A DNA stretch of 64,000 nt from Nitrosopumilaceae archaeon (GTDB lineage Archaea; Thermoproteota; Nitrososphaeria; Nitrososphaerales; Nitrosopumilaceae), in contig JAJEHG010000045.1 of NCBI GenBank assembly GCA_022823825.1, positions 23,721-87,720 on the forward strand, in the 5' to 3' direction. Shown here piece by piece: positions 1-64,000 of the stretch. Under the pieces are notes generated by a model that saw only the letters and a program-made list of their open reading frames with translations, searched no databases and had not been told where the DNA came from. Numbering within the stretch: the first letter of the stretch is position 1; each line of letters starts with the position of its first letter. Made by a program: the position numbers and the translations under genes.

Positions 1-1
1 C

Positions 2-277
2 GTAGACGTCTGGATAGCCGCGTGTGGCGAGCGCGGGGAGGATTGGGACGACCCCGAGGGGTACAGAAAATTCATCGCATACCTGCTGGAGAAGGGGCTC
101 AACCTCAAGGCGTTCAACCTGTGCGCCCATGAGGCGGGGGCGGTCGACGAGAAGAAGACGCGGTTTGTCGAGACCCTTGCCCAGTCAAAGGACGCGGATC
201 CCGACTCTGGAAACTACACGATACGGCTCAGCGACTCTGCAATCTCTGCCATACGGGCGTACCGCGGCCGCCGCTGA
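2..277 (+). CDS. C-terminal fragment of an uncharacterised protein, 5' end outside window
   Basis: Open frame from base 2 (VDVWIAACGERGEDWDDPEGYRKFIAYLLEKGLNLKAFNLC...) to TGA at 275-277; codon usage fits the genome; the 24..758 ORF is an out-of-frame overlap. Confidence 0.7.
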   Translation, partial: VDVWIAACGERGEDWDDPEGYRKFIAYLLEKGLNLKAFNLCAHEAGAVDEKKTRFVETLAQSKDADPDSGNYTIRLSDSAISAIRAYRGRR

Positions 278-284
278 TCCGGGA

Positions 285-1880
285 CTAGTGCCGCCTGAGC
301 CGCGGGTTTACTATGCTGTCCAGGGCGTTTCCTATAAACACAAACGCAAGCCCCGTTATCGCTATCATCACGCCGGGCGGCACCATCCACCACCACAGCC
401 CCCTCGCCGCGGCGCCAAACGTGTTTGCATCGTGCAGTATCTGCCCCCACGTGGGGAAGCTCGGGTCGCCCAGCCCCAGAAAGCTCAGGCCCGCCTCCGT
501 CGTGATGGCGGCCGGAACCGATATCGCTATGCTTGCAAACGCGTACGGCAGCAGCTGCGGGACTATGTGCCTTGTTATTATCTTGGAGCGGCTCTGGCCC
601 ATCGTCTCGGCCGCGTCCACGTATCCCCTGGTCTTTATCTGGAGCGACATGCTGCGCGCCACCTTTGCGACCCCGACCCACCCGAACATGGCGAGGAATC
701 CGACCATGAGCAGTATGCTGTTGCTGACCGTAACCGAGAGTATGATGAGAAACGGTAGCGCCGGCAGCGCGTATATCACGTCGTTGAACCTCATCATCGC
801 CTCGTCGGTCTTCTTGCCGCGATATCCCGCGTAGACTCCGTACAGGAGCCCCGCAACCACCGACGCCACGGCCACCGTGATTCCTATGAACAGGGCAAGC
901 GGCGTCCCCCACAGCAGCCCTATTGCAAGGTCTCGCCTCAGCTCGTCGGTGCCCATTATGCCAAAGGCCTTGCCGCCCACCACGAGCCGCGACTCGAGCA
1001 TGTCGAACCCCTCCAGGCTGGACACGGTTACGCGAAACGTGTACAGGCCCTGCAGCACGGAGCCGTCCGTAGCGTCCGAGAACAGCACGTCCTCGGTCGA
1101 CGCGCCCGACGTGTCGTACCTGTATATGGAGTGCGCCTGCATTGCAATGTTCTTCCGCATCGTGCTGTCCGTCGAGAACACGCGCTCCGAATGTACGGCC
1201 CCCCCGCCACCGGAGTCTGCCCGCCCCTCCGTACCTTCGCGGTCCGCTGCAAGGTACGGCAGGGCCTTTGAGAGCAGCAGGACTGTGCTTCCGTCGGGCC
1301 TGTCCACCGACGCCTCTAGGAGCGGGGATCCCGCGTACTCTGCCGAAAAGCTGTAGATAAAATCGCTTGGAAAGTCGTCGTACTCGTAGTCCACTGCGAA
1401 TTCGTGCGTGGTGGTAGCTACCGTGCCTGCGGCGCCGTCCACGGCCACGGCACGTTCTGACACTGCGGGGTCGTCAAGCATCATGTGCTCGGGTATCTTC
1501 TGTGGCAGCACGGCGTTGGTCCACGCGGGGACGGCGGCCTTTGGGTATGATATCCAGCTCTTCGGGTTGTTCCATTCCTGGAGGGTCTCGACGGGGATGA
1601 CGGCTATGGTGGCCACGGACGTAATTATCAGGGCCGCGAGTATTACGACGCCTGCAGCTCCCATGCGGCTTGATAATATCTCGCGCCATGTGTCGCGCAG
1701 CCCTCCCGCGTCAGCCGGCGCACGCGACGTACTTGGCTGCGGCCGGCGTGACGGCGACGTGGGGGACGGCCGCGGCCCCGGTGCTGGCGCAGGCGCCGCG
1801 TACTCTGCCCCTCTTTCTTTTGCATGCGGCCCCCCCTTTTCAGGGGGCCCCGCCGTCACGCCGCCACCCTCCGCGCTCAA
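285..1880 (-). CDS. ABC transporter permease, dipeptide/oligopeptide DppC/OppC type, with a large extracytoplasmic insertion after TM1
   Basis: C-terminal half carries the BPD_transp_1 EAA-type region (YVDAAETMGQSRSKIITRHIVPQLLPYAFASIAISVPAAITTEAGLSFLGLG). TTG start overlaps the upstream permease stop by 4 bp. Confidence 0.9.
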   Translation of the reverse strand: MSAEGGGVTAGPPEKGGPHAKERGAEYAAPAPAPGPRPSPTSPSRRPQPSTSRAPADAGGLRDTWREILSSRMGAAGVVILAALIITSVATIAVIPVETLQEWNNPKSWISYPKAAVPAWTNAVLPQKIPEHMMLDDPAVSERAVAVDGAAGTVATTTHEFAVDYEYDDFPSDFIYSFSAEYAGSPLLEASVDRPDGSTVLLLSKALPYLAADREGTEGRADSGGGGAVHSERVFSTDSTMRKNIAMQAHSIYRYDTSGASTEDVLFSDATDGSVLQGLYTFRVTVSSLEGFDMLESRLVVGGKAFGIMGTDELRRDLAIGLLWGTPLALFIGITVAVASVVAGLLYGVYAGYRGKKTDEAMMRFNDVIYALPALPFLIILSVTVSNSILLMVGFLAMFGWVGVAKVARSMSLQIKTRGYVDAAETMGQSRSKIITRHIVPQLLPYAFASIAISVPAAITTEAGLSFLGLGDPSFPTWGQILHDANTFGAAARGLWWWMVPPGVMIAITGLAFVFIGNALDSIVNPRLRRH

Positions 1881-2932
1881 CTCGACGTCCTCACCCGGGG
1901 ATCAAAGTAGCCGTACAGTATGTCTGCGGTAAATATGCTGGCAAGGAAGAATACCGTGAGCATGTACGTGGCCCCTATGATTACCGGCAGGTCCATTACC
2001 GTTATGGCCTCAAAGTAGAGCCGTCCCATGCCGGGCCAGTCAAACACGGCCTCCGTTATGATGGCGCCGCCAAGCGAGCCGGACAGGCTGAGGGCCAGTA
2101 TGGTGACTATGGGCGGGGCGGCATTCTTCAGGGCGTGCATGTATATGATCTTCTTGCGCCTTATGCCGATGGCCGTCTTTGCCGATATGAAATCCTCCTG
2201 CATTATACCTGCCATGAAGTTCCTGACAAGGTACGCCCACGCCCCGAACCCTATCAGCACTATGGTGATGAGGGGAAGCGTCATGTGGTACAGCAGGGCC
2301 GCGGCGTACCCCGGCTCGTCTGGCAGGATCTCCGGCGTCGCCCTTGCCGGAAACACCTGGTATGTGAATGCAAACAGGAATATCATGATCATTCCCACCC
2401 ACCACACCGGAAAGCTCGAGCTGACGACGGCAAAGCTGGAGGTCAGCTTGTCTATTGCGGAGCCCGTCCTGCTTCCCGCCAGGGCCCCTAGGAATATGCC
2501 CACGATGGAGATTACAACGGTGGCCGTTGTGAACAGGAGTATGGTCCTTGGGAGCTTCTCAAGTATTATCTCCCTGACGTCCGAGGAGCCCGAGTCGCTT
2601 GTGATGAAGGTGGCCTGCCCAAAGTCAAGCAGCATTATCTTGTACATTGTGATCCCTATGCGCTGCGGCGAGTACCACGGCTCGTCAAGCCCCAGCAGGG
2701 CCGTCCTGGCATCTATCTGCTCCTGCACGAACGCCTCAAACTCCTCCACTGACGTAAAGCTCTCCGCGGTGGCCGGGTTCTCCGTAATCTCGCTTCGCAC
2801 CTGAAACGCAATCCCCTGTTTCAGTATGCTGTCCATGTTGGAGCCCACGAGCGCGATCGTGATGAGCAGCGTTATCATCAGCACGCCGAACATGGTGGCA
2901 ACTCTGGTGGCGGCGTACTTCTTGAGGCCCAT
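1877..2932 (-). CDS. ABC transporter permease, dipeptide/oligopeptide DppB/OppB type
   Basis: MGLKKYAATRVATMFGVLMITLLITIALVG N-terminus, ARTALLGLDEPWY and EAVFDWPGMGRLYFEAI motifs; coupled to the DppC-like gene. Start chosen at internal Met. Confidence 0.88.
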   Translation of the reverse strand: MGLKKYAATRVATMFGVLMITLLITIALVGSNMDSILKQGIAFQVRSEITENPATAESFTSVEEFEAFVQEQIDARTALLGLDEPWYSPQRIGITMYKIMLLDFGQATFITSDSGSSDVREIILEKLPRTILLFTTATVVISIVGIFLGALAGSRTGSAIDKLTSSFAVVSSSFPVWWVGMIMIFLFAFTYQVFPARATPEILPDEPGYAAALLYHMTLPLITIVLIGFGAWAYLVRNFMAGIMQEDFISAKTAIGIRRKKIIYMHALKNAAPPIVTILALSLSGSLGGAIITEAVFDWPGMGRLYFEAITVMDLPVIIGATYMLTVFFLASIFTADILYGYFDPRVRTSS

Positions 2933-3217
2933 GCGCGCGGTGCGGCACCTGCATATAATAACAGTCTCGATTCGGAGGCGCCCGACGAGGGTGGCCTGAT
3001 CCTGGCGCGTCGGCCCCCCGGGGACCGGCATCCTGAGCTCATGCGCAGCCGGGCCGTTACAGGTCACGCCCCGGCCTGATCTTGCGCTTTGTCACAGGAG
3101 ACCAACGAAACTGCCACTATTCTGATCTCTTATCATGTGGCCTCGTCTTTGACGTACCTTTGGGAAGGCTGTTTTTGACATTAACTATTTTATACCTGAT
3201 AATCCGCTTCCCAACAA

Positions 3218-3706
3218 GTGTCGATGTTCAAGTCCTTGTTACGTCCGGGTACAACCCCCGTGTCGTCTGCCGTCACCGCGGTGGCGCTGATTGCACTTGT
3301 AGCGTGCCTTGCTCCCGCAGCAGATGCCCATGGCCAATCCCAACAGGGGCGTACACTGTATGATCAAAGCAGCATTGACTATCGGATCGGCGCAGAGGTG
3401 GACAGGATCCAGGCTCTGTACGCGGCGCAAGGGCAGGCCGCGTTTACCGCAATCACGTCTGCAGGATCGGCTGGCGCCGGCGCACCGGTCTCGTTCGTGG
3501 CGGATCTCAATACCCTGAGGATAGTGGCGCATAGTGCGGATGCCGGACAGGTGGGCCAGCGGGCGGACGCCTTGGAGGCGGCAGACAAGTCCATCAGCCA
3601 AATCCGTGCCGATCTGGCGCAAGATGGCCGGGTATGGATCACGTACATAGGCGAGAACCCCGCCAACCTAGAGGATCAGACAGCGCGCGCTGCTACACCT
3701 GCATGA
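3218..3706 (+). CDS. N-terminal part (signal peptide + first Cache-like unit) of a tandem Cache-domain exported protein; frame breaks near 3680
   Basis: Hydrophobic leader (AVTAVALIALVACLAPAADA) then GRVWITYIGENPANLEDQ; the expected continuation LHDGYIFAAGHYLPDTEVQ is read in another frame just downstream and leads into the 3756 ORF. Confidence 0.8.
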   Translation: MSMFKSLLRPGTTPVSSAVTAVALIALVACLAPAADAHGQSQQGRTLYDQSSIDYRIGAEVDRIQALYAAQGQAAFTAITSAGSAGAGAPVSFVADLNTLRIVAHSADAGQVGQRADALEAADKSISQIRADLAQDGRVWITYIGENPANLEDQTARAATPA

Positions 3707-3755
3707 CGGTTACATATTTGCCGCGGGGCACTACCTGCCAGACACTGAGGTCCAG

Positions 3756-6700
3756 ATGTTCATAGAGGAAAAGGTAAGGCAGTACGAGTCGCATGGTAAC
3801 GCGAGGGCCTTTTTTGACAGCATTACTCCTGATGATCCCGTCATTACTGACGAACTCTACCTGTTTGTGATAGACTACTCGTCTTGGATGCGGGTGGCCG
3901 ACGAGGTGGTGCCTAGCAGGGTGGGGCAGCCGGATGCCATCCTTGACACCTCCAGCAGGTCCGTCGCCGACGTCCGTGCGGATCTCGGGACAAACGAGGG
4001 CACGTGGGCGACATATACGTTCCACAACCCTGGCACCGACATGGGCCAGATCAAGCGCACCTGGCTATACCTGCACGACGGCTATGTGTTTGGCACCGGC
4101 TACTACCCAAGCGACTCCCGGGCGCAGGCACAGGCGGACTCGGCCAGAATCCTGTATACGGCCCATGGCACGGGCGCCTTTGGGATGATAACGCCGGATG
4201 CACCTGATCCGCGGTCAACAAAGTCGTCCTTTGTATTGGACGCGGCAACCTTCGAGGTGGCGGCCCACGCCAGGACGCCCAACCTGGTGGGAACCACCAG
4301 CACGCACCTTACCACGGCCGACAAACCCCTGTCGACCATCCGGGAGGAACTACGGGACGGCGGCGTCTGGATATGGCACATGGATCTAAACCCCGCAACC
4401 CAGACGAACCAGCTCACCCGTACCTACATCATATCGCATGGCGGTTACATATTTGGCGCAAGCTACTCGCTGCCGGACCTTCGGTCCCAGTCTGTGGTAG
4501 ACGGCGCCATCTATACGTACAGAAACGACCCCACAACCGCATTTGACCTGATTAATTCCGGAGCGCTCAACAGAATAGATCTCTATCCGCTGGTGAGAAG
4601 CAGCACGCACATACTTGCCCATGGCACGGTGCCTGGTCTAGTCGGACCGCTTCCAGATGTGGCACTGGCAATCGGCAGCTACGATTTGAGCGGCTTTGAG
4701 GATGGGGACTCGTACTGGTCGCAGTATTCGTTTTTTGACTCATATACCGGCATACACCAGATCAAGCGCGCCTGGGTTACCATTCACGACGGTTACGCCT
4801 TTGTATCCCCATATACTATTGCAGACGCCGACACCCAGTCGGTGACCGATTATGCCCGGTTTATCTACGAGTCCAACCGTGAGAACGACGCGTGGGTGGA
4901 CATCATCACGCCTGACGAACCCGTCGTGACTGACGACCTGTACCCGTTCGTTATAGACGCGGCAACCTGGACGAGGCTGGCCGACGGCGTCGTGCCAGCC
5001 AGGGTGGGGCAGTCTGAAACCATTCTGGACACCTCCGGCAGGTCAGTCGCCGACGTCCTTGCAGATCTTGAGCAGAACGGCAGAACGTGGCTGACGTACA
5101 CGTTCCACAACCCTGCCACCGGCGTGGAGCAGCTCAAACGCACCTACCTCCAGATGCGCGACGGGCTGGTCTTTGGTTCCGGCTACTACCTGCTGGACTC
5201 CCAGGTGCAGGGCATAGCGTATGCCAACATACTGGAATACGACAACCAGGGCAGGAATGCTGCCATTGCCCTCATAAACACCGTCCCCGAGGAGCCGACT
5301 TCCACGTACGGCTTTGTAGTCGACCCGCAGACCGGAAGCACGCTGGCGCAGAACGTGGACCCCGGCCTGATAGGCAGTACAACCGACTGGAGTGCCATTC
5401 TCCAAGTGCTCTCCGCGCAGGACATCCTGGATGAGCTGGGCCGCGAGCCGGGCATGTGGGTCAGCTACACGCATACGGAGCCGATAACAGGCCAAGAAGA
5501 GGCAAAGCGCACGTGGCTTGTCCGGCATGCGAGCGGCCTGATATTTGGATCGGGGTACTATTCATCCAACATACCAGAGGCCGACGTCAAGTTTGCCGTG
5601 AGCAACGCAATACGCGTCTACGAGGCCAACAAGGCCAACGACGCGTGGGTGGACATAATCACGCCTGACGCGCCAATCACCACCGACGCCCTGTACCCGT
5701 TCGTGATAGACGCGGCAACTTGGACGAGGCTGGCCGACGGCGTCGTGCCCGCCAGGGTGGGGCAGCCTGAAACCATTCTGGACACCTCCAGCAGGTCCGT
5801 CGCCGACGTCCTTGCAGAGCTCGAACGGGAGGGCAGCCTGTGGGTCACGTACACGTTCCACAACCCGGCCACGGGCATAGAACAGATCAAGCGCAGCTAC
5901 CTTGAGCTGCACGACGGGCTGGTCTTTGGCTCCGGCTATTATACACTGGACTCCCAGGTACAGTCTACATTGCACGGCCGCATACTGTTGTATGAGCGCG
6001 ACGGGCTGAGCGCGGCCCTCGCCTCGATAAACACCATCCCGCCCGAACCGTTCACCTCGTATGCTTTTGTAGTCGACCCGCAGTCCGGAAGCACGCTGGC
6101 GCAGAACGTGGACCCCCGCCTGATAGGCGGCACGCCCGACTGGGATGCCATCACGTCCGTACTCTCAGCGCAGTATGTGGTGGACAAAATAAGCCGCGGA
6201 GCCGGCACGTGGGTCGCCTACACGCACACGAACCCCGTGACCGGCCAGGAGGAGATCAAGCACGCATGGCTGGTCTTGCATCGGGGCCTGGTATTCGGGG
6301 TGGGGCATTATTCGTCTGACATACCAGAGTCCGACGTCAAGTTTGCCGTGAGCAACGCAATACGCGTCTACGAGGCCAACAAGGCCAACGACGCGTGGGT
6401 GGACATAATCACGCCTGACGCTCCGATAGCTACCGACGCCCTGTACCCGTTCGTGATCGACGCGGCAACCTGGACGAGGCTGGCCGACGGCGTCGTGCCC
6501 GCCAGGGTGGGGCAGCCTGAAACCATTCTGGACACCTCCGGCAGGTCCGTCGCCGACGTCCTTGCAGAGCTCGAACGGGAGGGCAGCCTATGGATCACGT
6601 ACATCTTCCACAACCCGGCCACGGACGTGGAACAGATCAAGCGCAGCTACCTCCAACTGCGCGACGGGCTGGTCTTTGGCTCCGGCTATTATACGGTGGA

Positions 6701-7133
6701 CTCTAGCGTGCAGTCGAAAGTGTACGGCAACATACTGCAGTACCAGCGCGACGGGCAGAGCGCGGCCCTGGCCTCTATAAACACAGTCCCGCCTGCGCCG
6801 GTCTCCACGTACGGCTTTGTAGTCGACCCGCAGACCGGAAGCACGCTGGCGCAGAGCGTTGATCCGGGCCTGATAGGCGGCACGCCCGACTGGGATGCCA
6901 TTGTCGAGGCGCTTCCGGCGCAGGACATAATGGATAAAACAAGCCGCGGAGTCGGCACGTGGGTCGACTACACACAGACGAACCCCGTGACCGGACAGGA
7001 GGAGATTAAGCGCGCGTGGCTTGTCATGCACGACGGCCTGGTGTTTGGGTCTGGATACTATTTGTCTGACATACTCGTCCCGGGCGGCGTCCTGCCCTCC
7101 GTGGATCCGCCAGCGCGTTATTGCCGCGGCTGA
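3756..7133 (+). CDS. Tandem Cache-like domain protein (nine further units), continuation of 3218-3706
   Basis: Nine recurrences of the pattern W-x2-Y-x5-P-x-T-(G)-x4-K-(R)-x-(W/Y)-x6-G-(Y/L)-x-F-G-x-G-Y-Y, e.g. GRTWLTYTFHNPATGVEQLKRTYLQMRDGLVFGSGYY. Confidence 0.85.
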   Translation: MFIEEKVRQYESHGNARAFFDSITPDDPVITDELYLFVIDYSSWMRVADEVVPSRVGQPDAILDTSSRSVADVRADLGTNEGTWATYTFHNPGTDMGQIKRTWLYLHDGYVFGTGYYPSDSRAQAQADSARILYTAHGTGAFGMITPDAPDPRSTKSSFVLDAATFEVAAHARTPNLVGTTSTHLTTADKPLSTIREELRDGGVWIWHMDLNPATQTNQLTRTYIISHGGYIFGASYSLPDLRSQSVVDGAIYTYRNDPTTAFDLINSGALNRIDLYPLVRSSTHILAHGTVPGLVGPLPDVALAIGSYDLSGFEDGDSYWSQYSFFDSYTGIHQIKRAWVTIHDGYAFVSPYTIADADTQSVTDYARFIYESNRENDAWVDIITPDEPVVTDDLYPFVIDAATWTRLADGVVPARVGQSETILDTSGRSVADVLADLEQNGRTWLTYTFHNPATGVEQLKRTYLQMRDGLVFGSGYYLLDSQVQGIAYANILEYDNQGRNAAIALINTVPEEPTSTYGFVVDPQTGSTLAQNVDPGLIGSTTDWSAILQVLSAQDILDELGREPGMWVSYTHTEPITGQEEAKRTWLVRHASGLIFGSGYYSSNIPEADVKFAVSNAIRVYEANKANDAWVDIITPDAPITTDALYPFVIDAATWTRLADGVVPARVGQPETILDTSSRSVADVLAELEREGSLWVTYTFHNPATGIEQIKRSYLELHDGLVFGSGYYTLDSQVQSTLHGRILLYERDGLSAALASINTIPPEPFTSYAFVVDPQSGSTLAQNVDPRLIGGTPDWDAITSVLSAQYVVDKISRGAGTWVAYTHTNPVTGQEEIKHAWLVLHRGLVFGVGHYSSDIPESDVKFAVSNAIRVYEANKANDAWVDIITPDAPIATDALYPFVIDAATWTRLADGVVPARVGQPETILDTSGRSVADVLAELEREGSLWITYIFHNPATDVEQIKRSYLQLRDGLVFGSGYYTVDSSVQSKVYGNILQYQRDGQSAALASINTVPPAPVSTYGFVVDPQTGSTLAQSVDPGLIGGTPDWDAIVEALPAQDIMDKTSRGVGTWVDYTQTNPVTGQEEIKRAWLVMHDGLVFGSGYYLSDILVPGGVLPSVDPPARYCRG
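4840..7080 (+). repeat. In-frame tandem modules of about 750 bp, each encoding two alternating Cache-like units
   Basis: The segment containing 'acgcgtgggtggaca' recurs at 4889, 5641 and 6391 (spacing 753 and 750). 'ccgacgtcaagtttgccgtgagcaacgcaatacgcgtctacgaggccaacaaggccaacgacgcgtgggtggacataatcacgcctgacg' occurs at 5581 and 6331. Confidence 0.9.
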
Positions 7134-7441
7134 TATCCCTGTTCCCCCTTCAAGCACAAGGCGCAGTACGTGCCGCGCACCATGCAGGATCTGCTGCACG
7201 GCATGGGTTTGGGCACGTCAAGCCGAGACTTAGTCACCCAAGGACGTCCGAGGAGGCCGGGAAGGCGACGGGAAACCGCTTGTATGAGCGCGTGGGGGAG
7301 ATGCAGTGATCCATTAATGCGATGCTGTGGGGGGAAGGGGATTCCAATCGCAAAGACATTCGGTTATCTGGCTCGCTGACTCCATCCTCCGCGGCAGCTG
7401 TCCTAGAAAAGCTAAAATTCAAAGCGTCCGTAGAGCAAGCA

Positions 7442-7570
7442 ATGATCTGCGCCGCATGTGAGGCCCGCAAGCACTACGAGTGCATAGACTGCAAGAACAA
7501 CCACTCCACATACCTGTGCTCATGCGACTGCCATGATGAGAACACAAAACCGCACGATACGGCGGAGTGA
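7442..7570 (+). CDS. Small Cys-rich putative metal-binding protein (42 aa)
   Basis: MICAACEARKHYECIDCKNNHSTYLCSCDCHDENTKPHDTAE: CxxC, CxxC and CxCxCH-like spacing; start chosen at internal ATG. Confidence 0.5.
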   Translation: MICAACEARKHYECIDCKNNHSTYLCSCDCHDENTKPHDTAE

Positions 7571-7839
7571 CGCGGGCGCCCCCCTCCACGCATACGTCCT
7601 GATCCTGCACGTATGCCATCCGCACGGAATATCGCAGGGCGTGGGTCGCGTGGAGGTGCCGCATGCCTTGCATGGGCCCTGCTGCGCATGCACCTGTGTG
7701 CCCGCCCCGCACCGCTGCATGGGCCGAATCCCTTGAAAATCAGTGCCTGCCAGTCGGCATTCTGGGACTTCAGGCAGGGGCAGGGCCCGCGCTTTTATGT
7801 CAAGATTCATAAGTCAATAATTCTTCCATTCTCCAAACT

Positions 7840-9570
7840 ATGGAAACGTCCTTGGAATCCATCGGCACCTTGGAGTATGTGCTTGATCGGTACTCCAAGG
7901 ACTGGACGTGGAAGGTCACAGGCGACAGGGCCGTCAGCATGATCTCAAGGCTTGTCCCAAACGCGTGGTATGGCGAAAACGCAAGCGAGGTGATCATACC
8001 TGATACGGCCGAGAGCGTGCGCCACATCAAGATGATACTTGACAGGTACCCCCTCGTCATACGGTCAAAGTCCGCGTGGCAGCGGAAGCTGACGCGCACC
8101 CTGTCTCCGCGTCCCGTTCTGAAACCCATATCGCACAAGCTCAAGCGCGCGAAAGCCGGCCAGCAGTTCAGGGGCAAGCTGCTAAACTTTCAAAAGGAAG
8201 GGCTGGACTTTCTGCTAAAGTCGTCGGGAAACGCGCTTCTTGCCGACGAGATGGGGCTCGGCAAGACGGTCCAGACGCTGGCGTACGCGGCAACCGAAAG
8301 GCAGTCGTTTCCTGTGCTGGTGGTGGCGCCCCTGGTCACGCTCAACAACTGGGAGGCCGAGATTGCAAAGTTCCTAAAGAGGAAGAGCCGGAACGGCCGG
8401 ATTGTAGACGGCGATTCGCCCTCAGTTACGATGATAAGGACGGGCAAGCGCGACGCGCTTCCGAGATCCGACATCTACCTGATAAACTACGAGCTCCTCT
8501 ACAAGCGGCGCGCCGACCTTGCCGAGGCAGGGCTGCGCATGATAGTCTGCGACGAGGTGCATAACCTGCGCTCAAAGACCACCCAGAAATACAAGGCCGT
8601 CAAGGAACTCGCGGCGCTCGACACCGTCAAGTACCGCATAGGGCTCTCCGGCACCCCGATATACAACCACGGCTCGGAGATATGGCCGATTGTCAACATC
8701 ATAAAGCCCGGCCTGCTTGGCAGCTTTAAGGAGTTCTGCGAGTACTTTTGCTATGTCGACACGAAGGGAAAGGCAATCGTACTCGAGAGCAAGCGGGCCT
8801 CGCTCCGCAACGAGCTGCAAAAGCACGTCATGCTGCGCCGCAAAAAGTCCGACGTGCTCAAGGAGCTAAAGGACAAGGTGCGGTACAAGGAGATGGTGGC
8901 GTCAAACTCTGACTACTATTTGGAGGAGCTTGACAAGATATGGGCAAAGCTTACCGCCGAGCAGAAGGTCGCAAAGGACGAGTTTGAGCGTTCGGCCTCG
9001 TACCAGCGCGCAATCAAGAGCGAGCGGCAGGTTGCAGGCATTGCCAAGCTGTCGCACGTCATAAACTTTGTCAAGAACATCATGGAGATCGAGGAGAGCG
9101 TGGTGGTGTTCTGCCACCACAAGATAATCCACAAGATGCTCAACGACAGCCTCAAAGAGTTCTCGCCGGTCTCCATAATCGGGGGGCAGACTGACGCGGT
9201 GCGCAACGATCAGATCTCGAAGTTCCAGCGCGGCGACTCAAAGCTGATGATAGCCGGGATCAGGGCCGGCAATGTGGGGATAAACCTGACTGTCGCGAAA
9301 TACGTGATATTTGCGGAGCTTGACTGGAGCCCTGCCGTCCACCGGCAGGCCGAGGACAGGCTGCACCGCATAGGACAGAAGAACACCGTGTTTGCGTACT
9401 ATCTGATAGGAAGCGGAACGCTTGACGACCAGGTGGCCGGCGTGCTCGTGGACAAGAGCTATGAGATTGACGAGATAATGGACGCGACGGCGGACAACTT
9501 TGAGAACCGGAACAAGTCGGAGTTCATACTGGCCCAGATACAGGACAGGCTGAAGACGGGCGGGCGGTAA
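7840..9570 (+). CDS. SNF2/SWI2-family DEAD-like helicase/translocase
   Basis: Motif I LLADEMGLGKTVQTLAYA, motif II VCDEVHNLRS, LSGTPIYN, motif V/VI AGNVGINLTVAKYVIFAELDWSPAVHRQAEDRLHRIGQ. Confidence 0.95.
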   Translation: METSLESIGTLEYVLDRYSKDWTWKVTGDRAVSMISRLVPNAWYGENASEVIIPDTAESVRHIKMILDRYPLVIRSKSAWQRKLTRTLSPRPVLKPISHKLKRAKAGQQFRGKLLNFQKEGLDFLLKSSGNALLADEMGLGKTVQTLAYAATERQSFPVLVVAPLVTLNNWEAEIAKFLKRKSRNGRIVDGDSPSVTMIRTGKRDALPRSDIYLINYELLYKRRADLAEAGLRMIVCDEVHNLRSKTTQKYKAVKELAALDTVKYRIGLSGTPIYNHGSEIWPIVNIIKPGLLGSFKEFCEYFCYVDTKGKAIVLESKRASLRNELQKHVMLRRKKSDVLKELKDKVRYKEMVASNSDYYLEELDKIWAKLTAEQKVAKDEFERSASYQRAIKSERQVAGIAKLSHVINFVKNIMEIEESVVVFCHHKIIHKMLNDSLKEFSPVSIIGGQTDAVRNDQISKFQRGDSKLMIAGIRAGNVGINLTVAKYVIFAELDWSPAVHRQAEDRLHRIGQKNTVFAYYLIGSGTLDDQVAGVLVDKSYEIDEIMDATADNFENRNKSEFILAQIQDRLKTGGR

Positions 9571-9601
9571 GCCGGGGACCGCCCCTGCACGCACTGCGCC
9601 G

Positions 9602-10273
9602 CTATGGCCCGTCTGGCTCCGCCGCCGCGCCGCCGGTCGCGGATTTCTCATGCGACGCGCCTATCATGTCGCGGAGGCCCGACACCTTTTGCAATACGGC
9701 GCGCCGCTCGCCTGCTGACATCGTACGCGATGCGGACACGATGCGCTCTATCTCGTTTATGAGGTTGTACGTGCCCGGACCCTTTGGGATCTGGCTCGCG
9801 TATGTGCCGCTCCCCTCCCTTGATATGGCGTCCATCCTCTCGATCCCTTCTGGAAGTATCTCGTACACCTTTTGGGGGCCGCCGTCGCGTATCTGGGGGG
9901 CCGCCATTACGAATCCCTCCCTCTGGAGGCCCCCGAGCGCCTCCTCAAGCAGGCCATGCTGACCGATCCGCAATATGGCCATCATGTCTACGATGCCGCA
10001 TGAGCGTATCTCGAGCAGGCGCAGTATCCTTGCCCAGAGCGGTATCGAGTCTGACCACAGTATGGCATGCGCCGCGTCTGTCATGACGAACGAGCCGCCG
10101 TCTCTGTCAAGCCGCAAAAGGTCCCTGTCTCTGAGCGACGCTAGGGCGTCAAGTATCCTGCCCACTCCGAGCCTGCTGAGCGCAGAATGCTCGATTGCCG
10201 ATTCGTTGATCCTGCCATCCCCCGCAGCCGCAAGCTGCAGTATCTCCAGATCTATGGTGCCGAGCATTCTCAT
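9602..10273 (-). CDS. Winged-helix-like uncharacterised protein
   Basis: MRMLGTIDLEILQLAAAGDGRINESAIEHSALSRLGVGRILDALASLRDRDLLRLD...; helix-turn-helix-like N-terminal half. Confidence 0.65.
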   Translation of the reverse strand: MRMLGTIDLEILQLAAAGDGRINESAIEHSALSRLGVGRILDALASLRDRDLLRLDRDGGSFVMTDAAHAILWSDSIPLWARILRLLEIRSCGIVDMMAILRIGQHGLLEEALGGLQREGFVMAAPQIRDGGPQKVYEILPEGIERMDAISREGSGTYASQIPKGPGTYNLINEIERIVSASRTMSAGERRAVLQKVSGLRDMIGASHEKSATGGAAAEPDGP

Positions 10274-10561
10274 GCCTGTGGTTGCGGCATGCCGTGTATA
10301 TCAACCTGCGACCGCCCGCGTCATTGTGGCGGCGCGCCGGCGCTGGCAGCGTAGCGCCATGCGGGCTGCCCTTTTCGGCCCTTGCGGCTTGGAGTATGCG
10401 CCATTGGCGACTTTGGAAGCGGCGCGTGCGTCAGCGCGTTCTGCACGAGCCGCTGGACCTGCGCGTCATCGAGCCTTCGGCGGGCGCTGCAGGATAATCC
10501 GTCGCGGGGCGGGGGTGCGATCTTAATATATTCAGATTATGTCGCTTGCAGCTGGCCTTGT

Positions 10562-10570
10562 CCCCCCCCC
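10562..10570. repeat. C9 homopolymer in a divergent intergenic region
   Basis: 'gtccccccccctttg' between the divergent starts at 10273 (-) and 10630 (+). Confidence 0.9.
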
Positions 10571-10629
10571 TTTGCAGGGCGCCTCAAACGAATAAACGCT
10601 TTTAAACCTAGGCCTGTTGTGAACCTCAT

Positions 10630-12816
10630 ATGAATTACCTTTTCGTCATTGCCGCAATATCTGCGATTCCTCTTCTAGTGACGGGCTCAGGCCCAAGCTC
10701 ATTGACTGAGGCTTTTGGCGCAAACAACGACATATGCGGGCTGCAGCTCTGCTCGGAGATCGAGGGCGGCCGCGACGCGTGGGTTGCGGCGCAGGCCGAC
10801 GAGTCGGACGAGGACGCCCCGGACGTGGATATTGCAGGCGTCACCTTGCCCCTTCACAAGGGGTACTATGACGGCCAGGCCGCGTACTACATCATAACGG
10901 AGGCAAGCGAACGCGTGCATGCCGACGTGATCACCCAGGCCCAGGGGTGGATCGTCGAGCACGTGCCGTCCCTGGCATCGGTCCCGGAGGACGTGCGCTC
11001 TGTCACATACATGTTTACAAACGGCGTGCGCGGCGACGGCGTGCACGGGTTCCAGAGCGAGGTCTTCACATCGGTCCCGGGACAGGGCGACTATTCGCCG
11101 CTGGCCGGACACGTGCACGTGACATGGCACGAGGGCGTGCTTCCAAAGATATTGATGTCCGAGAGCGACATATTGTCGGCCGCCGAGGCGGGTGACGTGG
11201 AGCTGACTGATCTTGACGTCGTGATTAACATGCCGCGGTTCACAATGTCGCCTGTACAGTCGGAGATGCTGGACAGGGCGCCTGAAAAGGTACTGAGAGT
11301 GCCGCTTCACTATGGGTTTTACGACGGACAAAAGGTGTACAACGTGATACTGGAATCCAGCGACAAGACGCACTCCGATCTGGTGTCGAGGCTGCAGGGG
11401 CTTGACTCTGTGCACGTACCAATGCTTGCAGACACCGATGCCGCCTCCGTCTCAAAGGTGTACTTCTTTACAAACGGCATAGAGGGGCCCGGCGTGCACG
11501 GATACCAGAGGCAGGTGTTTACGGCGGCCCCGGGCGACGAGGTGTACAGTCCGCTTTCCACGCATTTGCACGTGACGTGGACCAACGACGCGGATCCGCG
11601 ACTCTTGACGTCAGAGAGCTCCATTATGGCCGCAGAGGAGTCCGGCGACGTGATTCTGACTGAGATTCCCATTGTAATCAACATGCCGCTGTTGTCGCTT
11701 GACGCAAGCCAGATTATGGATCTTCCAAAGAACTTTGCACCCTTCGACGCCGTGATGGACTCCATGATGCAAGAGGAAGAAGAGGGAATGATGGCGCAAG
11801 AGGAAGAGGGAATGATGGCGCAAGAAGAGACTGCGATGGAAGAGCCACAAGAGATGAAACTGAGGCTCTCGAGGGCCAATGTTGCCGTAGACATCCCGCT
11901 GCACAAGGGATACTATGAGGGAAATGATGTGTATTATGTCATCACCGACACTAACAACGAGATCCATGCCGGCATAATCACCGAACTCCAGGACTGGAGG
12001 GTCGAGATGGCGCCCTTCCTTGGGAACGCCCCCGACGCGGCGCTCTCTACGACATACATGTTTACAAACGGGGTCGAGGGAGACGGCATACACGGATTCC
12101 AGAACCAGGTGTTTACAAGCACCCCTGAGCAGGCCGATGCGTACAGCGCGCTTGCAGCCCAGATGCATGTGACGTGGGCCGACTCGGCCGCCCCGCGCAT
12201 ACTTGACTCGGAGGCCGCCATAATGGAGGCCGCCGACGCCGGCGAGGTATCGCTTGACGACATCGGCGTGGTGATCAACATGCCGCACATCGTATGGCCG
12301 GGCGGGCAGATGATGGTAAAGGAGGACACGTCCGTAGACGACGAGACGCCGTATGGAGGGGGGCAGGTACTTGGAATCGACACCGAGGAGATGACCGTAA
12401 CGTTTGTCGCCCACCGGGGATGGGGCCCTGACGGGCGTACCATATACTATATCGTAACAGACGCCACGCCGAGCGGGCCTGCCAACATGATGGGGGTCGT
12501 CTCTGCAGATACCTCTGCCGCGCTCATTGCAAACTCTGCCGCAGTCGACCTGTACCAGTTTGCAAACGGCATTGCCGGCTCCGGACCTCTGGGATTCCAA
12601 CCTGGCATTGCAAGCTCCGCTCTTGGTGATGCGGGATATTCGCCCATGTGGCGCATCTACATCATATCGTGGAATGATCCCGCAGATGCAAGCCTGCTTG
12701 AGACAATAGGCGACATCCAGGCATACCTGGAGGAGGGGCTGATAACTGTCAGCCTAGCCCGCCCGATGGACAGCGATCACATTGTCAACTGCCCGTTTAT
12801 TGATCCGTTCCAGTAA
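10630..12816 (+). CDS. Exported protein with four tandem copies of a ~150-aa domain (DUF7482-like)
   Basis: Signal peptide (MNYLFVIAAISAIPLLVTGSG); repeats (P)LHKGYYxGxxxYYIITxxxxxxHAxxIxxxQxW...TYMFTNGVxGDGxHGFQxxVFTSxP...HVTW...VVINMP four times, the last copy divergent. DUF name recalled from memory, unverified. Confidence 0.85.
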   Translation: MNYLFVIAAISAIPLLVTGSGPSSLTEAFGANNDICGLQLCSEIEGGRDAWVAAQADESDEDAPDVDIAGVTLPLHKGYYDGQAAYYIITEASERVHADVITQAQGWIVEHVPSLASVPEDVRSVTYMFTNGVRGDGVHGFQSEVFTSVPGQGDYSPLAGHVHVTWHEGVLPKILMSESDILSAAEAGDVELTDLDVVINMPRFTMSPVQSEMLDRAPEKVLRVPLHYGFYDGQKVYNVILESSDKTHSDLVSRLQGLDSVHVPMLADTDAASVSKVYFFTNGIEGPGVHGYQRQVFTAAPGDEVYSPLSTHLHVTWTNDADPRLLTSESSIMAAEESGDVILTEIPIVINMPLLSLDASQIMDLPKNFAPFDAVMDSMMQEEEEGMMAQEEEGMMAQEETAMEEPQEMKLRLSRANVAVDIPLHKGYYEGNDVYYVITDTNNEIHAGIITELQDWRVEMAPFLGNAPDAALSTTYMFTNGVEGDGIHGFQNQVFTSTPEQADAYSALAAQMHVTWADSAAPRILDSEAAIMEAADAGEVSLDDIGVVINMPHIVWPGGQMMVKEDTSVDDETPYGGGQVLGIDTEEMTVTFVAHRGWGPDGRTIYYIVTDATPSGPANMMGVVSADTSAALIANSAAVDLYQFANGIAGSGPLGFQPGIASSALGDAGYSPMWRIYIISWNDPADASLLETIGDIQAYLEEGLITVSLARPMDSDHIVNCPFIDPFQ
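11770..11840 (+). repeat. Short in-frame tandem repeat encoding EEEEGMMAQEEEGMMAQEE
   Basis: 'gaagagggaatgatggcgcaagag' duplicated in tandem between repeat domains 2 and 3. Confidence 0.85.
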
Positions 12817-12929
12817 TGACTGGCGGTGCAAAGCGCGCCATACAAATGTAAGGTAACATGGCAAATATTTAGAAATATTTTAAGCAATAACATGGTTTTG
12901 TTTATTAATTATTATCGCGTACCTCATAC

Positions 12930-13304
12930 ATGAGCATAGCGGGAATGTACATGCTCAACACCAGCAGGTACGACGAGGAAAAGGTGGAGCAGGCCCTAGA
13001 AATGCTGTACGTGGATCGCCGAAACGAGTTTCGGACGCTCTCAGAGGTGCTCTTGTCCGAAAAGGCCCTCGAGTCCATGCCCAACTGGCGCGAGTTTGTC
13101 CTCAACTTTAGCCTGGACGTTGAAGAGGCGTTCCGGACATGGACGGGGGATTCGCCCCTTGTGCCAAGCTCGCCGCAAAAGGCGCTGACGCTGCTGCGCC
13201 AGCTTGGCCACAACAAGACCTCTATGAACGAGCTTGCGCACCTTCTCAACCTCTCGTTTAACATATCGCTGGAGTTCAAGGAGATCTACAGGCGCCTGCG
13301 ATAG
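12930..13304 (+). CDS. Uncharacterised helical protein
   Basis: 124-aa ORF with genome-like codon usage after an AT-rich intergenic region; MSIAGMYMLNTSRYDEEKVEQALEMLYVDRRNEF... Confidence 0.7.
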   Translation: MSIAGMYMLNTSRYDEEKVEQALEMLYVDRRNEFRTLSEVLLSEKALESMPNWREFVLNFSLDVEEAFRTWTGDSPLVPSSPQKALTLLRQLGHNKTSMNELAHLLNLSFNISLEFKEIYRRLR

Positions 13305-13369
13305 CGCATCGTCGCTGCGCCGCCCCTTGTTTTTGCACTTGTCACAATCTGTTGGCGCCGCCCGGCCGC

Positions 13370-14929
13370 CTAGTGGCTGTCCGGAAGGTTTTCGGACAGG
13401 GCGCCGCCACCGTTAGCGAGGATCTTGCCCGGGTTCATCACGTTTGAGGGATCAAGCAGGCTCTTGAGCTCTGCAAACAGCCTCACGTTTTCCTGGCCGT
13501 ACTGCATCTCCACAAACTCCGAGCGGGCCAGCCCGTCCCCGTGCTCTCCTGTCGTGCTGCCACCAAGCGCGATTACCCTCTCAAAGTATTCTGCCACTAT
13601 CCGTCTCAGATGACGCGTCCCTCCCTTTTTTAGTACGAGGCGCGCGTGTATGTTCCCGCTGCCTGCGTGCCCGTACGTGACTATCCTGGCGCCGTATTTC
13701 TGCCGCATGTGGCGCAGCAGCGCGAAGAGTTCCGGCAGTGCGCCGAGTGGAACGACCGCGTCCTCTACCACGTGGGGCACCACCTCTTCGGTGTCGTCGT
13801 CTATTGATACGAGGCTGTAGTGCAGGGCCGAGTCCCTGTACCTCCACCACCTTGATATTTCGGGCTCGTCGGTTATGACGGTCTGCCTTGTGGACCTGCG
13901 CGCCAGCGAGGCCACGCCCTTTTCCCCGCCGCCGCCCTCCTCCCCGCGCGCGCCGCCACCGGGGCCCCCCGCACGCGGCATGCCCTCGGGCTCGAGTCCC
14001 CGGCCTTCATACTCGACGAACAGGAGGCACTGCGTGCTGCCGCCAAAGCCGCCGCCTATGTTGTCTAGTATCGTCCTGTCGACAAACTCTGCTGCCGACG
14101 GTCTCGTGGCGCCGACAAGCGCTAGGCAGTCGGCCGCCGCGTCTTGGTCTGCCTCGTACTCTAGTATGTGCAGCGTCCTTGACTCGGGCCGCCTTACTAC
14201 GTCGATTGTGGCCGATATAATGACGCCAAGCGTGCCCTCGGAGCCGGCTATGACCCTGTGGGCATCGCCTGCCGACGATACGGCGTCAAGCCTGTACCCG
14301 GACGAGTTCTTTGGAACATTGGGGTACCTAGACCTGTCTATCCGCCTTGCAATGTCCCATATCCCGGCCGCCGTGTCGGCGTCCTCCGGCAGCCTTGTGA
14401 GGTTGCCTTTCCCGTCCACGATCGTAATGCCGGACACGTTGTCTATGGTGGCGCCGTACTTTAGGCTCCTGCTGCCGGCCGCGTTGTTTGCAACCATGCC
14501 GCCTACCGTGCAAAAGGGGCCCACAGACGGGTTAGGCCCGAACATCATTCCAGAGGCCCCTAGGACGTCATCGAGCCTCCCCCTGGTGGCGCCGGCCTCG
14601 GCCTCGACTGAGCCGCCCGCCGGACCGAGCCGCACGGTTCTGATCCCGCTGATGTTTCTCATGTCGAGTATTATCCCGCGGTTGAGCGCTCCGCCGACGA
14701 GCCCCGTCCCTCCGCCCCTTGCCGTTATGGGCGCGCCCGCCTCGACTGCGATCCTTACGGCGGCCGACACGTCGTCCACGTCCCGCGGTATTACGACGAC
14801 GTCGGGCCTGACTGCATACGAGCTCGAGTCGACTGAATAGTATCCCGTGTGGTGCGGGGACGAGCCCACCTCGCCTGATATGGCAGACTCGAGTTTTGAG
14901 ACGAGGCGCGCCGCATCATACGGGGTCAT
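13370..14929 (-). CDS. FAD-binding oxidase, glycolate oxidase/D-lactate dehydrogenase (GlcD) type
   Basis: RPDVVVIPRDVDDVSAAVRIAVEAGAPITARGGGTGLVGGALN (PP-loop FAD_binding_4) and C-terminal GHAGSGNIHARLVL...GGSTTGEHGDGLARSEFVEMQYG. Confidence 0.92.
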   Translation of the reverse strand: MTPYDAARLVSKLESAISGEVGSSPHHTGYYSVDSSSYAVRPDVVVIPRDVDDVSAAVRIAVEAGAPITARGGGTGLVGGALNRGIILDMRNISGIRTVRLGPAGGSVEAEAGATRGRLDDVLGASGMMFGPNPSVGPFCTVGGMVANNAAGSRSLKYGATIDNVSGITIVDGKGNLTRLPEDADTAAGIWDIARRIDRSRYPNVPKNSSGYRLDAVSSAGDAHRVIAGSEGTLGVIISATIDVVRRPESRTLHILEYEADQDAAADCLALVGATRPSAAEFVDRTILDNIGGGFGGSTQCLLFVEYEGRGLEPEGMPRAGGPGGGARGEEGGGGEKGVASLARRSTRQTVITDEPEISRWWRYRDSALHYSLVSIDDDTEEVVPHVVEDAVVPLGALPELFALLRHMRQKYGARIVTYGHAGSGNIHARLVLKKGGTRHLRRIVAEYFERVIALGGSTTGEHGDGLARSEFVEMQYGQENVRLFAELKSLLDPSNVMNPGKILANGGGALSENLPDSH

Positions 14930-15085
14930 TGCAGCCGCGCCCCGGGTTTGGGGGTGCCGGCGCGTCTACCCGCCGCCGCCCCCTTGGCGCCGTTTCTCGT
15001 CTCCATCTCCATTGTCATCCTACCCTTGTCGTGTCGGCCGCCCCGCGTCCTGCATGCCCCCCCCCGCAGATGTCGCCCGCATCCG

Positions 15086-16426
15086 TCATAGGCTTATGCG
15101 GTAATAGTCCCATCTCTCGGGATCAAACCGGGCCACGAACTCGGCCTCTTCCTTGTCCACCCTGGCGCTGACCACGTCCCGAAGCGCAAAGCTTGTGAGG
15201 TATGTGTACTTTTTGGCGCTCGCCTGCATGATGAACATGTTGCGCATGCCGCTTCCGCCGCCCAGCCCCCAGTATCCTATGTTGAGTCCCATCGGCTCCA
15301 GGAATATGGTGTTGGACATGCCGTGGTTCTCGTCGCGTATCTCCTCCCTGAGCCTGTACCTCTCAAGCGGCCCGCCCTTTGCATATCCGACAATCTTGCC
15401 GTTCCGGCTGTTTACGCGCAGCGTCGTCAGTATGATTTCCGGGTCCATCACCGACTCCTCAAACGCCGCGTGCTCGAGCTGGAGCGGGGACGGCAGCTGC
15501 TCGAATATGTGGCGCAGGGTGCTGATGAACTCTGGATCGGTCCTGGTGTTTATTGACTCGATTGTGGGCACCAGCTTTAGGTTCTCGTACGCGTGCTCGG
15601 CCTGTATCGTAATCTCCTCCTGCCTGGCCTGGAAGAACGACAGCACGGTGCCGTAAAAGTTCTTTCTCATCTGCTTTGGGAGTATCTGCATTATGGCCCC
15701 TATCATGTCGTCCTCGTTTCCCAGCAGATCCTCAAAGTATGTGACCGCCCTGCGCACTATCTGCGAGGGACTCCATCCGAGGGCGTGGGCGTTCATCTTT
15801 GCCATCTCCATGGCCTTTGCAAAGTCGCCCAGGGCGTACCCGCTCATGCGGTCGATGACTGACAGGTACCTGCCCATCTCCATCACGTGACTCCTGAACT
15901 TGTGGTCGTCCCTGGTCATGTCCGAGCGCTCAAAGCACTGGAGCGCCCTCTCCTCTGCATTTTTCTTCATCTCCCCGGCCCAGGGATACGTGGTGCGCAG
16001 TATCAGCACCTTTACAATCTCAAAGTCTATTCCGGCCGCCCTGATCTGCCTCTGAAGGTTTTCGTCCCTCGATATGAAGTTCAGGACGCTCTCCTCGTGC
16101 GGCTTGTCCACGTTCTTTAGCGGATCCAAGTCGTGAAAGAGCGCCGCGACGTACAGGTGTTCTATGTCGCTCTGCGTAATGGCGATCATGTCCTGATCCA
16201 TGGCAAGCAAGGTCATGTACGTAACCTCCAGCTCGTGCCTGATGTTGTGGTACCCGTAGTATTCGGTGTCGAGCCCCTTTGTCTCGAAGAGGTTTATCGT
16301 ATAGTCGAGCATCTCCCTGTAGCATTCCCTGTCGATGCCGCGCCGCCTCATAAGGTCCAGTATCGACTCTTTTGTTGCGTGCGTGTATGCTGCAGTCGCC
16401 TGCATACCATACTGGTCTCTTGGCAT
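15086..16426 (-). CDS. HD-domain protein with a C-terminal region suggestive of a GNAT fold
   Basis: YHNIRHELEVTYMTLLAMDQ...LYVAALFHDLDPL (H...HD...D); C-terminus KIVGYAKGGPLERYRLR...GLGGGSGMRNMFIMQASAKKYTYLTSF. Start at MPRDQYG. Confidence 0.75.
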   Translation of the reverse strand: MPRDQYGMQATAAYTHATKESILDLMRRRGIDRECYREMLDYTINLFETKGLDTEYYGYHNIRHELEVTYMTLLAMDQDMIAITQSDIEHLYVAALFHDLDPLKNVDKPHEESVLNFISRDENLQRQIRAAGIDFEIVKVLILRTTYPWAGEMKKNAEERALQCFERSDMTRDDHKFRSHVMEMGRYLSVIDRMSGYALGDFAKAMEMAKMNAHALGWSPSQIVRRAVTYFEDLLGNEDDMIGAIMQILPKQMRKNFYGTVLSFFQARQEEITIQAEHAYENLKLVPTIESINTRTDPEFISTLRHIFEQLPSPLQLEHAAFEESVMDPEIILTTLRVNSRNGKIVGYAKGGPLERYRLREEIRDENHGMSNTIFLEPMGLNIGYWGLGGGSGMRNMFIMQASAKKYTYLTSFALRDVVSARVDKEEAEFVARFDPERWDYYRISL

Positions 16427-16605
16427 GCTTTTAAAGATCACCGCGCGCGTGGCGGGGGCGACGGCAGCAGCGTGCGGTTCTGGATTGGCGCTGTTGCGGG
16501 ATTTGGGCGTGAGAGAAGGCCTTCCTTTGGCTGGGAAGGCGGACTGACCTGGCCGACTGACCCTGCCTGACCTTGGCACGCAGGCCTCTCCACGTCCTCT
16601 CCCTT

Positions 16606-16615
16606 CCCCCCCCCC
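16606..16615. repeat. C10 homopolymer in a divergent intergenic region
   Basis: 'cccttccccccccccaatgcc'. Confidence 0.9.
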
Positions 16616-16645
16616 AATGCCGCGCCAGGCCGTGCGGAGCGCCGC

Positions 16646-17215
16646 ATGCACAAGGTTCAATACTCCTGGCCTCGAATGGCCCGCGTGAGCGGGGAGGACA
16701 ACCACACGCGCGGCGCCAGGCAAGATCATGCCCTGCAGCTGCGCACCGAACTGTCAAAGCTTGCGTCCTCGAGCTCTTCTGAGTTCGTCGCACGTTTTGG
16801 CGGCGCCGGCAGACCCGCCACATACGCACTGCGTGACGTGACCGTAAGTGGGCCTCCCCCGGAGCGGGACGTCCCGGCACGCGGCTCTGAGGGGGACAAC
16901 CGAACCTATTTCACAAAGAGTCCCATATGCCGCATAAACTGCTCCGTCCGGGACGCCTCCATACTTGACGAGGTCACGCCCAGAATGCTGGGGCCCGGAA
17001 CGGACTTTGCGGCGGTGCAGGTGGATATCTGCACCGGGCCCGGATGCGTGGCGGCCCGCCTTGTCGCAAACGTTACGGGCAGCGTGGAGGTGCCATCAGA
17101 GTCACGCGTACAGCTCGTACTTGTGGTGGTGGACGTGGTAGATCCGCGACTCGGCTCCAGCATGGGGCACGACGAGCTGCGGAGCGTTGCCAAAACCGGG
17201 CTGAAAAACTCCTGA
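16646..17215 (+). CDS. Uncharacterised protein
   Basis: 189-aa ORF; the strand is more plausible than the antisense ORF; no recognised family. Confidence 0.4.
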   Translation: MHKVQYSWPRMARVSGEDNHTRGARQDHALQLRTELSKLASSSSSEFVARFGGAGRPATYALRDVTVSGPPPERDVPARGSEGDNRTYFTKSPICRINCSVRDASILDEVTPRMLGPGTDFAAVQVDICTGPGCVAARLVANVTGSVEVPSESRVQLVLVVVDVVDPRLGSSMGHDELRSVAKTGLKNS

Positions 17216-17408
17216 CGGGCTTGCCCACCGTGCGCGGCGTCTGCCACCCGGCCGTGCCCATGCAGCTTCCTTTCCGCCCAAGCGCCGTCTCTCTTCGGAC
17301 GCGGGCCTGTTTTTTTCTTGGCGAGGGTGCATTCCTGTGCGGGTCGGGCATGGCATAAAATTACGCCCGCGTGGGCACGCAAGCCGGCGCTTGCGTCGGG
17401 CGGCTTGC

Positions 17409-18104
17409 TCATCTGCCCATGTGCGAATCATATTTTTCCCTTAAATCGTCGTCGGACAGCACCTCGTACGCCTTGTTGATCTCCGCCATTGTAATGTCGG
17501 GATCGGGCGCGTCGCCGCCGACGTCCTTTTTGGCACTCTTCTGCCCCGCCTTGTCCGGATGGGCCTCCTTTGCCAGCCTCCTGAACGCCTCCTTTATCTC
17601 GGGCTTGGTCGCGTCGCGGCTGACGCCCAGAACCCCGTAATAGTCGGGGAGTCGGCCGCCACTTGCCTCCTCGTAGAACTCCCTTGCGGCATCCTGCCGG
17701 CCCTTCTTCCTTGTCCCCACCTCCTCGTAGTCGTCTGTCCAGGACGAATGGTATTTCTCATACGTGCGCTCCCTTTTCGAGGCATACTCCTCTGAGTTGT
17801 CATAGTCGTTTCTTCTTCGCAGGATTGTGTCCCTTGCAAGAAACAGAAAGATCCCGATCACCGCGACGGCAAACCCTGCAAGTACTACAGCAGTCTCCTC
17901 GTCTGACACCTCCAGCTCCATGTCGAGCCCCCGGTCCTGCGCGTATGCGTGCTGCTGCAGCGGGAACGGCGCCAGCGCAGTGGCGTGGCCGGGCTCCGTT
18001 TCCAGCCCTAATGATGGCTGCGGTGCCGCCCCCGCAGACGCCGCTACGGCCAGCGCCAGGATCACTGCCGCAAACCCGGCATGCTCCAAAATCCCGTACG
18101 ACAC
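17409..18104 (-). CDS. Membrane-anchored J-domain protein, J domain at the C-terminus
   Basis: YYGVLGVSRDATKPEIKEAFRRLAKEAHPDKAG...INKAYEVLSDDDLREKYDSHMGR with HPD motif; upstream TM segment VVLAGFAVAVIGIFLFLA. Confidence 0.9.
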   Translation of the reverse strand: MSYGILEHAGFAAVILALAVAASAGAAPQPSLGLETEPGHATALAPFPLQQHAYAQDRGLDMELEVSDEETAVVLAGFAVAVIGIFLFLARDTILRRRNDYDNSEEYASKRERTYEKYHSSWTDDYEEVGTRKKGRQDAAREFYEEASGGRLPDYYGVLGVSRDATKPEIKEAFRRLAKEAHPDKAGQKSAKKDVGGDAPDPDITMAEINKAYEVLSDDDLREKYDSHMGR

Positions 18105-18137
18105 GGGCGGGATACGCTTCGTGATTATTTATGCCAT

Positions 18138-18632
18138 TCACATCAGCCGAAAGTCCTCTTTTATCGTGTTCAGCACCACGCGGGTTATTGTGCTCTCCAG
18201 ATGCTCTATGCCTTCCAGGTCCTTGACAAACGCGCTCAGCTCCGACCTCGACTTGAATTTCGCAATTACGAGCAAGTCGGTTGCGCCCGTCACGTCGTAT
18301 ATGGCGCAGACGTTCTCATACTTGGATATCGACTCCTCGACGTGGCTGAGCTCGGTATTTTTTGCGGCAATCTCTATGATTGCAACCAGCCCGTATCCAG
18401 CCTTTTCGTGGTCTATGTTGGCGTGGTATCCCCGTATGACTCCTGTTTTCTCAAGCCGCCTTATCCTGCTCAGCACCGTTACGGTCGACAGCCCTACGGC
18501 AAAGGACAGCTGGCGTGCGGAGCGCCTGGCGTCACTCATGAGGTTCTTTATTATGAGCTCGTCCTTGTCGTCGTATTTTTCGTGTCTCTGCACCTCTTCG
18601 GGGGATTCTGCAGGTTTGGTCACAAATAGCAT
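18138..18632 (-). CDS. Lrp/AsnC-family transcriptional regulator
   Basis: HTH LMSDARRSARQLSFAVGLSTVTVLSRIRRLEKTGVIRGYHANID plus RAM/ALD-like C-terminal domain ending LESTITRVVLNTIKED. Confidence 0.9.
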   Translation of the reverse strand: MLFVTKPAESPEEVQRHEKYDDKDELIIKNLMSDARRSARQLSFAVGLSTVTVLSRIRRLEKTGVIRGYHANIDHEKAGYGLVAIIEIAAKNTELSHVEESISKYENVCAIYDVTGATDLLVIAKFKSRSELSAFVKDLEGIEHLESTITRVVLNTIKEDFRLM

Positions 18633-18691
18633 GTGCAGAAATTCCTTATAACTTTATTTGAAAATCTCGCTTGGCACGCGCACGCTTGCGT

Positions 18692-18703
18692 GGGGGGGGG
18701 GGG
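18692..18703. repeat. G12 homopolymer in a divergent intergenic region
   Basis: 'cgtggggggggggggtgccg'. Confidence 0.9.
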
Positions 18704-18887
18704 TGCCGCGCTTCTGCAGGAGCGCCACATGGCAGGAACCGGCACTTTCGCGGCCCTAGCGCTGCCATGTGATCCCTTCAAATGTGACTGCGGCCGGAGT
18801 AACCACACCAAAGGACGCCGCGCTGCGCGCTTGGGCGTCCTGCCGACCACGTTAAACGGTTTTTAATACGCGCGTCGTCACATACGC

Positions 18888-19121
18888 ATGCCCGGGACTG
18901 AAAAGGATGGCCTTGCTGCGAAGGGCGACGCGCTCATGCAGGCGGGCATGTTTGAGGAGGCGCTGGCCCTGTTTGAGGAGGCCCTGAAACTGGACGGCGG
19001 GGATCCGGACCTGTGGAACCGCGCAGGCGTGGCCCTCCGGAGCCTCGGCAGGTACGCCGAGTCTGTAGAATACTTTGAGCGGTCGCTCCGGATAGATCCG
19101 CGCGACCGCGACTCTTCATGA
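18888..19121 (+). CDS. Short TPR-repeat protein
   Basis: KGDALMQAGMFEEALALFEEALKLDGGDPDLWNRAGVALRSLGRYAESVEYFERSLRIDP. Confidence 0.75.
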   Translation: MPGTEKDGLAAKGDALMQAGMFEEALALFEEALKLDGGDPDLWNRAGVALRSLGRYAESVEYFERSLRIDPRDRDSS

Positions 19122-19203
19122 TCTGCGCGCGCATCGACCCTTCACTCCCGTCGCCGGGACGTGCGATCAAAGCTCGTATATTCGATGCGCTGCAACGTAC
19201 TGC

Positions 19204-19698
19204 ATGGATTCAGCCGCGGAGAAACTGATCCGTGACGCCTCGTATATGATAGAGGATGAGAATCTTTATGGCGCACTGAGGCTGCTTGACGCTCTGCTAA
19301 AACAGGATCCGCGCAACGTCAACGCGCTGCTCAACAAGGGGGCAATCCTTCAGAATCTGGGCCACATGAGGCGCGCAGTCGCATGCTACGACAGGGCGCT
19401 GCGCGCCGAGCCTGGCAATCCCGACGCCCTGCTCAACAAAGGCTCCGCCCTGCATGCCGAAGGCGACTACAAGGACGCGATAGCATGCTATGATATCCTG
19501 TTGCGTGGCGGCAGGGCGTCCCCGCCTGCCCTTCTCTACAAGGGCCTGTCGCTTGCCGAGCTGGGCGCGCTGGAGGACGCAATACGGCATTTTGACGGGG
19601 CGCTAGACGGCGACCCGGAACTGGAACTTGCCCGGATATCCCGCGACATGGCCCTGAATATGCTTGATGAAAAGACAAGTCCGCGCGGCGCGCCGTGA
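19204..19698 (+). CDS. TPR-repeat protein
   Basis: ALLNKGAILQNLGHMRRAVACYDRALRAEPGNPDALLNKGSALHAEGDYKDAIACYDILL. Confidence 0.85.
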   Translation: MDSAAEKLIRDASYMIEDENLYGALRLLDALLKQDPRNVNALLNKGAILQNLGHMRRAVACYDRALRAEPGNPDALLNKGSALHAEGDYKDAIACYDILLRGGRASPPALLYKGLSLAELGALEDAIRHFDGALDGDPELELARISRDMALNMLDEKTSPRGAP

Positions 19699-19796
19699 GG
19701 CATGACGCGTATCTGCCGCATTGGCCGCTGCACCCCCTCTCCACTTCCCTTCCTCCCAAACGCCCGCCCTGCGTCTCGGGGGGCGCCCCTGCGTCA

Positions 19797-19973
19797 CTAG
19801 AACACTGAAACGTCGCCAGGCGCGGGGCTTCTCTTGCTTGAAGCCTGATCATTTTCCCCGTACTCTTTTTTGTGCGCCTGGAGCTGATGCCCTCTGAGGC
19901 CGTCTATGTCGTCGAATCCAGCGTGGCACATGTGGCACTTTGGTTTGGACTCGTCTACAATTGGAAGCACCAT
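19797..19973 (-). CDS. Small single C2H2-type zinc finger protein
   Basis: MVLPIVDESKPKCHMCHAGFDDIDGLRGHQLQAHKKE: C-x2-C-x12-H-x4-H. Confidence 0.65.
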   Translation of the reverse strand: MVLPIVDESKPKCHMCHAGFDDIDGLRGHQLQAHKKEYGENDQASSKRSPAPGDVSVF

Positions 19974-20127
19974 GTGCAGAAACGACCGCGGTCTCCAATT
20001 ATTTCTTTTGCGAGACGTGAACCGCCGCAGCAGCGGCCGGGGCGTCTTATGCCTGCCTCCGACACGCGGCTTTGCGCGAGAACCTGTGCCTATCAAGGCA
20101 TATATTCAGCACGGGGCTCAGGCGCGC

Positions 20128-21225
20128 ATGCCTGAGCAGCTTATGGACTGTCCTGACGCGCTCGTACGCGCGATGTCCGGCGAGGAGATCTCTGCCAAGG
20201 ACGGCATGGACTTGCTGGACATGGAGAACATACACGCTCTCGGGGCGGCCGCAGACTCTGCAAGGAGGCGGCTTGCCGGAGACGACGTCTCGTTCGTCGC
20301 GTCGTACTACATGAACTACACCAACGTGTGCGCCGCCAGCTGCCAGATGTGCGCGTTCTACCGCAAGGACGGCGCCGATGACGCGTACACGCTTGCCCCC
20401 GGAGAGATTGAAAAGCGCGTCGGCATTGCAAAGCAGATGGGCGCAACTGAGGTGCACATAGTGGGCGGGTTTCATCCCAGCCTGCCGCTAGAGTATTACG
20501 AGGACATGGTAAGGACCATAAAGGAAAGGCACCCGGAGATGAACGTAAAGGCGCTCACCGCGGCCGAGATCTTTTACCTCTCAAAGCTTACGAAGAACTC
20601 TACTGGCGAGATACTCTCCCGGCTGAAGGACGCGGGGCTTGACTCGATGCCCGGCGGGGGCGCCGAGCTGTTTCACCCCGACGTGCGGCGCAAGATAGTG
20701 CGCGGCAAGTGCACCGGGCAGGAGTGGCTCGACGTGATCGAGCAGGCGCACGGGATGGGCATCAAGAGCAACGTTACTATGCTGTACGGCCACATTGAGA
20801 GGCCGGAGCACGTGATAGACCACCTGGTAAAGATACGCGACCTTCAGAAAAGGACGGGCGGGTTTCTGACCCTCATACCCCTAAAGTTCAGCCTGGAGAA
20901 CACGGAGCTGGAGCAGGACGGACTGGTCCGGCACGAGTGCTCGTCGCTGTACGACATGCGGATAATCGCCATATCCCGGCTGATGCTTGCGGGAGTCCTC
21001 GACAACATATCGGTATACTGGGTCGCGTACGGCAAAAAGCTGGCCCAGGTCGCCTTGTGCAACGGCGGAAACGACCTTGTGGGCACCGCGTTCTCCGAGG
21101 AGATATACAGGGCGGCCGGCAGGCCCACGTCCTCGTCGCTTGACGATCTGGCCGAGATGGCGCGAGAGATAGGGCGGAGCCCCGTGCAGAGAAACACCCA
21201 TTTCGGGGCTATACGCCGGCTCTGA
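20128..21225 (+). CDS. Radical SAM enzyme of the MqnE/MqnC/CofH family (aminofutalosine synthase-like)
   Basis: YYMNYTNVCAASCQMCAFYR (CX3CX2C), EVHIVGGFHPSLPLEYYEDMVRTIK, SMPGGGAELFHPDVRRKI. Confidence 0.85.
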   Translation: MPEQLMDCPDALVRAMSGEEISAKDGMDLLDMENIHALGAAADSARRRLAGDDVSFVASYYMNYTNVCAASCQMCAFYRKDGADDAYTLAPGEIEKRVGIAKQMGATEVHIVGGFHPSLPLEYYEDMVRTIKERHPEMNVKALTAAEIFYLSKLTKNSTGEILSRLKDAGLDSMPGGGAELFHPDVRRKIVRGKCTGQEWLDVIEQAHGMGIKSNVTMLYGHIERPEHVIDHLVKIRDLQKRTGGFLTLIPLKFSLENTELEQDGLVRHECSSLYDMRIIAISRLMLAGVLDNISVYWVAYGKKLAQVALCNGGNDLVGTAFSEEIYRAAGRPTSSSLDDLAEMAREIGRSPVQRNTHFGAIRRL

Positions 21226-21309
21226 GAACCCGTCTGGGATGCTTTTGCAGTGCCGCCGCCTTTGCGGTTGACTGCTGCCCTCCCCGTGGGCTTGCGCGTC
21301 CCTCTGGCT

Positions 21310-21627
21310 CTACTCGGGGGGCGCCGACATGTGTCTTTTGACCGACTCGATCTTCTGGCGCATCGTAGTGTCGCGGTCGCGCCTTGAATCCACCTTTATC
21401 ACGACGCCGACTCTGCCAACGCCCAAGTTGTGGACGGTATCCGTCATGCGCATGACTGCCTCGTATATTGCATTCATGTCGGCCGACTCCAGCACGGTGC
21501 CCATCGGGTTGAGCTGGTACTTGACGCCTCCGATGCCCTGTATGGATTCTATGGCCTTTGCAATGTAAAAGCTGGCGCTGGTGGTCTTGGTGGCCATTGG
21601 GTATACGCTGACCTCTGCATGAATCAC
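21310..21627 (-). CDS. Thiamine-binding-like protein (DUF77/MTH1187 family)
   Basis: VIHAEVSVYPMATKTTSASFYIAKAIESIQGIGGVKYQLNPMGTVLES; GTG start inferred. Confidence 0.8.
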   Translation of the reverse strand: MIHAEVSVYPMATKTTSASFYIAKAIESIQGIGGVKYQLNPMGTVLESADMNAIYEAVMRMTDTVHNLGVGRVGVVIKVDSRRDRDTTMRQKIESVKRHMSAPPE

Positions 21628-21718
21628 ACGGCCCGTGCGCGGCGGGGTGATTAAAATCTGGTGCGCGGGTACCGTCGCGTGCAGGGTCGCTGCCACTCCC
21701 CTCCACCCTACACGACAC

Positions 21719-21985
21719 TCACTGGATCTTGCTTCCCTTTTTTCTCCTCTTGATGGCCCCAAAGCTTATGAGCACAAGCATGAACCCGACTGCAATCAGT
21801 ATTCCGGACAGTATGCTATAGTCCTGCAGTTCCTGCTGCGCAATCAAGAGCTCCAGCGCCTCCTCCTCCGTCATTCCGGACTGCCCCGCCGGCATCGACG
21901 AGCTGAACAGGGCGGATAGCGCGATTCCAACTGCAAGCATGGCCACACCCCCAGCAAGTATCCTCTTGTCAACGAGCCACGCCAT
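21719..21985 (-). CDS. Small two-TM membrane protein
   Basis: TM segments ILAGGVAMLAVGIALSALF and ILSGILIAVGFMLVLISFGAI. Confidence 0.65.
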   Translation of the reverse strand: MAWLVDKRILAGGVAMLAVGIALSALFSSSMPAGQSGMTEEEALELLIAQQELQDYSILSGILIAVGFMLVLISFGAIKRRKKGSKIQ

Positions 21986-22133
21986 GATGTGTATGTGCAG
22001 TCTTGGAAATATAATGTTAGCCTGGCTGCCTGCAGGTCCTTGCGCTGCCTGACGCCGGTGCGGCAGGTGCAATGGCGCAACCCTTCACTGCTACAGCGCC
22101 CGCCTGCCGGGTGCGCGCCTACCCCTGGCGCCT

Positions 22134-22976
22134 TTACTCCTTACGCAGCTTCGGGGCTATGCTGGGACTAAACGGCTTTGGCAGCAGCCCCTTCTGCGAC
22201 GCCATCTCAAACATCGTGTTGATCGCCCTTTCTCCTGCGTCCCCCATGTCTACGGTCCTCTCGTTGACGTACATGCGGACAAACCTCTTGATCATGTCAC
22301 TGGGCTTGCCCCTCGAGTACCTCATGGCGTACTGCATGGCCTCCTCCTCGTTCTCCTTCCCGTAGAGTATCGAATCGTGCAGGTATCTGTCAAATTTCGC
22401 AATAATCTCTGTCCCGATGTCAGCGCGCATCACGTTGACCCCGAGCGGCACCGGCAGTCCGCCCGTGGCCTCGTCCCACCACTTGCCGAGGTCCGCCACC
22501 TTTGTGAGGCCCTCGTCCTTGTATGACAGCTGGGTCTCGTGTATGACGAGGCCGGCGTCGGCCCTGCCCGACCTGACCGCCTCAGGAACGCGGGAAAACT
22601 CCGTCTCCACGTACTCAAACTCCCCTATCGCAAGCTGCAGCAGAAGGAACGCCGACGTCATCTTTCCGGGTATGGCAATCTTGGCACCCCTGAGGCCGTC
22701 CAGGCCAGTCCCGTCCATGGCAGTTACTATTGGGCCGTACCCGAGCCCAAAGCTTCCGCCGCTTCTGAGTATGGTGTATCCCGGAATGTACGCGCACGCG
22801 TGAACCGAGACGGCAGTCACGTCCAGCTGCGGCGAGGCGGCCCTCTTGTTGAGCGCCTCTATGTCCTCCACCACGTGCTCCACGTTGAATCCGGGCGACG
22901 GAACGCCGCCTTCCAGCATCCCGTAAAACATGAACGCGTCGTCCGAATCCGGCGTGTGTCCGACAGTTACCTTCAA
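22134..22976 (-). CDS. mqnD: MqnA/MqnD-family protein (1,4-dihydroxy-6-naphthoate synthase-like)
   Basis: MKVTVGHTPDSDDAFMFYGMLEG...LDVTAVSVHACAYIPGYTILRSGGSFGLGYGPIV. Confidence 0.85.
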   Translation of the reverse strand: MKVTVGHTPDSDDAFMFYGMLEGGVPSPGFNVEHVVEDIEALNKRAASPQLDVTAVSVHACAYIPGYTILRSGGSFGLGYGPIVTAMDGTGLDGLRGAKIAIPGKMTSAFLLLQLAIGEFEYVETEFSRVPEAVRSGRADAGLVIHETQLSYKDEGLTKVADLGKWWDEATGGLPVPLGVNVMRADIGTEIIAKFDRYLHDSILYGKENEEEAMQYAMRYSRGKPSDMIKRFVRMYVNERTVDMGDAGERAINTMFEMASQKGLLPKPFSPSIAPKLRKE

Positions 22977-23107
22977 TGAATCGCGCGTGCAATGTCGTAA
23001 TAAAAACCAAAATCCCGCAGCATTCGGCCGTGAGTGCGTGTGGACATCTCCGCTTTGGTACCGTACGCCCGTAGTCCGGTGGGGCGCCGTACGCTGGGGG
23101 ATAACGG

Positions 23108-23139
23108 AAGGAGGGGAGGGAGGGAGGGAGGAGGGAAGA
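23108..23139 (+). repeat. Purine/GGGA-type simple repeat
   Basis: 'aaggaggggagggagggagggaggagggaaga' between divergent starts at 22976 (-) and 23224 (+). Confidence 0.85.
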
Positions 23140-23223
23140 GGAGCACACCGGCGTCACGTATATAGCGCCGCGTGCCATGGGACGTGTTTGGACAGCATCG
23201 CCGCGTACAGGAAGGAGATCCGG

Positions 23224-24186
23224 ATGCAGGTGCCACACGTGCAGGAGTATGACCCGTCGCCGATACGGCCCATCCCGGACGGCTCCTTGGACGGCGCGAT
23301 ATTTGCCGGCTGTGGCGACTCGCTTGCGGCCGCGATGCTTGCCGAATACTTTTCGGGCTGGCGCTCAAGGGCGGCGGATCCAAGCGACCTGGCAGAGGGA
23401 CTCGCGCCCGCGTCCCTGCCCCCCGGGCGCAGGGTCCCGTACCTGATATCTGTATCCGGCGAGACTGCCGCCAACGTCAGGGCGGCCGGCGCGTACCGCA
23501 ACGCGGTGGCGGTGACCGCAAACCCGGACAGCAGGCTTGCCGCCCTCACGCCCGGCCGCGTCGTCCCGCTTGACTTTCCCCGCACCGGCGTGTCGACTGC
23601 CGGAAGCATCTCGTTTACGTCAAGCGTCCTTGCGTGCCTCTCCCTTGTGAACCCCGGCGCGCTCCGGACGCTTGCGAGGCGCGCGAGTTCCGTGTTTGAG
23701 AGTGCGGAGCGCGACGCCGCCCAAATCAGGATTCGCGGCTCCCTCTACATACTGGGCGGCGCGATGACGTATCCGCTTGCGATGTATGCCGCGGCAAAGT
23801 TCTACGAGGTCCTCGGATACGACGCCAGGCATGCCCGCACCGAGCAGTTCTCCCACATGGAGGTCTTTTCGGCGCACGAGGGCGACACCGTCATGCTGTT
23901 CGAGGAGCCGCGCGGGCGCATATCGGATCTGGTCTGCTCGCTTGGAAAGGCGGGGCTGCACGCGTTCTGCGTCTCTCCCTCGGACTCGGCGGTTGCCGCA
24001 GGCGGTTGCGACGGCGACAGCGGCAGCGCAGGCAGCGGCCCGTGCACGGATGCCTCGCGCGTGCTGTACTATGCGTTTTTGTCACAACTGCTGACGCTCG
24101 GGATTGCAGACGAGTCGGGCATTGCAGAGTGCCACTATGTATCCGACGCGCGGATGCGGGGGGCAAGCAATGCGGCGATATACTGA
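23224..24186 (+). CDS. SIS-domain sugar-phosphate isomerase-like protein
   Basis: GAIFAGCGDSLAAAMLAEYFSGW...PYLISVSGETAANVRAAGAYRNAVAVTANPDSRLAAL; HARTEQFSHMEVFSA. Confidence 0.75.
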   Translation: MQVPHVQEYDPSPIRPIPDGSLDGAIFAGCGDSLAAAMLAEYFSGWRSRAADPSDLAEGLAPASLPPGRRVPYLISVSGETAANVRAAGAYRNAVAVTANPDSRLAALTPGRVVPLDFPRTGVSTAGSISFTSSVLACLSLVNPGALRTLARRASSVFESAERDAAQIRIRGSLYILGGAMTYPLAMYAAAKFYEVLGYDARHARTEQFSHMEVFSAHEGDTVMLFEEPRGRISDLVCSLGKAGLHAFCVSPSDSAVAAGGCDGDSGSAGSGPCTDASRVLYYAFLSQLLTLGIADESGIAECHYVSDARMRGASNAAIY

Positions 24187-24252
24187 CGGCGCCGCGCTCT
24201 TGACCGCATCTTCCAAGCCAAGGTTTAATAGATGATCTCAGAGCGTCCGGCT

Positions 24253-26445
24253 ATGGTAAAGTTCAAGTCGACCGGCGAGGTCCTCAAGATAATCAAGAAC
24301 AAGGATCAGATCCGCAACTTTGGCGTCATTGCCCACGTCGACCACGGCAAGACAACTATGAGCGACAGCCTTCTTGCATATTCGGGCATCATAGCCCCGT
24401 CGGCGGCCGGAAAGGCGCTTGCAATGGACTTTGACAAGGAGGAGCAGCAGAGGGGCATCACCATATACCAGGCAAACGTCACGCTGCACTTTTCGCAGGC
24501 CGGCAAAGAGTACGTAATAAACATGATAGACACCCCCGGGCACGTAGACTTTAGCGGCAGGGTGATCAGGAGCCTGCGCGCCATAGACGGCGCGGTGGTG
24601 GTGTGCGACGCGGTCGAAGGCATAATGACGCAGACTGAGACCGTCACGCGCATGGCCCTCGAGGAGCGGGTGCGCCCCGTCCTGTTCATAAACAAGGTGG
24701 ACCGCCTGATAAAGGAGCTACGGCTCACCCCCGAAAAGATGCAGCAGCAGCTCGCAGACGTGGTGTCGAACTTTAACCGGCTCATAGACACGTACGCGGA
24801 GCCCGAGTACAGGGAGAAGTGGAAGGTCTCCATACAGGACGCAAGCGTAACGTTCGGTTCTGCAAAGGACAGGTGGGCCATCAACATAGACATGATGAAG
24901 GAGCGCGGCATCACCTTCAAGGACGTCATAGACGCCTACGAGGGCGAGAAGGTGCCCGAACTGGTGGAAAAGGCCCCCCTTGCCGACGCAGTCCTCGGCA
25001 TGGTGGTAAAGCACCATCCCCCGCCGCACGAGGCAGTAAAGTACCGCATACCCCAGATATGGAAGGGCGAGCTCGACTCCGACGTCGGCAAGGCGCTGCT
25101 GGCGTGCAGCGACGACGGGCCCACCATAATGATGGTCGTAAACATGGTGCTCGATCCGGCCGCAGGGCCCGTGGCCATCGGCAGGCTGTTCTCCGGCACC
25201 GTCAGGGACGGCCAGACCATCCACATAATAGACGAAAAGCGCGAGGGGCGCATCCAGTCGGTCAACTTCTTCATGGGAAACCAGCGCGAGCAGGTAGGCG
25301 AGCTCGGGGCCGGAAACATCCCCGCCCTGCTCGGACTCACGGAGGCCAGGGCCGGGAACACCGTGTCCGCGGTCAAGGAGATGCCCGTGTTCGAGGGTGT
25401 AAAGTACGTCTCTGAGCCCGTCGTCCAGGTGGCAATAGAACCAAAGCACCCCAAGGACCTGCCAAAGCTGGTCGACGTACTAAAGCAGCTTACCATAGAG
25501 GATCCGAACCTCGTGGTGAAGATAGACGAGGAGAGCGGCGAGACCATCGTCGCTGGGATGGGGGTGCTGCACCTTGACGTCGCAACGCACCGCATACAGG
25601 ACGCAAAGCTCGAGATCGTCACGTCCGAGCCGCTGATAAACTACCGCGAGACCGTGCACTCCTCCTGCGAGGCCGTCATGGCAAAGTCCCCCAACCGGCA
25701 CAACAAGATATTCATGAGGGTCGAGCCGCTGGAGCCCGAGATTGCCGAGATGCTCCGCACCGGCGAGATCAGCGAGATGAAGGACAAGAAGACCGTCTCC
25801 GACCTGTTGAAGGGCGCCGGCTGGGACACGGACACCATAAAGAGGGTGATGAGGCTCGACTCGCGCGGAAACGTTCTGATAAACGGCACCAAGGGCGTGC
25901 AGTTCGTCCAGGAGTCGACTGACTCCATAAACTCCGGGTTTGACGAGGTGATGAAGGAGGGGCCGCTGTGCCGGGAGCAGATGCGCGACTGCAAGTTCAC
26001 GTTTACGCACTTTGTGCCGCACGAGGACACGGCGCACCGCGGGTTATCGCAGCTGGGGCCCGCGTCGCGGCGCGCGTGCATGGGGGCCCTGCTGACTGCC
26101 GGCACCGCCATACTGGAGCCGATGCTTGCAATAGAGGCGCGCGTCCCGACCGACCTGGTAGGGAACGTGGCGACCGTTTTATCCGGCAAGCGCGGCAAGG
26201 TGCTCGACATGTCGCAGATGGGCGCGTCAAGCATAGTGACCGGCGAGATACCCGCCTCCGAGACGTTTACCCTGTCCGAGGAGATGAGGGGGCAGACTGC
26301 CGGCAGGGCCACGTGGAACACGTCGTTCAAGGAGTGGAGCGAGGTGCCAAAGTCCATGCTCACAAGTACGATATCTGAGATCCGGAAGCGCAAGGGACTC
26401 TCGCCGGAGCCGCCTACGGCAGGCGAGTTCATCGACAAGGAGTAG
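24253..26445 (+). CDS. fusA: Translation elongation factor 2 (aEF-2)
   Basis: IRNFGVIAHVDHGKTTMSDSLL, QQRGITI, DTPGHVDFSGRVIRSLRAIDGAVVVCDAVEG, NKVDR. Confidence 0.97.
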   Translation: MVKFKSTGEVLKIIKNKDQIRNFGVIAHVDHGKTTMSDSLLAYSGIIAPSAAGKALAMDFDKEEQQRGITIYQANVTLHFSQAGKEYVINMIDTPGHVDFSGRVIRSLRAIDGAVVVCDAVEGIMTQTETVTRMALEERVRPVLFINKVDRLIKELRLTPEKMQQQLADVVSNFNRLIDTYAEPEYREKWKVSIQDASVTFGSAKDRWAINIDMMKERGITFKDVIDAYEGEKVPELVEKAPLADAVLGMVVKHHPPPHEAVKYRIPQIWKGELDSDVGKALLACSDDGPTIMMVVNMVLDPAAGPVAIGRLFSGTVRDGQTIHIIDEKREGRIQSVNFFMGNQREQVGELGAGNIPALLGLTEARAGNTVSAVKEMPVFEGVKYVSEPVVQVAIEPKHPKDLPKLVDVLKQLTIEDPNLVVKIDEESGETIVAGMGVLHLDVATHRIQDAKLEIVTSEPLINYRETVHSSCEAVMAKSPNRHNKIFMRVEPLEPEIAEMLRTGEISEMKDKKTVSDLLKGAGWDTDTIKRVMRLDSRGNVLINGTKGVQFVQESTDSINSGFDEVMKEGPLCREQMRDCKFTFTHFVPHEDTAHRGLSQLGPASRRACMGALLTAGTAILEPMLAIEARVPTDLVGNVATVLSGKRGKVLDMSQMGASSIVTGEIPASETFTLSEEMRGQTAGRATWNTSFKEWSEVPKSMLTSTISEIRKRKGLSPEPPTAGEFIDKE

Positions 26446-26523
26446 CCGCCATCGCTTCTGGCGCCGCCGCGCCCAAAACCGCGGCGCCTGAGAGGATGGG
26501 AGGGGGAATGAGTGAAAAGTGAC

Positions 26524-26602
26524 CTACATTTAAGATGGTGCCGCAGTTTGTAATAATACTTATATTATGTCATATATATTACATAATGTAGAGAAATATG
26601 AC
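26524..26602. promoter_or_regulatory. AT-rich intergenic island with three overlapping inverted repeats upstream of the CDC48-like gene
   Basis: CTACATT(26524)/AATGTAG(26585); ATTATGT(26564)/ACATAAT(26581); GTCATAT(26569)/ATATGAC(26596). Confidence 0.45.
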
Positions 26603-26827
26603 AACGTTTCCAGACCCTGTGTGTGAGCGAACCCCTGGGCGCGCGCCGGACTCGTCTTTTGGTGCAGGCGAATCTGCGGGTTTCAGGGAAGGCGGCGCCG
26701 GCCCTGCACGTATCTCTTGCAAGAACGGCATTTCGGGACCGGCGCTCGGGACGGTAAGAGATGCGGGGCGGCAGAAAGGGGCGGCAGAGGCCGGGTGGCC
26801 CCGGAACAGCGTGGCGGTGGTGATGTC

Positions 26828-28969
26828 GTGAGCAAGATTGTCTTGAAGATCGACGAGATCCCGCAGCAGTACGTCGGCAGGGGAAAGGCGATAGTTGATC
26901 CCAAAGTACTCGAGAGCGCAAACTGGAACACGGGGCAGATCTTGGAGTTGTCCTATAACAAGAAGACTCATGCAATGCTGTGGCCCGGCCCGCCGGAGGA
27001 GTACGGGGCCGGACTGATCAGGGTTGACGGGATTACCCGGCAGAACATAGGGGCCGGAATAGGGGACAGGATATCAGTAAAGCCCGTGGAGGCCGCGGAC
27101 GCCGAGCAGATCGTCTTGTCGCCGACTGAAAGGATCCGCGCAGAGGGGCTTGAGGACTACATGGCATACAACTACCTCAACCACGTCTTTACGACCGGCG
27201 ACACGATCACCCTCGGCACCCAACTGGGCGGGAGAATACAGTTCGTAGTCACAAGCACAAGGCCTGCAAAACCCGTGATCGTTACGGAGGGCACCGCCTT
27301 CAAGCTGGGGCCCATGACCAAGGCGGTGGACGCCACGGTCTCCAGAATCACCTACGACGAGCTGGGCGGGCTTAAAGGCGAGGTTCAGAAGATCCGCGAG
27401 ATGGTGGAGCTGCCGATGAGGCACCCGGAGCTGTTTGAGAAGATAGGCGTGGAGGCGCCAAAGGGCGTGCTCTTGTACGGTCCGCCCGGGACCGGCAAGA
27501 CGTTGCTGGCAAAGGCAGTCGCGGGAGAGACCAACGCCCACTTTATCTCGCTGAGCGGGCCTGAAATCATGGGCAAGTACTACGGGGAGAGCGAGGAAAG
27601 AATCAGGGAGATATTCAAGCAGGCAGAGGAGAACTCGCCGAGCATAGTATTCATTGATGAGATCGACTCCATCGCGCCAAAGCGTGACGAGGTGTCCGGG
27701 GAGGTGGAAAAAAGGATCGTCTCCCAGCTCCTGACCCTGATGGACGGGATGGAGAGCAGGGGCAAGGTGGTGGTCATTGCGGCCACGAACAGGCCGGACT
27801 CGATTGATCCGGCCCTGAGAAGGCCCGGGCGGCTCGACAGGGAGATCGAGATTGGAATTCCCGACGACGACGGGCGGCTTGAGATCCTCTCGATCCACAC
27901 GCGCGGGATGCCGATAGACGAGGGCGTGGATCTGAAGAGGATCTCAAAGATCACGCACGGCTTTGTGGGGGCGGACCTCGAGGTCCTCTCCAAGGAGGCC
28001 GCAATGGGATCCCTGCGAAGGGTCCTGCCCGAGATCGACCTCGACCAGGAGAGGGTCCCCCAGTCACTGCTGCAAAAGATCCGGATCACCGAGGAGGACT
28101 TTGGGAGCGCGCTAAAGGAGGTGCGACCAAGCGCGCTGCGCGAGGTCCAGGTCCAGGTCCCAAACGTAGGGTGGGACGACGTTGGGGGGCTCAAGGCGCT
28201 CAAGGAGGAGCTGCGCCAGGCCGTGGAGTGGCCGATCAAGTACAGGGAGGCCTACGAATATGCCGGCGTCGAGGCGCCAAAGGGGATACTGCTACACGGC
28301 CCCCCGGGTACCGGAAAGACCCTGGTTGCCAAGGCGCTGGCAAAGATGACGGACTCTAACTTTATCAGCATAAAGGGGCCGGAGCTGCTCTCAAAATGGG
28401 TCGGGGAGTCCGAGAAGGGCGTGAGGGAGATATTCAGAAAGGCCCGGCAGGCCGCCCCGTGTATAGTGTTCCTTGACGAGGTGGACGCGCTGGTCCCGCG
28501 ACGTGGCAGTTCCGGCTCCGACTCGCACGTAACCGAAAACGTGGTGTCCCAGATCCTGACTGAGATTGACGGGCTTGAGGAGCTGCACAACGTGCTGGTA
28601 ATCGGAGCCACGAACAGGCTGGACATCGTGGACGAGGCCCTGCTGAGGCCCGGAAGGTTTGACCGCATAATCGAGGTGCCACATCCCGACTCCAAGGGGA
28701 GGGAGCAGATCCTCAGGATCCACACAAGAAAGAAGCCGCTTGCAGACGACGTCAGCATACAGGAGCTAGTAGAGATGACAGACGGCTTTAGCGGCGCAGA
28801 GCTTGCGGCGGTGGCCAACGACGCGGCAGTCGCCGCATTGGAGAGATACGTTCATGGCAAGCGTGGAAACCTCAAGGAGATCAAGATTGCCCAGAAAGAT
28901 CTGGTCGAGGCGGCCGGCAAGCTCAGGCCGGACAAAGAGGGGGCGCCCGCGACCCGGCCCTCAAAGTGA
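26828..28969 (+). CDS. CDC48/VCP-family AAA ATPase with N domain and two AAA modules
   Basis: GVLLYGPPGTGKTLLAKAVAGETNAHFISLSGPEIMGKYYGESEERIREIF and GILLHGPPGTGKTLVAKALAKMTDSNFISIKGPELLSKWVGESEKGVREIF. GTG start inferred. Confidence 0.97.
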   Translation: MSKIVLKIDEIPQQYVGRGKAIVDPKVLESANWNTGQILELSYNKKTHAMLWPGPPEEYGAGLIRVDGITRQNIGAGIGDRISVKPVEAADAEQIVLSPTERIRAEGLEDYMAYNYLNHVFTTGDTITLGTQLGGRIQFVVTSTRPAKPVIVTEGTAFKLGPMTKAVDATVSRITYDELGGLKGEVQKIREMVELPMRHPELFEKIGVEAPKGVLLYGPPGTGKTLLAKAVAGETNAHFISLSGPEIMGKYYGESEERIREIFKQAEENSPSIVFIDEIDSIAPKRDEVSGEVEKRIVSQLLTLMDGMESRGKVVVIAATNRPDSIDPALRRPGRLDREIEIGIPDDDGRLEILSIHTRGMPIDEGVDLKRISKITHGFVGADLEVLSKEAAMGSLRRVLPEIDLDQERVPQSLLQKIRITEEDFGSALKEVRPSALREVQVQVPNVGWDDVGGLKALKEELRQAVEWPIKYREAYEYAGVEAPKGILLHGPPGTGKTLVAKALAKMTDSNFISIKGPELLSKWVGESEKGVREIFRKARQAAPCIVFLDEVDALVPRRGSSGSDSHVTENVVSQILTEIDGLEELHNVLVIGATNRLDIVDEALLRPGRFDRIIEVPHPDSKGREQILRIHTRKKPLADDVSIQELVEMTDGFSGAELAAVANDAAVAALERYVHGKRGNLKEIKIAQKDLVEAAGKLRPDKEGAPATRPSK

Positions 28970-28979
28970 CCCTGGCGCC

Positions 28980-29040
28980 AAAAAAAAAAAAACCAGCCGG
29001 CAGACCCGTTGGGCCGACTGCCGGTCACGCCTAGTTTTTT
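28980..29040 (+). terminator. Hairpin flanked by A13 and T6 (terminator-like)
   Basis: A13, then CCGGCAG (28997) / CTGCCGG (29018), then T6 (29035), immediately after the CDC48-like stop. Confidence 0.5.
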
Positions 29041-29065
29041 ATTCGGGGACGCGTTGCGGATTCCC

Positions 29066-29305
29066 ATGGGGCTGCTGTACTCGAAGCTGTACATCGACTT
29101 TGACCCCGGGCAGTGGGAGCAGGTTGCAAACGATCCTGTGTCGTTTAGAACCCGCGCAGAGGGGATTACGCTTGACGTGGAGGATACGTCACACAAGCCC
29201 TACCGTCTCGTGTTCAAGGAGGGTGGCAGGGTTTCCATAATGCGCGTTACAGGCAAGTACCGCATATTGTGGGATGATGGCGACGCGTCCGTGCAGCGGC
29301 AGTAG
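29066..29305 (+). CDS. Uncharacterised small protein
   Basis: MGLLYSKLYIDFDPGQWEQVANDPVSFRTRAEGITLDVEDTSHKPYRLVFKEGGRVSIMRVTGKYRILW. Confidence 0.6.
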   Translation: MGLLYSKLYIDFDPGQWEQVANDPVSFRTRAEGITLDVEDTSHKPYRLVFKEGGRVSIMRVTGKYRILWDDGDASVQRQ

Positions 29306-29531
29306 CAGCGGTGGCGGCAGCGATAGCAATGGATGCTGCATGGGCTGCCGCGACGCGGATCCTGCCCGCCGGGAAAAGCCTTGCCGCTTCCGGCCCTGAT
29401 GTCACGATACGCAGTACCGAGAACCGCGCCCTTGGGCGGCCTGCCCGGGTTCGTCCTCGCGCCCTGAGCGCCCCTGTACTGGAACGCGTCCGGAGCCAGA
29501 AAATAAAAGGGGCCCAACTGATGCCCGTGTC

Positions 29532-29768
29532 GTGAGTCTTGAGGATAGAGCCCGCAGTTTGGCCGCGGACTTTGATAACGCGTCTGCTCAGGATGTCTTG
29601 TCGGTACTGGACGGGGTGATCCCGTTGCTTCGGAGCGAACCCGTTGCCGCCTATCTGCAGAAAAAACTGGACGGGCTGAGAGACGAGGCCGACGAGTCGG
29701 AGCGCCGCTCAAAGTGCGCCGCGCTCAGGCCCTACGTGGATTGGTACCTGCAGGGGCTGCAGGAGTGA
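29532..29768 (+). CDS. Uncharacterised small helical protein
   Basis: VSLEDRARSLAADFDNASAQDVLSVLDGVIPLLRSEPVAAYLQKKLDGLRDEADESERR; GTG start. Confidence 0.6.
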   Translation: MSLEDRARSLAADFDNASAQDVLSVLDGVIPLLRSEPVAAYLQKKLDGLRDEADESERRSKCAALRPYVDWYLQGLQE

Positions 29769-29879
29769 CGCGCTTTATGCCGCGGGGCGACAAACCCGTC
29801 TTTCCGCACATGCTTCTTTGCAGTCACATCCCGGGCGCAGCTCGCACATTGCATGCGCCCCGCCCAGAGCTGCCGCCTG

Positions 29880-30536
29880 TCAGTCGCCGCCCTCAAACAC
29901 CCTTATGTTCTGGAGCGCTCGCTCGATCTCGCCCTTGTCCCCCGCCGCCGCCTCCATGTCCCCTACCAGCCTTACAAAGTACTCGTATCCGGTATCCTGG
30001 GCCTTGGTTATGTCGGATTTGTAGCACGCAAGCGCCTTTTCCATGAACGGCACGTCGTCGGCAAGGCCATCAAGGCCGCCGTTGCCATTGTCGCGTCTCT
30101 CTCCGCCGCTTCCATCGCCAAGACACTCGAGTATCCTGCGCGACACTCCGTCGATCTCAGGTATCGTCTTGGCCGCCTGCTGTTGCAGAACAGACGCAAA
30201 CATGGCAGCCGCTCCCTTTAGCTCCGGGCTTTCTGACAGCGTGCGCAGCCTCTTCTTGTAATGGTCTAGTGATTTTAGTATGATCCTGTATCCTCCCCCC
30301 TCCTTTAGGTATATGCCGCCCAGCCAGATCCTGCCAGCCATGCGCATGGTCCGCCGCGGTGCCGTTAATAGGTTGTTGCGGCAGTTACGCATGATCTGGA
30401 CGCCAAAGGCCCGCGCCTGCCGCCTCACATCCCCGTATCTTGTGGGCGGGACGCCCGCGTCTGAGCGCATTTCACGCGGCCTGTTCTGCCGCCCCCTCGC
30501 GCCGTCGCCGTAGCCGCCCGCGCACCCCTGCCGCAC
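29880..30536 (-). CDS. Uncharacterised protein; N-terminal start uncertain
   Basis: Body MRMAGRIWLGGIYLKEGGGYRIILKSLDHYKKRLRTLSESPELKGAAAMFASVLQQQAAKTIPEIDGV looks coding; the first ~60 aa may be artefactual. Confidence 0.6.
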   Translation of the reverse strand: MRQGCAGGYGDGARGRQNRPREMRSDAGVPPTRYGDVRRQARAFGVQIMRNCRNNLLTAPRRTMRMAGRIWLGGIYLKEGGGYRIILKSLDHYKKRLRTLSESPELKGAAAMFASVLQQQAAKTIPEIDGVSRRILECLGDGSGGERRDNGNGGLDGLADDVPFMEKALACYKSDITKAQDTGYEYFVRLVGDMEAAAGDKGEIERALQNIRVFEGGD

Positions 30537-30549
30537 CCGGTACGTCCGT

Positions 30550-31014
30550 CTAATTTTGCAGTCCGATCGCGCGCTGCATATGCCGTATCCTGTAGGCCAT
30601 CAGCCCGTTCAGTCCAAAAATTACGGCCAGCCCTGCATATGCGAGGGGCTGGCTGTTCTCTATGAGCATGCCCGAGATGCCCGCCCCCAGCACGCTTGGC
30701 AGCAGCGACAGGACGTAGAGCCACCATCCGCAGCATCCAAGCGGCACCAGCGCAAAGAACGAAAAGAACGAGGCTGCAGCAGACGACGCTGCCACCCCGC
30801 CCGTCCCCCCGCCTTGAGCCCCGGCGCCCGTCCCCTCTGCGCTTCCCCCGCGGCCCGGCGCGACCCTGCATCCTGCAAGCCTCCGCCTCTTCTCTGCAAG
30901 GTATGCCTGGAGCCCGGTTCCCGCGCCTATTCCAACCATTATGGCCGGGTTTGTCACCAGGGTCACGTACAGGGCTGACTCTGCCGGAAGCGACGGGGTT
31001 GTTGCAACTACCAC
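30550..31014 (-). CDS. Multi-TM membrane protein with Gly-rich loop
   Basis: TM-like segments ASFFSFFALVPLGCCGWWLYVLSLLPSVLGAGISGML and LAYAGLAVIFGLNGLMAY; central GRGGSAEGTGAGAQGGGTGG. Confidence 0.6.
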   Translation of the reverse strand: MVVATTPSLPAESALYVTLVTNPAIMVGIGAGTGLQAYLAEKRRRLAGCRVAPGRGGSAEGTGAGAQGGGTGGVAASSAAASFFSFFALVPLGCCGWWLYVLSLLPSVLGAGISGMLIENSQPLAYAGLAVIFGLNGLMAYRIRHMQRAIGLQN

Positions 31015-31079
31015 GGCCGCATACGCCAGGACGGCCAGTCCTCCGAACAGGATCGGCCTGACAGGAACAAGAGATCCGG

Positions 31080-32219
31080 CTATGGCTCATACACCTCGGT
31101 ATCCGGGTGGAACGCGACCCATTCAAACCAGAATCCGGGGCTAAACGCGAGGCGCTCTATACTGCGCCCCTCAAGGAGGCCTGCCACTGCCATGCCGTCA
31201 TAGTCCCAAACGGATCCCGTCTGTACGTCTGTCAGCGTGGCGCCATCGTACTCGAACTCCAGCAGCTGCCCGTCCCATACCGGCCTCTCAAACGCCCGTG
31301 CATTCCCCTCAAACGTCGATACAATCAGGACGGGCAGGTCACCGACCACGTCGTTTATTGCCCCCGAGTCCTCCGCGTCACCCTGCCTGTACGCCTTGTA
31401 TGTGCCGCCGCTCTCAAATCCCAGTATGACCTCCTTTGGATGCATGGCGCCTGATGCCGCCCCCGCGTCGTCCACCGGGAATATTATGCTGTAGTCCGTA
31501 TAGTATCCGCCGTAGGGATCCACGTTGTATGCGCGCACGTGGCCGGTCTCGGTGGTCAGCACCACGGTGTCCGGATGCACCTCCCTCCAGTCGTCCCACC
31601 GGATTACGTCAAACGGCACGGTGCCGAGCCTCTGCCCTGCAAGTTCCCCCTTGATGGCTGCTCCCAGGGCCTGGCTCCAGTACGTCCCTGTCGTCCTGTC
31701 ATACATCACCAGGTTGCTGTTGTACAGCTTGCCGGACGTCCCAAACTCTACCACCCTGTCTCCAAGCGCCCTCTCAAAGACCTGGCTCGTATAGCACAGC
31801 GGGCAGTACGTTACGGCGACCGGGATGCCCCCGACCACGTCGTTTACAATCTCGTGCCATACCAGTATGCTAAGCGGATAAGCCTTTGCCTCCCCCTCGA
31901 TCTCGAGGCCTATTACGACGTCGGAGCCGGACATGAATTCCGCCTCTTCTGCATGCGCAAACTTCGGATCGTCTATTGATGGGATCCCGTCCGGCGGCGG
32001 GCCACCGCTGATTATCTTGTCAAGCGGGACCGTGTGCTTTTGGCCGTTTGTTACAGTGACGCTTGAATAATCGGACGAGGTACTGCCGGATTCAAAGGCC
32101 GGCGCCAAGTCGTTCACCGCGGCCTCCGTTGGACCATCCGCGTCATACGCGTAGAGTATGGCTACGCTCAGAATTATTGCCACGGCTCCGGCCGCGCCGA
32201 CGGCCATTTTCGGATTCAA
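31080..32219 (-). CDS. DUF3179-family exported protein
   Basis: N-terminal TM; GIPSIDDPKFAHAEEAEFMSGSDVVIGLEIEGEAKAYPLSILVWHEIVNDVVGGIPVAVTYCPLCYTSQVFERALG. Confidence 0.85.
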   Translation of the reverse strand: MNPKMAVGAAGAVAIILSVAILYAYDADGPTEAAVNDLAPAFESGSTSSDYSSVTVTNGQKHTVPLDKIISGGPPPDGIPSIDDPKFAHAEEAEFMSGSDVVIGLEIEGEAKAYPLSILVWHEIVNDVVGGIPVAVTYCPLCYTSQVFERALGDRVVEFGTSGKLYNSNLVMYDRTTGTYWSQALGAAIKGELAGQRLGTVPFDVIRWDDWREVHPDTVVLTTETGHVRAYNVDPYGGYYTDYSIIFPVDDAGAASGAMHPKEVILGFESGGTYKAYRQGDAEDSGAINDVVGDLPVLIVSTFEGNARAFERPVWDGQLLEFEYDGATLTDVQTGSVWDYDGMAVAGLLEGRSIERLAFSPGFWFEWVAFHPDTEVYEP

Positions 32220-32442
32220 ATCTGATTACAAAAACTCTGTAAAATATTAAAGGATTGTTCCATGTCTGCGTAATGTTCATAGCCATTATGGAAATTCCCC
32301 CGCACAAGGCACGTCCTGTTTTGATCGCGTATTGGCAACGCTGCCGGCGCGCCAGGACTCTGGAGATGCGATGTTTGGGATCGCGGGTATGAAGAAGATG
32401 CCAAACCCCCGGTGGCTGGGTGGGGCTCCTGTCACACGACGC

Positions 32443-32685
32443 TTATTCCCTCGCCGACTCGCTCCTGCTGAACAGCGTCAGCAGCACGCCCGCCATCGTG
32501 GCGCCTATTCCGGCCAGCCCGACAAAGATTCCTGTGTTCTTTACGAGCCTGTGCGCCGGCTCGAACTGGCCCGTCTCGATTGAATAGAACATACCCAGTC
32601 CCGCCGCGAACATAATCATCCCGATTATCATGGTCGCGGCCGAGTTCTTCACGCCTTGTGTGGGTGCCGCTGCTATTAATCTCAT
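32443..32685 (-). CDS. Small two-TM membrane protein
   Basis: AATMIIGMIMFAAGLGMFYSIETGQ...GIFVGLAGIGATMAGVLLTLF. Confidence 0.6.
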   Translation of the reverse strand: MRLIAAAPTQGVKNSAATMIIGMIMFAAGLGMFYSIETGQFEPAHRLVKNTGIFVGLAGIGATMAGVLLTLFSRSESARE

Positions 32686-32817
32686 GGGCGCATGCGCGCG
32701 GCCCGCTGTTGTTGCTGCCGTCGCCTGCCGCTGCTTCTCCGGGCGCGCACGCCTGCGGTACGAACAGCCTCCTTGTGCCTGCCCTGCCCACATTGATTAG
32801 CCCCTTCACGCCCGCGT

Positions 32818-32826
32818 CCCCCCCCC
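32818..32826. repeat. C9 homopolymer in a divergent intergenic region
   Basis: 'gcgtcccccccccttcc'. Confidence 0.9.
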
Positions 32827-32938
32827 TTCCCGGACGTACGGAGATGAGGAGTGCTTGCATCGATACCAAAACCAGACCGGGCATGGGACCGACGCCGCAT
32901 GATTTAGCTTATATGTCCCTCGGGTTTTTTCTCTGCTA

Positions 32939-33316
32939 ATGGCATCTGCCACGGTCGACCTTATTGGCGTTGTACAGAAAATACTGGATCTTGATTCCAA
33001 GATGAGATTTGCGGCGATAATCAACCTGCAGGGAAAGATACGGGAAGCCATAATGAAGACGGGAAAGACCAGCCTCAAGTCGCAAAAGGAAGAGGAGCAC
33101 TTTTGCCAGCAGGTGGCCCAGAGAAGGAAGATGCGAAAGGAGTTTGACCGGTCGCTTGGCAAGGTGACGTACGTGCACGTTGAGCGCGAAAAGGTCTCCC
33201 AGATGGTCGTGTATACAAGCCGAAACACAATCTATTTTACGATTGAGCGCGACATGCCAATCCAAAAGAAGATACGGATCGTCGAAAAGGTGAAAAAGAT
33301 TACGAGCACCATCTGA
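32939..33316 (+). CDS. Uncharacterised protein (DUF6659-like)
   Basis: MASATVDLIGVVQKILDLDSKMRFAAIINLQGKIREAIMKTGKTSLKSQKEEEHFCQQVAQRRKM; family name recalled, unverified. Confidence 0.7.
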   Translation: MASATVDLIGVVQKILDLDSKMRFAAIINLQGKIREAIMKTGKTSLKSQKEEEHFCQQVAQRRKMRKEFDRSLGKVTYVHVEREKVSQMVVYTSRNTIYFTIERDMPIQKKIRIVEKVKKITSTI

Positions 33317-33433
33317 TCATTGGCGTCCTATTCTAAGTATTTTCGTGAACTGACGACGCGTCTGTTCTGGTAACCATCGCCTGCCCCGTCCGTCTTGAAA
33401 AACGATATAACGGGCACCGGCGCCTGCCGCACC

Positions 33434-33712
33434 ATGAAAGTCCTGGTGGATGAACACTCTGACGGATTGGATGAGAGGCTCTGCGAGAAGGGGTTCGAGG
33501 CGCAAAGCGTCAAGAAGCTCATAAGCAAGGGCATGGCTCTCAAGTCTGATTTCTCCGTACTAAAGTACGCAGAGTCTCACAAGATGGTACTAGTAACAAA
33601 GGACAAGGAGAACATATCGGGGTGCCGGGAAAACGGAATCCGGTGCGTGGCACTGGACGACGACGTGCTCTTCAAATATGTAGTCTCCGAGCTTGAGTGC
33701 CTCGGCAAGTGA
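33434..33712 (+). CDS. PIN-like (DUF5615/Mut7-C type) putative nuclease
   Basis: MKVLVDEHSDGLDERLCEKGFEAQSVKKL...DFSVLKYAESHKMVLVTKDKENISGC: VDE / D / TKDK acidic pattern. Confidence 0.7.
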   Translation: MKVLVDEHSDGLDERLCEKGFEAQSVKKLISKGMALKSDFSVLKYAESHKMVLVTKDKENISGCRENGIRCVALDDDVLFKYVVSELECLGK

Positions 33713-33742
33713 CCGTGTGTGCGCTAACGCACCGTGCACTCG

Positions 33743-34261
33743 TCAGCGCCCCGGAGCCCCGCCCCGCCCGTTCCCCGCGTCGTCCGGATCCCTGAGCAGG
33801 TTTTTTCGGACCAGGATCGGGATCTTGTAGAGTGACGCCAGGGCTATCGCGTCCGACGCGCGGTAGTTTTTCAGGACGATGTCCTTTCTGCCCGTAAGAT
33901 ACAGGTTCGCTCGCAGGACGCTGCCGCTCTGGTACACCTTGACCTTTACTAGCACAATCTCGTTCTCCTCGCATATGTCCGATATCATGCTGTACACCGA
34001 GGGAATCTGGATCGGCGCCGCGTCGGCGTCTGACATGCACACGATATGCTTTACCACCTCGCCTGAAAAGGCCCTGACGTGGAACTCTTTCCCGTCGTCT
34101 GAGCGCAGGACCGCCAGCCCCTCCATCCCGTAGGGGTCAAGGAACCCCACCGTCTCGATTCTGGCAGACTGGTAGTCCGGCTCCTGCTCCTCGGCGATGT
34201 CCACGACGCTACGGGGCGTTGCAGTGCTTATAAAGATACAAAGGGGCCGCGCATACGGCAC
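33743..34261 (-). CDS. Bifunctional nuclease (BFN/DUF151) family protein
   Basis: VLRSDDGKEFHVRAFSGEVVKHIVCM...YSMISDICEENEIVLVKVKVYQSGSVLRANLYLTGRKDIVLKNYRASDAIALASLYKIPILV. Confidence 0.85.
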   Translation of the reverse strand: MPYARPLCIFISTATPRSVVDIAEEQEPDYQSARIETVGFLDPYGMEGLAVLRSDDGKEFHVRAFSGEVVKHIVCMSDADAAPIQIPSVYSMISDICEENEIVLVKVKVYQSGSVLRANLYLTGRKDIVLKNYRASDAIALASLYKIPILVRKNLLRDPDDAGNGRGGAPGR

Positions 34262-34318
34262 CTGCTGCGATCCAACTCACCGGCCATGCGCATTTATTTA
34301 ACGGCCGATCGCAGCTGA

Positions 34319-36142
34319 TTGAACATGTCCTCAGAGCACCAGCGCTCACTAAAGTACATCCGGGCAAAATACGTCCGGGAATACATGCGCAAGGACTTTA
34401 CCATAATGCGCGTGTGGGACAGCACCCGGAGCGCGGCGCAGAGGATGAGCGACAACAACACCGACACCGTTATCGTGACGGACGTCCGCGCGCGCCCGGT
34501 CGGCATAGTAACGGACGTGGACATACTTGAGACCGTCAGCAACCCGGAGGTGAACGTGGAGAAGACCAGGCTTGACCAGATAATGAGCTCGCCTATGATC
34601 ACCACCACCGAAAAGGTCACGCTTGCAGACGCCGCCGTCCAGATGAAGAACGAGGGCATCCACAAGCTTCCGGTAATATCCAACAACGCCGTGGTCGGGG
34701 TGATACGGCAGACCTCCATCTCGACCGCGATAAAGGAGGCAGTCGGCAGCCCCCCGCGCCTGCTAAGCCCGCCCGTCAGGGCGGTGCTCGGAAACTTGGG
34801 ATTCGTGCTCCAGTTTGCAGGCGTGCTGCTGTTCGTGCCCGCGATCGTGGCCACCATACTTGAGGACACCACGACTGCCACCGGCATCTACCTCAGCACG
34901 GTGCTGCTCCTGGCGACGGGATTTGCCCTCAACTCCTACGGCGAAAAGGCCGGGCTCAACATGCGGCAGGCGTCCATACTGGTCTTTTCAAGCCTGTTTC
35001 TCATGTCTTTGTTCGGCTCCATCCCGTACTTTTACGTCATGCCAGAGGACATGCCCCCCGGGGAAGCCTTTGCAAACTCGTTCTTCTCGAGCGCCGCGGG
35101 CTTCACCACGGGCGGCCTGTCTCTGTTTGACACGCCGGAGGATCTGGGGCACAGTTTTACCTTCTTCCGGAGCTATACGCAGCTCGTGGGCGGCATGAGT
35201 TTCATATACCTCGTAATTACCGCGTTCTACTCGGAGGCCCACCTAAAGTCAATGCGCGGCTTTATCACCGGAAGGGCGCTCCACCTCAAGGAGCTCTTCC
35301 TGTCGATTACGGTGATATTCCTGCTGTACATCACGACGCTTGCCCTGCTGCTGTTCGTGCTGGGCAAGCGCGACCTGCTTGACAACTTTTCGCTGTCCAT
35401 GAGCACCCTTGCGACTGGGGGGTTCCTTCCCTCCTCGACCATACTTGACGACCTGGTGTGGTACGACTACACGCTGCTGATAATAGCGATGATAATGGGG
35501 GCGCTCCCGTTCACGTTCCACTACAGCTTTGTAAGCAAAAGGTTCCGGGTCCGAAAGCTGGGCCGCGAGGTGGTGGCATACTTTGCAATACTCGGCACCG
35601 GCGTCGCCATATTCATCGCGATAAGCGGCACGGACTTTCTACCCGCGACGTTCTATGCGGTCTCGGCCAGCACGACTGCTGGGCTGCAGCATGAGGACAT
35701 ATCCGGGCTCAACGGGGCCGCGTACGGGGTGCTGGTGGTGCTGATGTTCGCCGGCGGCTGCGGGTTCTCCACCGCGGGGGGCATGAAGATATTCCGGCTC
35801 CTGGCCCTCCGCAACCTCTTGAACTTTTTGCGCTCCTCTGCCCGCAAGGCGATGGCGCCAGAGGCCAAAAAGGAGGTGGTAAGCACGCTGATCATCGTTG
35901 CGCTGTTTCCGATAATTGCGGCGGCGGCCGGCGCCCACCTCGCGTCGGTCACGGGAGCCCCGTATACGGAGTCGTTCTTTGAGGCCAGCGGTGTGATTAC
36001 CACGGGCGGACTCTCGGCAGGGGTGATAGACTTTGAGACGGATCCGGCCACCAAGATGATGCTCGGCTTTCTCATGATATTTGGGCGCCTTGAGATAATT
36101 GCCATAATCTACATATTTCTGCCGAGACTGGGGCCGTCGTAG
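34319..36142 (+). CDS. TrkH-family K+ transporter with N-terminal CBS-domain pair
   Basis: CBS region TVIVTDVRARPVGIVTDVDILETVSNPEV...IHKLPVISNNAVVGVIRQTSI, then TrkH motifs SSAAGFTTGGLSLF, MSTLATGGFLPSS, SASTTAGLQHEDISGLNGAAYGVLVVLMFAGGCGFSTAGG. Confidence 0.92.
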   Translation: MNMSSEHQRSLKYIRAKYVREYMRKDFTIMRVWDSTRSAAQRMSDNNTDTVIVTDVRARPVGIVTDVDILETVSNPEVNVEKTRLDQIMSSPMITTTEKVTLADAAVQMKNEGIHKLPVISNNAVVGVIRQTSISTAIKEAVGSPPRLLSPPVRAVLGNLGFVLQFAGVLLFVPAIVATILEDTTTATGIYLSTVLLLATGFALNSYGEKAGLNMRQASILVFSSLFLMSLFGSIPYFYVMPEDMPPGEAFANSFFSSAAGFTTGGLSLFDTPEDLGHSFTFFRSYTQLVGGMSFIYLVITAFYSEAHLKSMRGFITGRALHLKELFLSITVIFLLYITTLALLLFVLGKRDLLDNFSLSMSTLATGGFLPSSTILDDLVWYDYTLLIIAMIMGALPFTFHYSFVSKRFRVRKLGREVVAYFAILGTGVAIFIAISGTDFLPATFYAVSASTTAGLQHEDISGLNGAAYGVLVVLMFAGGCGFSTAGGMKIFRLLALRNLLNFLRSSARKAMAPEAKKEVVSTLIIVALFPIIAAAAGAHLASVTGAPYTESFFEASGVITTGGLSAGVIDFETDPATKMMLGFLMIFGRLEIIAIIYIFLPRLGPS

Positions 36143-36291
36143 CACGCCTCACCCCCATGTACGTCTGCGCCCCGGCGACTCCCTTGCTGCACCGTCCTTC
36201 TCCCTGCCATCCCTCTTTCTCCCCTCTCCCTCTTGTGTACGGGCCGCTGCCCATACGGCCGGCGCACGCCGCGCCGGAAACTGCAAACCGC

Positions 36292-37197
36292 ATGGAATTT
36301 AATCGAGATGCGCCCCCTTTGCCCATGGAAGGGGCAGGGGACGCGCGCGCAGAAAATGGCGGCAGCCGCCGCCGCGCGGCAGCCGGAACGCGCCTGGTCG
36401 CGGCCGGCTTTGTAATGATGGCCGCCCTGTTTCTCATATATGGCAGGTACCAGGATCCTGCCAGCCTCACTCCTGACGCCATACACGTGGTGCAGAGGCT
36501 TGCATACGGGTTCTACGTTGCCCTGCTGGCCTCGCTGGGGGCGGTCGCGTACGGGATGTACCGCTACCACGCGTCAAAGGTGGAGGAATGGCGCGCGGGA
36601 ATGCGTGATCTGGGCTCCGTCATTGCAATGCACACGTGGAACAGGAGGTCCCGGAGGATATTCGTATCCGTCTTTGTCGGATACGGGCTGTTCTTCTCCC
36701 TGGCATCGGGCACCCTGGTGTACCAGCCGGGCATCAACTTTGCCACGCATTACGGCGCCGAGATACCGTCCGGGTTCGTCTCGCCGTGCTGCGACGCGCC
36801 GGGTTACATGCCAAAGATAATCGTATACCTGACTGAGACCGTGGGGCTGCAGGTGGTGCCAGTCAACGTCGTGCTGCAGGCCGTGGTGTCGTATTTGGTG
36901 GGGCTCAACGCGTCTGTTGCGGCCGGGGCGTACTCCGTATCAAGGAAGCGCCGCGGGCTTGGGACCGTCGGGGCCGCCACCGGACTGTTCGTCGCGTGCC
37001 CGACGTGCGCGGGCACGTTTCTATCTCTGTTTGTGGGCACTGCAGGCGGCATCGCGGCGTCCGCGGCGCTCGTGCAGGTGCAGACCCTGCTGATAGCCGT
37101 GTGCATACCTGTACTGCTGGCCACGCCGTACCTGATGGCAAGACGCCTGAGGGACGCGGCCGACGGGGGCCAGTGCAGGATCGACTGCGCGGACTGA
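36292..37197 (+). CDS. Multi-TM membrane protein with paired-Cys motifs
   Basis: TM helices plus VSPCCDAPGYMPK and FVACPTCAGTFLSLFVGTAGG. Confidence 0.7.
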   Translation: MEFNRDAPPLPMEGAGDARAENGGSRRRAAAGTRLVAAGFVMMAALFLIYGRYQDPASLTPDAIHVVQRLAYGFYVALLASLGAVAYGMYRYHASKVEEWRAGMRDLGSVIAMHTWNRRSRRIFVSVFVGYGLFFSLASGTLVYQPGINFATHYGAEIPSGFVSPCCDAPGYMPKIIVYLTETVGLQVVPVNVVLQAVVSYLVGLNASVAAGAYSVSRKRRGLGTVGAATGLFVACPTCAGTFLSLFVGTAGGIAASAALVQVQTLLIAVCIPVLLATPYLMARRLRDAADGGQCRIDCAD

Positions 37198-37423
37198 CCC
37201 CGCGAAGCGCCTACCCCCGTACGTATGCGGCCCTGCCATGCGAACCTGCTTTGTGAGGGGCATCCCCCGTGCATGGGGCCGGCGGCGTGACGTGCGCCGC
37301 GATAGGCTGTCCGTTCAACAACTGCACTGCCTTCGTCTCCGCCCCCCACCTTCCATCTGCCCATACGAATCCAGTCCGCCCCGATCATACAGGCTTTAAA
37401 GCGCCGATACCGGACGCCTTGCA

Positions 37424-38305
37424 ATGAGAATCACGTCGATGCCCGAATCCGAGCTTGCGCGCGCGCTCCTGCCCGTCGACACCCGGATAAGGGAGGCGTA
37501 CCTGAAGCAGATGTCCGCGCTGGTGGCCGAAACCCCGATAAAGGTGATGCTGGGCGACACCACGGTCACTGACCAGACCACGTTCGACGCGGGCGGCATC
37601 AAGACATACCTGCAGAAGATAACTGAGCGCCTGGGCCCGTCCTGGCACGCGCGCGAGGTGACTGAGACGCGCGACGACGACGTCCGGCGCATGTTTGTCA
37701 AGCTTGAGTCCGAGGCGGCGGGGTACGCGTTGTCCGTACACCTGTCGGTCCAGTACAGGGCGCTGCTCTACTACAAGCCGGACGCCAGGGTCGAGCAGAT
37801 CCAGAGGGAGCTTGGAAGGATAGACGAGTCCGCCAGAAGCGACAGGGAGTCAATCGCGGACGCGGGTGACAGGATAGCTGCGGAGCGGCTAAAAGGCGCA
37901 GGATGCGTGGAGCCTGACTCCGCGGAGCTCTTTGAGACCCTGTACCGCGACGAGTCGCTTGCCGAAAGCATCGAGGATGAGATAAGAAAAACAGTGGACG
38001 ACGCGGGACTTGCAGTGCATGCCGACAGGCGCGACTCGCTCTTTGCGGAACTCGACTCGCTCCTGACCGAGGTGTACAGCACCACTGCCATAATGATAGA
38101 CGACGCGCGGCTGGTTACCGGGGAGGACGGCTTTCTCTACACCGCCGACGTCGAGAAGATCGCGGCGGCAGAACCAGCATCCGCCGCAGGCTCCGGAGCG
38201 AGGACTCCCAGGGACGGCCACTTTGACCCCGGTGCCGTCTCGAAGGATGCGCGGGAGGCGCTCGAGTCCCGGCTCGGGGAGCTTGCGGGCGCCATCGACG
38301 GGTAA
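37424..38305 (+). CDS. Uncharacterised protein
   Basis: 293-aa ORF with genome-like codon usage; no recognised family. Confidence 0.7.
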   Translation: MRITSMPESELARALLPVDTRIREAYLKQMSALVAETPIKVMLGDTTVTDQTTFDAGGIKTYLQKITERLGPSWHAREVTETRDDDVRRMFVKLESEAAGYALSVHLSVQYRALLYYKPDARVEQIQRELGRIDESARSDRESIADAGDRIAAERLKGAGCVEPDSAELFETLYRDESLAESIEDEIRKTVDDAGLAVHADRRDSLFAELDSLLTEVYSTTAIMIDDARLVTGEDGFLYTADVEKIAAAEPASAAGSGARTPRDGHFDPGAVSKDAREALESRLGELAGAIDG

Positions 38306-38391
38306 AACCGTCTTGCAGGTTGTATTAATCAAGGAACCGGAGTAGAGATGTCTCTCTCATGGGGGAGCTGCGATCCCCCGATATGCTTTTG

Positions 38392-38424
38392 CGATCTGAT
38401 TAGAGTATTTAATCATTTTGATCG
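38392..38424. promoter_or_regulatory. Imperfect inverted repeat in a long intergenic region
   Basis: CGATC-TGATTA-gagtatt-TAATCA-tttt-GATCG. Confidence 0.35.
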
Positions 38425-38762
38425 AGGAGGAACAGCCCGTTTTTGCGTCATACGCTCCTAATTATGTACATTTAAGCGCGTTTTGGTGCGTCTGATACCA
38501 CATCCCTGCCCCCGCTGCGGCGTGCCCTGCGGCAAGCCTCCGGCTTCAGGCCGGTAGGGGCTCCGCCCGCGGCGCATGCGGGGGGACGTGACTGCCAGCA
38601 GCACATCATGGCAGGCTGCAGCCGGCCCGTCAGTGGAGCCTTCGCTATGCTGCGTCCGGCGCCTCCCGGATGAGGCAGCCCCGTCTGGGCCCCGCGGGGG
38701 AACGGGCGGCGCCTGGCGCGATAACAACCCAAATAGGTAGGGGCGTCGGGGGACTGTCTGTG

Positions 38763-39977
38763 ATGATCATACCGACGTACGCTGACGTAAAGAGGGCCGA
38801 CTCGATGAGGGGCTCGCAGATCAAGAAGACCCCCCTGGTACGCTCGCCGTCGTTTGCCGACATGTGCGGCTCCGACGTCTATCTCAAGGCGGAGTTCCGA
38901 CAGAAGACCGGCTCTTTCAAGATCCGCGGGGCATACCACAAGATGATATCCCTCTCCCCCGATGAAAAGGCAAGGGGCGTGGTGGCCGCCTCTGCAGGGA
39001 ACCATGCCCAGGGAGTCGCACTGGCCTCGTCGCTTGAGGGCGTCAAGTGCACGATCGTGATGCCAAAGAACGCATCGCCGGCAAAGATTGCCGCAACCCG
39101 CGGATACGGAGCGGAGGTGGTGCTGGAGGGCTCAAACTACGACGAGTCGTTTGAAAGGGCCACGCGCATTGCAGGGGAGACCGGGGCTACCGTGATACAC
39201 GCCTTTGATGATCCGGACGTGATAGCGGCCCAGGGCGTGATAGGACTCGAGATTCTCGACGAGCTGCCGGATGTCGAGGAGGTGTACGTCCCCGTGGGCG
39301 GGGGCGGACTTGCCGCCGGCATGCTGATTGCCATAAAGGAGACCCATCCCCACGTGCGGGTGGTGGGCGTGCAGTCCGACTCGTTCCCCTCCATGCACAT
39401 ATCGGTGCGCAACTCGGCCAGGACGCCGGTTGCAGACGGGCCCCGAACCATCGCGGACGGCATCTCGGTCCGGATGCCCGGGGAGATCACGTTTGACGTG
39501 GTCAGGCGCCTGATAGACGACGTGGTGCTCGTGGACGACACCGCGATCACAAAGACGATGTTCCTGCTGATGGAGCGCATGAAGTTCGTGGTGGAGCCCG
39601 CGGGGGCCGCAAGCCTGGCGTACGTGCTTGAGAACAGGCCCGCCCCCGGAAAGAAGATTGCCGTGGTATTGGCCGGGGGCAACGTGGACATGTACCTGCT
39701 GGGGCAGATTGTCGACAAGGGGCTTGCCGCCATGGGGAGGCTGCTGAAGATATCCGTGCTGCTTCCAGACCGCCCGGGCGCGTTCAAGGGGATCGTCGAC
39801 GAGATTACCGCCGCAAACGCAAACATCGTGGAGGTGGTGCACGACCGGCTGAGCTCCGACATCAGGGCGGGCTCGGCCGGCGTCACGCTGAGCCTGGAGA
39901 CGGAGGGCACGGAGCAGGCCAACCGGCTGATTGAGCGTCTCAGGGCAAAGCACGTCCAGTTCCGGCTGCTGACCTGA
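38763..39977 (+). CDS. ilvA: Threonine dehydratase with C-terminal ACT domain
   Basis: YLKAEFRQKTGSFKIRGAYHKM (PLP Lys), ASAGNHAQGVALASSLEGVKCTIVMP, VGGGGLAAGML, C-terminal VLLPDRPGAFKGIVDEITAANANIVEVVHDR. Confidence 0.95.
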   Translation: MIIPTYADVKRADSMRGSQIKKTPLVRSPSFADMCGSDVYLKAEFRQKTGSFKIRGAYHKMISLSPDEKARGVVAASAGNHAQGVALASSLEGVKCTIVMPKNASPAKIAATRGYGAEVVLEGSNYDESFERATRIAGETGATVIHAFDDPDVIAAQGVIGLEILDELPDVEEVYVPVGGGGLAAGMLIAIKETHPHVRVVGVQSDSFPSMHISVRNSARTPVADGPRTIADGISVRMPGEITFDVVRRLIDDVVLVDDTAITKTMFLLMERMKFVVEPAGAASLAYVLENRPAPGKKIAVVLAGGNVDMYLLGQIVDKGLAAMGRLLKISVLLPDRPGAFKGIVDEITAANANIVEVVHDRLSSDIRAGSAGVTLSLETEGTEQANRLIERLRAKHVQFRLLT

Positions 39978-40005
39978 CGCCGCCCGGGCGCGCGGACGTG
40001 GATCC

Positions 40006-40548
40006 CTAGAGCCCCCTTGACTGCAGCTCCTCGGACTCTTTGAGGACGGCGTCATGCTGCGACCGCTTTATTTCTGCAAGGGCACTGCGCACCGAGTCGT
40101 CGGTAACCGCAAGAATCATTGCGGCGTACATGCCTGCGTTCTTTGCCTTGTTGACGCCTACCGATACCACGGGGGCCCCTGCGGGCATCTCGGTTATGGA
40201 GAGCAGGGAGTCGAGGCCTCCGAACGCGGAGAGGCGGAACGTCTCATCCCCCGTCTGGTTCTTGTTGTTGTACGCCATTATGGGCACCCCTATGACAGGT
40301 ATTACGGTATGGGACGCGATCATGCCCGGCAGGTGGGCGGCCCCGCCGGCGCCGGCTATGATTGCCGCAAAGTTTGACGACTCGGCGTGCCTGGCGTACG
40401 TGGCAAGCCTGTCGGGGGTGCGGTGCGCCGAGACTATCTGATCCTCGTGTGGGATTCCAAGCGAGTCCAGCATGCGGGCCGCGTCAGCCATTACGACCGC
40501 GTCCGAGCTGGACCCCATTATGATGCCTATCCGCGCCGCGCCTGCCAT
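40006..40548 (-). CDS. purE: N5-carboxyaminoimidazole ribonucleotide mutase
   Basis: IGIIMGSSSDAVVMADAARMLDSLGIPHEDQIVSAHRTPDRL...AAIIAGAGGAAHLPGMIASHTVIPVIGVP. Confidence 0.97.
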   Translation of the reverse strand: MAGAARIGIIMGSSSDAVVMADAARMLDSLGIPHEDQIVSAHRTPDRLATYARHAESSNFAAIIAGAGGAAHLPGMIASHTVIPVIGVPIMAYNNKNQTGDETFRLSAFGGLDSLLSITEMPAGAPVVSVGVNKAKNAGMYAAMILAVTDDSVRSALAEIKRSQHDAVLKESEELQSRGL

Positions 40549-40613
40549 GCCCTTGGTGCGTGGCGAGGGTAATTAACGATAGCGTTGCGTCATGCGGCGT
40601 TTCTTGAAGTTGT

Positions 40614-40623
40614 GGGGGGGGGG
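40614..40623. repeat. G10 homopolymer between divergent purE and purK
   Basis: 'gttgtggggggggggaggctg'. Confidence 0.9.
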
Positions 40624-40708
40624 AGGCTGCCACGCAGTCGTGCGCAAGAACGGCTCCAGCATCGCTCCATTAGATTGGTTTTTTTATTTGGAGTGCGGCG
40701 TGCCTGCA

Positions 40709-41875
40709 ATGGCTCAGGTGCTGGGAATAATCGGCGGCGGGCAACTTGGCATGATGCTGACGGAGGCCGCCTCGACAATGTCCGACCGCATATCAAGGGT
40801 CGTGGTACTTGATCCCACCGAGGGGTGCCCCGCATCCCTGGCCGGGGCCGAGCAGATCGTGGCCGACTTCAAGGACAGGGACGCCATAGTGGAGATGTCG
40901 AGGCGCGCAGACGTAATAACGTACGAGATAGAGTCCGGCGACAGCGACGTGCTGGAGTCCGTTGCCGACCGCGCCAGGATAGAGCCCTCGCCTGCGACGC
41001 TCCGGGTCATACAGGACAAGCACGCGCAAAAATCATTCCTTGCAGAGAACGGAATCCCGGTACCCGACTTTGTCGCCATCGACGGGCTGGACGGACTCCG
41101 GGCGGCCCTGGAAAAGTTCGGATACCCCGCGCTGCTAAAGGCGCGCAGGGACGCGTACGACGGCAGGGGAAACTGCAAGATAGACTCGCCAGACGGGGTG
41201 CGCGACGCATACGGGAGGTTCGAGGGCAGGCCCATGATGCTCGAGAGGTTTGTGCCGTTCGTCAAGGAGGTGTCCGTAATCGCCGCAAGAAGCACGCGCG
41301 GCGAGATCAGGACGTACCCCCTTGTGGAGAACGTGCACGAGGAGAACATACTGCGGACGACAATAGCCCCCGCAAGGGTGCCCGACGACGTGGCGGAGCG
41401 CGCCCGCCGAATAGCAGAGCGGACCATGGGGGTGCTGAAGGGCGCCGGCGTGTTCGGAATAGAAATGTTTGTCACGGGCAGCGGCGACGTGATGATAAAC
41501 GAGATTGCCCCGCGCGTCCACAACTCCGGCCACCACTCGCTGCAGTCAAGCGAGACGTCTCAGTTCGAACAGCACCTGCGCGCCATTCTCGGCATGAGTC
41601 TCGGCGGCACAGCGCTAAAGACGAGCGCCGTCATGTACAACATACTGGGAATGCGGGGGTACGAGGGGCCGTACTGTAGCCCCGACGTGCCGCAGGCCGA
41701 CGGGCACACGTTTCTGAAGATGTACGGCAAAAAGACCTCCAAGCCCCTCCGCAAGCTGGGACACCTGAACCTGACGGGCAGAGAAGGGCAGGGGACAGAG
41801 CACGTACTTGAGAGACTTGAATCGATAAGGGCAAGGGCCGTGGCGCTGCCGGCGCGCGGCCCGCAAGGCCGCTAA
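40709..41875 (+). CDS. purK: N5-carboxyaminoimidazole ribonucleotide synthase
   Basis: MAQVLGIIGGGQLGMMLTEAAS...DVITYEIESGDSDVLES...GYPALLKARRDAYDGRGN...NEIAPRVHNSGHHS. Confidence 0.96.
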   Translation: MAQVLGIIGGGQLGMMLTEAASTMSDRISRVVVLDPTEGCPASLAGAEQIVADFKDRDAIVEMSRRADVITYEIESGDSDVLESVADRARIEPSPATLRVIQDKHAQKSFLAENGIPVPDFVAIDGLDGLRAALEKFGYPALLKARRDAYDGRGNCKIDSPDGVRDAYGRFEGRPMMLERFVPFVKEVSVIAARSTRGEIRTYPLVENVHEENILRTTIAPARVPDDVAERARRIAERTMGVLKGAGVFGIEMFVTGSGDVMINEIAPRVHNSGHHSLQSSETSQFEQHLRAILGMSLGGTALKTSAVMYNILGMRGYEGPYCSPDVPQADGHTFLKMYGKKTSKPLRKLGHLNLTGREGQGTEHVLERLESIRARAVALPARGPQGR

Positions 41876-41884
41876 ACTCTGGCC

Positions 41885-41925
<41 letters not shown>

Positions 41926-42013
41926 CGTCGATCTGATCACGCCTGTCGATCCGGCCCGATCGTGCCGCACGGCGGCGGCAACGGTTTATTAGAAGTTCTA
42001 TTGAAACCGACTC

Positions 42014-42418
42014 ATGCTGACAGGGATAGCAATCGGGATCACGGGAATATCGATTGCGCTGCTTGTAGTGTACGGGGCCGACGTAGCGGCAGTCCAGTCG
42101 TCAGGCGACGCGGAGCAGGGATTTCTGCCGTTTGATGCAAAGGTGCGCGGAATGGCCCTGGGCGCCCCCGCACTCGTACTTCCGTTTATCGCATTCGGAA
42201 TGACTTGGAGGAGCCCCTCGGGCGTCTTGGGGGCCATGATAATTGCAACCGGAATACTGATCATGGCCGGAGGCGGGTTTGTCCTCGCCAACGCTGACAT
42301 GGCCGAGGCAGAGGAGACCGGCAGGCCGGTGGTCATGGAGAGCGTGATGCTGCTTGGGGCGGGCGCCATACACATCGCGATGGGCTTCTTTTGCGCGTAC
42401 CGCTCGCGCAGACAGTGA
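42014..42418 (+). CDS. Multi-TM membrane protein
   Basis: Several hydrophobic helices; stop overlaps the next start (TGATG). Confidence 0.65.
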   Translation: MLTGIAIGITGISIALLVVYGADVAAVQSSGDAEQGFLPFDAKVRGMALGAPALVLPFIAFGMTWRSPSGVLGAMIIATGILIMAGGGFVLANADMAEAEETGRPVVMESVMLLGAGAIHIAMGFFCAYRSRRQ

Positions 42419-42594
42419 TGCAGTTGAGCACTCCTCTTCCAATCACGTGCGCAAAGTGCCACAACGGTGCAAAGAAGACATACAACTGCGACCATACGGA
42501 CTATGCCGAATACTGCACAGAGTGCTATACGGAGCTGCACTACTATCTTACGGAGCCCGGGCCGGGGCAAGATGTGCAGGGAGACGAGCAGTGA
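42418..42594 (+). CDS. Small Cys/His-rich putative zinc-binding protein
   Basis: MQLSTPLPITCAKCHNGAKKTYNCDHTDYAEYCTECYTELHYYL; CxxC...C...CxxC; translationally coupled to the preceding membrane protein. Confidence 0.65.
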   Translation: MQLSTPLPITCAKCHNGAKKTYNCDHTDYAEYCTECYTELHYYLTEPGPGQDVQGDEQ

Positions 42595-42775
42595 CGGCGC
42601 CAACGCGCTTCGGTGGCGGCGGCGGCAGCAGCAACGGCAACAGGAGCTGACAATGGACGTCTTCTGCCTGCCTCCACGCGAACGCTGCGGCGTACACGCG
42701 TACGCCGGCCGCATGTCTGCAGTCCTGTATCACGCTGCCCTAAATTTACATTACACATGGTGCAACCACTGGTAG

Positions 42776-43567
42776 TTGAAGGCTGTCATACTGGCGGGTG
42801 GAAGGGGCAGGAGGATGAGGCCCGTTACGGACTATGTGCCAAAGCCGCTCGTGCCGGTCTGCAACATACCCATACTGGAGTGGCAGATAAGGCACCTCCT
42901 AAAGTTCGACATACGGGACGTGATCGTCTGCACTGGATACAAGGCCGGGATGATACGTGACAGGATAAGCGCAAAGTCCTACGGCGCTAGGGTGGAGATA
43001 TCCGCAGAGGAGACCCCCCTTGGAACAGGGGGCGCCATAAGGCGCGCCGCGGAACACATAGGACGCGACGACTCCTTTGTGGTGATGAACGGGGATGTCA
43101 TAACGGACATCGACATCGGGGCGCTTACGAAGTTCAGAAACTCAGTCGCCGCCATACCGTTGCGCACAAACTATGGGGTGATGCTGCTAAATGACGGTGG
43201 CTGTGATGACGGTGGCTGTGATGACGGTGGTGGTGGCAATACAGGCAGCACAGGCGCCAGTTATGTTCCCTGCACGATTTCCAGGTTTGATGAAAAGCAA
43301 GACATGCCCGGCCTGTGGATGAACGCCGGCCTGTACCACCTGGGCCGCGAGGTGCTTGCCGAGCTTCCGGAGGTGGGCGACATTGAAAAGACGCTGTTTC
43401 CAAAATATGCCAAATCCGGCAGGCTGAGGGCCGTCGCGTTCGGCGGGTCCGCAGCAGGGGGCGATGCGCCGGTCATGTGGCAGTCGGTGGACTCGTTCAA
43501 GGATCTCGAGGCGTGCGAGTCCATGCTGCGGGAACGCCGCTCTGGTACCGGGACGGGGCCGGAATGA
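42776..43567 (+). CDS. Sugar-phosphate nucleotidyltransferase (NTP_transferase family)
   Basis: KAVILAGGRGRRMRPVTDYVPKPLVPVCNIPILEWQI; TTG start inferred; internal Gly/Asp/Cys repeat. Confidence 0.9.
   Translation: MKAVILAGGRGRRMRPVTDYVPKPLVPVCNIPILEWQIRHLLKFDIRDVIVCTGYKAGMIRDRISAKSYGARVEISAEETPLGTGGAIRRAAEHIGRDDSFVVMNGDVITDIDIGALTKFRNSVAAIPLRTNYGVMLLNDGGCDDGGCDDGGGGNTGSTGASYVPCTISRFDEKQDMPGLWMNAGLYHLGREVLAELPEVGDIEKTLFPKYAKSGRLRAVAFGGSAAGGDAPVMWQSVDSFKDLEACESMLRERRSGTGTGPE
43192..43240 (+). repeat. 15-nt in-frame tandem repeat (GGCDD-type)
   Basis: tgatgacggtggctg repeated about three times (DGGCDDGGCDDGGGGN). Confidence 0.9.
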
Positions 43568-43651
43568 CGGGCGCCGCGTCTAGGGCCTAGTTCTGACTGG
43601 CTGCATTTCGGCAGCACAGCAGCTCCCTGCAACCCGGCGCGACCGTGTGGC

Positions 43652-43885
43652 TCAGTTGCCTGTCCTGTGGAGCGTGACCATCATGTATGCCACCTCGTCT
43701 ACAAAGGACTCGTCGTTGCTGGCCGCCGCATACCTTGTGGCATCGTCCCAAAAACCGCTCCCCACCCGGGGGTCTCCCATGAGTTGACTGCCCATAACGC
43801 GGACTGGCCGGGTGGATTGATAACATGCCACCTCAACCATATCGAACCTATTGCTCAAATTTTTGAACGCTATGCGCGCCGGCAT
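43652..43885 (-). CDS. Possible small uncharacterised protein
   Basis: ORF occupies the gap upstream of the 43988 gene: MVEVACYQSTRPVRVMGSQLMGDPRVGSGFWDDATRYAAASNDESFVDEVAYMMVTLHRTGN. Confidence 0.35.
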   Translation of the reverse strand: MPARIAFKNLSNRFDMVEVACYQSTRPVRVMGSQLMGDPRVGSGFWDDATRYAAASNDESFVDEVAYMMVTLHRTGN

Positions 43886-43987
43886 CCATTTCTGGGCGCC
43901 ATCGGTGGCAAGCCACCTGCATCATTCGGCTCCCGGGCTGGCACGCCTTTCGTGCGTCAGACCCCACCAAGCTTAATAATATTTAAT

Positions 43988-46429
43988 ATGGGATCATGTT
44001 GTGTTGTCTTGTTGAAAAGCCAGACAAGAACTGATGCCGCACCCCGACCCTCGCGCCGGCTCCCTGTGCGCGGACTGCCCGTCGTGTTTGCGGCGGCTCT
44101 GATCACGGCCGGAATCCTGTTTGCGGCCGCCGCTCAGGCAGCGGACGCCCAGCAGATAGAGACGAGAAAGATCGGCATACTGCTCAACCACAACAGCAAG
44201 ACAATCACCGATCTCGCAACCAAGACGTACGAACTTGCGGTGAGTGACTTTAACAAACGGCTGATGGACGAGAACAGGGGCTGGCAGCTTGAGGCCGAGG
44301 TGGTGGTTGTCCAGGGCCCCGACGGCGCAGTTGCAGAACTCGAAAGGTTCAGCAATGCCGGGATAGCCGCCGTGGCCGGAATCGTGCCTGACAACAGCCT
44401 TGTTGCCGCGGACAACGTCATACACGACAACGACATGGTGGTAGTGGCCTACTTTACAGGCCTCAAAGAGAACGCCAAGCCCGACAACGTCTACCGCGTA
44501 GGCACCAACTACGAGCATCTGTCGGAGGCATTCGTGGAGATAATGAACGAGGACGGCAAGAACGAGGTCATAACACTGTTTCTCAACTCCCCCGTCAGCA
44601 GGGGCATAAACTCTTCAGTATATGATCTGGCGGGCGCCAGGAACGACATGACTGTGCTGGGATCGATAAAGTTCACTCCCGGCGCGATCAGTGATGCCGA
44701 GAAGGACAGCATAAAGAGTGACATGACAAGCCTGCTTGCCGGCGCCCGGGATACGTCGGAGATCGGAATCGTCTTCAGCGGGATCAGCAGCAGCCTGCCG
44801 GTATTCCAGGCGCTGGCCGAACTTGATACGGGGCCGGGCTCGCCCATACGAGATGTGACAATCTACGGCGTCGACTCGTTCCGTCCGACAATCGAGACCG
44901 ACGCGGACACGTTCGAGTTCCTGCAGAGGACGGGCGGCTTTTACGGAATCTCATCTGGCGAGCACGAGAACGAGGAGAGCATACGCATCGACAGCATACT
45001 GGGCCGCAGCATAACCGTCGTCACATACGACTCGTACACTTCGCTGTACATTCTGGGACTGGCCATAGACATGGCCGGCACCGCCACGGATGCGGACGCC
45101 ATAAAGGACAAGATGCACGAGGCCGCGGCCAAATACTCGCCCATAGCCGCGCGGGGCCTCCCCACGGACCTTGACGAGAACGGCGATGTCGTGGAGAGGG
45201 ATCTGCACATATCGTCAATCCAGCACGGCCAGTTCGAGTTTACAAGAAAGTACGACCCCGACTCCATACACCGCATAAACGAGATCATTGACTTCCAGGA
45301 GCCTGAGAGGAGGACTGTCGGCGCGATCGTGTCGGAGACCGGGAGCTTGTCCGAATGGCTCGGCAGGTCGTCAAGCGAGGCCATAAGCCTAGCGGTGGCC
45401 GACTACAACAAGGAGCAGCTTGCAAAGGCCACGATAGACGATCCGGGCTGGAGGATTGAACTGACAAAGCGCGACGACGGAACCGACCCGTCAAAGGCGC
45501 GCGAGCACACGGACAGGTTCAGCAAGACGCGCGGACTGCACCTGATAATCGGGCCCGTGTCCAGCGGGGCCGTCGAAGCAATACGGGACTATTCGAACAT
45601 TCCGATCCTAAGTTACGCATCCGCGTCCCCGCAGCTCAGCATTCCCAATGACAACATATTCCGGATGCCGCCCGACGACACGGGGGCCGTGCAGCAGTAC
45701 GCGAGGATCCTCAGAGAGGACGGGATCAGGAACGCCATTATCATATACCGAGACGACCCGTGGGGCAACGGCCTTGACGCGGCCCTCAAGGACGCGATAG
45801 GCCAAGCCCGGGGCGTGACGCTGCTAGGCAGCATCGATTATCCGACTTCCGAGACGGACTACACCGCCATAACGGATCGCCTGGCAGCTGCGCTCGGCGG
45901 CGTTACTGACCGTGCCAACACGGCCGTCATGCTGTTCGGGTTTGACGAGGTCGTGGACATAACGCAGGCCGCCAGTGAGAACCCTCAGCTCCAGCAGGGC
46001 AAATGGTATGGTTATGGAAACCTTCCGGCACTGCTTGACGACGCGGGCAGGGCCGCGTGGCTTGAAAAGGTCGGATATACAATTGTGTCAGTAGCGCACG
46101 CGCCAAACGACATCAGCAGGCACATAGACTCCGAGGTCGAGGGCGCCAACGTCTATTCGTACTATGCGTACGACGCGGTCATGCTCGCGGCGGATCTCAT
46201 GGACAGAATAGCGGCGCACGCGCACACCCCACTTACCGTGACGCAGCTGGCCGAAGGAATTGAACAGGGCAGGCAGGGACCCAACGCGCTGGGGGTGCCC
46301 CTCGTCTTCAACAACAACGGGGACCTGGACCCGGACTATGTCTATTACAGCATAGAGACCGTGTCCGGCGGAGCGTTCGTTATAGACAGCGTCTCTCCCC
46401 CCTCAAAGCCTGCCCGGGCATGCAGGTAG
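43988..46429 (+). CDS. Exported protein with two tandem type-1 periplasmic-binding (Peripla_BP_6/LivK-like) domains
   Basis: Leader VFAAALITAGILFAAAAQAADA; domain 1 RKIGILLNHNSKTITDLATKTYELAVSDFNKRL..., domain 2 RTVGAIVSETGSLSEWLGRSSSEAISLAVADYNKEQL...IIGPVSSGAVEAIRDYSNIPILSYASASPQLS. Confidence 0.88.
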   Translation: MGSCCVVLLKSQTRTDAAPRPSRRLPVRGLPVVFAAALITAGILFAAAAQAADAQQIETRKIGILLNHNSKTITDLATKTYELAVSDFNKRLMDENRGWQLEAEVVVVQGPDGAVAELERFSNAGIAAVAGIVPDNSLVAADNVIHDNDMVVVAYFTGLKENAKPDNVYRVGTNYEHLSEAFVEIMNEDGKNEVITLFLNSPVSRGINSSVYDLAGARNDMTVLGSIKFTPGAISDAEKDSIKSDMTSLLAGARDTSEIGIVFSGISSSLPVFQALAELDTGPGSPIRDVTIYGVDSFRPTIETDADTFEFLQRTGGFYGISSGEHENEESIRIDSILGRSITVVTYDSYTSLYILGLAIDMAGTATDADAIKDKMHEAAAKYSPIAARGLPTDLDENGDVVERDLHISSIQHGQFEFTRKYDPDSIHRINEIIDFQEPERRTVGAIVSETGSLSEWLGRSSSEAISLAVADYNKEQLAKATIDDPGWRIELTKRDDGTDPSKAREHTDRFSKTRGLHLIIGPVSSGAVEAIRDYSNIPILSYASASPQLSIPNDNIFRMPPDDTGAVQQYARILREDGIRNAIIIYRDDPWGNGLDAALKDAIGQARGVTLLGSIDYPTSETDYTAITDRLAAALGGVTDRANTAVMLFGFDEVVDITQAASENPQLQQGKWYGYGNLPALLDDAGRAAWLEKVGYTIVSVAHAPNDISRHIDSEVEGANVYSYYAYDAVMLAADLMDRIAAHAHTPLTVTQLAEGIEQGRQGPNALGVPLVFNNNGDLDPDYVYYSIETVSGGAFVIDSVSPPSKPARACR

Positions 46430-46586
46430 TTTTGCACAGCCGTCTCCGCCACCTCTGCTCCGCAGACCGGCGTCAGGGGCGCATCGGTAGCGCGCGGAGT
46501 GCCGCAGCCTCGTACATCAAAGCACCTCTTGAGGCATGGCCGTCGTATCACATGCTAAATATTACAAGGTGGACGGATGCCATGGC

Positions 46587-47630
46587 ATGAGACTGTCGTG
46601 CAGCCTCGGCTCGCTGCTGTCCATAAATGAGATCCTGTCGTGCGCCAAGGTTCTGTCGGAGGCCGACGTTGACGCAATCTGGGTGCCGGAGACATGGGGC
46701 ATGGAGTCGTTTGCGATGCTGGGAGCGGTGTCCGCAGTCGCGCCGTCGCCGCGCATAGGCTCGTCCATAGTCAACGTGTATTCGCGCAGTCCCGCCGCAA
46801 TCGCAATGGGGGCCACCACCGTCGACACCCTCTCCGGCGGCAGGCTTCTGCTTGGAATGGGAGCAAGCAGCCCCGCCATCGTGGAAGGACTGCACGGCGT
46901 GCGGTACGGAAAGCCGCTCACGCGCGTGCGCGAGACTGTCGAGATAGTGCGGCTTGCCACATCCGGCAGGCGGGTCGACTATAAGGGCGAGCTGTTCTCG
47001 CTGAGGGGGTTCAGGCTCCTTACAAGGCCCGTGCAGGACAGCATCCCGATATACCTGGCCGCCGTCAACAGTGGAATGGTCCGGCTAGCATGGGACGTTG
47101 GAGACGGTGTGATCTTCTATCTGAGGCCTGTAGACGAGATGGGGCGCACGATACGCGCAATGAGCAAAGAGTCCGGCAGGCGCATCGACGTTGCGTGCCA
47201 GCTGATAACCTGCGTGTCCGACGACAAGGAGGAGGACGCAGTGGAGAGGGCGAGGCGCACGATCGCGTTCTATGTGGCAGTCGGCGACGTTTACAGGAAT
47301 TTTCTGTCTGCCAACGGGTTTGCAGACGAGGCTGCGTCGATATACGGCGAGTACCGCAGCGGCGGGCTTGCAGGCGTGCACCGGTACGTGTCTGACGATA
47401 TGCTCGACGCGCTTGCCGTATGCGGCACCCCCAAATCCTGCAAAAAGCGGCTTGGCGCGTTCCGGGACGCGGGGCTGGATCTGCCCATACTGCAGTTTAA
47501 CCCGGTCGGGGACGTGGCGGAGTCGTTTGCCCTGTTTGCAGAGACGTTCTTTGACTATGACGGTGCGGGCCCTGCAAGGGGCGGCGGCGGTAGCCGCGGT
47601 GGTGGCGATGATGGCGGCGAGATGCCATGA
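46587..47630 (+). CDS. LLM-class (probably F420-dependent) oxidoreductase
   Basis: VDAIWVPETWGMESFAMLGAVSAVAPSPRIGSSIVNVYSRSPAAIAMGATTVDTLSGGRLLLGMGASSP. Confidence 0.88.
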   Translation: MRLSCSLGSLLSINEILSCAKVLSEADVDAIWVPETWGMESFAMLGAVSAVAPSPRIGSSIVNVYSRSPAAIAMGATTVDTLSGGRLLLGMGASSPAIVEGLHGVRYGKPLTRVRETVEIVRLATSGRRVDYKGELFSLRGFRLLTRPVQDSIPIYLAAVNSGMVRLAWDVGDGVIFYLRPVDEMGRTIRAMSKESGRRIDVACQLITCVSDDKEEDAVERARRTIAFYVAVGDVYRNFLSANGFADEAASIYGEYRSGGLAGVHRYVSDDMLDALAVCGTPKSCKKRLGAFRDAGLDLPILQFNPVGDVAESFALFAETFFDYDGAGPARGGGGSRGGGDDGGEMP

Positions 47631-48886
47631 GGCGCGCATGCATAGTGGGCTGCGGCACGACAAGGTTCACAACTGATACCTCAGAGGCCCTAGAGTCGGT
47701 GCTGCTGCGCTCCGTAAAAAACCTGTTTGACTCGACTCCAGAGTGCGACAGGCGCGACGTGGAGGCGATGATCGTCTCAAACGCGTCGGGCGGATACGCA
47801 GGACCGGGATCAGCAGGCCATGGCAGTCATGGCGGCGGCAACCGCGGTGGCCGCGGCCGCCCCGGAAGCGCCGGAAACTTATCTGCCCGCGACCCCCATG
47901 CGCCCCGGCGGGGATCCGGATACATGGCGCCCATACTCGCAGAACTGGCCGGCATGAGCCCCCGCGCGGCCCATACGGTGGAGAGCCTGTGCAGTTCGGG
48001 GACGAACGCCATCGTGTCCGGATACGCGCACGTCGCGTCCGGGCTTGCCGACGTGGTGCTGGTAAGCGGGGCAGAGATACGCGACACGCCGGGGCGCATA
48101 CTGTGGTGGGACGACTCGAGGGGGGAGTTCAAGCACCCCGTATACTGGGCGTCCCTGCTCACGAGCGGCTACAAGAGGGCGTTTGGGGTCTCCGACGACG
48201 ACTTGGCCGTGATACCTGCGCGCGCATACGCGAATGCGCGCTCAAACCCGGACGCGTTGAGGCCGGAGGCGACCCCGACGGCGGAGGACGTGGCAGGCTC
48301 GAGGCGCCTGACCGGGGATCTCAGGCTGCTTGACTGCTCCCGGCCCTGCACCGGGGGGGCGTCGATTCTGATTGCGTCCGAAGACGTAGCCGGCAGGTAC
48401 ACGGACGATCCCGTGTGGATAGCCGGCGTAGGACAGAGCGTCACGTCGGCCGGGTTTGCCAAGCATCAGAACCTCTCGCGCATCGAGTCTGCCCGGATGG
48501 CGTGCCGCGACGCCCTGCGGATGGCCGGAAGCCGGAACGGTAGCGCCCCAATGTCCATATCCGACGTAGACGTTGCGGAGATACACGACGCGTTCTCGGT
48601 GTGTGAGCCGATGATACTCGAGGCGCTAGGCATGGCGGAGCCCGGCGGGGGCGCCGCGGCCAGCCGGGATCTGCATGAGACTGCAAGCCGCCGGATAAAC
48701 CCTCGCGGCGGACTGATCGGCTCGGGGCATCCGCTGGGGGCGACGGGACTTGCGCAGGCGGCCGAGGTTGCTCGGCAGTTGTGGCGCGAGGCCCGCGGCA
48801 GGCAGGCAGACAATCCCGAGGTAGGACTGGTCCACAACATGGCGGCCGCCGGCACCTCGTCTACCGCACTGGTGATGGTCCGATGA
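47627..48886 (+). CDS. Thiolase-family protein (acyl-CoA acetyltransferase-like)
   Basis: AAHTVESLCSSGTNAIVSGYAHVASGLADVVLVSGAE...VDVAEIHDAFSVCEPMILEALG...INPRGGLIGSGHPLGATGLAQ. ATGA overlap with upstream gene. Confidence 0.92.
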   Translation: MRRACIVGCGTTRFTTDTSEALESVLLRSVKNLFDSTPECDRRDVEAMIVSNASGGYAGPGSAGHGSHGGGNRGGRGRPGSAGNLSARDPHAPRRGSGYMAPILAELAGMSPRAAHTVESLCSSGTNAIVSGYAHVASGLADVVLVSGAEIRDTPGRILWWDDSRGEFKHPVYWASLLTSGYKRAFGVSDDDLAVIPARAYANARSNPDALRPEATPTAEDVAGSRRLTGDLRLLDCSRPCTGGASILIASEDVAGRYTDDPVWIAGVGQSVTSAGFAKHQNLSRIESARMACRDALRMAGSRNGSAPMSISDVDVAEIHDAFSVCEPMILEALGMAEPGGGAAASRDLHETASRRINPRGGLIGSGHPLGATGLAQAAEVARQLWREARGRQADNPEVGLVHNMAAAGTSSTALVMVR

Positions 48887-49329
48887 GCCCGGTACTCTCG
48901 GAGTTTGAGCGTGCCATTGGGCGCGGGCTGTTCAGGGTGCCCGAATGCACGGAATGCGGCGCGGCCGTATGGCCCCCTTCAGAGTTCTGCAGCGCCTGCC
49001 TTGGCGGGGTCCGGCTGGGACTCGGATATGGTGGTGGCGGTGTCAGCGGCGACGGCGACAAGAGGCTTCAGGGCCGCATAGTAGAGTGCAGCATGGAGAT
49101 GCCCGCCGGGCGGCCTGCCGCCGGCAGCGTCCGGAGCTCGTTCTTCTGCTTGGTTGCATTCGAGTGCGGCATACGGCTGATTGCACGGCTCGCCGCGCCC
49201 GTGCCGCCGGCGCCCGGCGACGTGGTGGTGCTGAGCTCCTGCGGCATGAGCCCGGATGGCGCGGGCTACGTATTTGAGGTCTCCACGCCGGATGCCCCCG
49301 AAGACCCCGCAAACCCGGCGAATATGTAG
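48883..49329 (+). CDS. DUF35 OB-fold/zinc-ribbon acyl-CoA-associated protein
   Basis: FRVPECTECGAAVWPPSEFCSACLG (CxxC...CxxC); 4-bp overlap with thiolase. Confidence 0.85.
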   Translation: MSPVLSEFERAIGRGLFRVPECTECGAAVWPPSEFCSACLGGVRLGLGYGGGGVSGDGDKRLQGRIVECSMEMPAGRPAAGSVRSSFFCLVAFECGIRLIARLAAPVPPAPGDVVVLSSCGMSPDGAGYVFEVSTPDAPEDPANPANM

Positions 49330-50159
49330 GGCGTCTCCTTATCCTGGTCAAACGTCCAGACAGTCGGAAGGCTTATCACGCGCCTTGCCGACAGCCCGTA
49401 CTTTGCCATTACGGGCTCCCACCCGCCTAGGCCGCCCGCGCCACCTCTCCTCCCCCTCCTTGCTGCAGGGCCGCTACTGTCCCCCTCGCCTGCAAGTATC
49501 ACAACGGCCTCCGACATGATTGAGCCGCCGCAGTTTTTGATCTTTTCAAGCAGTCCCTCTGCCAGCATCTCCCCGCCCATCTGCGGCAGTCCCCCCACGG
49601 CAAACGCTGGCCTTGAGATATCCATGCCGCCGTAGTCCGCCGTAAGCGCGTCCATGCATACGGGGCCGAAATTCGTCCCTGTCGAGGCTTCCACCTCCTT
49701 TTGAAGCCCGACAAGCGAGTCGTCTATCTCTATGCTATGCGCCCTCATTCCAAGCAGGGCGGCGCAAAACGCGATGCGCCCGTCGCCGGACCCGATGTCG
49801 ACAAGCTCGGTGCAGCCAAACCCCCGGGCGGCCGCGGCCAGGACGTACGCAGAGGCCAGCCACGTGGGGTAAAACGGCTGGCAGCTTGTCCCGTGCTTTA
49901 TGCTGCCAAGCCAGTACTCGTTTATGTCTCCCTCGTATATGGTGCACTCCGCACCCGCAATATCCTGCCGGAACGAGCCGTGGTATATGGGATTGGACGC
50001 GGCAAACCCGTGGAGGGCCCTCAGATGGGACTCTTCTATTGGGAACGTCTCTTTTGACGGCCTTACGGGAAGTGCCTCCTGCACGTGCGCCCCTCCGGAG
50101 TAGCTCTTGGACATCTCCCTCTTTACGCGTGTGATGCCGTCTGCGATTATACCGTACAC
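49266..50159 (-). CDS. SAM-dependent methyltransferase-like protein
   Basis: GCTELVDIGSGDGRIAFCAALLGMRAHSIEIDDSLVGLQKEVEA; 3' end overlaps the DUF35 gene by 64 bp. Confidence 0.82.
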   Translation of the reverse strand: MYGIIADGITRVKREMSKSYSGGAHVQEALPVRPSKETFPIEESHLRALHGFAASNPIYHGSFRQDIAGAECTIYEGDINEYWLGSIKHGTSCQPFYPTWLASAYVLAAAARGFGCTELVDIGSGDGRIAFCAALLGMRAHSIEIDDSLVGLQKEVEASTGTNFGPVCMDALTADYGGMDISRPAFAVGGLPQMGGEMLAEGLLEKIKNCGGSIMSEAVVILAGEGDSSGPAARRGRRGGAGGLGGWEPVMAKYGLSARRVISLPTVWTFDQDKETPYIFAGFAGSSGASGVETSNT

Positions 50160-50322
50160 TGCAGATGGGTAAGGAATGGCGCTGATAAACGCATTGTGTG
50201 GGTGTCCTGTCGTAAGTTCGTGAGCCGCCTAGGGACTACTGACAGCTTGCGAACTCGCAGCAGAATCGATCGCAGGCATAGTTAAATTCGCGTCACGCAG
50301 TATACTGTTACTGGCGTGCGGG

Positions 50323-50523
50323 ATGTTCACAAACCACGGTCACATGACGGGGAACGGCTTTTCGGATACCACAACTGGGCGCAGTTACGCCATTCGGGGC
50401 AAGATCGTCTTGGACCCGGCAGGCATGATAGGGGATGATACCGTTGTTTTTACAGTGCATGATTTGGACGGCGCCCAAGCCACTATCCGGCGTTGGTCGA
50501 CCAACTATGCGGGCCAAGTTTGA
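50323..50523 (+). CDS. Possible small uncharacterised protein
   Basis: MFTNHGHMTGNGFSDTTTGRSYAIRGKIVLDPAGMIGDDTVVFTVHDLDGAQATIRRWSTNYAGQV, 12 bp upstream of the next gene. Confidence 0.4.
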   Translation: MFTNHGHMTGNGFSDTTTGRSYAIRGKIVLDPAGMIGDDTVVFTVHDLDGAQATIRRWSTNYAGQV

Positions 50524-50535
50524 CGTGGTGGAAGC

Positions 50536-51690
50536 ATGAGAGTTCGAATCTTTGACACCACGTTGCGGGACGGGGAGCAGACAGTCGGGATATCGCTGAC
50601 CCCTGATCAAAAACTCGCCATTGCAAAGAGACTTGACGCCCTGGGGGTAGACGTAATTGAGGCCGGCTTTCCGACTACCTCAGAGGGCGAACGGCAAGCA
50701 GCAAGGATGATAACCAAAGAAGGACTGTCGTCTGAAATTTGTGGAATGGTAAAAGCCAACAAAAAAGACATTGACGTTGCCGCCGACACGGGGCTGAGTT
50801 ACATCAATACCTTTGTCGCGACTTCGGACACCCACCTGAGACACAACCGCGAAATGACCAAGGCCCAGGCGCTTGAGCAGGCGGTCGAAGCGGTCGAGTA
50901 CGCAAAGTCCCGGGGGCTGAAGGTGGAGTTTGGAGCGGTGGACGCGACACGAACCGAGAGGGGATTTTTGAGAGACATACTTGGCGAGGTTGCAAAGGCC
51001 GGGGCCTACACCGTTACTATTCCTGACACTACCGGGTGCGCCACCCCCGAATACATGGCGGAGCTTACGCGTGACGCCATCTCCTCTGCATCTGGCACCC
51101 CGGTAGGGGTCCACTGTCACAACGACTTTGGGCTGGCAGTGGCAAACACGCTGGCCGGAATCAGGGCCGGGGCCGCCTGCGCACAGGTGACGATCAACGG
51201 GATCGGGGAGAGGGCCGGGAACGCATCGCTAGAAGAGCTAGCAATGGCGCTAAAATGCCTCCGGTATGATCAAGAGTACGAGACGGGTATAAGGCCCGAG
51301 TTGATCTATGATACGTCAAGATTCATATCAAAAGTTATGGGAATACGGGTGCAGCCAAACAAGGCGATCGTGGGCGACAATGCGTTTAGCCACGAGGACG
51401 AGATTCACACCGACGCCATACTGGACAATCCGATGACATACGAGTCTATCCGCCCGGAGCTGGTAGGGCGAAAGCACCAGATCTTCGTGGGAAAACACAC
51501 CGGAGTCCGCGGACTGAACTCCGTTCTGGGCGACTACGGCATAAAGCCGACAGAGGAGCAGTCAAAGCGGATCCTGGACAGGGTCAAGGCGTCGGCCGAC
51601 CAAGGAGCAAGGATTGCCGACGCGCAGCTGCTGCTGATCACGCGCGAGGTTCTTGGCGAAGAACGCCGCAATAGTGGCAGCCGCCCATGA
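50536..51690 (+). CDS. 2-isopropylmalate/homocitrate/citramalate synthase family enzyme, without the LeuA regulatory domain
   Basis: [43 protein letters not shown]...[24 protein letters not shown]; ends after the catalytic region. Confidence 0.93.
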
Positions 51691-51956
51691 GTGACCACTC
51701 GGCCAAAGAACGCAAATCAAGGAGAAACCTGTCGCACACTCTGCCTATGATCTGCAATGCAGCCGGCCGCCGCGTAAGTCCTGATTCTTTTCTCCCTCTC
51801 ACACTTCTCCGCCGGCCCCTCGGATCTGCGGAAACTTCGGCACTCCCATGTGTGTCAGCGCGTCAGAATGGGCACAATCTGGGACAGAGAAACTCCAAAC
51901 CGGACCGCGACTGTGACAGTACGTTAATATACTAAAATAAGGCAGATAGGCGCTGT

Positions 51957-54656
51957 ATGAAAAAATTTACCATATCACTTTTAACAGTTTTGGCAGTGAT
52001 GACGGCCGGCGCAATGTCCGGCGCAGTGCACGCGGACGAATCGACTACGCTTCTCCCACCTGCAAAGCAGGTCGAGGCAGGCGTTGCGCCTGAAGACGTC
52101 ACGTGCGAAGGAGAGAAAGTCCTGCTACTCAGGACCGATGGCAGCCCTAACTGCCTGAATCCGGCGTCGGTTGAGAGGTTTGTCTCGCTTGGGATTGCGA
52201 CAATAGTCGAGAAAGAGGACATGGAGATGACAATGGAGGATGAGACCGTCGAGGAGGCCGACGAAATGGAAATGGAAGGCATGCAGGAGCCCGAACTCGT
52301 TGTATCCATGCTGGCATTCAACGACCGATTTGCGGCAATGGATGATGCGGCAGTGTCCGTCGTTAATGCAGACGTAGAGCTGTACAAAGAGCACGGCGAG
52401 GCCCTGCTGGAGATGGTAAACGCACGCGCAGAGACGTACGTGCCTGGAGATCCGCACATATTCATAATTGACTTTGACGAACTGGTGCTGGTGGCCAACG
52501 GGGCCGAGACTGAGAACATAGGCTGGGACGAGGCCCCCATACTTGAGAGCGGGGGATGGTCCGTCGCCAGCATAAAGGCTGCCCTGGAATCGGAGGGAAG
52601 CATATGGCTGATGTACATGTTCCCAGACCACGAAACCGGGGTTGAAAAGGCCTCTAGATCATACTTTGTACTGCACGACGGCCTCATGTTTGGCAGCGGA
52701 TACCTGCTGAGTGATCTGGAAAGGGACATGATGGCCGCAATGTGGGTGGCCAACTCGGCAGCCGAACTGTACGATGAGCATGGCGCGGACGCGTTTGGCA
52801 TGATAACCGACCAGGATGTCACGTATATTGGCGGGGCGGACAGCTCAGAACACAGCGCAGAATTGCTGGGCATGATGACTGTCGAGGCGGCAGGCTACGC
52901 CACAACCGACCTGTACCCGTTCGTCCTGGATATTGATACATCCACGGTGGTGGCTCACGGGGCTGACCCGGACCACATCGGAGCCACGTCGGTAGCGCTA
53001 ACAGAGTCCAACAAGGATGCAGGCCGGATAGTAGCCGAGTCTGAGATGAACGGCGGCACATGGATCACGTACGAGTTCACCAACTTTGAGACCGGCGAGA
53101 TAGAGACAAAGCTCTCGTGGGTTACTATACGCGACGGTTACCTGTTCGGATCCGGGCTCTACCCCGACGAGTTCCAGACGAAAAAGATCAACGCCATCAT
53201 GTCTACTGACAACGCCCTTGCAATGTACGCCGAGAGCGGACAGGACGCCTTTGTCGAGATCACGGCCCTCAACGTCGAGGACGAGTGGTATCCGTTTGTA
53301 ATGGACTCAGAGACACTCACAGAGGTTGCAGACGGCTCCATACTCGACCGGACCGGTCAGAAGATATGGGAGCAGTACCAGATGAGCGCGGCCGTCCGAG
53401 ACTCCTGGGACGCGTTTGACGCGGGACAAGGGGTGTTTGGAAAGTACGTGTTCTTGAACCCTGAGACCGGAGAGCAACAGGCCAAAAAGGCATGGTTCAT
53501 CAAGCACGACGGCTACATATTTGGAGCAGGGATCTACCTGACTGGCGAGTACGCCGATAAGACGGAGGTCAAGTGGTCCGTGGGCACCGCGGTCGAGATG
53601 TACAAGGCGCTTGGAATGGACGCGACGTTTGCGGCCGTAGACGCGATGAGTACGGACTATCCGTCGTACCCGTTCGTGCTTGACGGCGCGCTTGATATCG
53701 TGTCGCACGGTTCAAACACGGACATCATTGGACAAAACCTGTTTGATGTAACCTCTCCGGACAAGGACGCGGAGCAGATAATGGAGGAGCTGCAGGGAGA
53801 CGGGGACAAGTCGTGGATAGCCTATACGTTTTTGAACCCGGAGACCGGCGAGGATGCCAAGAAGGTTACGCTGCTTGAGATGCACGACGGCTACATATTC
53901 GGGGCCGGATACTATGTAGAGTCCGCGGCAGGAGTCTCGTTTGACGACGCAGAGCAGGCCTGGCTTGAGGATAACCAGGTCATAACGGTCGCGTACGATC
54001 CCGCATGGCCCCCGTACGAGTATGCAGATGACGAGGGAAACCTTGCAGGGGTGTCCGGAGCCATTGCGTCCATGCTTGAGGACATGACAGGCTCCCAGTT
54101 CGCCGAGGCAGAGCCCGCAATCACATCCTGGAACGATGCGCTCGACCGCATGGAAGACGGAACGGCCGACGTGCTGTTTGTGGTCGAGAACACCGCAGAG
54201 AGGGACGAGTACATGGACTTTACGGAGCCGTGGATAACGATACCAATCTCGATAATCACCCTTGGGGATAATGCAGACGCTATAACGTCCGAGAACCTTG
54301 CAGACTACAATGTGGTGACGGTGGACGGCTATGCCGTGGAGACATGGCTGGATGAAAGCATGCCTACCGTGGAATACGAGTCGGCCGCCTCCGCAGAGGA
54401 TGCGCTGAAAATGATATCGGACGGCAGCGCCGACGCCTTTTTGGACGTATGGGGTGTCGCAAGCCACATTGCAGCCAACAGCGGCATTGAGAACCTGGCA
54501 GAGGCCGGCACGATTGCAGACGAATACTCGCTGTCGATAGGGTATACGCAGGGCGACGACACGCTTGGCAGCATACTGCAAAAGGCGCTTGACGCCATAC
54601 CCCCGGGCGAGATTGAGCGCATCGTAAGCGAGGCCGTCGCAGAGGGCACCGGGTAA
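51957..54656 (+). CDS. Exported protein: four Cache-like units fused to a C-terminal SBP_bac_3-type solute-binding domain
   Basis: Signal MKKFTISLLTVLAVMTAGAMSGAVHA; four Cache-type motifs (e.g. GGTWITYEFTNFETGEIETKLSWVTIRDGYLFGSGLY); C-terminal VITVAYDPAWPPYEYADDEGNLAGVSGAIASMLEDMTG...ADVLFVVENTAERDEYMDFTEPW. Confidence 0.9.
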   Translation: MKKFTISLLTVLAVMTAGAMSGAVHADESTTLLPPAKQVEAGVAPEDVTCEGEKVLLLRTDGSPNCLNPASVERFVSLGIATIVEKEDMEMTMEDETVEEADEMEMEGMQEPELVVSMLAFNDRFAAMDDAAVSVVNADVELYKEHGEALLEMVNARAETYVPGDPHIFIIDFDELVLVANGAETENIGWDEAPILESGGWSVASIKAALESEGSIWLMYMFPDHETGVEKASRSYFVLHDGLMFGSGYLLSDLERDMMAAMWVANSAAELYDEHGADAFGMITDQDVTYIGGADSSEHSAELLGMMTVEAAGYATTDLYPFVLDIDTSTVVAHGADPDHIGATSVALTESNKDAGRIVAESEMNGGTWITYEFTNFETGEIETKLSWVTIRDGYLFGSGLYPDEFQTKKINAIMSTDNALAMYAESGQDAFVEITALNVEDEWYPFVMDSETLTEVADGSILDRTGQKIWEQYQMSAAVRDSWDAFDAGQGVFGKYVFLNPETGEQQAKKAWFIKHDGYIFGAGIYLTGEYADKTEVKWSVGTAVEMYKALGMDATFAAVDAMSTDYPSYPFVLDGALDIVSHGSNTDIIGQNLFDVTSPDKDAEQIMEELQGDGDKSWIAYTFLNPETGEDAKKVTLLEMHDGYIFGAGYYVESAAGVSFDDAEQAWLEDNQVITVAYDPAWPPYEYADDEGNLAGVSGAIASMLEDMTGSQFAEAEPAITSWNDALDRMEDGTADVLFVVENTAERDEYMDFTEPWITIPISIITLGDNADAITSENLADYNVVTVDGYAVETWLDESMPTVEYESAASAEDALKMISDGSADAFLDVWGVASHIAANSGIENLAEAGTIADEYSLSIGYTQGDDTLGSILQKALDAIPPGEIERIVSEAVAEGTG

Positions 54657-55100
54657 GAACAGCGGCGGCAGCGCCGCCACCCGACATACAAACCCTAACT
54701 TGCAGTTCTGTTGGCTGCCATGCAAAATACTGTTCCCTTTTCATGCGAACACAACGCAAGCTGCGCAGGTTAGAATCCGTGATGACAAGGGGGAACAATC
54801 TGAGGAACCCGCCCGCGCAGTGATGCGGATATCGTCAGGCATGCACGTCACCGGACGCGAACAGGGCACAAAAACAGGTATTTGGAAGATGGGGGAGGGG
54901 GGAGTGGAGAGAACCAGATGGAAGAGCGGCTTTTCATATATTGCACAGGCTCTGTGCCCAACGGGCCAACATGCACGGCTGCCGGCGCAGTTTCCGGCGC
55001 AGTCGGCCGGATTGCCTGTCTCTCAATTGCTGGCGGGTCACAAATTTTCCCGTCTACGCCGCCTGCATAAGATATAACCTGCGTGTGTGGCGCGGTCGGC

Positions 55101-55748
55101 ATGAGTGTGACGCACCGGACGGGCTCGGCCGCGCGCGGCTCCCCCGATTACGGGCGGACCGGCGGTGATCGCGGCCGTAAAAAGCACGGACGCGGCAGCA
55201 ATGGCGACGGCAACAGGACCGCCGCGCGCACCCGCCGCCAGCGCGGCTACCAGTGGGAGGACACGCTGGTAAAGCGGTTCAATTCAAGCGAGGGGTGGAA
55301 GGCATTCAGGCTTGGCTCCCCCAGTACGGGTCTGCCGGACATACTGGCCGTGAACCCAAAGAGGGGGTACCTTGTCGCAATCGAGGCAAAGTCAGGCTCT
55401 GGCACCACGCTGTCGGTTCCGGCCGAGCAGGTGGAGCGCTGCAGGGTGTGGGCCGACACGTTCTCGGCATTCAAGAAGCGCCATGTCATACTTGCCTACA
55501 AGTTCATCTCAAAGCGGCGCATAGGGACGGCCGAGTACCGCCCAAGGGAGCTCCGCGAGTTTTACAAGGTCAGGGGCCACAGGTCAAAGACGGCCGAGTG
55601 CATATGCACGTACGACGGGAGGTTCTATACAAAGCGGGAGGGGCTCGACAGCGGCTACAGGGTGCCGGTCCGGGGCGCCGAGTGCGTCATGCCGTTTGCG
55701 ACGCGGCAGCCAGTCGAGGCCGTCCGCGGCGCGCGAATCATTTTTTAG
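55101..55748 (+). CDS. Hjc-like PD-(D/E)XK nuclease (archaeal Holliday junction resolvase family)
   Basis: RGYQWEDTLVKRFNSSEGWKAFRLGSPSTGLPDILAVNPKRGYLVAIEAKSGSGTTLSVPAEQVERC; basic N-terminal extension, start uncertain. Confidence 0.75.
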   Translation: MSVTHRTGSAARGSPDYGRTGGDRGRKKHGRGSNGDGNRTAARTRRQRGYQWEDTLVKRFNSSEGWKAFRLGSPSTGLPDILAVNPKRGYLVAIEAKSGSGTTLSVPAEQVERCRVWADTFSAFKKRHVILAYKFISKRRIGTAEYRPRELREFYKVRGHRSKTAECICTYDGRFYTKREGLDSGYRVPVRGAECVMPFATRQPVEAVRGARIIF

Positions 55749-55770
55749 TAGTGGGGGCGTACGATCAGCG

Positions 55771-56223
55771 ATGTCGTCGGGCAACTTTGACGTGGAGGAA
55801 CCGGCCACCAACGAGACAAAGTCCCTGCTTGACACTGTATCTGACACCGAGACGGGCTCGCGCACCAGCTTTGAGGAGTTTACCGACGAGCGGATGCTCA
55901 CCAGCTACGACGTTTTCCGGACAAAACAGATGAAGATAAAGGTGCTGGAGGTCTCCGACGAGGTCCCCTCGTCCCGTTGGAAGTTCGGCGACCGCGTCAA
56001 GGTGACGAAGATACTGGTCACGATAAAGCACCTGACTACCCAGGAGGTCGAGGAGGCAGAGTTTGACATAGAGGCAATCGAGAGGGAGCTTGCCGAAAAG
56101 CGGCATTACACGTCCACAAACAGGTGGATTCCCACCGCCGACATCAAGAACGGATACGTGCTCGGGGTTCGGCACACCCGGCTGATCAGCGACGCGTCGG
56201 CGCTTGACTATATCGTGTTCTGA
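55771..56223 (+). CDS. Uncharacterised protein
   Basis: 150-aa ORF directly downstream of the Hjc-like gene; MSSGNFDVEEPATNETKSLLDTVSDTETGSRTSFEEFTDERM... Confidence 0.65.
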   Translation: MSSGNFDVEEPATNETKSLLDTVSDTETGSRTSFEEFTDERMLTSYDVFRTKQMKIKVLEVSDEVPSSRWKFGDRVKVTKILVTIKHLTTQEVEEAEFDIEAIERELAEKRHYTSTNRWIPTADIKNGYVLGVRHTRLISDASALDYIVF

Positions 56224-56436
56224 GCGCGCGCACGCACGCACGCGGCGTATGCTTGTCATCGCCACCCCCACCACTACAGCGCAGCGTCATTTGAGTCATG
56301 ATCGTACCTGTGCGCGCGGTTTGCGTGACGGGGAACGCCGCGCCAGGCCGCAGGCACCGTTTACCGCAGGATATGTCGCGCCAGGCCGGGGCGTTTTTGC
56401 GTTAAAAGTTATAAACACACCTCTCAGAGGCCCATT

Positions 56437-56778
56437 GTGAGTTCAAGGGAGTTCAGCATAAACGGAACGGACTACAGAATCATGCTCACCGATCAGGTAG
56501 CCGAGCACGTCAACACGCTGCGTAACCTGTATGGTGCCGCATACGAGGATCCAGAGAGCTTTGAGGATCTGAGTGCGGAGATATCCGAGACGATACACGA
56601 GATCGCGTCGGGAGTGGAGCCGCCCGTGGACGACAGCGATCTTGACGGCATGATTCAAGAGGTGATAAAGGCCGTAGACAGCAAGGCCGAGGCCAGGGAG
56701 AACGAGCTTAACGAAAAGCAGGCGCAGGCAAGCGGCGGCAGCCGCCGAAAAAGCCGGAGTTCCGCGCGGAAGCGGTGA
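56437..56778 (+). CDS. Uncharacterised acidic protein with basic C-terminal tail
   Basis: VSSREFSINGTDYRIMLTDQVAEHVNTLRNLYGAAYEDPE...SGGSRRKSRSSARKR; GTG start. Confidence 0.65.
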   Translation: MSSREFSINGTDYRIMLTDQVAEHVNTLRNLYGAAYEDPESFEDLSAEISETIHEIASGVEPPVDDSDLDGMIQEVIKAVDSKAEARENELNEKQAQASGGSRRKSRSSARKR

Positions 56779-56932
56779 CCGCCCGACGCGGCAGACCCCG
56801 CGGCGCGCGCCGAAAACAGCAGCACACTGTCCCCGGATGGGGGCCGGGCAGCTCAGGCCGCGGCGCCTGCAGTTCGCGGCAAGCCGCGTACTTGCAGTAT
56901 CTGTTATATGCCGATCCCGCATATCATATGTG

Positions 56933-57052
56933 ATGGCAAGGAGCTGCGAGTGCGGCATATGCGGGCATCACCATGAGGACGAGTGCATTGAAAAGGAATG
57001 CAAGTGCTGCCTTAACTTTCACATAAGGTCAGGCCCCGGAAGGCGTGGCTAG
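56933..57052 (+). CDS. Very small Cys/His-rich putative metal-binding protein (39 aa)
   Basis: MARSCECGICGHHHEDECIEKECKCCLNFHIRSGPGRRG; 7 Cys and 4 His in 39 residues. Confidence 0.55.
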   Translation: MARSCECGICGHHHEDECIEKECKCCLNFHIRSGPGRRG

Positions 57053-57194
57053 CGGCCTCCGGCCCCTCTGTTTTTGCACGAGCACCTTCCTGCCGCATGC
57101 CTTGCACACCCAAACACCCTGTGGTCCCGGCATCCGCACAGCAGACACCTCCTGCCGTCCCCGTTCCGGCCGTCGCTGTCGGCCCCGCCGCGTG

Positions 57195-57587
57195 TCATAA
57201 CTGCTCGACCATCTCCATCGTGGACTTCATCATGCCCTTGTCTTCGAGCGCCTCTAATATCTTGGCCCTTACGTTGTTTATGCGCATCACGTCTTCGGCG
57301 TACAGCATGTACATTGCGTCAAGCTCGCCCTCAAAATCGTACGAGTCAAGGTATGCGGCAAACTTTGCCCGCAGGGCCTTGTAGTCCGAGTGAGTGATGC
57401 TCGACTCGGGAACGCTTGAGAGCACCGCCTTGAGGGATCCGTTTATCCGGAGCATCTCCCTCTTTATTCCGTCAATGTCAAGCGGGATGTTCTTGACGTC
57501 TGCAAGTACGCCGTGCGACTCGAGCACCTGCAGCAGTACCCGCTTCAGGTGCCCGGAATATGTGACCATGCCGTTGTGCGGGGACAT
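57195..57587 (-). CDS. Uncharacterised helical protein
   Basis: MSPHNGMVTYSGHLKRVLLQVLESHGVLADVKNIPLDIDGIKREMLRINGSL... Confidence 0.65.
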   Translation of the reverse strand: MSPHNGMVTYSGHLKRVLLQVLESHGVLADVKNIPLDIDGIKREMLRINGSLKAVLSSVPESSITHSDYKALRAKFAAYLDSYDFEGELDAMYMLYAEDVMRINNVRAKILEALEDKGMMKSTMEMVEQL

Positions 57588-57781
57588 TCTTAATCTAAAT
57601 ATTGCCCACGCCTGCGCCGGTGCGGGCCCAAAGAGCACGTGCCGGATGCGGGCGCGCCCGGGACACGGGGAGACGGGAAGCGCCAAGGATGCCACCCGGC
57701 CGTCCGCCAAGCCGGGCGGGAATGCGGCGCGCCCGGCTTTTGATTACAAATGCTTAAAAAAACACGCCCCGGCCTCTTGGT

Positions 57782-59128
57782 ATGGACGGCACAAGGACTG
57801 GCGCGCACCTCGAGTGCATAAACCCCAAATGCCTGCTCCGCTATGAAATTGGGGAGGCCAGGGTCGAGTGCGAGAAGGGGCACCTCCTGGACGTAAGGTA
57901 CGCGCAGGGGCCCCACGTGCGCACAAAGGATGTCTTTTACAGGCGCCGCAACTCACAGGGGAACATATTTGACGAGAGCGGGGTCTGGCGGTTCCGGGAA
58001 CTGCTCAACTTTTGCCAGATTGACACGGAGGACGCGCAGGCATGCGCGTCCGTGCTGGTGTCCCTTGACGGGGCCGAGGGCAGGCAGGCAAAGCCGTACC
58101 GCATGTCCAAGGCTGCCGAGTTTGCCGGCGTCGCAAGCGACGGGCTGTGGCTCCAGCCGGAGGGCTACAACCCGAGCGGCTCGTTCAAGGACAACGGGAT
58201 GACCACCGCCGTCACGCACGCCAGGATGACCGGCGCGGACCGCATCGTGTGCGCGTCGACCGGCAACACGTCCGCGTCGGCAGGCATGTTTGCCGCAAAC
58301 GAGGGCATGTCCTGCGACGTGTACATTCCGGCCGGGCAGATTGCCCCCGGCAAGCTCAGCCAGGCGTACCAGTTCGGGGCCCAGATAATAGAGATCGACG
58401 GAAACTTTGACGACGCACTGCAGCAGTCACTGACTGACGCCCGAACCGGGGGAGGATATACGGTCAACTCGATAAACCCGTTCCGGATAGAGGGGCAGAA
58501 GACCATACCGTTCAGGGCGCTCGAGTACCTGAACTGGGAGGTTCCGGACTGGATCGTGTACCCCGGCGGGGCGCTCGGAAACACGTCAAGCTGCGGCAAG
58601 GCCCTGATGGAGCTGTACGAGTGGGGCTGGATAAAGAAGATGCCGAGGATAGCCGTGATAAACGCGGAGGGGGCGCGCACGCTGTCGGACCTGTACAACG
58701 GAGCCTTTGAGGGTACAGAGCTGCGGTGGAACGCCGGACTGCCCGACGAGGATGCAATCGCAAGATACTATGCCGGCCTCGACGAGCGCGGCGAGAGGCC
58801 GCGCACAAAGGCCACCGCCATACAGATCGGGAGGCCCGCCAACATACTGAAGGGACTCAGGGCCCTGGAGATGACCGACGGGATCGTCTCCACCGTGTCC
58901 GACGCGGAGATGCTTGACGGCATGTCGGTGGTGGGGCTCAACGGGTTCGACTGCGAGATGGCGTCAGGGGCCACCGTTGCCGGAATCAAAAAGCTCGTAA
59001 AACAGGAGGTGATAAAGCGCGACGACGTCGTGGTGGGGATTCTCACGGGACGGCAAAAGGACGCGATGCTGCCCGTCCAGTACCACCAGGATCCGGCCAA
59101 CCGCTTTGCGATACCGCCAAAGAGGTAG
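57782..59128 (+). CDS. thrC: Threonine synthase
   Basis: LQPEGYNPSGSFKDNGMTTAVTHARMTGADRIVCASTGNTSASAGMFAANEGMSCDVYIPAGQIAPGKLSQAYQFGAQ; N-terminal Cys-containing CINPKC region. Confidence 0.94.
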   Translation: MDGTRTGAHLECINPKCLLRYEIGEARVECEKGHLLDVRYAQGPHVRTKDVFYRRRNSQGNIFDESGVWRFRELLNFCQIDTEDAQACASVLVSLDGAEGRQAKPYRMSKAAEFAGVASDGLWLQPEGYNPSGSFKDNGMTTAVTHARMTGADRIVCASTGNTSASAGMFAANEGMSCDVYIPAGQIAPGKLSQAYQFGAQIIEIDGNFDDALQQSLTDARTGGGYTVNSINPFRIEGQKTIPFRALEYLNWEVPDWIVYPGGALGNTSSCGKALMELYEWGWIKKMPRIAVINAEGARTLSDLYNGAFEGTELRWNAGLPDEDAIARYYAGLDERGERPRTKATAIQIGRPANILKGLRALEMTDGIVSTVSDAEMLDGMSVVGLNGFDCEMASGATVAGIKKLVKQEVIKRDDVVVGILTGRQKDAMLPVQYHQDPANRFAIPPKR

Positions 59129-59155
59129 GACCCGGTACGGGGCCCGCGTATGGGC

Positions 59156-59338
59156 TCAGGGGCCGGTCACGCGCACGAGCATCTCCCACATGACGTACGC
59201 GCCCACGGCGATCCCCCCGGCGCCGACTGCCATCGCCACCAAAAGAAAGCTTTTTCGCTCGGCCATCCGCTTCTGGAACCCGCCGCGGTCTATTATCGCT
59301 ATCGTCCCGGCCGCAATCGGTGCACAAATCGACGTCAT
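59156..59338 (-). CDS. Possible small single-TM protein
   Basis: MAERKSFLLVAMAVGAGGIAVGAYVMWEMLVRVTGP, with a possible upstream start. Confidence 0.45.
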   Translation of the reverse strand: MTSICAPIAAGTIAIIDRGGFQKRMAERKSFLLVAMAVGAGGIAVGAYVMWEMLVRVTGP

Positions 59339-59533
59339 ATGCCTGCTGCTCTCTCTTCCGGGGAGCGGGATCCTGAGCGTCCCGTCTAGTCTGAACACGT
59401 GACTTGTGTCATGAGTGTGAAAACTGGGGGGGAGTTGTTGGAAGGGTTGCGAATGCAGACATTTTGCCAAAAAGCGGGCACGCTGGCCGCCATAACCCGC
59501 TCCCTGCAGGCCACAATGCGGCCTGGAACGGCC

Positions 59534-60328
<795 letters not shown>

Positions 60329-60329
60329 A

Positions 60330-61091
60330 CTACTCACCCAAGTACGACTCCACGACCCTGGGATCCTTCGTGACCTCGTCTGGATCGTCCTCCGCGATGA
60401 TCTTGCCCCTGTTGAGTACAAAGACGCGCTCCGCATACTGCAGCGAGATGTCCAGCCTATGCTCGATTATCAGAAACGTGATCTTTTGCTCCCTGCAGAT
60501 CCTCTTGATCCTCTCAAAGATCTCGTGCGCCAGGGTGGGGTTCACGCCGGCAATGGGCTCGTCCATCAGGATCATCTTGGTGTCTGCCATCATGGCCCTG
60601 CCGAGCTCCAGCAGCTTCTGCTGTCCGCCGCTGAGGTTCCTGCTCCAGACGACCCCCTGCCCTGTCAGGCTCACCATCTCCATGATCTCCGAAGACTTGT
60701 CCGCCACCTTCTCCTCGTCGTGCCTCCATCTCGACCTTGTCGGGGCCGCAAGAAATCCCTCGCCGCGGTTTTTGTCGCTTGACACCAAAAAGTTCTCCTC
60801 CGTCGTAAGGTTCCTAAACGGCTGCGGTATCTGCCACGTCCTAACCAGCCCCGTCTTGAAGGTATCAAACAGCCCCTTCTGCGTGATGTCGGTCCCATCA
60901 AATGTGACGCTGCCCGCGTCCGGCTTCAGGAGCCCGGAGATCACGTTTATCAGCGTGGTCTTGCCGCTTCCGTTGGGTCCGATCATCTGGTATATCCTGC
61001 CTGCCTCCATCCCCATGTCGATCCCATCAAGCACAACCATGCCGCCGAATTGTTTCCTGATGCCGGAGAGCGACAGGATCGTTGCCATCAC
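60330..61091 (-). CDS. livG: Branched-chain amino acid-type ABC transporter ATPase (LivG-like)
   Basis: MIGPNGSGKTTLINVISGLLKPDAGSVTFDGTDIT...RTWQIPQPFRNLTTEENF...LSGGQQKLLELGRAMMADTKMILMDEPIAGVNP. Confidence 0.94.
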   Translation of the reverse strand: MMATILSLSGIRKQFGGMVVLDGIDMGMEAGRIYQMIGPNGSGKTTLINVISGLLKPDAGSVTFDGTDITQKGLFDTFKTGLVRTWQIPQPFRNLTTEENFLVSSDKNRGEGFLAAPTRSRWRHDEEKVADKSSEIMEMVSLTGQGVVWSRNLSGGQQKLLELGRAMMADTKMILMDEPIAGVNPTLAHEIFERIKRICREQKITFLIIEHRLDISLQYAERVFVLNRGKIIAEDDPDEVTKDPRVVESYLGE

Positions 61092-61185
61092 ATTTGGAAA
61101 GCCGCCGCATGATTAAGGCTTTCTGCACGGCCAAGACGCTCCAGAGGCCGCCCGGTTGGCGGGTTGGCCCCTGCGGGTGGATGGA

Positions 61186-61194
61186 GGGGGGGGG
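61186..61194. repeat. G9 tract within a G-rich divergent livG-livH intergenic region
   Basis: 'gatggagggggggggtggatggaggggag'. Confidence 0.9.
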
Positions 61195-61450
61195 TGGATG
61201 GAGGGGAGAATGGTGCGGTGGGAGCGGAGTGGGAGAGGGAGGCGGCTGTGGGACTTTTGGGCCGTGCGCGCATGGAGGTCTGCATCAAGGCCGCTTGGCA
61301 TTTGGGCTTGCGATATGTAGATTAACTTTGAATTCCCCCTCACTGGAGATGGGATTCGGTCATTTGCAGCAGGCGGGCCCGCGGGCCGCGCACCCCCGGG
61401 CCGGCAGCGCCGGGCTGGGGGCAGAACCGTCAGCGTAACGGAGACACGAA

Positions 61451-62389
61451 TTGGCCCTCGATCCCATATTCTCTGATGCCGTCATATTTGCAAGCCTCCT
61501 GTCACTCCTGAGCATAGGCCTGACGCTCACGTACCTCACCACGCGCGTCCCGAACTTTGCGCACGCCTCCTTTGCCACGATCGGCGTCTACATGGCGCTG
61601 GTCGCGACCCACATCTGGGGGGCCACCCCGTACGTCTCGATCCCGGTCGCGTTTGTGGCATCCGGGCTGGTCGCCGTCTCCCTGTACGTCTTCATACTAA
61701 AGCCCCTGATACGAAAGGGGGCCTCACAGGCGATCCTGATGATCGCCACGCTTGCCTTTGACCTGATACTGATTGCGGGACTGAACATCTTTGCGGACTT
61801 TGTGGTACAGACGTTCAGGATCGCATCAAGGGAGTTCACGCTGCGCAGCTACGATGCCGAACTGGCGGGCCTTCCGATGATAGTCTTCGTGGCGCCCGCC
61901 GCCATAATCGTCCTGTCACTGACGTTGTACATAGTGCTAAAGAAGACAAAGTTCGGCATCGCGATGCGGGCCGCCACCGAGAACCAGGACCTCTCAGAGA
62001 CCGTGGGGATCAACGTAAAGCGGATCTACGTAGTCTCCTGGATGCTGGGAGGCGGGCTTGCAGGGGTGGCGGGCGCGCTCATGGCCCTGTGGTTCCAGGG
62101 GGATCCGAATCTGGGCCCGCTGATGATCCCAAGCATCTTTGCCGCCAGCATCGCGGGAGGCTTTCTGAGCATTTACGGGGCGATTGCAGGGGGTTTGCTG
62201 CTCGGGTTTACGGAGGTTCTGGGGACCAGGTTTCTTGCCGGCGAGTTCGGCTCATGGCTCATCGCGTACCGCCCGCTCATCCCGCTTGCGTTCATCGTGG
62301 TGACCCTGATGCTGGCGCCCCGGGGGATGGCCGGGATTAACTGGTCGTGGCTGGAGAGGAGAGTGAGGAGACATGGTTCTGGAGACTGA
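61451..62389 (+). CDS. livH: Branched-chain amino acid-type ABC permease (LivH-like)
   Basis: LLSIGLTLTYLTTRVPNFAHASFATIGVYMAL...GIAMRAATENQDLSETVGINVKRIYVVSWMLGGGLAGVAGAL; TTG start. Confidence 0.93.
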   Translation: MALDPIFSDAVIFASLLSLLSIGLTLTYLTTRVPNFAHASFATIGVYMALVATHIWGATPYVSIPVAFVASGLVAVSLYVFILKPLIRKGASQAILMIATLAFDLILIAGLNIFADFVVQTFRIASREFTLRSYDAELAGLPMIVFVAPAAIIVLSLTLYIVLKKTKFGIAMRAATENQDLSETVGINVKRIYVVSWMLGGGLAGVAGALMALWFQGDPNLGPLMIPSIFAASIAGGFLSIYGAIAGGLLLGFTEVLGTRFLAGEFGSWLIAYRPLIPLAFIVVTLMLAPRGMAGINWSWLERRVRRHGSGD

Positions 62390-63452
62390 GGCCATATTCC
62401 TCATAGACCTGCTTGCGATATTCGCGATCTACGTGATCGTCAATCTGAGCCTGAACATGGAGTTCGGATATACGGGGATCCCGAACTTTGGCAAGGTGCT
62501 GGCAGTCGGGGCGGGGGCGTTCGTCGCCGCGTCGATCCCCGGCAGGATATTTGCAGCCATGGCGGGCATCGAGGGGGATTACGTACTTGACAACCTCGCC
62601 ATCGTCTCCCAGGTCAACGCGTGGCTGGTGGACAACACGGGAATCGGGTTTGTCATCTTCTTCCTGACGCTGGGAATGGCGGCCGCCGTGGGAGGGGGGC
62701 TGGGAATCCTCACGTCATATCCTGCGATACGCATGCGCGGCGACTACCTTGCCATCACGCTGCTGGCATTCGGCGAGAGCATCCGCATAATCGGAAACAA
62801 CTTCACGCCGCTCGCGGGCGGGACGCTGGGGGTCCAGCTGCCGGACCCGCTGTCCTTCCTGCCTGACGAGATCCGCTTCTCGGTGGCCACGCTGGGACTG
62901 ATCCTCATTACGGCTGCCGTCTTTGTCTTCAGCGAGAAGATGGTCCGCTCGCCGCTTGGGAGGCTGCTCAGGGCCGTCCGCGACAACGAGGTCGCCGCGG
63001 AGTCTCTGGGAAAGGACACGGCGCGGATCAGGATGAAGGTGATAATGATCTCGGCCGCGCTCGCCGCGGTGGGCGGCGCGCTGTACGCATTCTACGTGGG
63101 CGGGGCCATTGCGTTTGCGTACGACAGGGCGAGCTGGACGTTCTGGCCCTTCCTCATGATTCTGATTGGCGGGCTTGCAAACAACAAGGGGGTCCTGTTC
63201 GGCACGCTGATCTTCGTCACCGTCCGAAAGCTCATCATCTTCTTCAAGGACTCCTTTGAGGGACTGGTCCCCTTTGACATCATCTGGCTTGACTTTCTGC
63301 TGCTGGGCGTGATACTGCTGGCTATACTGCTGTACCGCCCGCAGGGACTGTTCGTGGAAAAGCCTACCGCGACAGTCGGGGGCGGTGCTGGACGCGCCGG
63401 AAAGGGGCGGGGCGGGGCGGGAAGAAGGCTGTTTAATCTTCTCTTCAGGTAG
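62373..63452 (+). CDS. livM: Branched-chain amino acid-type ABC permease (LivM-like)
   Basis: YVIVNLSLNMEFGYTGIPNFGKVLAVGAGAFVAA...GRLLRAVRDNEVAAESLGKDTARIRMKVIMISAALAAVGGALYAFYVG. Confidence 0.93.
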   Translation: MVLETEAIFLIDLLAIFAIYVIVNLSLNMEFGYTGIPNFGKVLAVGAGAFVAASIPGRIFAAMAGIEGDYVLDNLAIVSQVNAWLVDNTGIGFVIFFLTLGMAAAVGGGLGILTSYPAIRMRGDYLAITLLAFGESIRIIGNNFTPLAGGTLGVQLPDPLSFLPDEIRFSVATLGLILITAAVFVFSEKMVRSPLGRLLRAVRDNEVAAESLGKDTARIRMKVIMISAALAAVGGALYAFYVGGAIAFAYDRASWTFWPFLMILIGGLANNKGVLFGTLIFVTVRKLIIFFKDSFEGLVPFDIIWLDFLLLGVILLAILLYRPQGLFVEKPTATVGGGAGRAGKGRGGAGRRLFNLLFR

Positions 63453-63485
63453 ACCGCATAGGCTCGGCTCCGGCGCCTGTCACAT

Positions 63486-63496
63486 GGGGGGGGGGG
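63486..63496. repeat. G11 homopolymer between livM and the LivK-like gene
   Basis: 'cacatgggggggggggttgc'. Confidence 0.9.
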
Positions 63497-63604
63497 TTGC
63501 AAGGAGTTAGGATCCAAGGACCGACCAATTTTTCCATACTAATTGATCAAGTCGTCTTTCGTCCCACAACTTGGACCCGGGATTGCACCAAGCATTTAAG
63601 AACT

Positions 63605-64000
63605 ATGCACTACCGGTGTGGGATATTGGATTCAAAGAAGGGCGCCGCGATCGGGGTTGGAATAGCTGTGGTAATTGCTGCTGCCGTGGCGGCGGGCATG
63701 ATGGGTTCGGCTCCCGTGGATGAGGCCGGTGATCAGGTGGTTCCGGCCGACGAAGGCATGCCGGAGGCGCCTGCCGTCGAGGAGGCCGTAGTGGAAGAAG
63801 GGTCCGGGCTCTCAGGCGACGTTACTATAGGACTGATCCTGCCGCTTACGGGGGATCTAGCGCACAAGGGCCACGAGAACTGGGAGGGCTCAAAGTTCGG
63901 ACTGCAGCAGTTCAACAAGTACCTTGAGGAGAGGGGCGAGCCGTGGCAGCTCAGGATGGTCTCAGAGGACTCTGCGACCAACCCGGTCGTGGCGCTCGAA
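63605..64000 (+). CDS. livK: Branched-chain amino acid-type ABC substrate-binding protein (LivK-like), 3' truncated by window
   Basis: ILDSKKGAAIGVGIAVVIAAAVAAGMMGSAPVDEAG...SGDVTIGLILPLTGDLAHKGHENWEGSKFGLQQFNKYLEERGEPWQLRMVSEDSATNPVVALE. Confidence 0.88.
   Translation, partial: MHYRCGILDSKKGAAIGVGIAVVIAAAVAAGMMGSAPVDEAGDQVVPADEGMPEAPAVEEAVVEEGSGLSGDVTIGLILPLTGDLAHKGHENWEGSKFGLQQFNKYLEERGEPWQLRMVSEDSATNPVVALE

Follow-up and report, generated by a model that had tools for sequence, protein, structure and literature searches.

The window, a stretch of 64,000 nucleotides from a Nitrosopumilaceae-like, ammonia-oxidising archaeon, contains a single unbroken open reading frame (positions 51957–54656, forward strand) that encodes a protein of 899 residues, which we designate the Cache-SBP protein. 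From the N- to the C-terminus, this protein includes a signal peptide, a WING-49 module, an acidic Met-rich linker, 4 Cache units, and an SBP_bac_3 domain. The gene is directly preceded by an HMGL/homocitrate-synthase-like gene and directly followed by an Hjc-like gene. The host assembly consists of 1.70 Mb in 68 contigs and is 89.6% complete, a completeness at which gene absences are not absolute, and its nearest named relative is the Thaumarchaeota MAG RHO2_bin_25 (RHO2). The archaeon is probably a sponge symbiont; this putative habitat fits the GC content of the genome (60.4%), as raised GC has been reported for sponge symbionts (PMC7848895). The original prediction, which placed 4 Cache units and an SBP_bac_3 domain in one exported polypeptide, was borne out by Pfam matches above the cut-offs, by HMM-delimited units, and by the single leader.

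The Sec-type signal peptide (MKKFTISLLTVLAVMTAGAMSGAVHA, residues 1–26; positions 51957..52034, forward strand) was identified by direct reading and a hydropathy scan, and its predicted cleavage site follows AVHA. In the hydropathy scan of all 899 residues, strongly hydrophobic 19-mers were confined to residues 1–27 and no membrane-spanning segment was found after the leader, as had been expected from the first reading of the sequence. The signal peptide lacks a lipobox cysteine. The protein has only 2 cysteine residues, Cys50 and Cys66, and both are located within the WING-49 module (residues 35–82; 52059..52202, forward strand), which matched NCBIfam NF058652 with an E-value of 9.1e-12 (44.9 bits compared with a cut-off of 22). 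The suggestion that the N-terminal segment is a separate small module proved correct: among 200 genomes of the phylum, WING-49 was found in 27, all within the family of the window genome, where a single genome can hold as many as 28 copies, and a search of 14 control genomes gave no match. We would guess that WING-49 serves as a surface docking module.

WING-49 is followed by the acidic, Met-rich linker (EKEDMEMTMEDETVEEADEMEMEGMQEPE...; 52203..52337, forward strand; direct reading). The corresponding position is filled by Met/Glu repeats in the WING-49 and SBP proteins of genomes G359 and G447. In one protein of G447 (L114, 3535–6606), WING-49 is followed by approximately 20 MMEGE repeats and 3 SBP domains, a composition that suggests possible metal binding by the Met/Glu linker. 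A similar acidic, Met-rich linker is present in another exported-looking protein of the window (10630–12816), which contains 4 DUF7482 repeats (E-value 1.2e-163).

Pfam assigned the Cache part of the protein to dCache_2 (PF08269; E-value 9.1e-16, 58.3 bits compared with a cut-off of 26.5) and sCache_2 (PF17200; E-value 7.1e-11, 42.7 bits compared with a cut-off of 25). The 4 Cache units, all on the forward strand, were delimited by an HMM made from the repeats themselves: (i) unit 1 (residues 128–252; 52338..52712) is strongly diverged, with 31–33% identity to its positional counterparts and a very long tree branch, and because of this divergence its pocket may be lost; (ii) unit 2 (residues 259–404; 52731..53168) has an insertion of approximately 24 residues that is absent from its relatives in the alignments; (iii) unit 3 (residues 410–529; 53184..53543) is 88% identical to its RHO2 counterpart; and (iv) unit 4 (residues 535–655; 53559..53921) was additionally modeled and has a confident Cache fold (pLDDT 92.6). 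A full-length model from 2 sequences was poor (pLDDT 43) and was not used. The best PDB folds for unit 4 were the chemoreceptor (MCP) Cache domains 4exo and 2qhk (Foldseek E-value 4e-7), and the fold matches included the carboxylic-acid Cache 5g4y and the urea-binding TlpB. When the Cache part was searched against PDB sequences, neither the sequence by itself nor a profile gave a match, whereas the fold search with unit 4 did. A fold search of viral structures returned nothing at an E-value of 0.001 or below, and viral contigs yielded no relative. On the basis of the 5g4y fold and a weak match of the protein to the MctS kinase, our guess is that the Cache ligands are small carboxylates.

The C-terminal domain (residues 661–895; 53937..54641, forward strand) is a solute-binding domain of the sensor Venus-flytrap subtype, as indicated by Pfam, PDB matches, and alignments. 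Its proposed membership of SBP_bac_3 was confirmed by a match to PF00497 over residues 676–889 (E-value 2.5e-16, 60.1 bits compared with a cut-off of 26.4), which covered positions 1–125 of the 132-position profile. The closest PDB sequences are the EAL-domain protein 7ejg (1e-26) and the sensor kinases BvgS (4e-25) and EvgS (5e-18), and importer SBPs score far below them; the EvgS model matched the Cache-SBP protein at 5.9e-14, below the EvgS whole-protein cut-off. These nearest solved relatives share the SBP subtype, but the window protein lacks their TM helix, PAS, kinase, EAL, or any other output part. In the tree, 14 archaeal SBP domains form one clade (99/99) apart from 7ejg and the VFT2 domain of BvgS, the only 2 outgroups. 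Arg749 (in the motif TAER) is retained in most of the archaeal domains. By contrast, Val831 occupies a position at which 7ejg and the VFT1 domain of BvgS have Asp, and none of the 14 archaeal domains has Asp there. We take this to be the position at which, in LAO-type SBPs, Asp anchors the α-amino group. Because the archaeal domains lack this Asp, their binding may differ or be lost, and a classical α-amino acid would be a less likely ligand of the SBP domain.

Among the extracellular sensor domains of prokaryotes, Cache is the most common, and it is described as able to reach an output domain solely by way of a C-terminal TM helix (PMC4822843). The Cache-SBP protein shares the Cache fold with the sCache and dCache chemoreceptors and histidine kinases (4exo/2qhk, 5g4y, and MctS); unlike those receptors, in which Cache lies between 2 TM helices and is joined to an output domain (PMC4822843), it has 4 tandem units and no TM segment or output domain. 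Anchor-less Caches fall outside the training set of the published Cache models, because these were built only from proteins with an output domain and 2 TM helices (PMC4822843). No output domain was found by Pfam in the Cache-SBP protein and no MCPsignal domain in its own genome, which agrees with the earlier proposal that the arrangement serves ligand capture rather than transmembrane signalling. The PAAT permease model TIGR01726 (HEQRo-type) had no match over its cut-off in any of 61 genomes (the window genome and 60 relatives; G416, G359, G447, G533, and G600 lay outside this search), whereas the control was positive in 11 of 14 genomes; only 2 of the 61 contain SBP_bac_3. Without a TM segment, an output domain, or a PAAT permease, the protein is therefore not a standard receptor and, within the scope of these searches, not the SBP of a PAAT importer either. 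Signalling might still be indirect if the protein were a soluble co-receptor that docks, once loaded with ligand, on a membrane sensor, as LuxP does on LuxQ and ChvE on VirA. The closeness of the SBP domain to sensor Venus flytraps and the prevalence of Cache among sensors accord with such a role, but the lack of MCPsignal in the genome and of a sensor gene adjoining the Cache-SBP gene make it improbable.

The claim that no permease or ATPase lies next to the gene held for its immediate neighbours but not for the wider region, in which a complete Liv-type ABC set begins 4.9 kb downstream. This set includes 2 ATPases (59534–61091, reverse strand) and 2 permeases (61451–63452, forward strand). 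Opp-type permeases are encoded at 285–3067 (reverse strand), beside another Cache array of the window (about 3218–7133), and 5 ABC permease domains that belong to PF00528 are encoded in the genome. The Cache-SBP protein could thus be imagined as the binding protein of an ABC importer that uses the Liv-type or the Opp-type permeases, and a Liv transporter is present in sponge Thaumarchaeota (PMC7848895). We give this a very slim chance, given that (i) the SBP_bac_3 domain is mismatched to the Liv and Opp families; (ii) the Liv genes and the Cache-SBP gene do not form one operon; (iii) a LivK-like protein, identified by eye, is encoded on contig C63 of the same genome; (iv) no PAAT permease was found; and (v) the SBP domain is replaced by NMT1 in a RHO2 paralog (L112). 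Liv permeases normally pair with type I SBPs, which have a fold other than that of SBP_bac_3.

We lean towards reading the Cache-SBP protein as a modular, membrane-free, non-signalling protein for extracellular ligand capture or recognition, with a putative ligand and role. It would be exported and would act outside the membrane, in the pseudo-periplasm or S-layer zone, where its Cache and SBP units may bind small solutes, and such binding would permit the capture or recognition of molecules at the cell surface. In that case, it would serve to scavenge, present, or recognise molecules and would be neither a transmembrane sensor nor a dedicated PAAT importer SBP.

The search for the same architecture in other genomes revealed the full form in RHO2, whose ortholog (L051) has the signal peptide, WING-49, 4 Caches, and the SBP domain and is 68% identical to the window protein; contig G533:C2 carries the same gene as L051. 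In genome G030, WING-49 and 4 intact Caches are followed by a stop after the fourth Cache, and the SBP domain is reduced to remnants. Because this SBP domain decayed while the Caches persisted, at least one lineage can do without it. The gene pair downstream is conserved in the window genome, RHO2, and G030. The RHO2 paralog L112 resembles the window protein in its leader, WING-49, and 4 positionally matching Caches but differs in its terminus, which is an NMT1/THI5-type domain (PF09084, E-value 4.5e-48) instead of SBP_bac_3. In these 4 proteins, Cache units 2–4 cluster strictly by position in the tree (100/97, 100/100, and 99/92), and the positional grouping of unit 1 has a support of 93/82. 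Therefore, the four-Cache chassis predates the divergence of the terminal domains, and the grouping of units 2–4 of L112 with those of the window protein indicates that a single chassis has exchanged its terminal binding domain. The NMT1 protein of the window genome stands alone, without Cache units and with a hydrophobic N-terminus. This NMT1-type protein (L142, contig C63) is 76% identical to the NMT1 domain fused to 4 Caches in RHO2, and its neighbours are the LivK-like protein and a transposase-like ORF.

Other Nitrosopumilaceae proteins combine WING-49 and SBP_bac_3 without Cache units, with 1 SBP domain in G416 and G359, 2 in G600, and 3 in G447. They resemble the window protein in being exported, in having WING-49 and often a Met-rich linker, and in the placement of their SBP domains in the same clade (99/99), but differ in having 1–3 SBP domains and no Caches. 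An SBP tandem is also present on contig C37 of the window genome (L021, 4181–5743, reverse strand); this exported array, composed of a C-terminal SBP half, a full SBP domain, and an N-terminal half, is a truncated or collapsed repeat array. Three ORFs of the window genome share a C-terminal "-CR*", which was considered as the end of a mobile element and rejected since the DNA differs. Another exported archaeal polypeptide with multiple binding domains is known from Ca. Nitrosospongia ianthellae, in which one gene has 3 LivK domains (PMC6790972); that gene differs in its LivK family, its lack of Cache units, and its position adjoining a livK gene.

Sliding-window and per-domain dS comparison with RHO2 revealed a mosaic junction at approximately residues 391–420 (53127..53216, forward strand). 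The dS values range from approximately 1 to saturation up to codon 400 and from 0.2 to 0.5 after approximately codon 410, as far as codon 895; the downstream flanking genes, with dS values of 0.20 and 0.24, are near the level of the 3′ part, and the gene upstream of the locus also differs from RHO2. No dS step near codon 400 was seen between G030 and RHO2. The 5′ half was also considered as a copy from the RHO2 NMT1 paralog; this was rejected because dS is saturated there too. The simple reading of the mosaic is recombination, and a chimeric join in the multi-contig assembly could also be its source.

Between the window protein and its RHO2 ortholog, the dN/dS ratio is approximately 0.27 for the SBP domain and 0.15 for Cache unit 3. 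This purifying selection argues for a kept function of both domains and bears on 2 further explanations. In the first, the protein is displayed at the surface in variable form, where it serves to recognise the host, to adhere, or to avoid being digested, with fast-recombining exposed modules and only secondary ligand binding. The mosaic gene with its sharp dS step, the varying unit number and terminal domain of the relatives, the decayed SBP in G030, and the few genomes matched by the Cache-SBP part (16 of 250 in the family) are consistent with such a protein, and some Thaumarchaeota associated with sponges are enriched in Cache domains, which have been proposed there as candidates for surface and host recognition (PMC7848895). 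However, apart from the selection on the SBP domain and Cache unit 3, none of the domains in the protein is known for adhesion, a chimeric assembly could account for the mosaic, and the sponge habitat is itself putative; we therefore consider this explanation unlikely. In the second, the domains are degenerate, ligand-free folds that act as structural spacers of an S-layer-like acidic protein. The pI of the Cache-SBP protein (4.05) lies within the range of 3.4–4.08 reported for acidic S-layer proteins of ammonia-oxidising archaea (PMC6790972), and the divergence of Cache unit 1 is in keeping with degeneration; the same purifying selection and the residues that are invariant across the 14 archaeal SBP domains render this quite improbable.

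An extension of the capture or recognition reading, which we offer tentatively and consider rather doubtful, is a recombining chassis in which WING-49 and 4 Caches swap the terminal domain (SBP_bac_3, NMT1, or none) and the N-terminal half. Such exchange may make extracellular ligand recognition specific to each lineage, with no membrane signalling and perhaps with adaptation to a sponge host. The domains of the Cache-SBP protein are known and its architecture is a new variant; a literature search for secreted Cache arrays or Cache and SBP fusions, outside which most subscription papers fell, found none. In the present organism, in which no MCP domains were detected, Cache units are exported in arrays that have no membrane anchor and are linked to binding domains that can be exchanged. 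Should ligand binding be demonstrated, Cache and SBP modules would serve jointly as capture or recognition devices. These proteins are also named candidates, amenable to expression, for the means by which ammonia-oxidising archaea encounter solutes or surfaces within their host.

The Cache array at about 3218–7133 had been suggested to belong to one functional family with the Cache-SBP protein. This was not upheld, as the units average 30% identity and those of the array fall in clades other than those of the Cache-SBP protein, 2 of which are well supported (100/95 and 99/100). In this array, the leader and the first unit are in one frame to approximately position 3700 and the rest is in another, so that near 3690 there is either a frameshift or an error in the sequence. 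Genome G599 encodes Cache arrays without SBP domains (L119, L120, and L121) with up to 11 units, and in both the window array and those of G599 the units alternate between 2 types, a pattern that would fit a repeat block made of a double-Cache pair. In genomes G473 and G470, a single Cache is combined with Kazal and plastocyanin-type copper (cupredoxin) domains (L125, 3569–5791, and L126, 2419–4557), and these proteins are another non-signalling use of Cache within the family.
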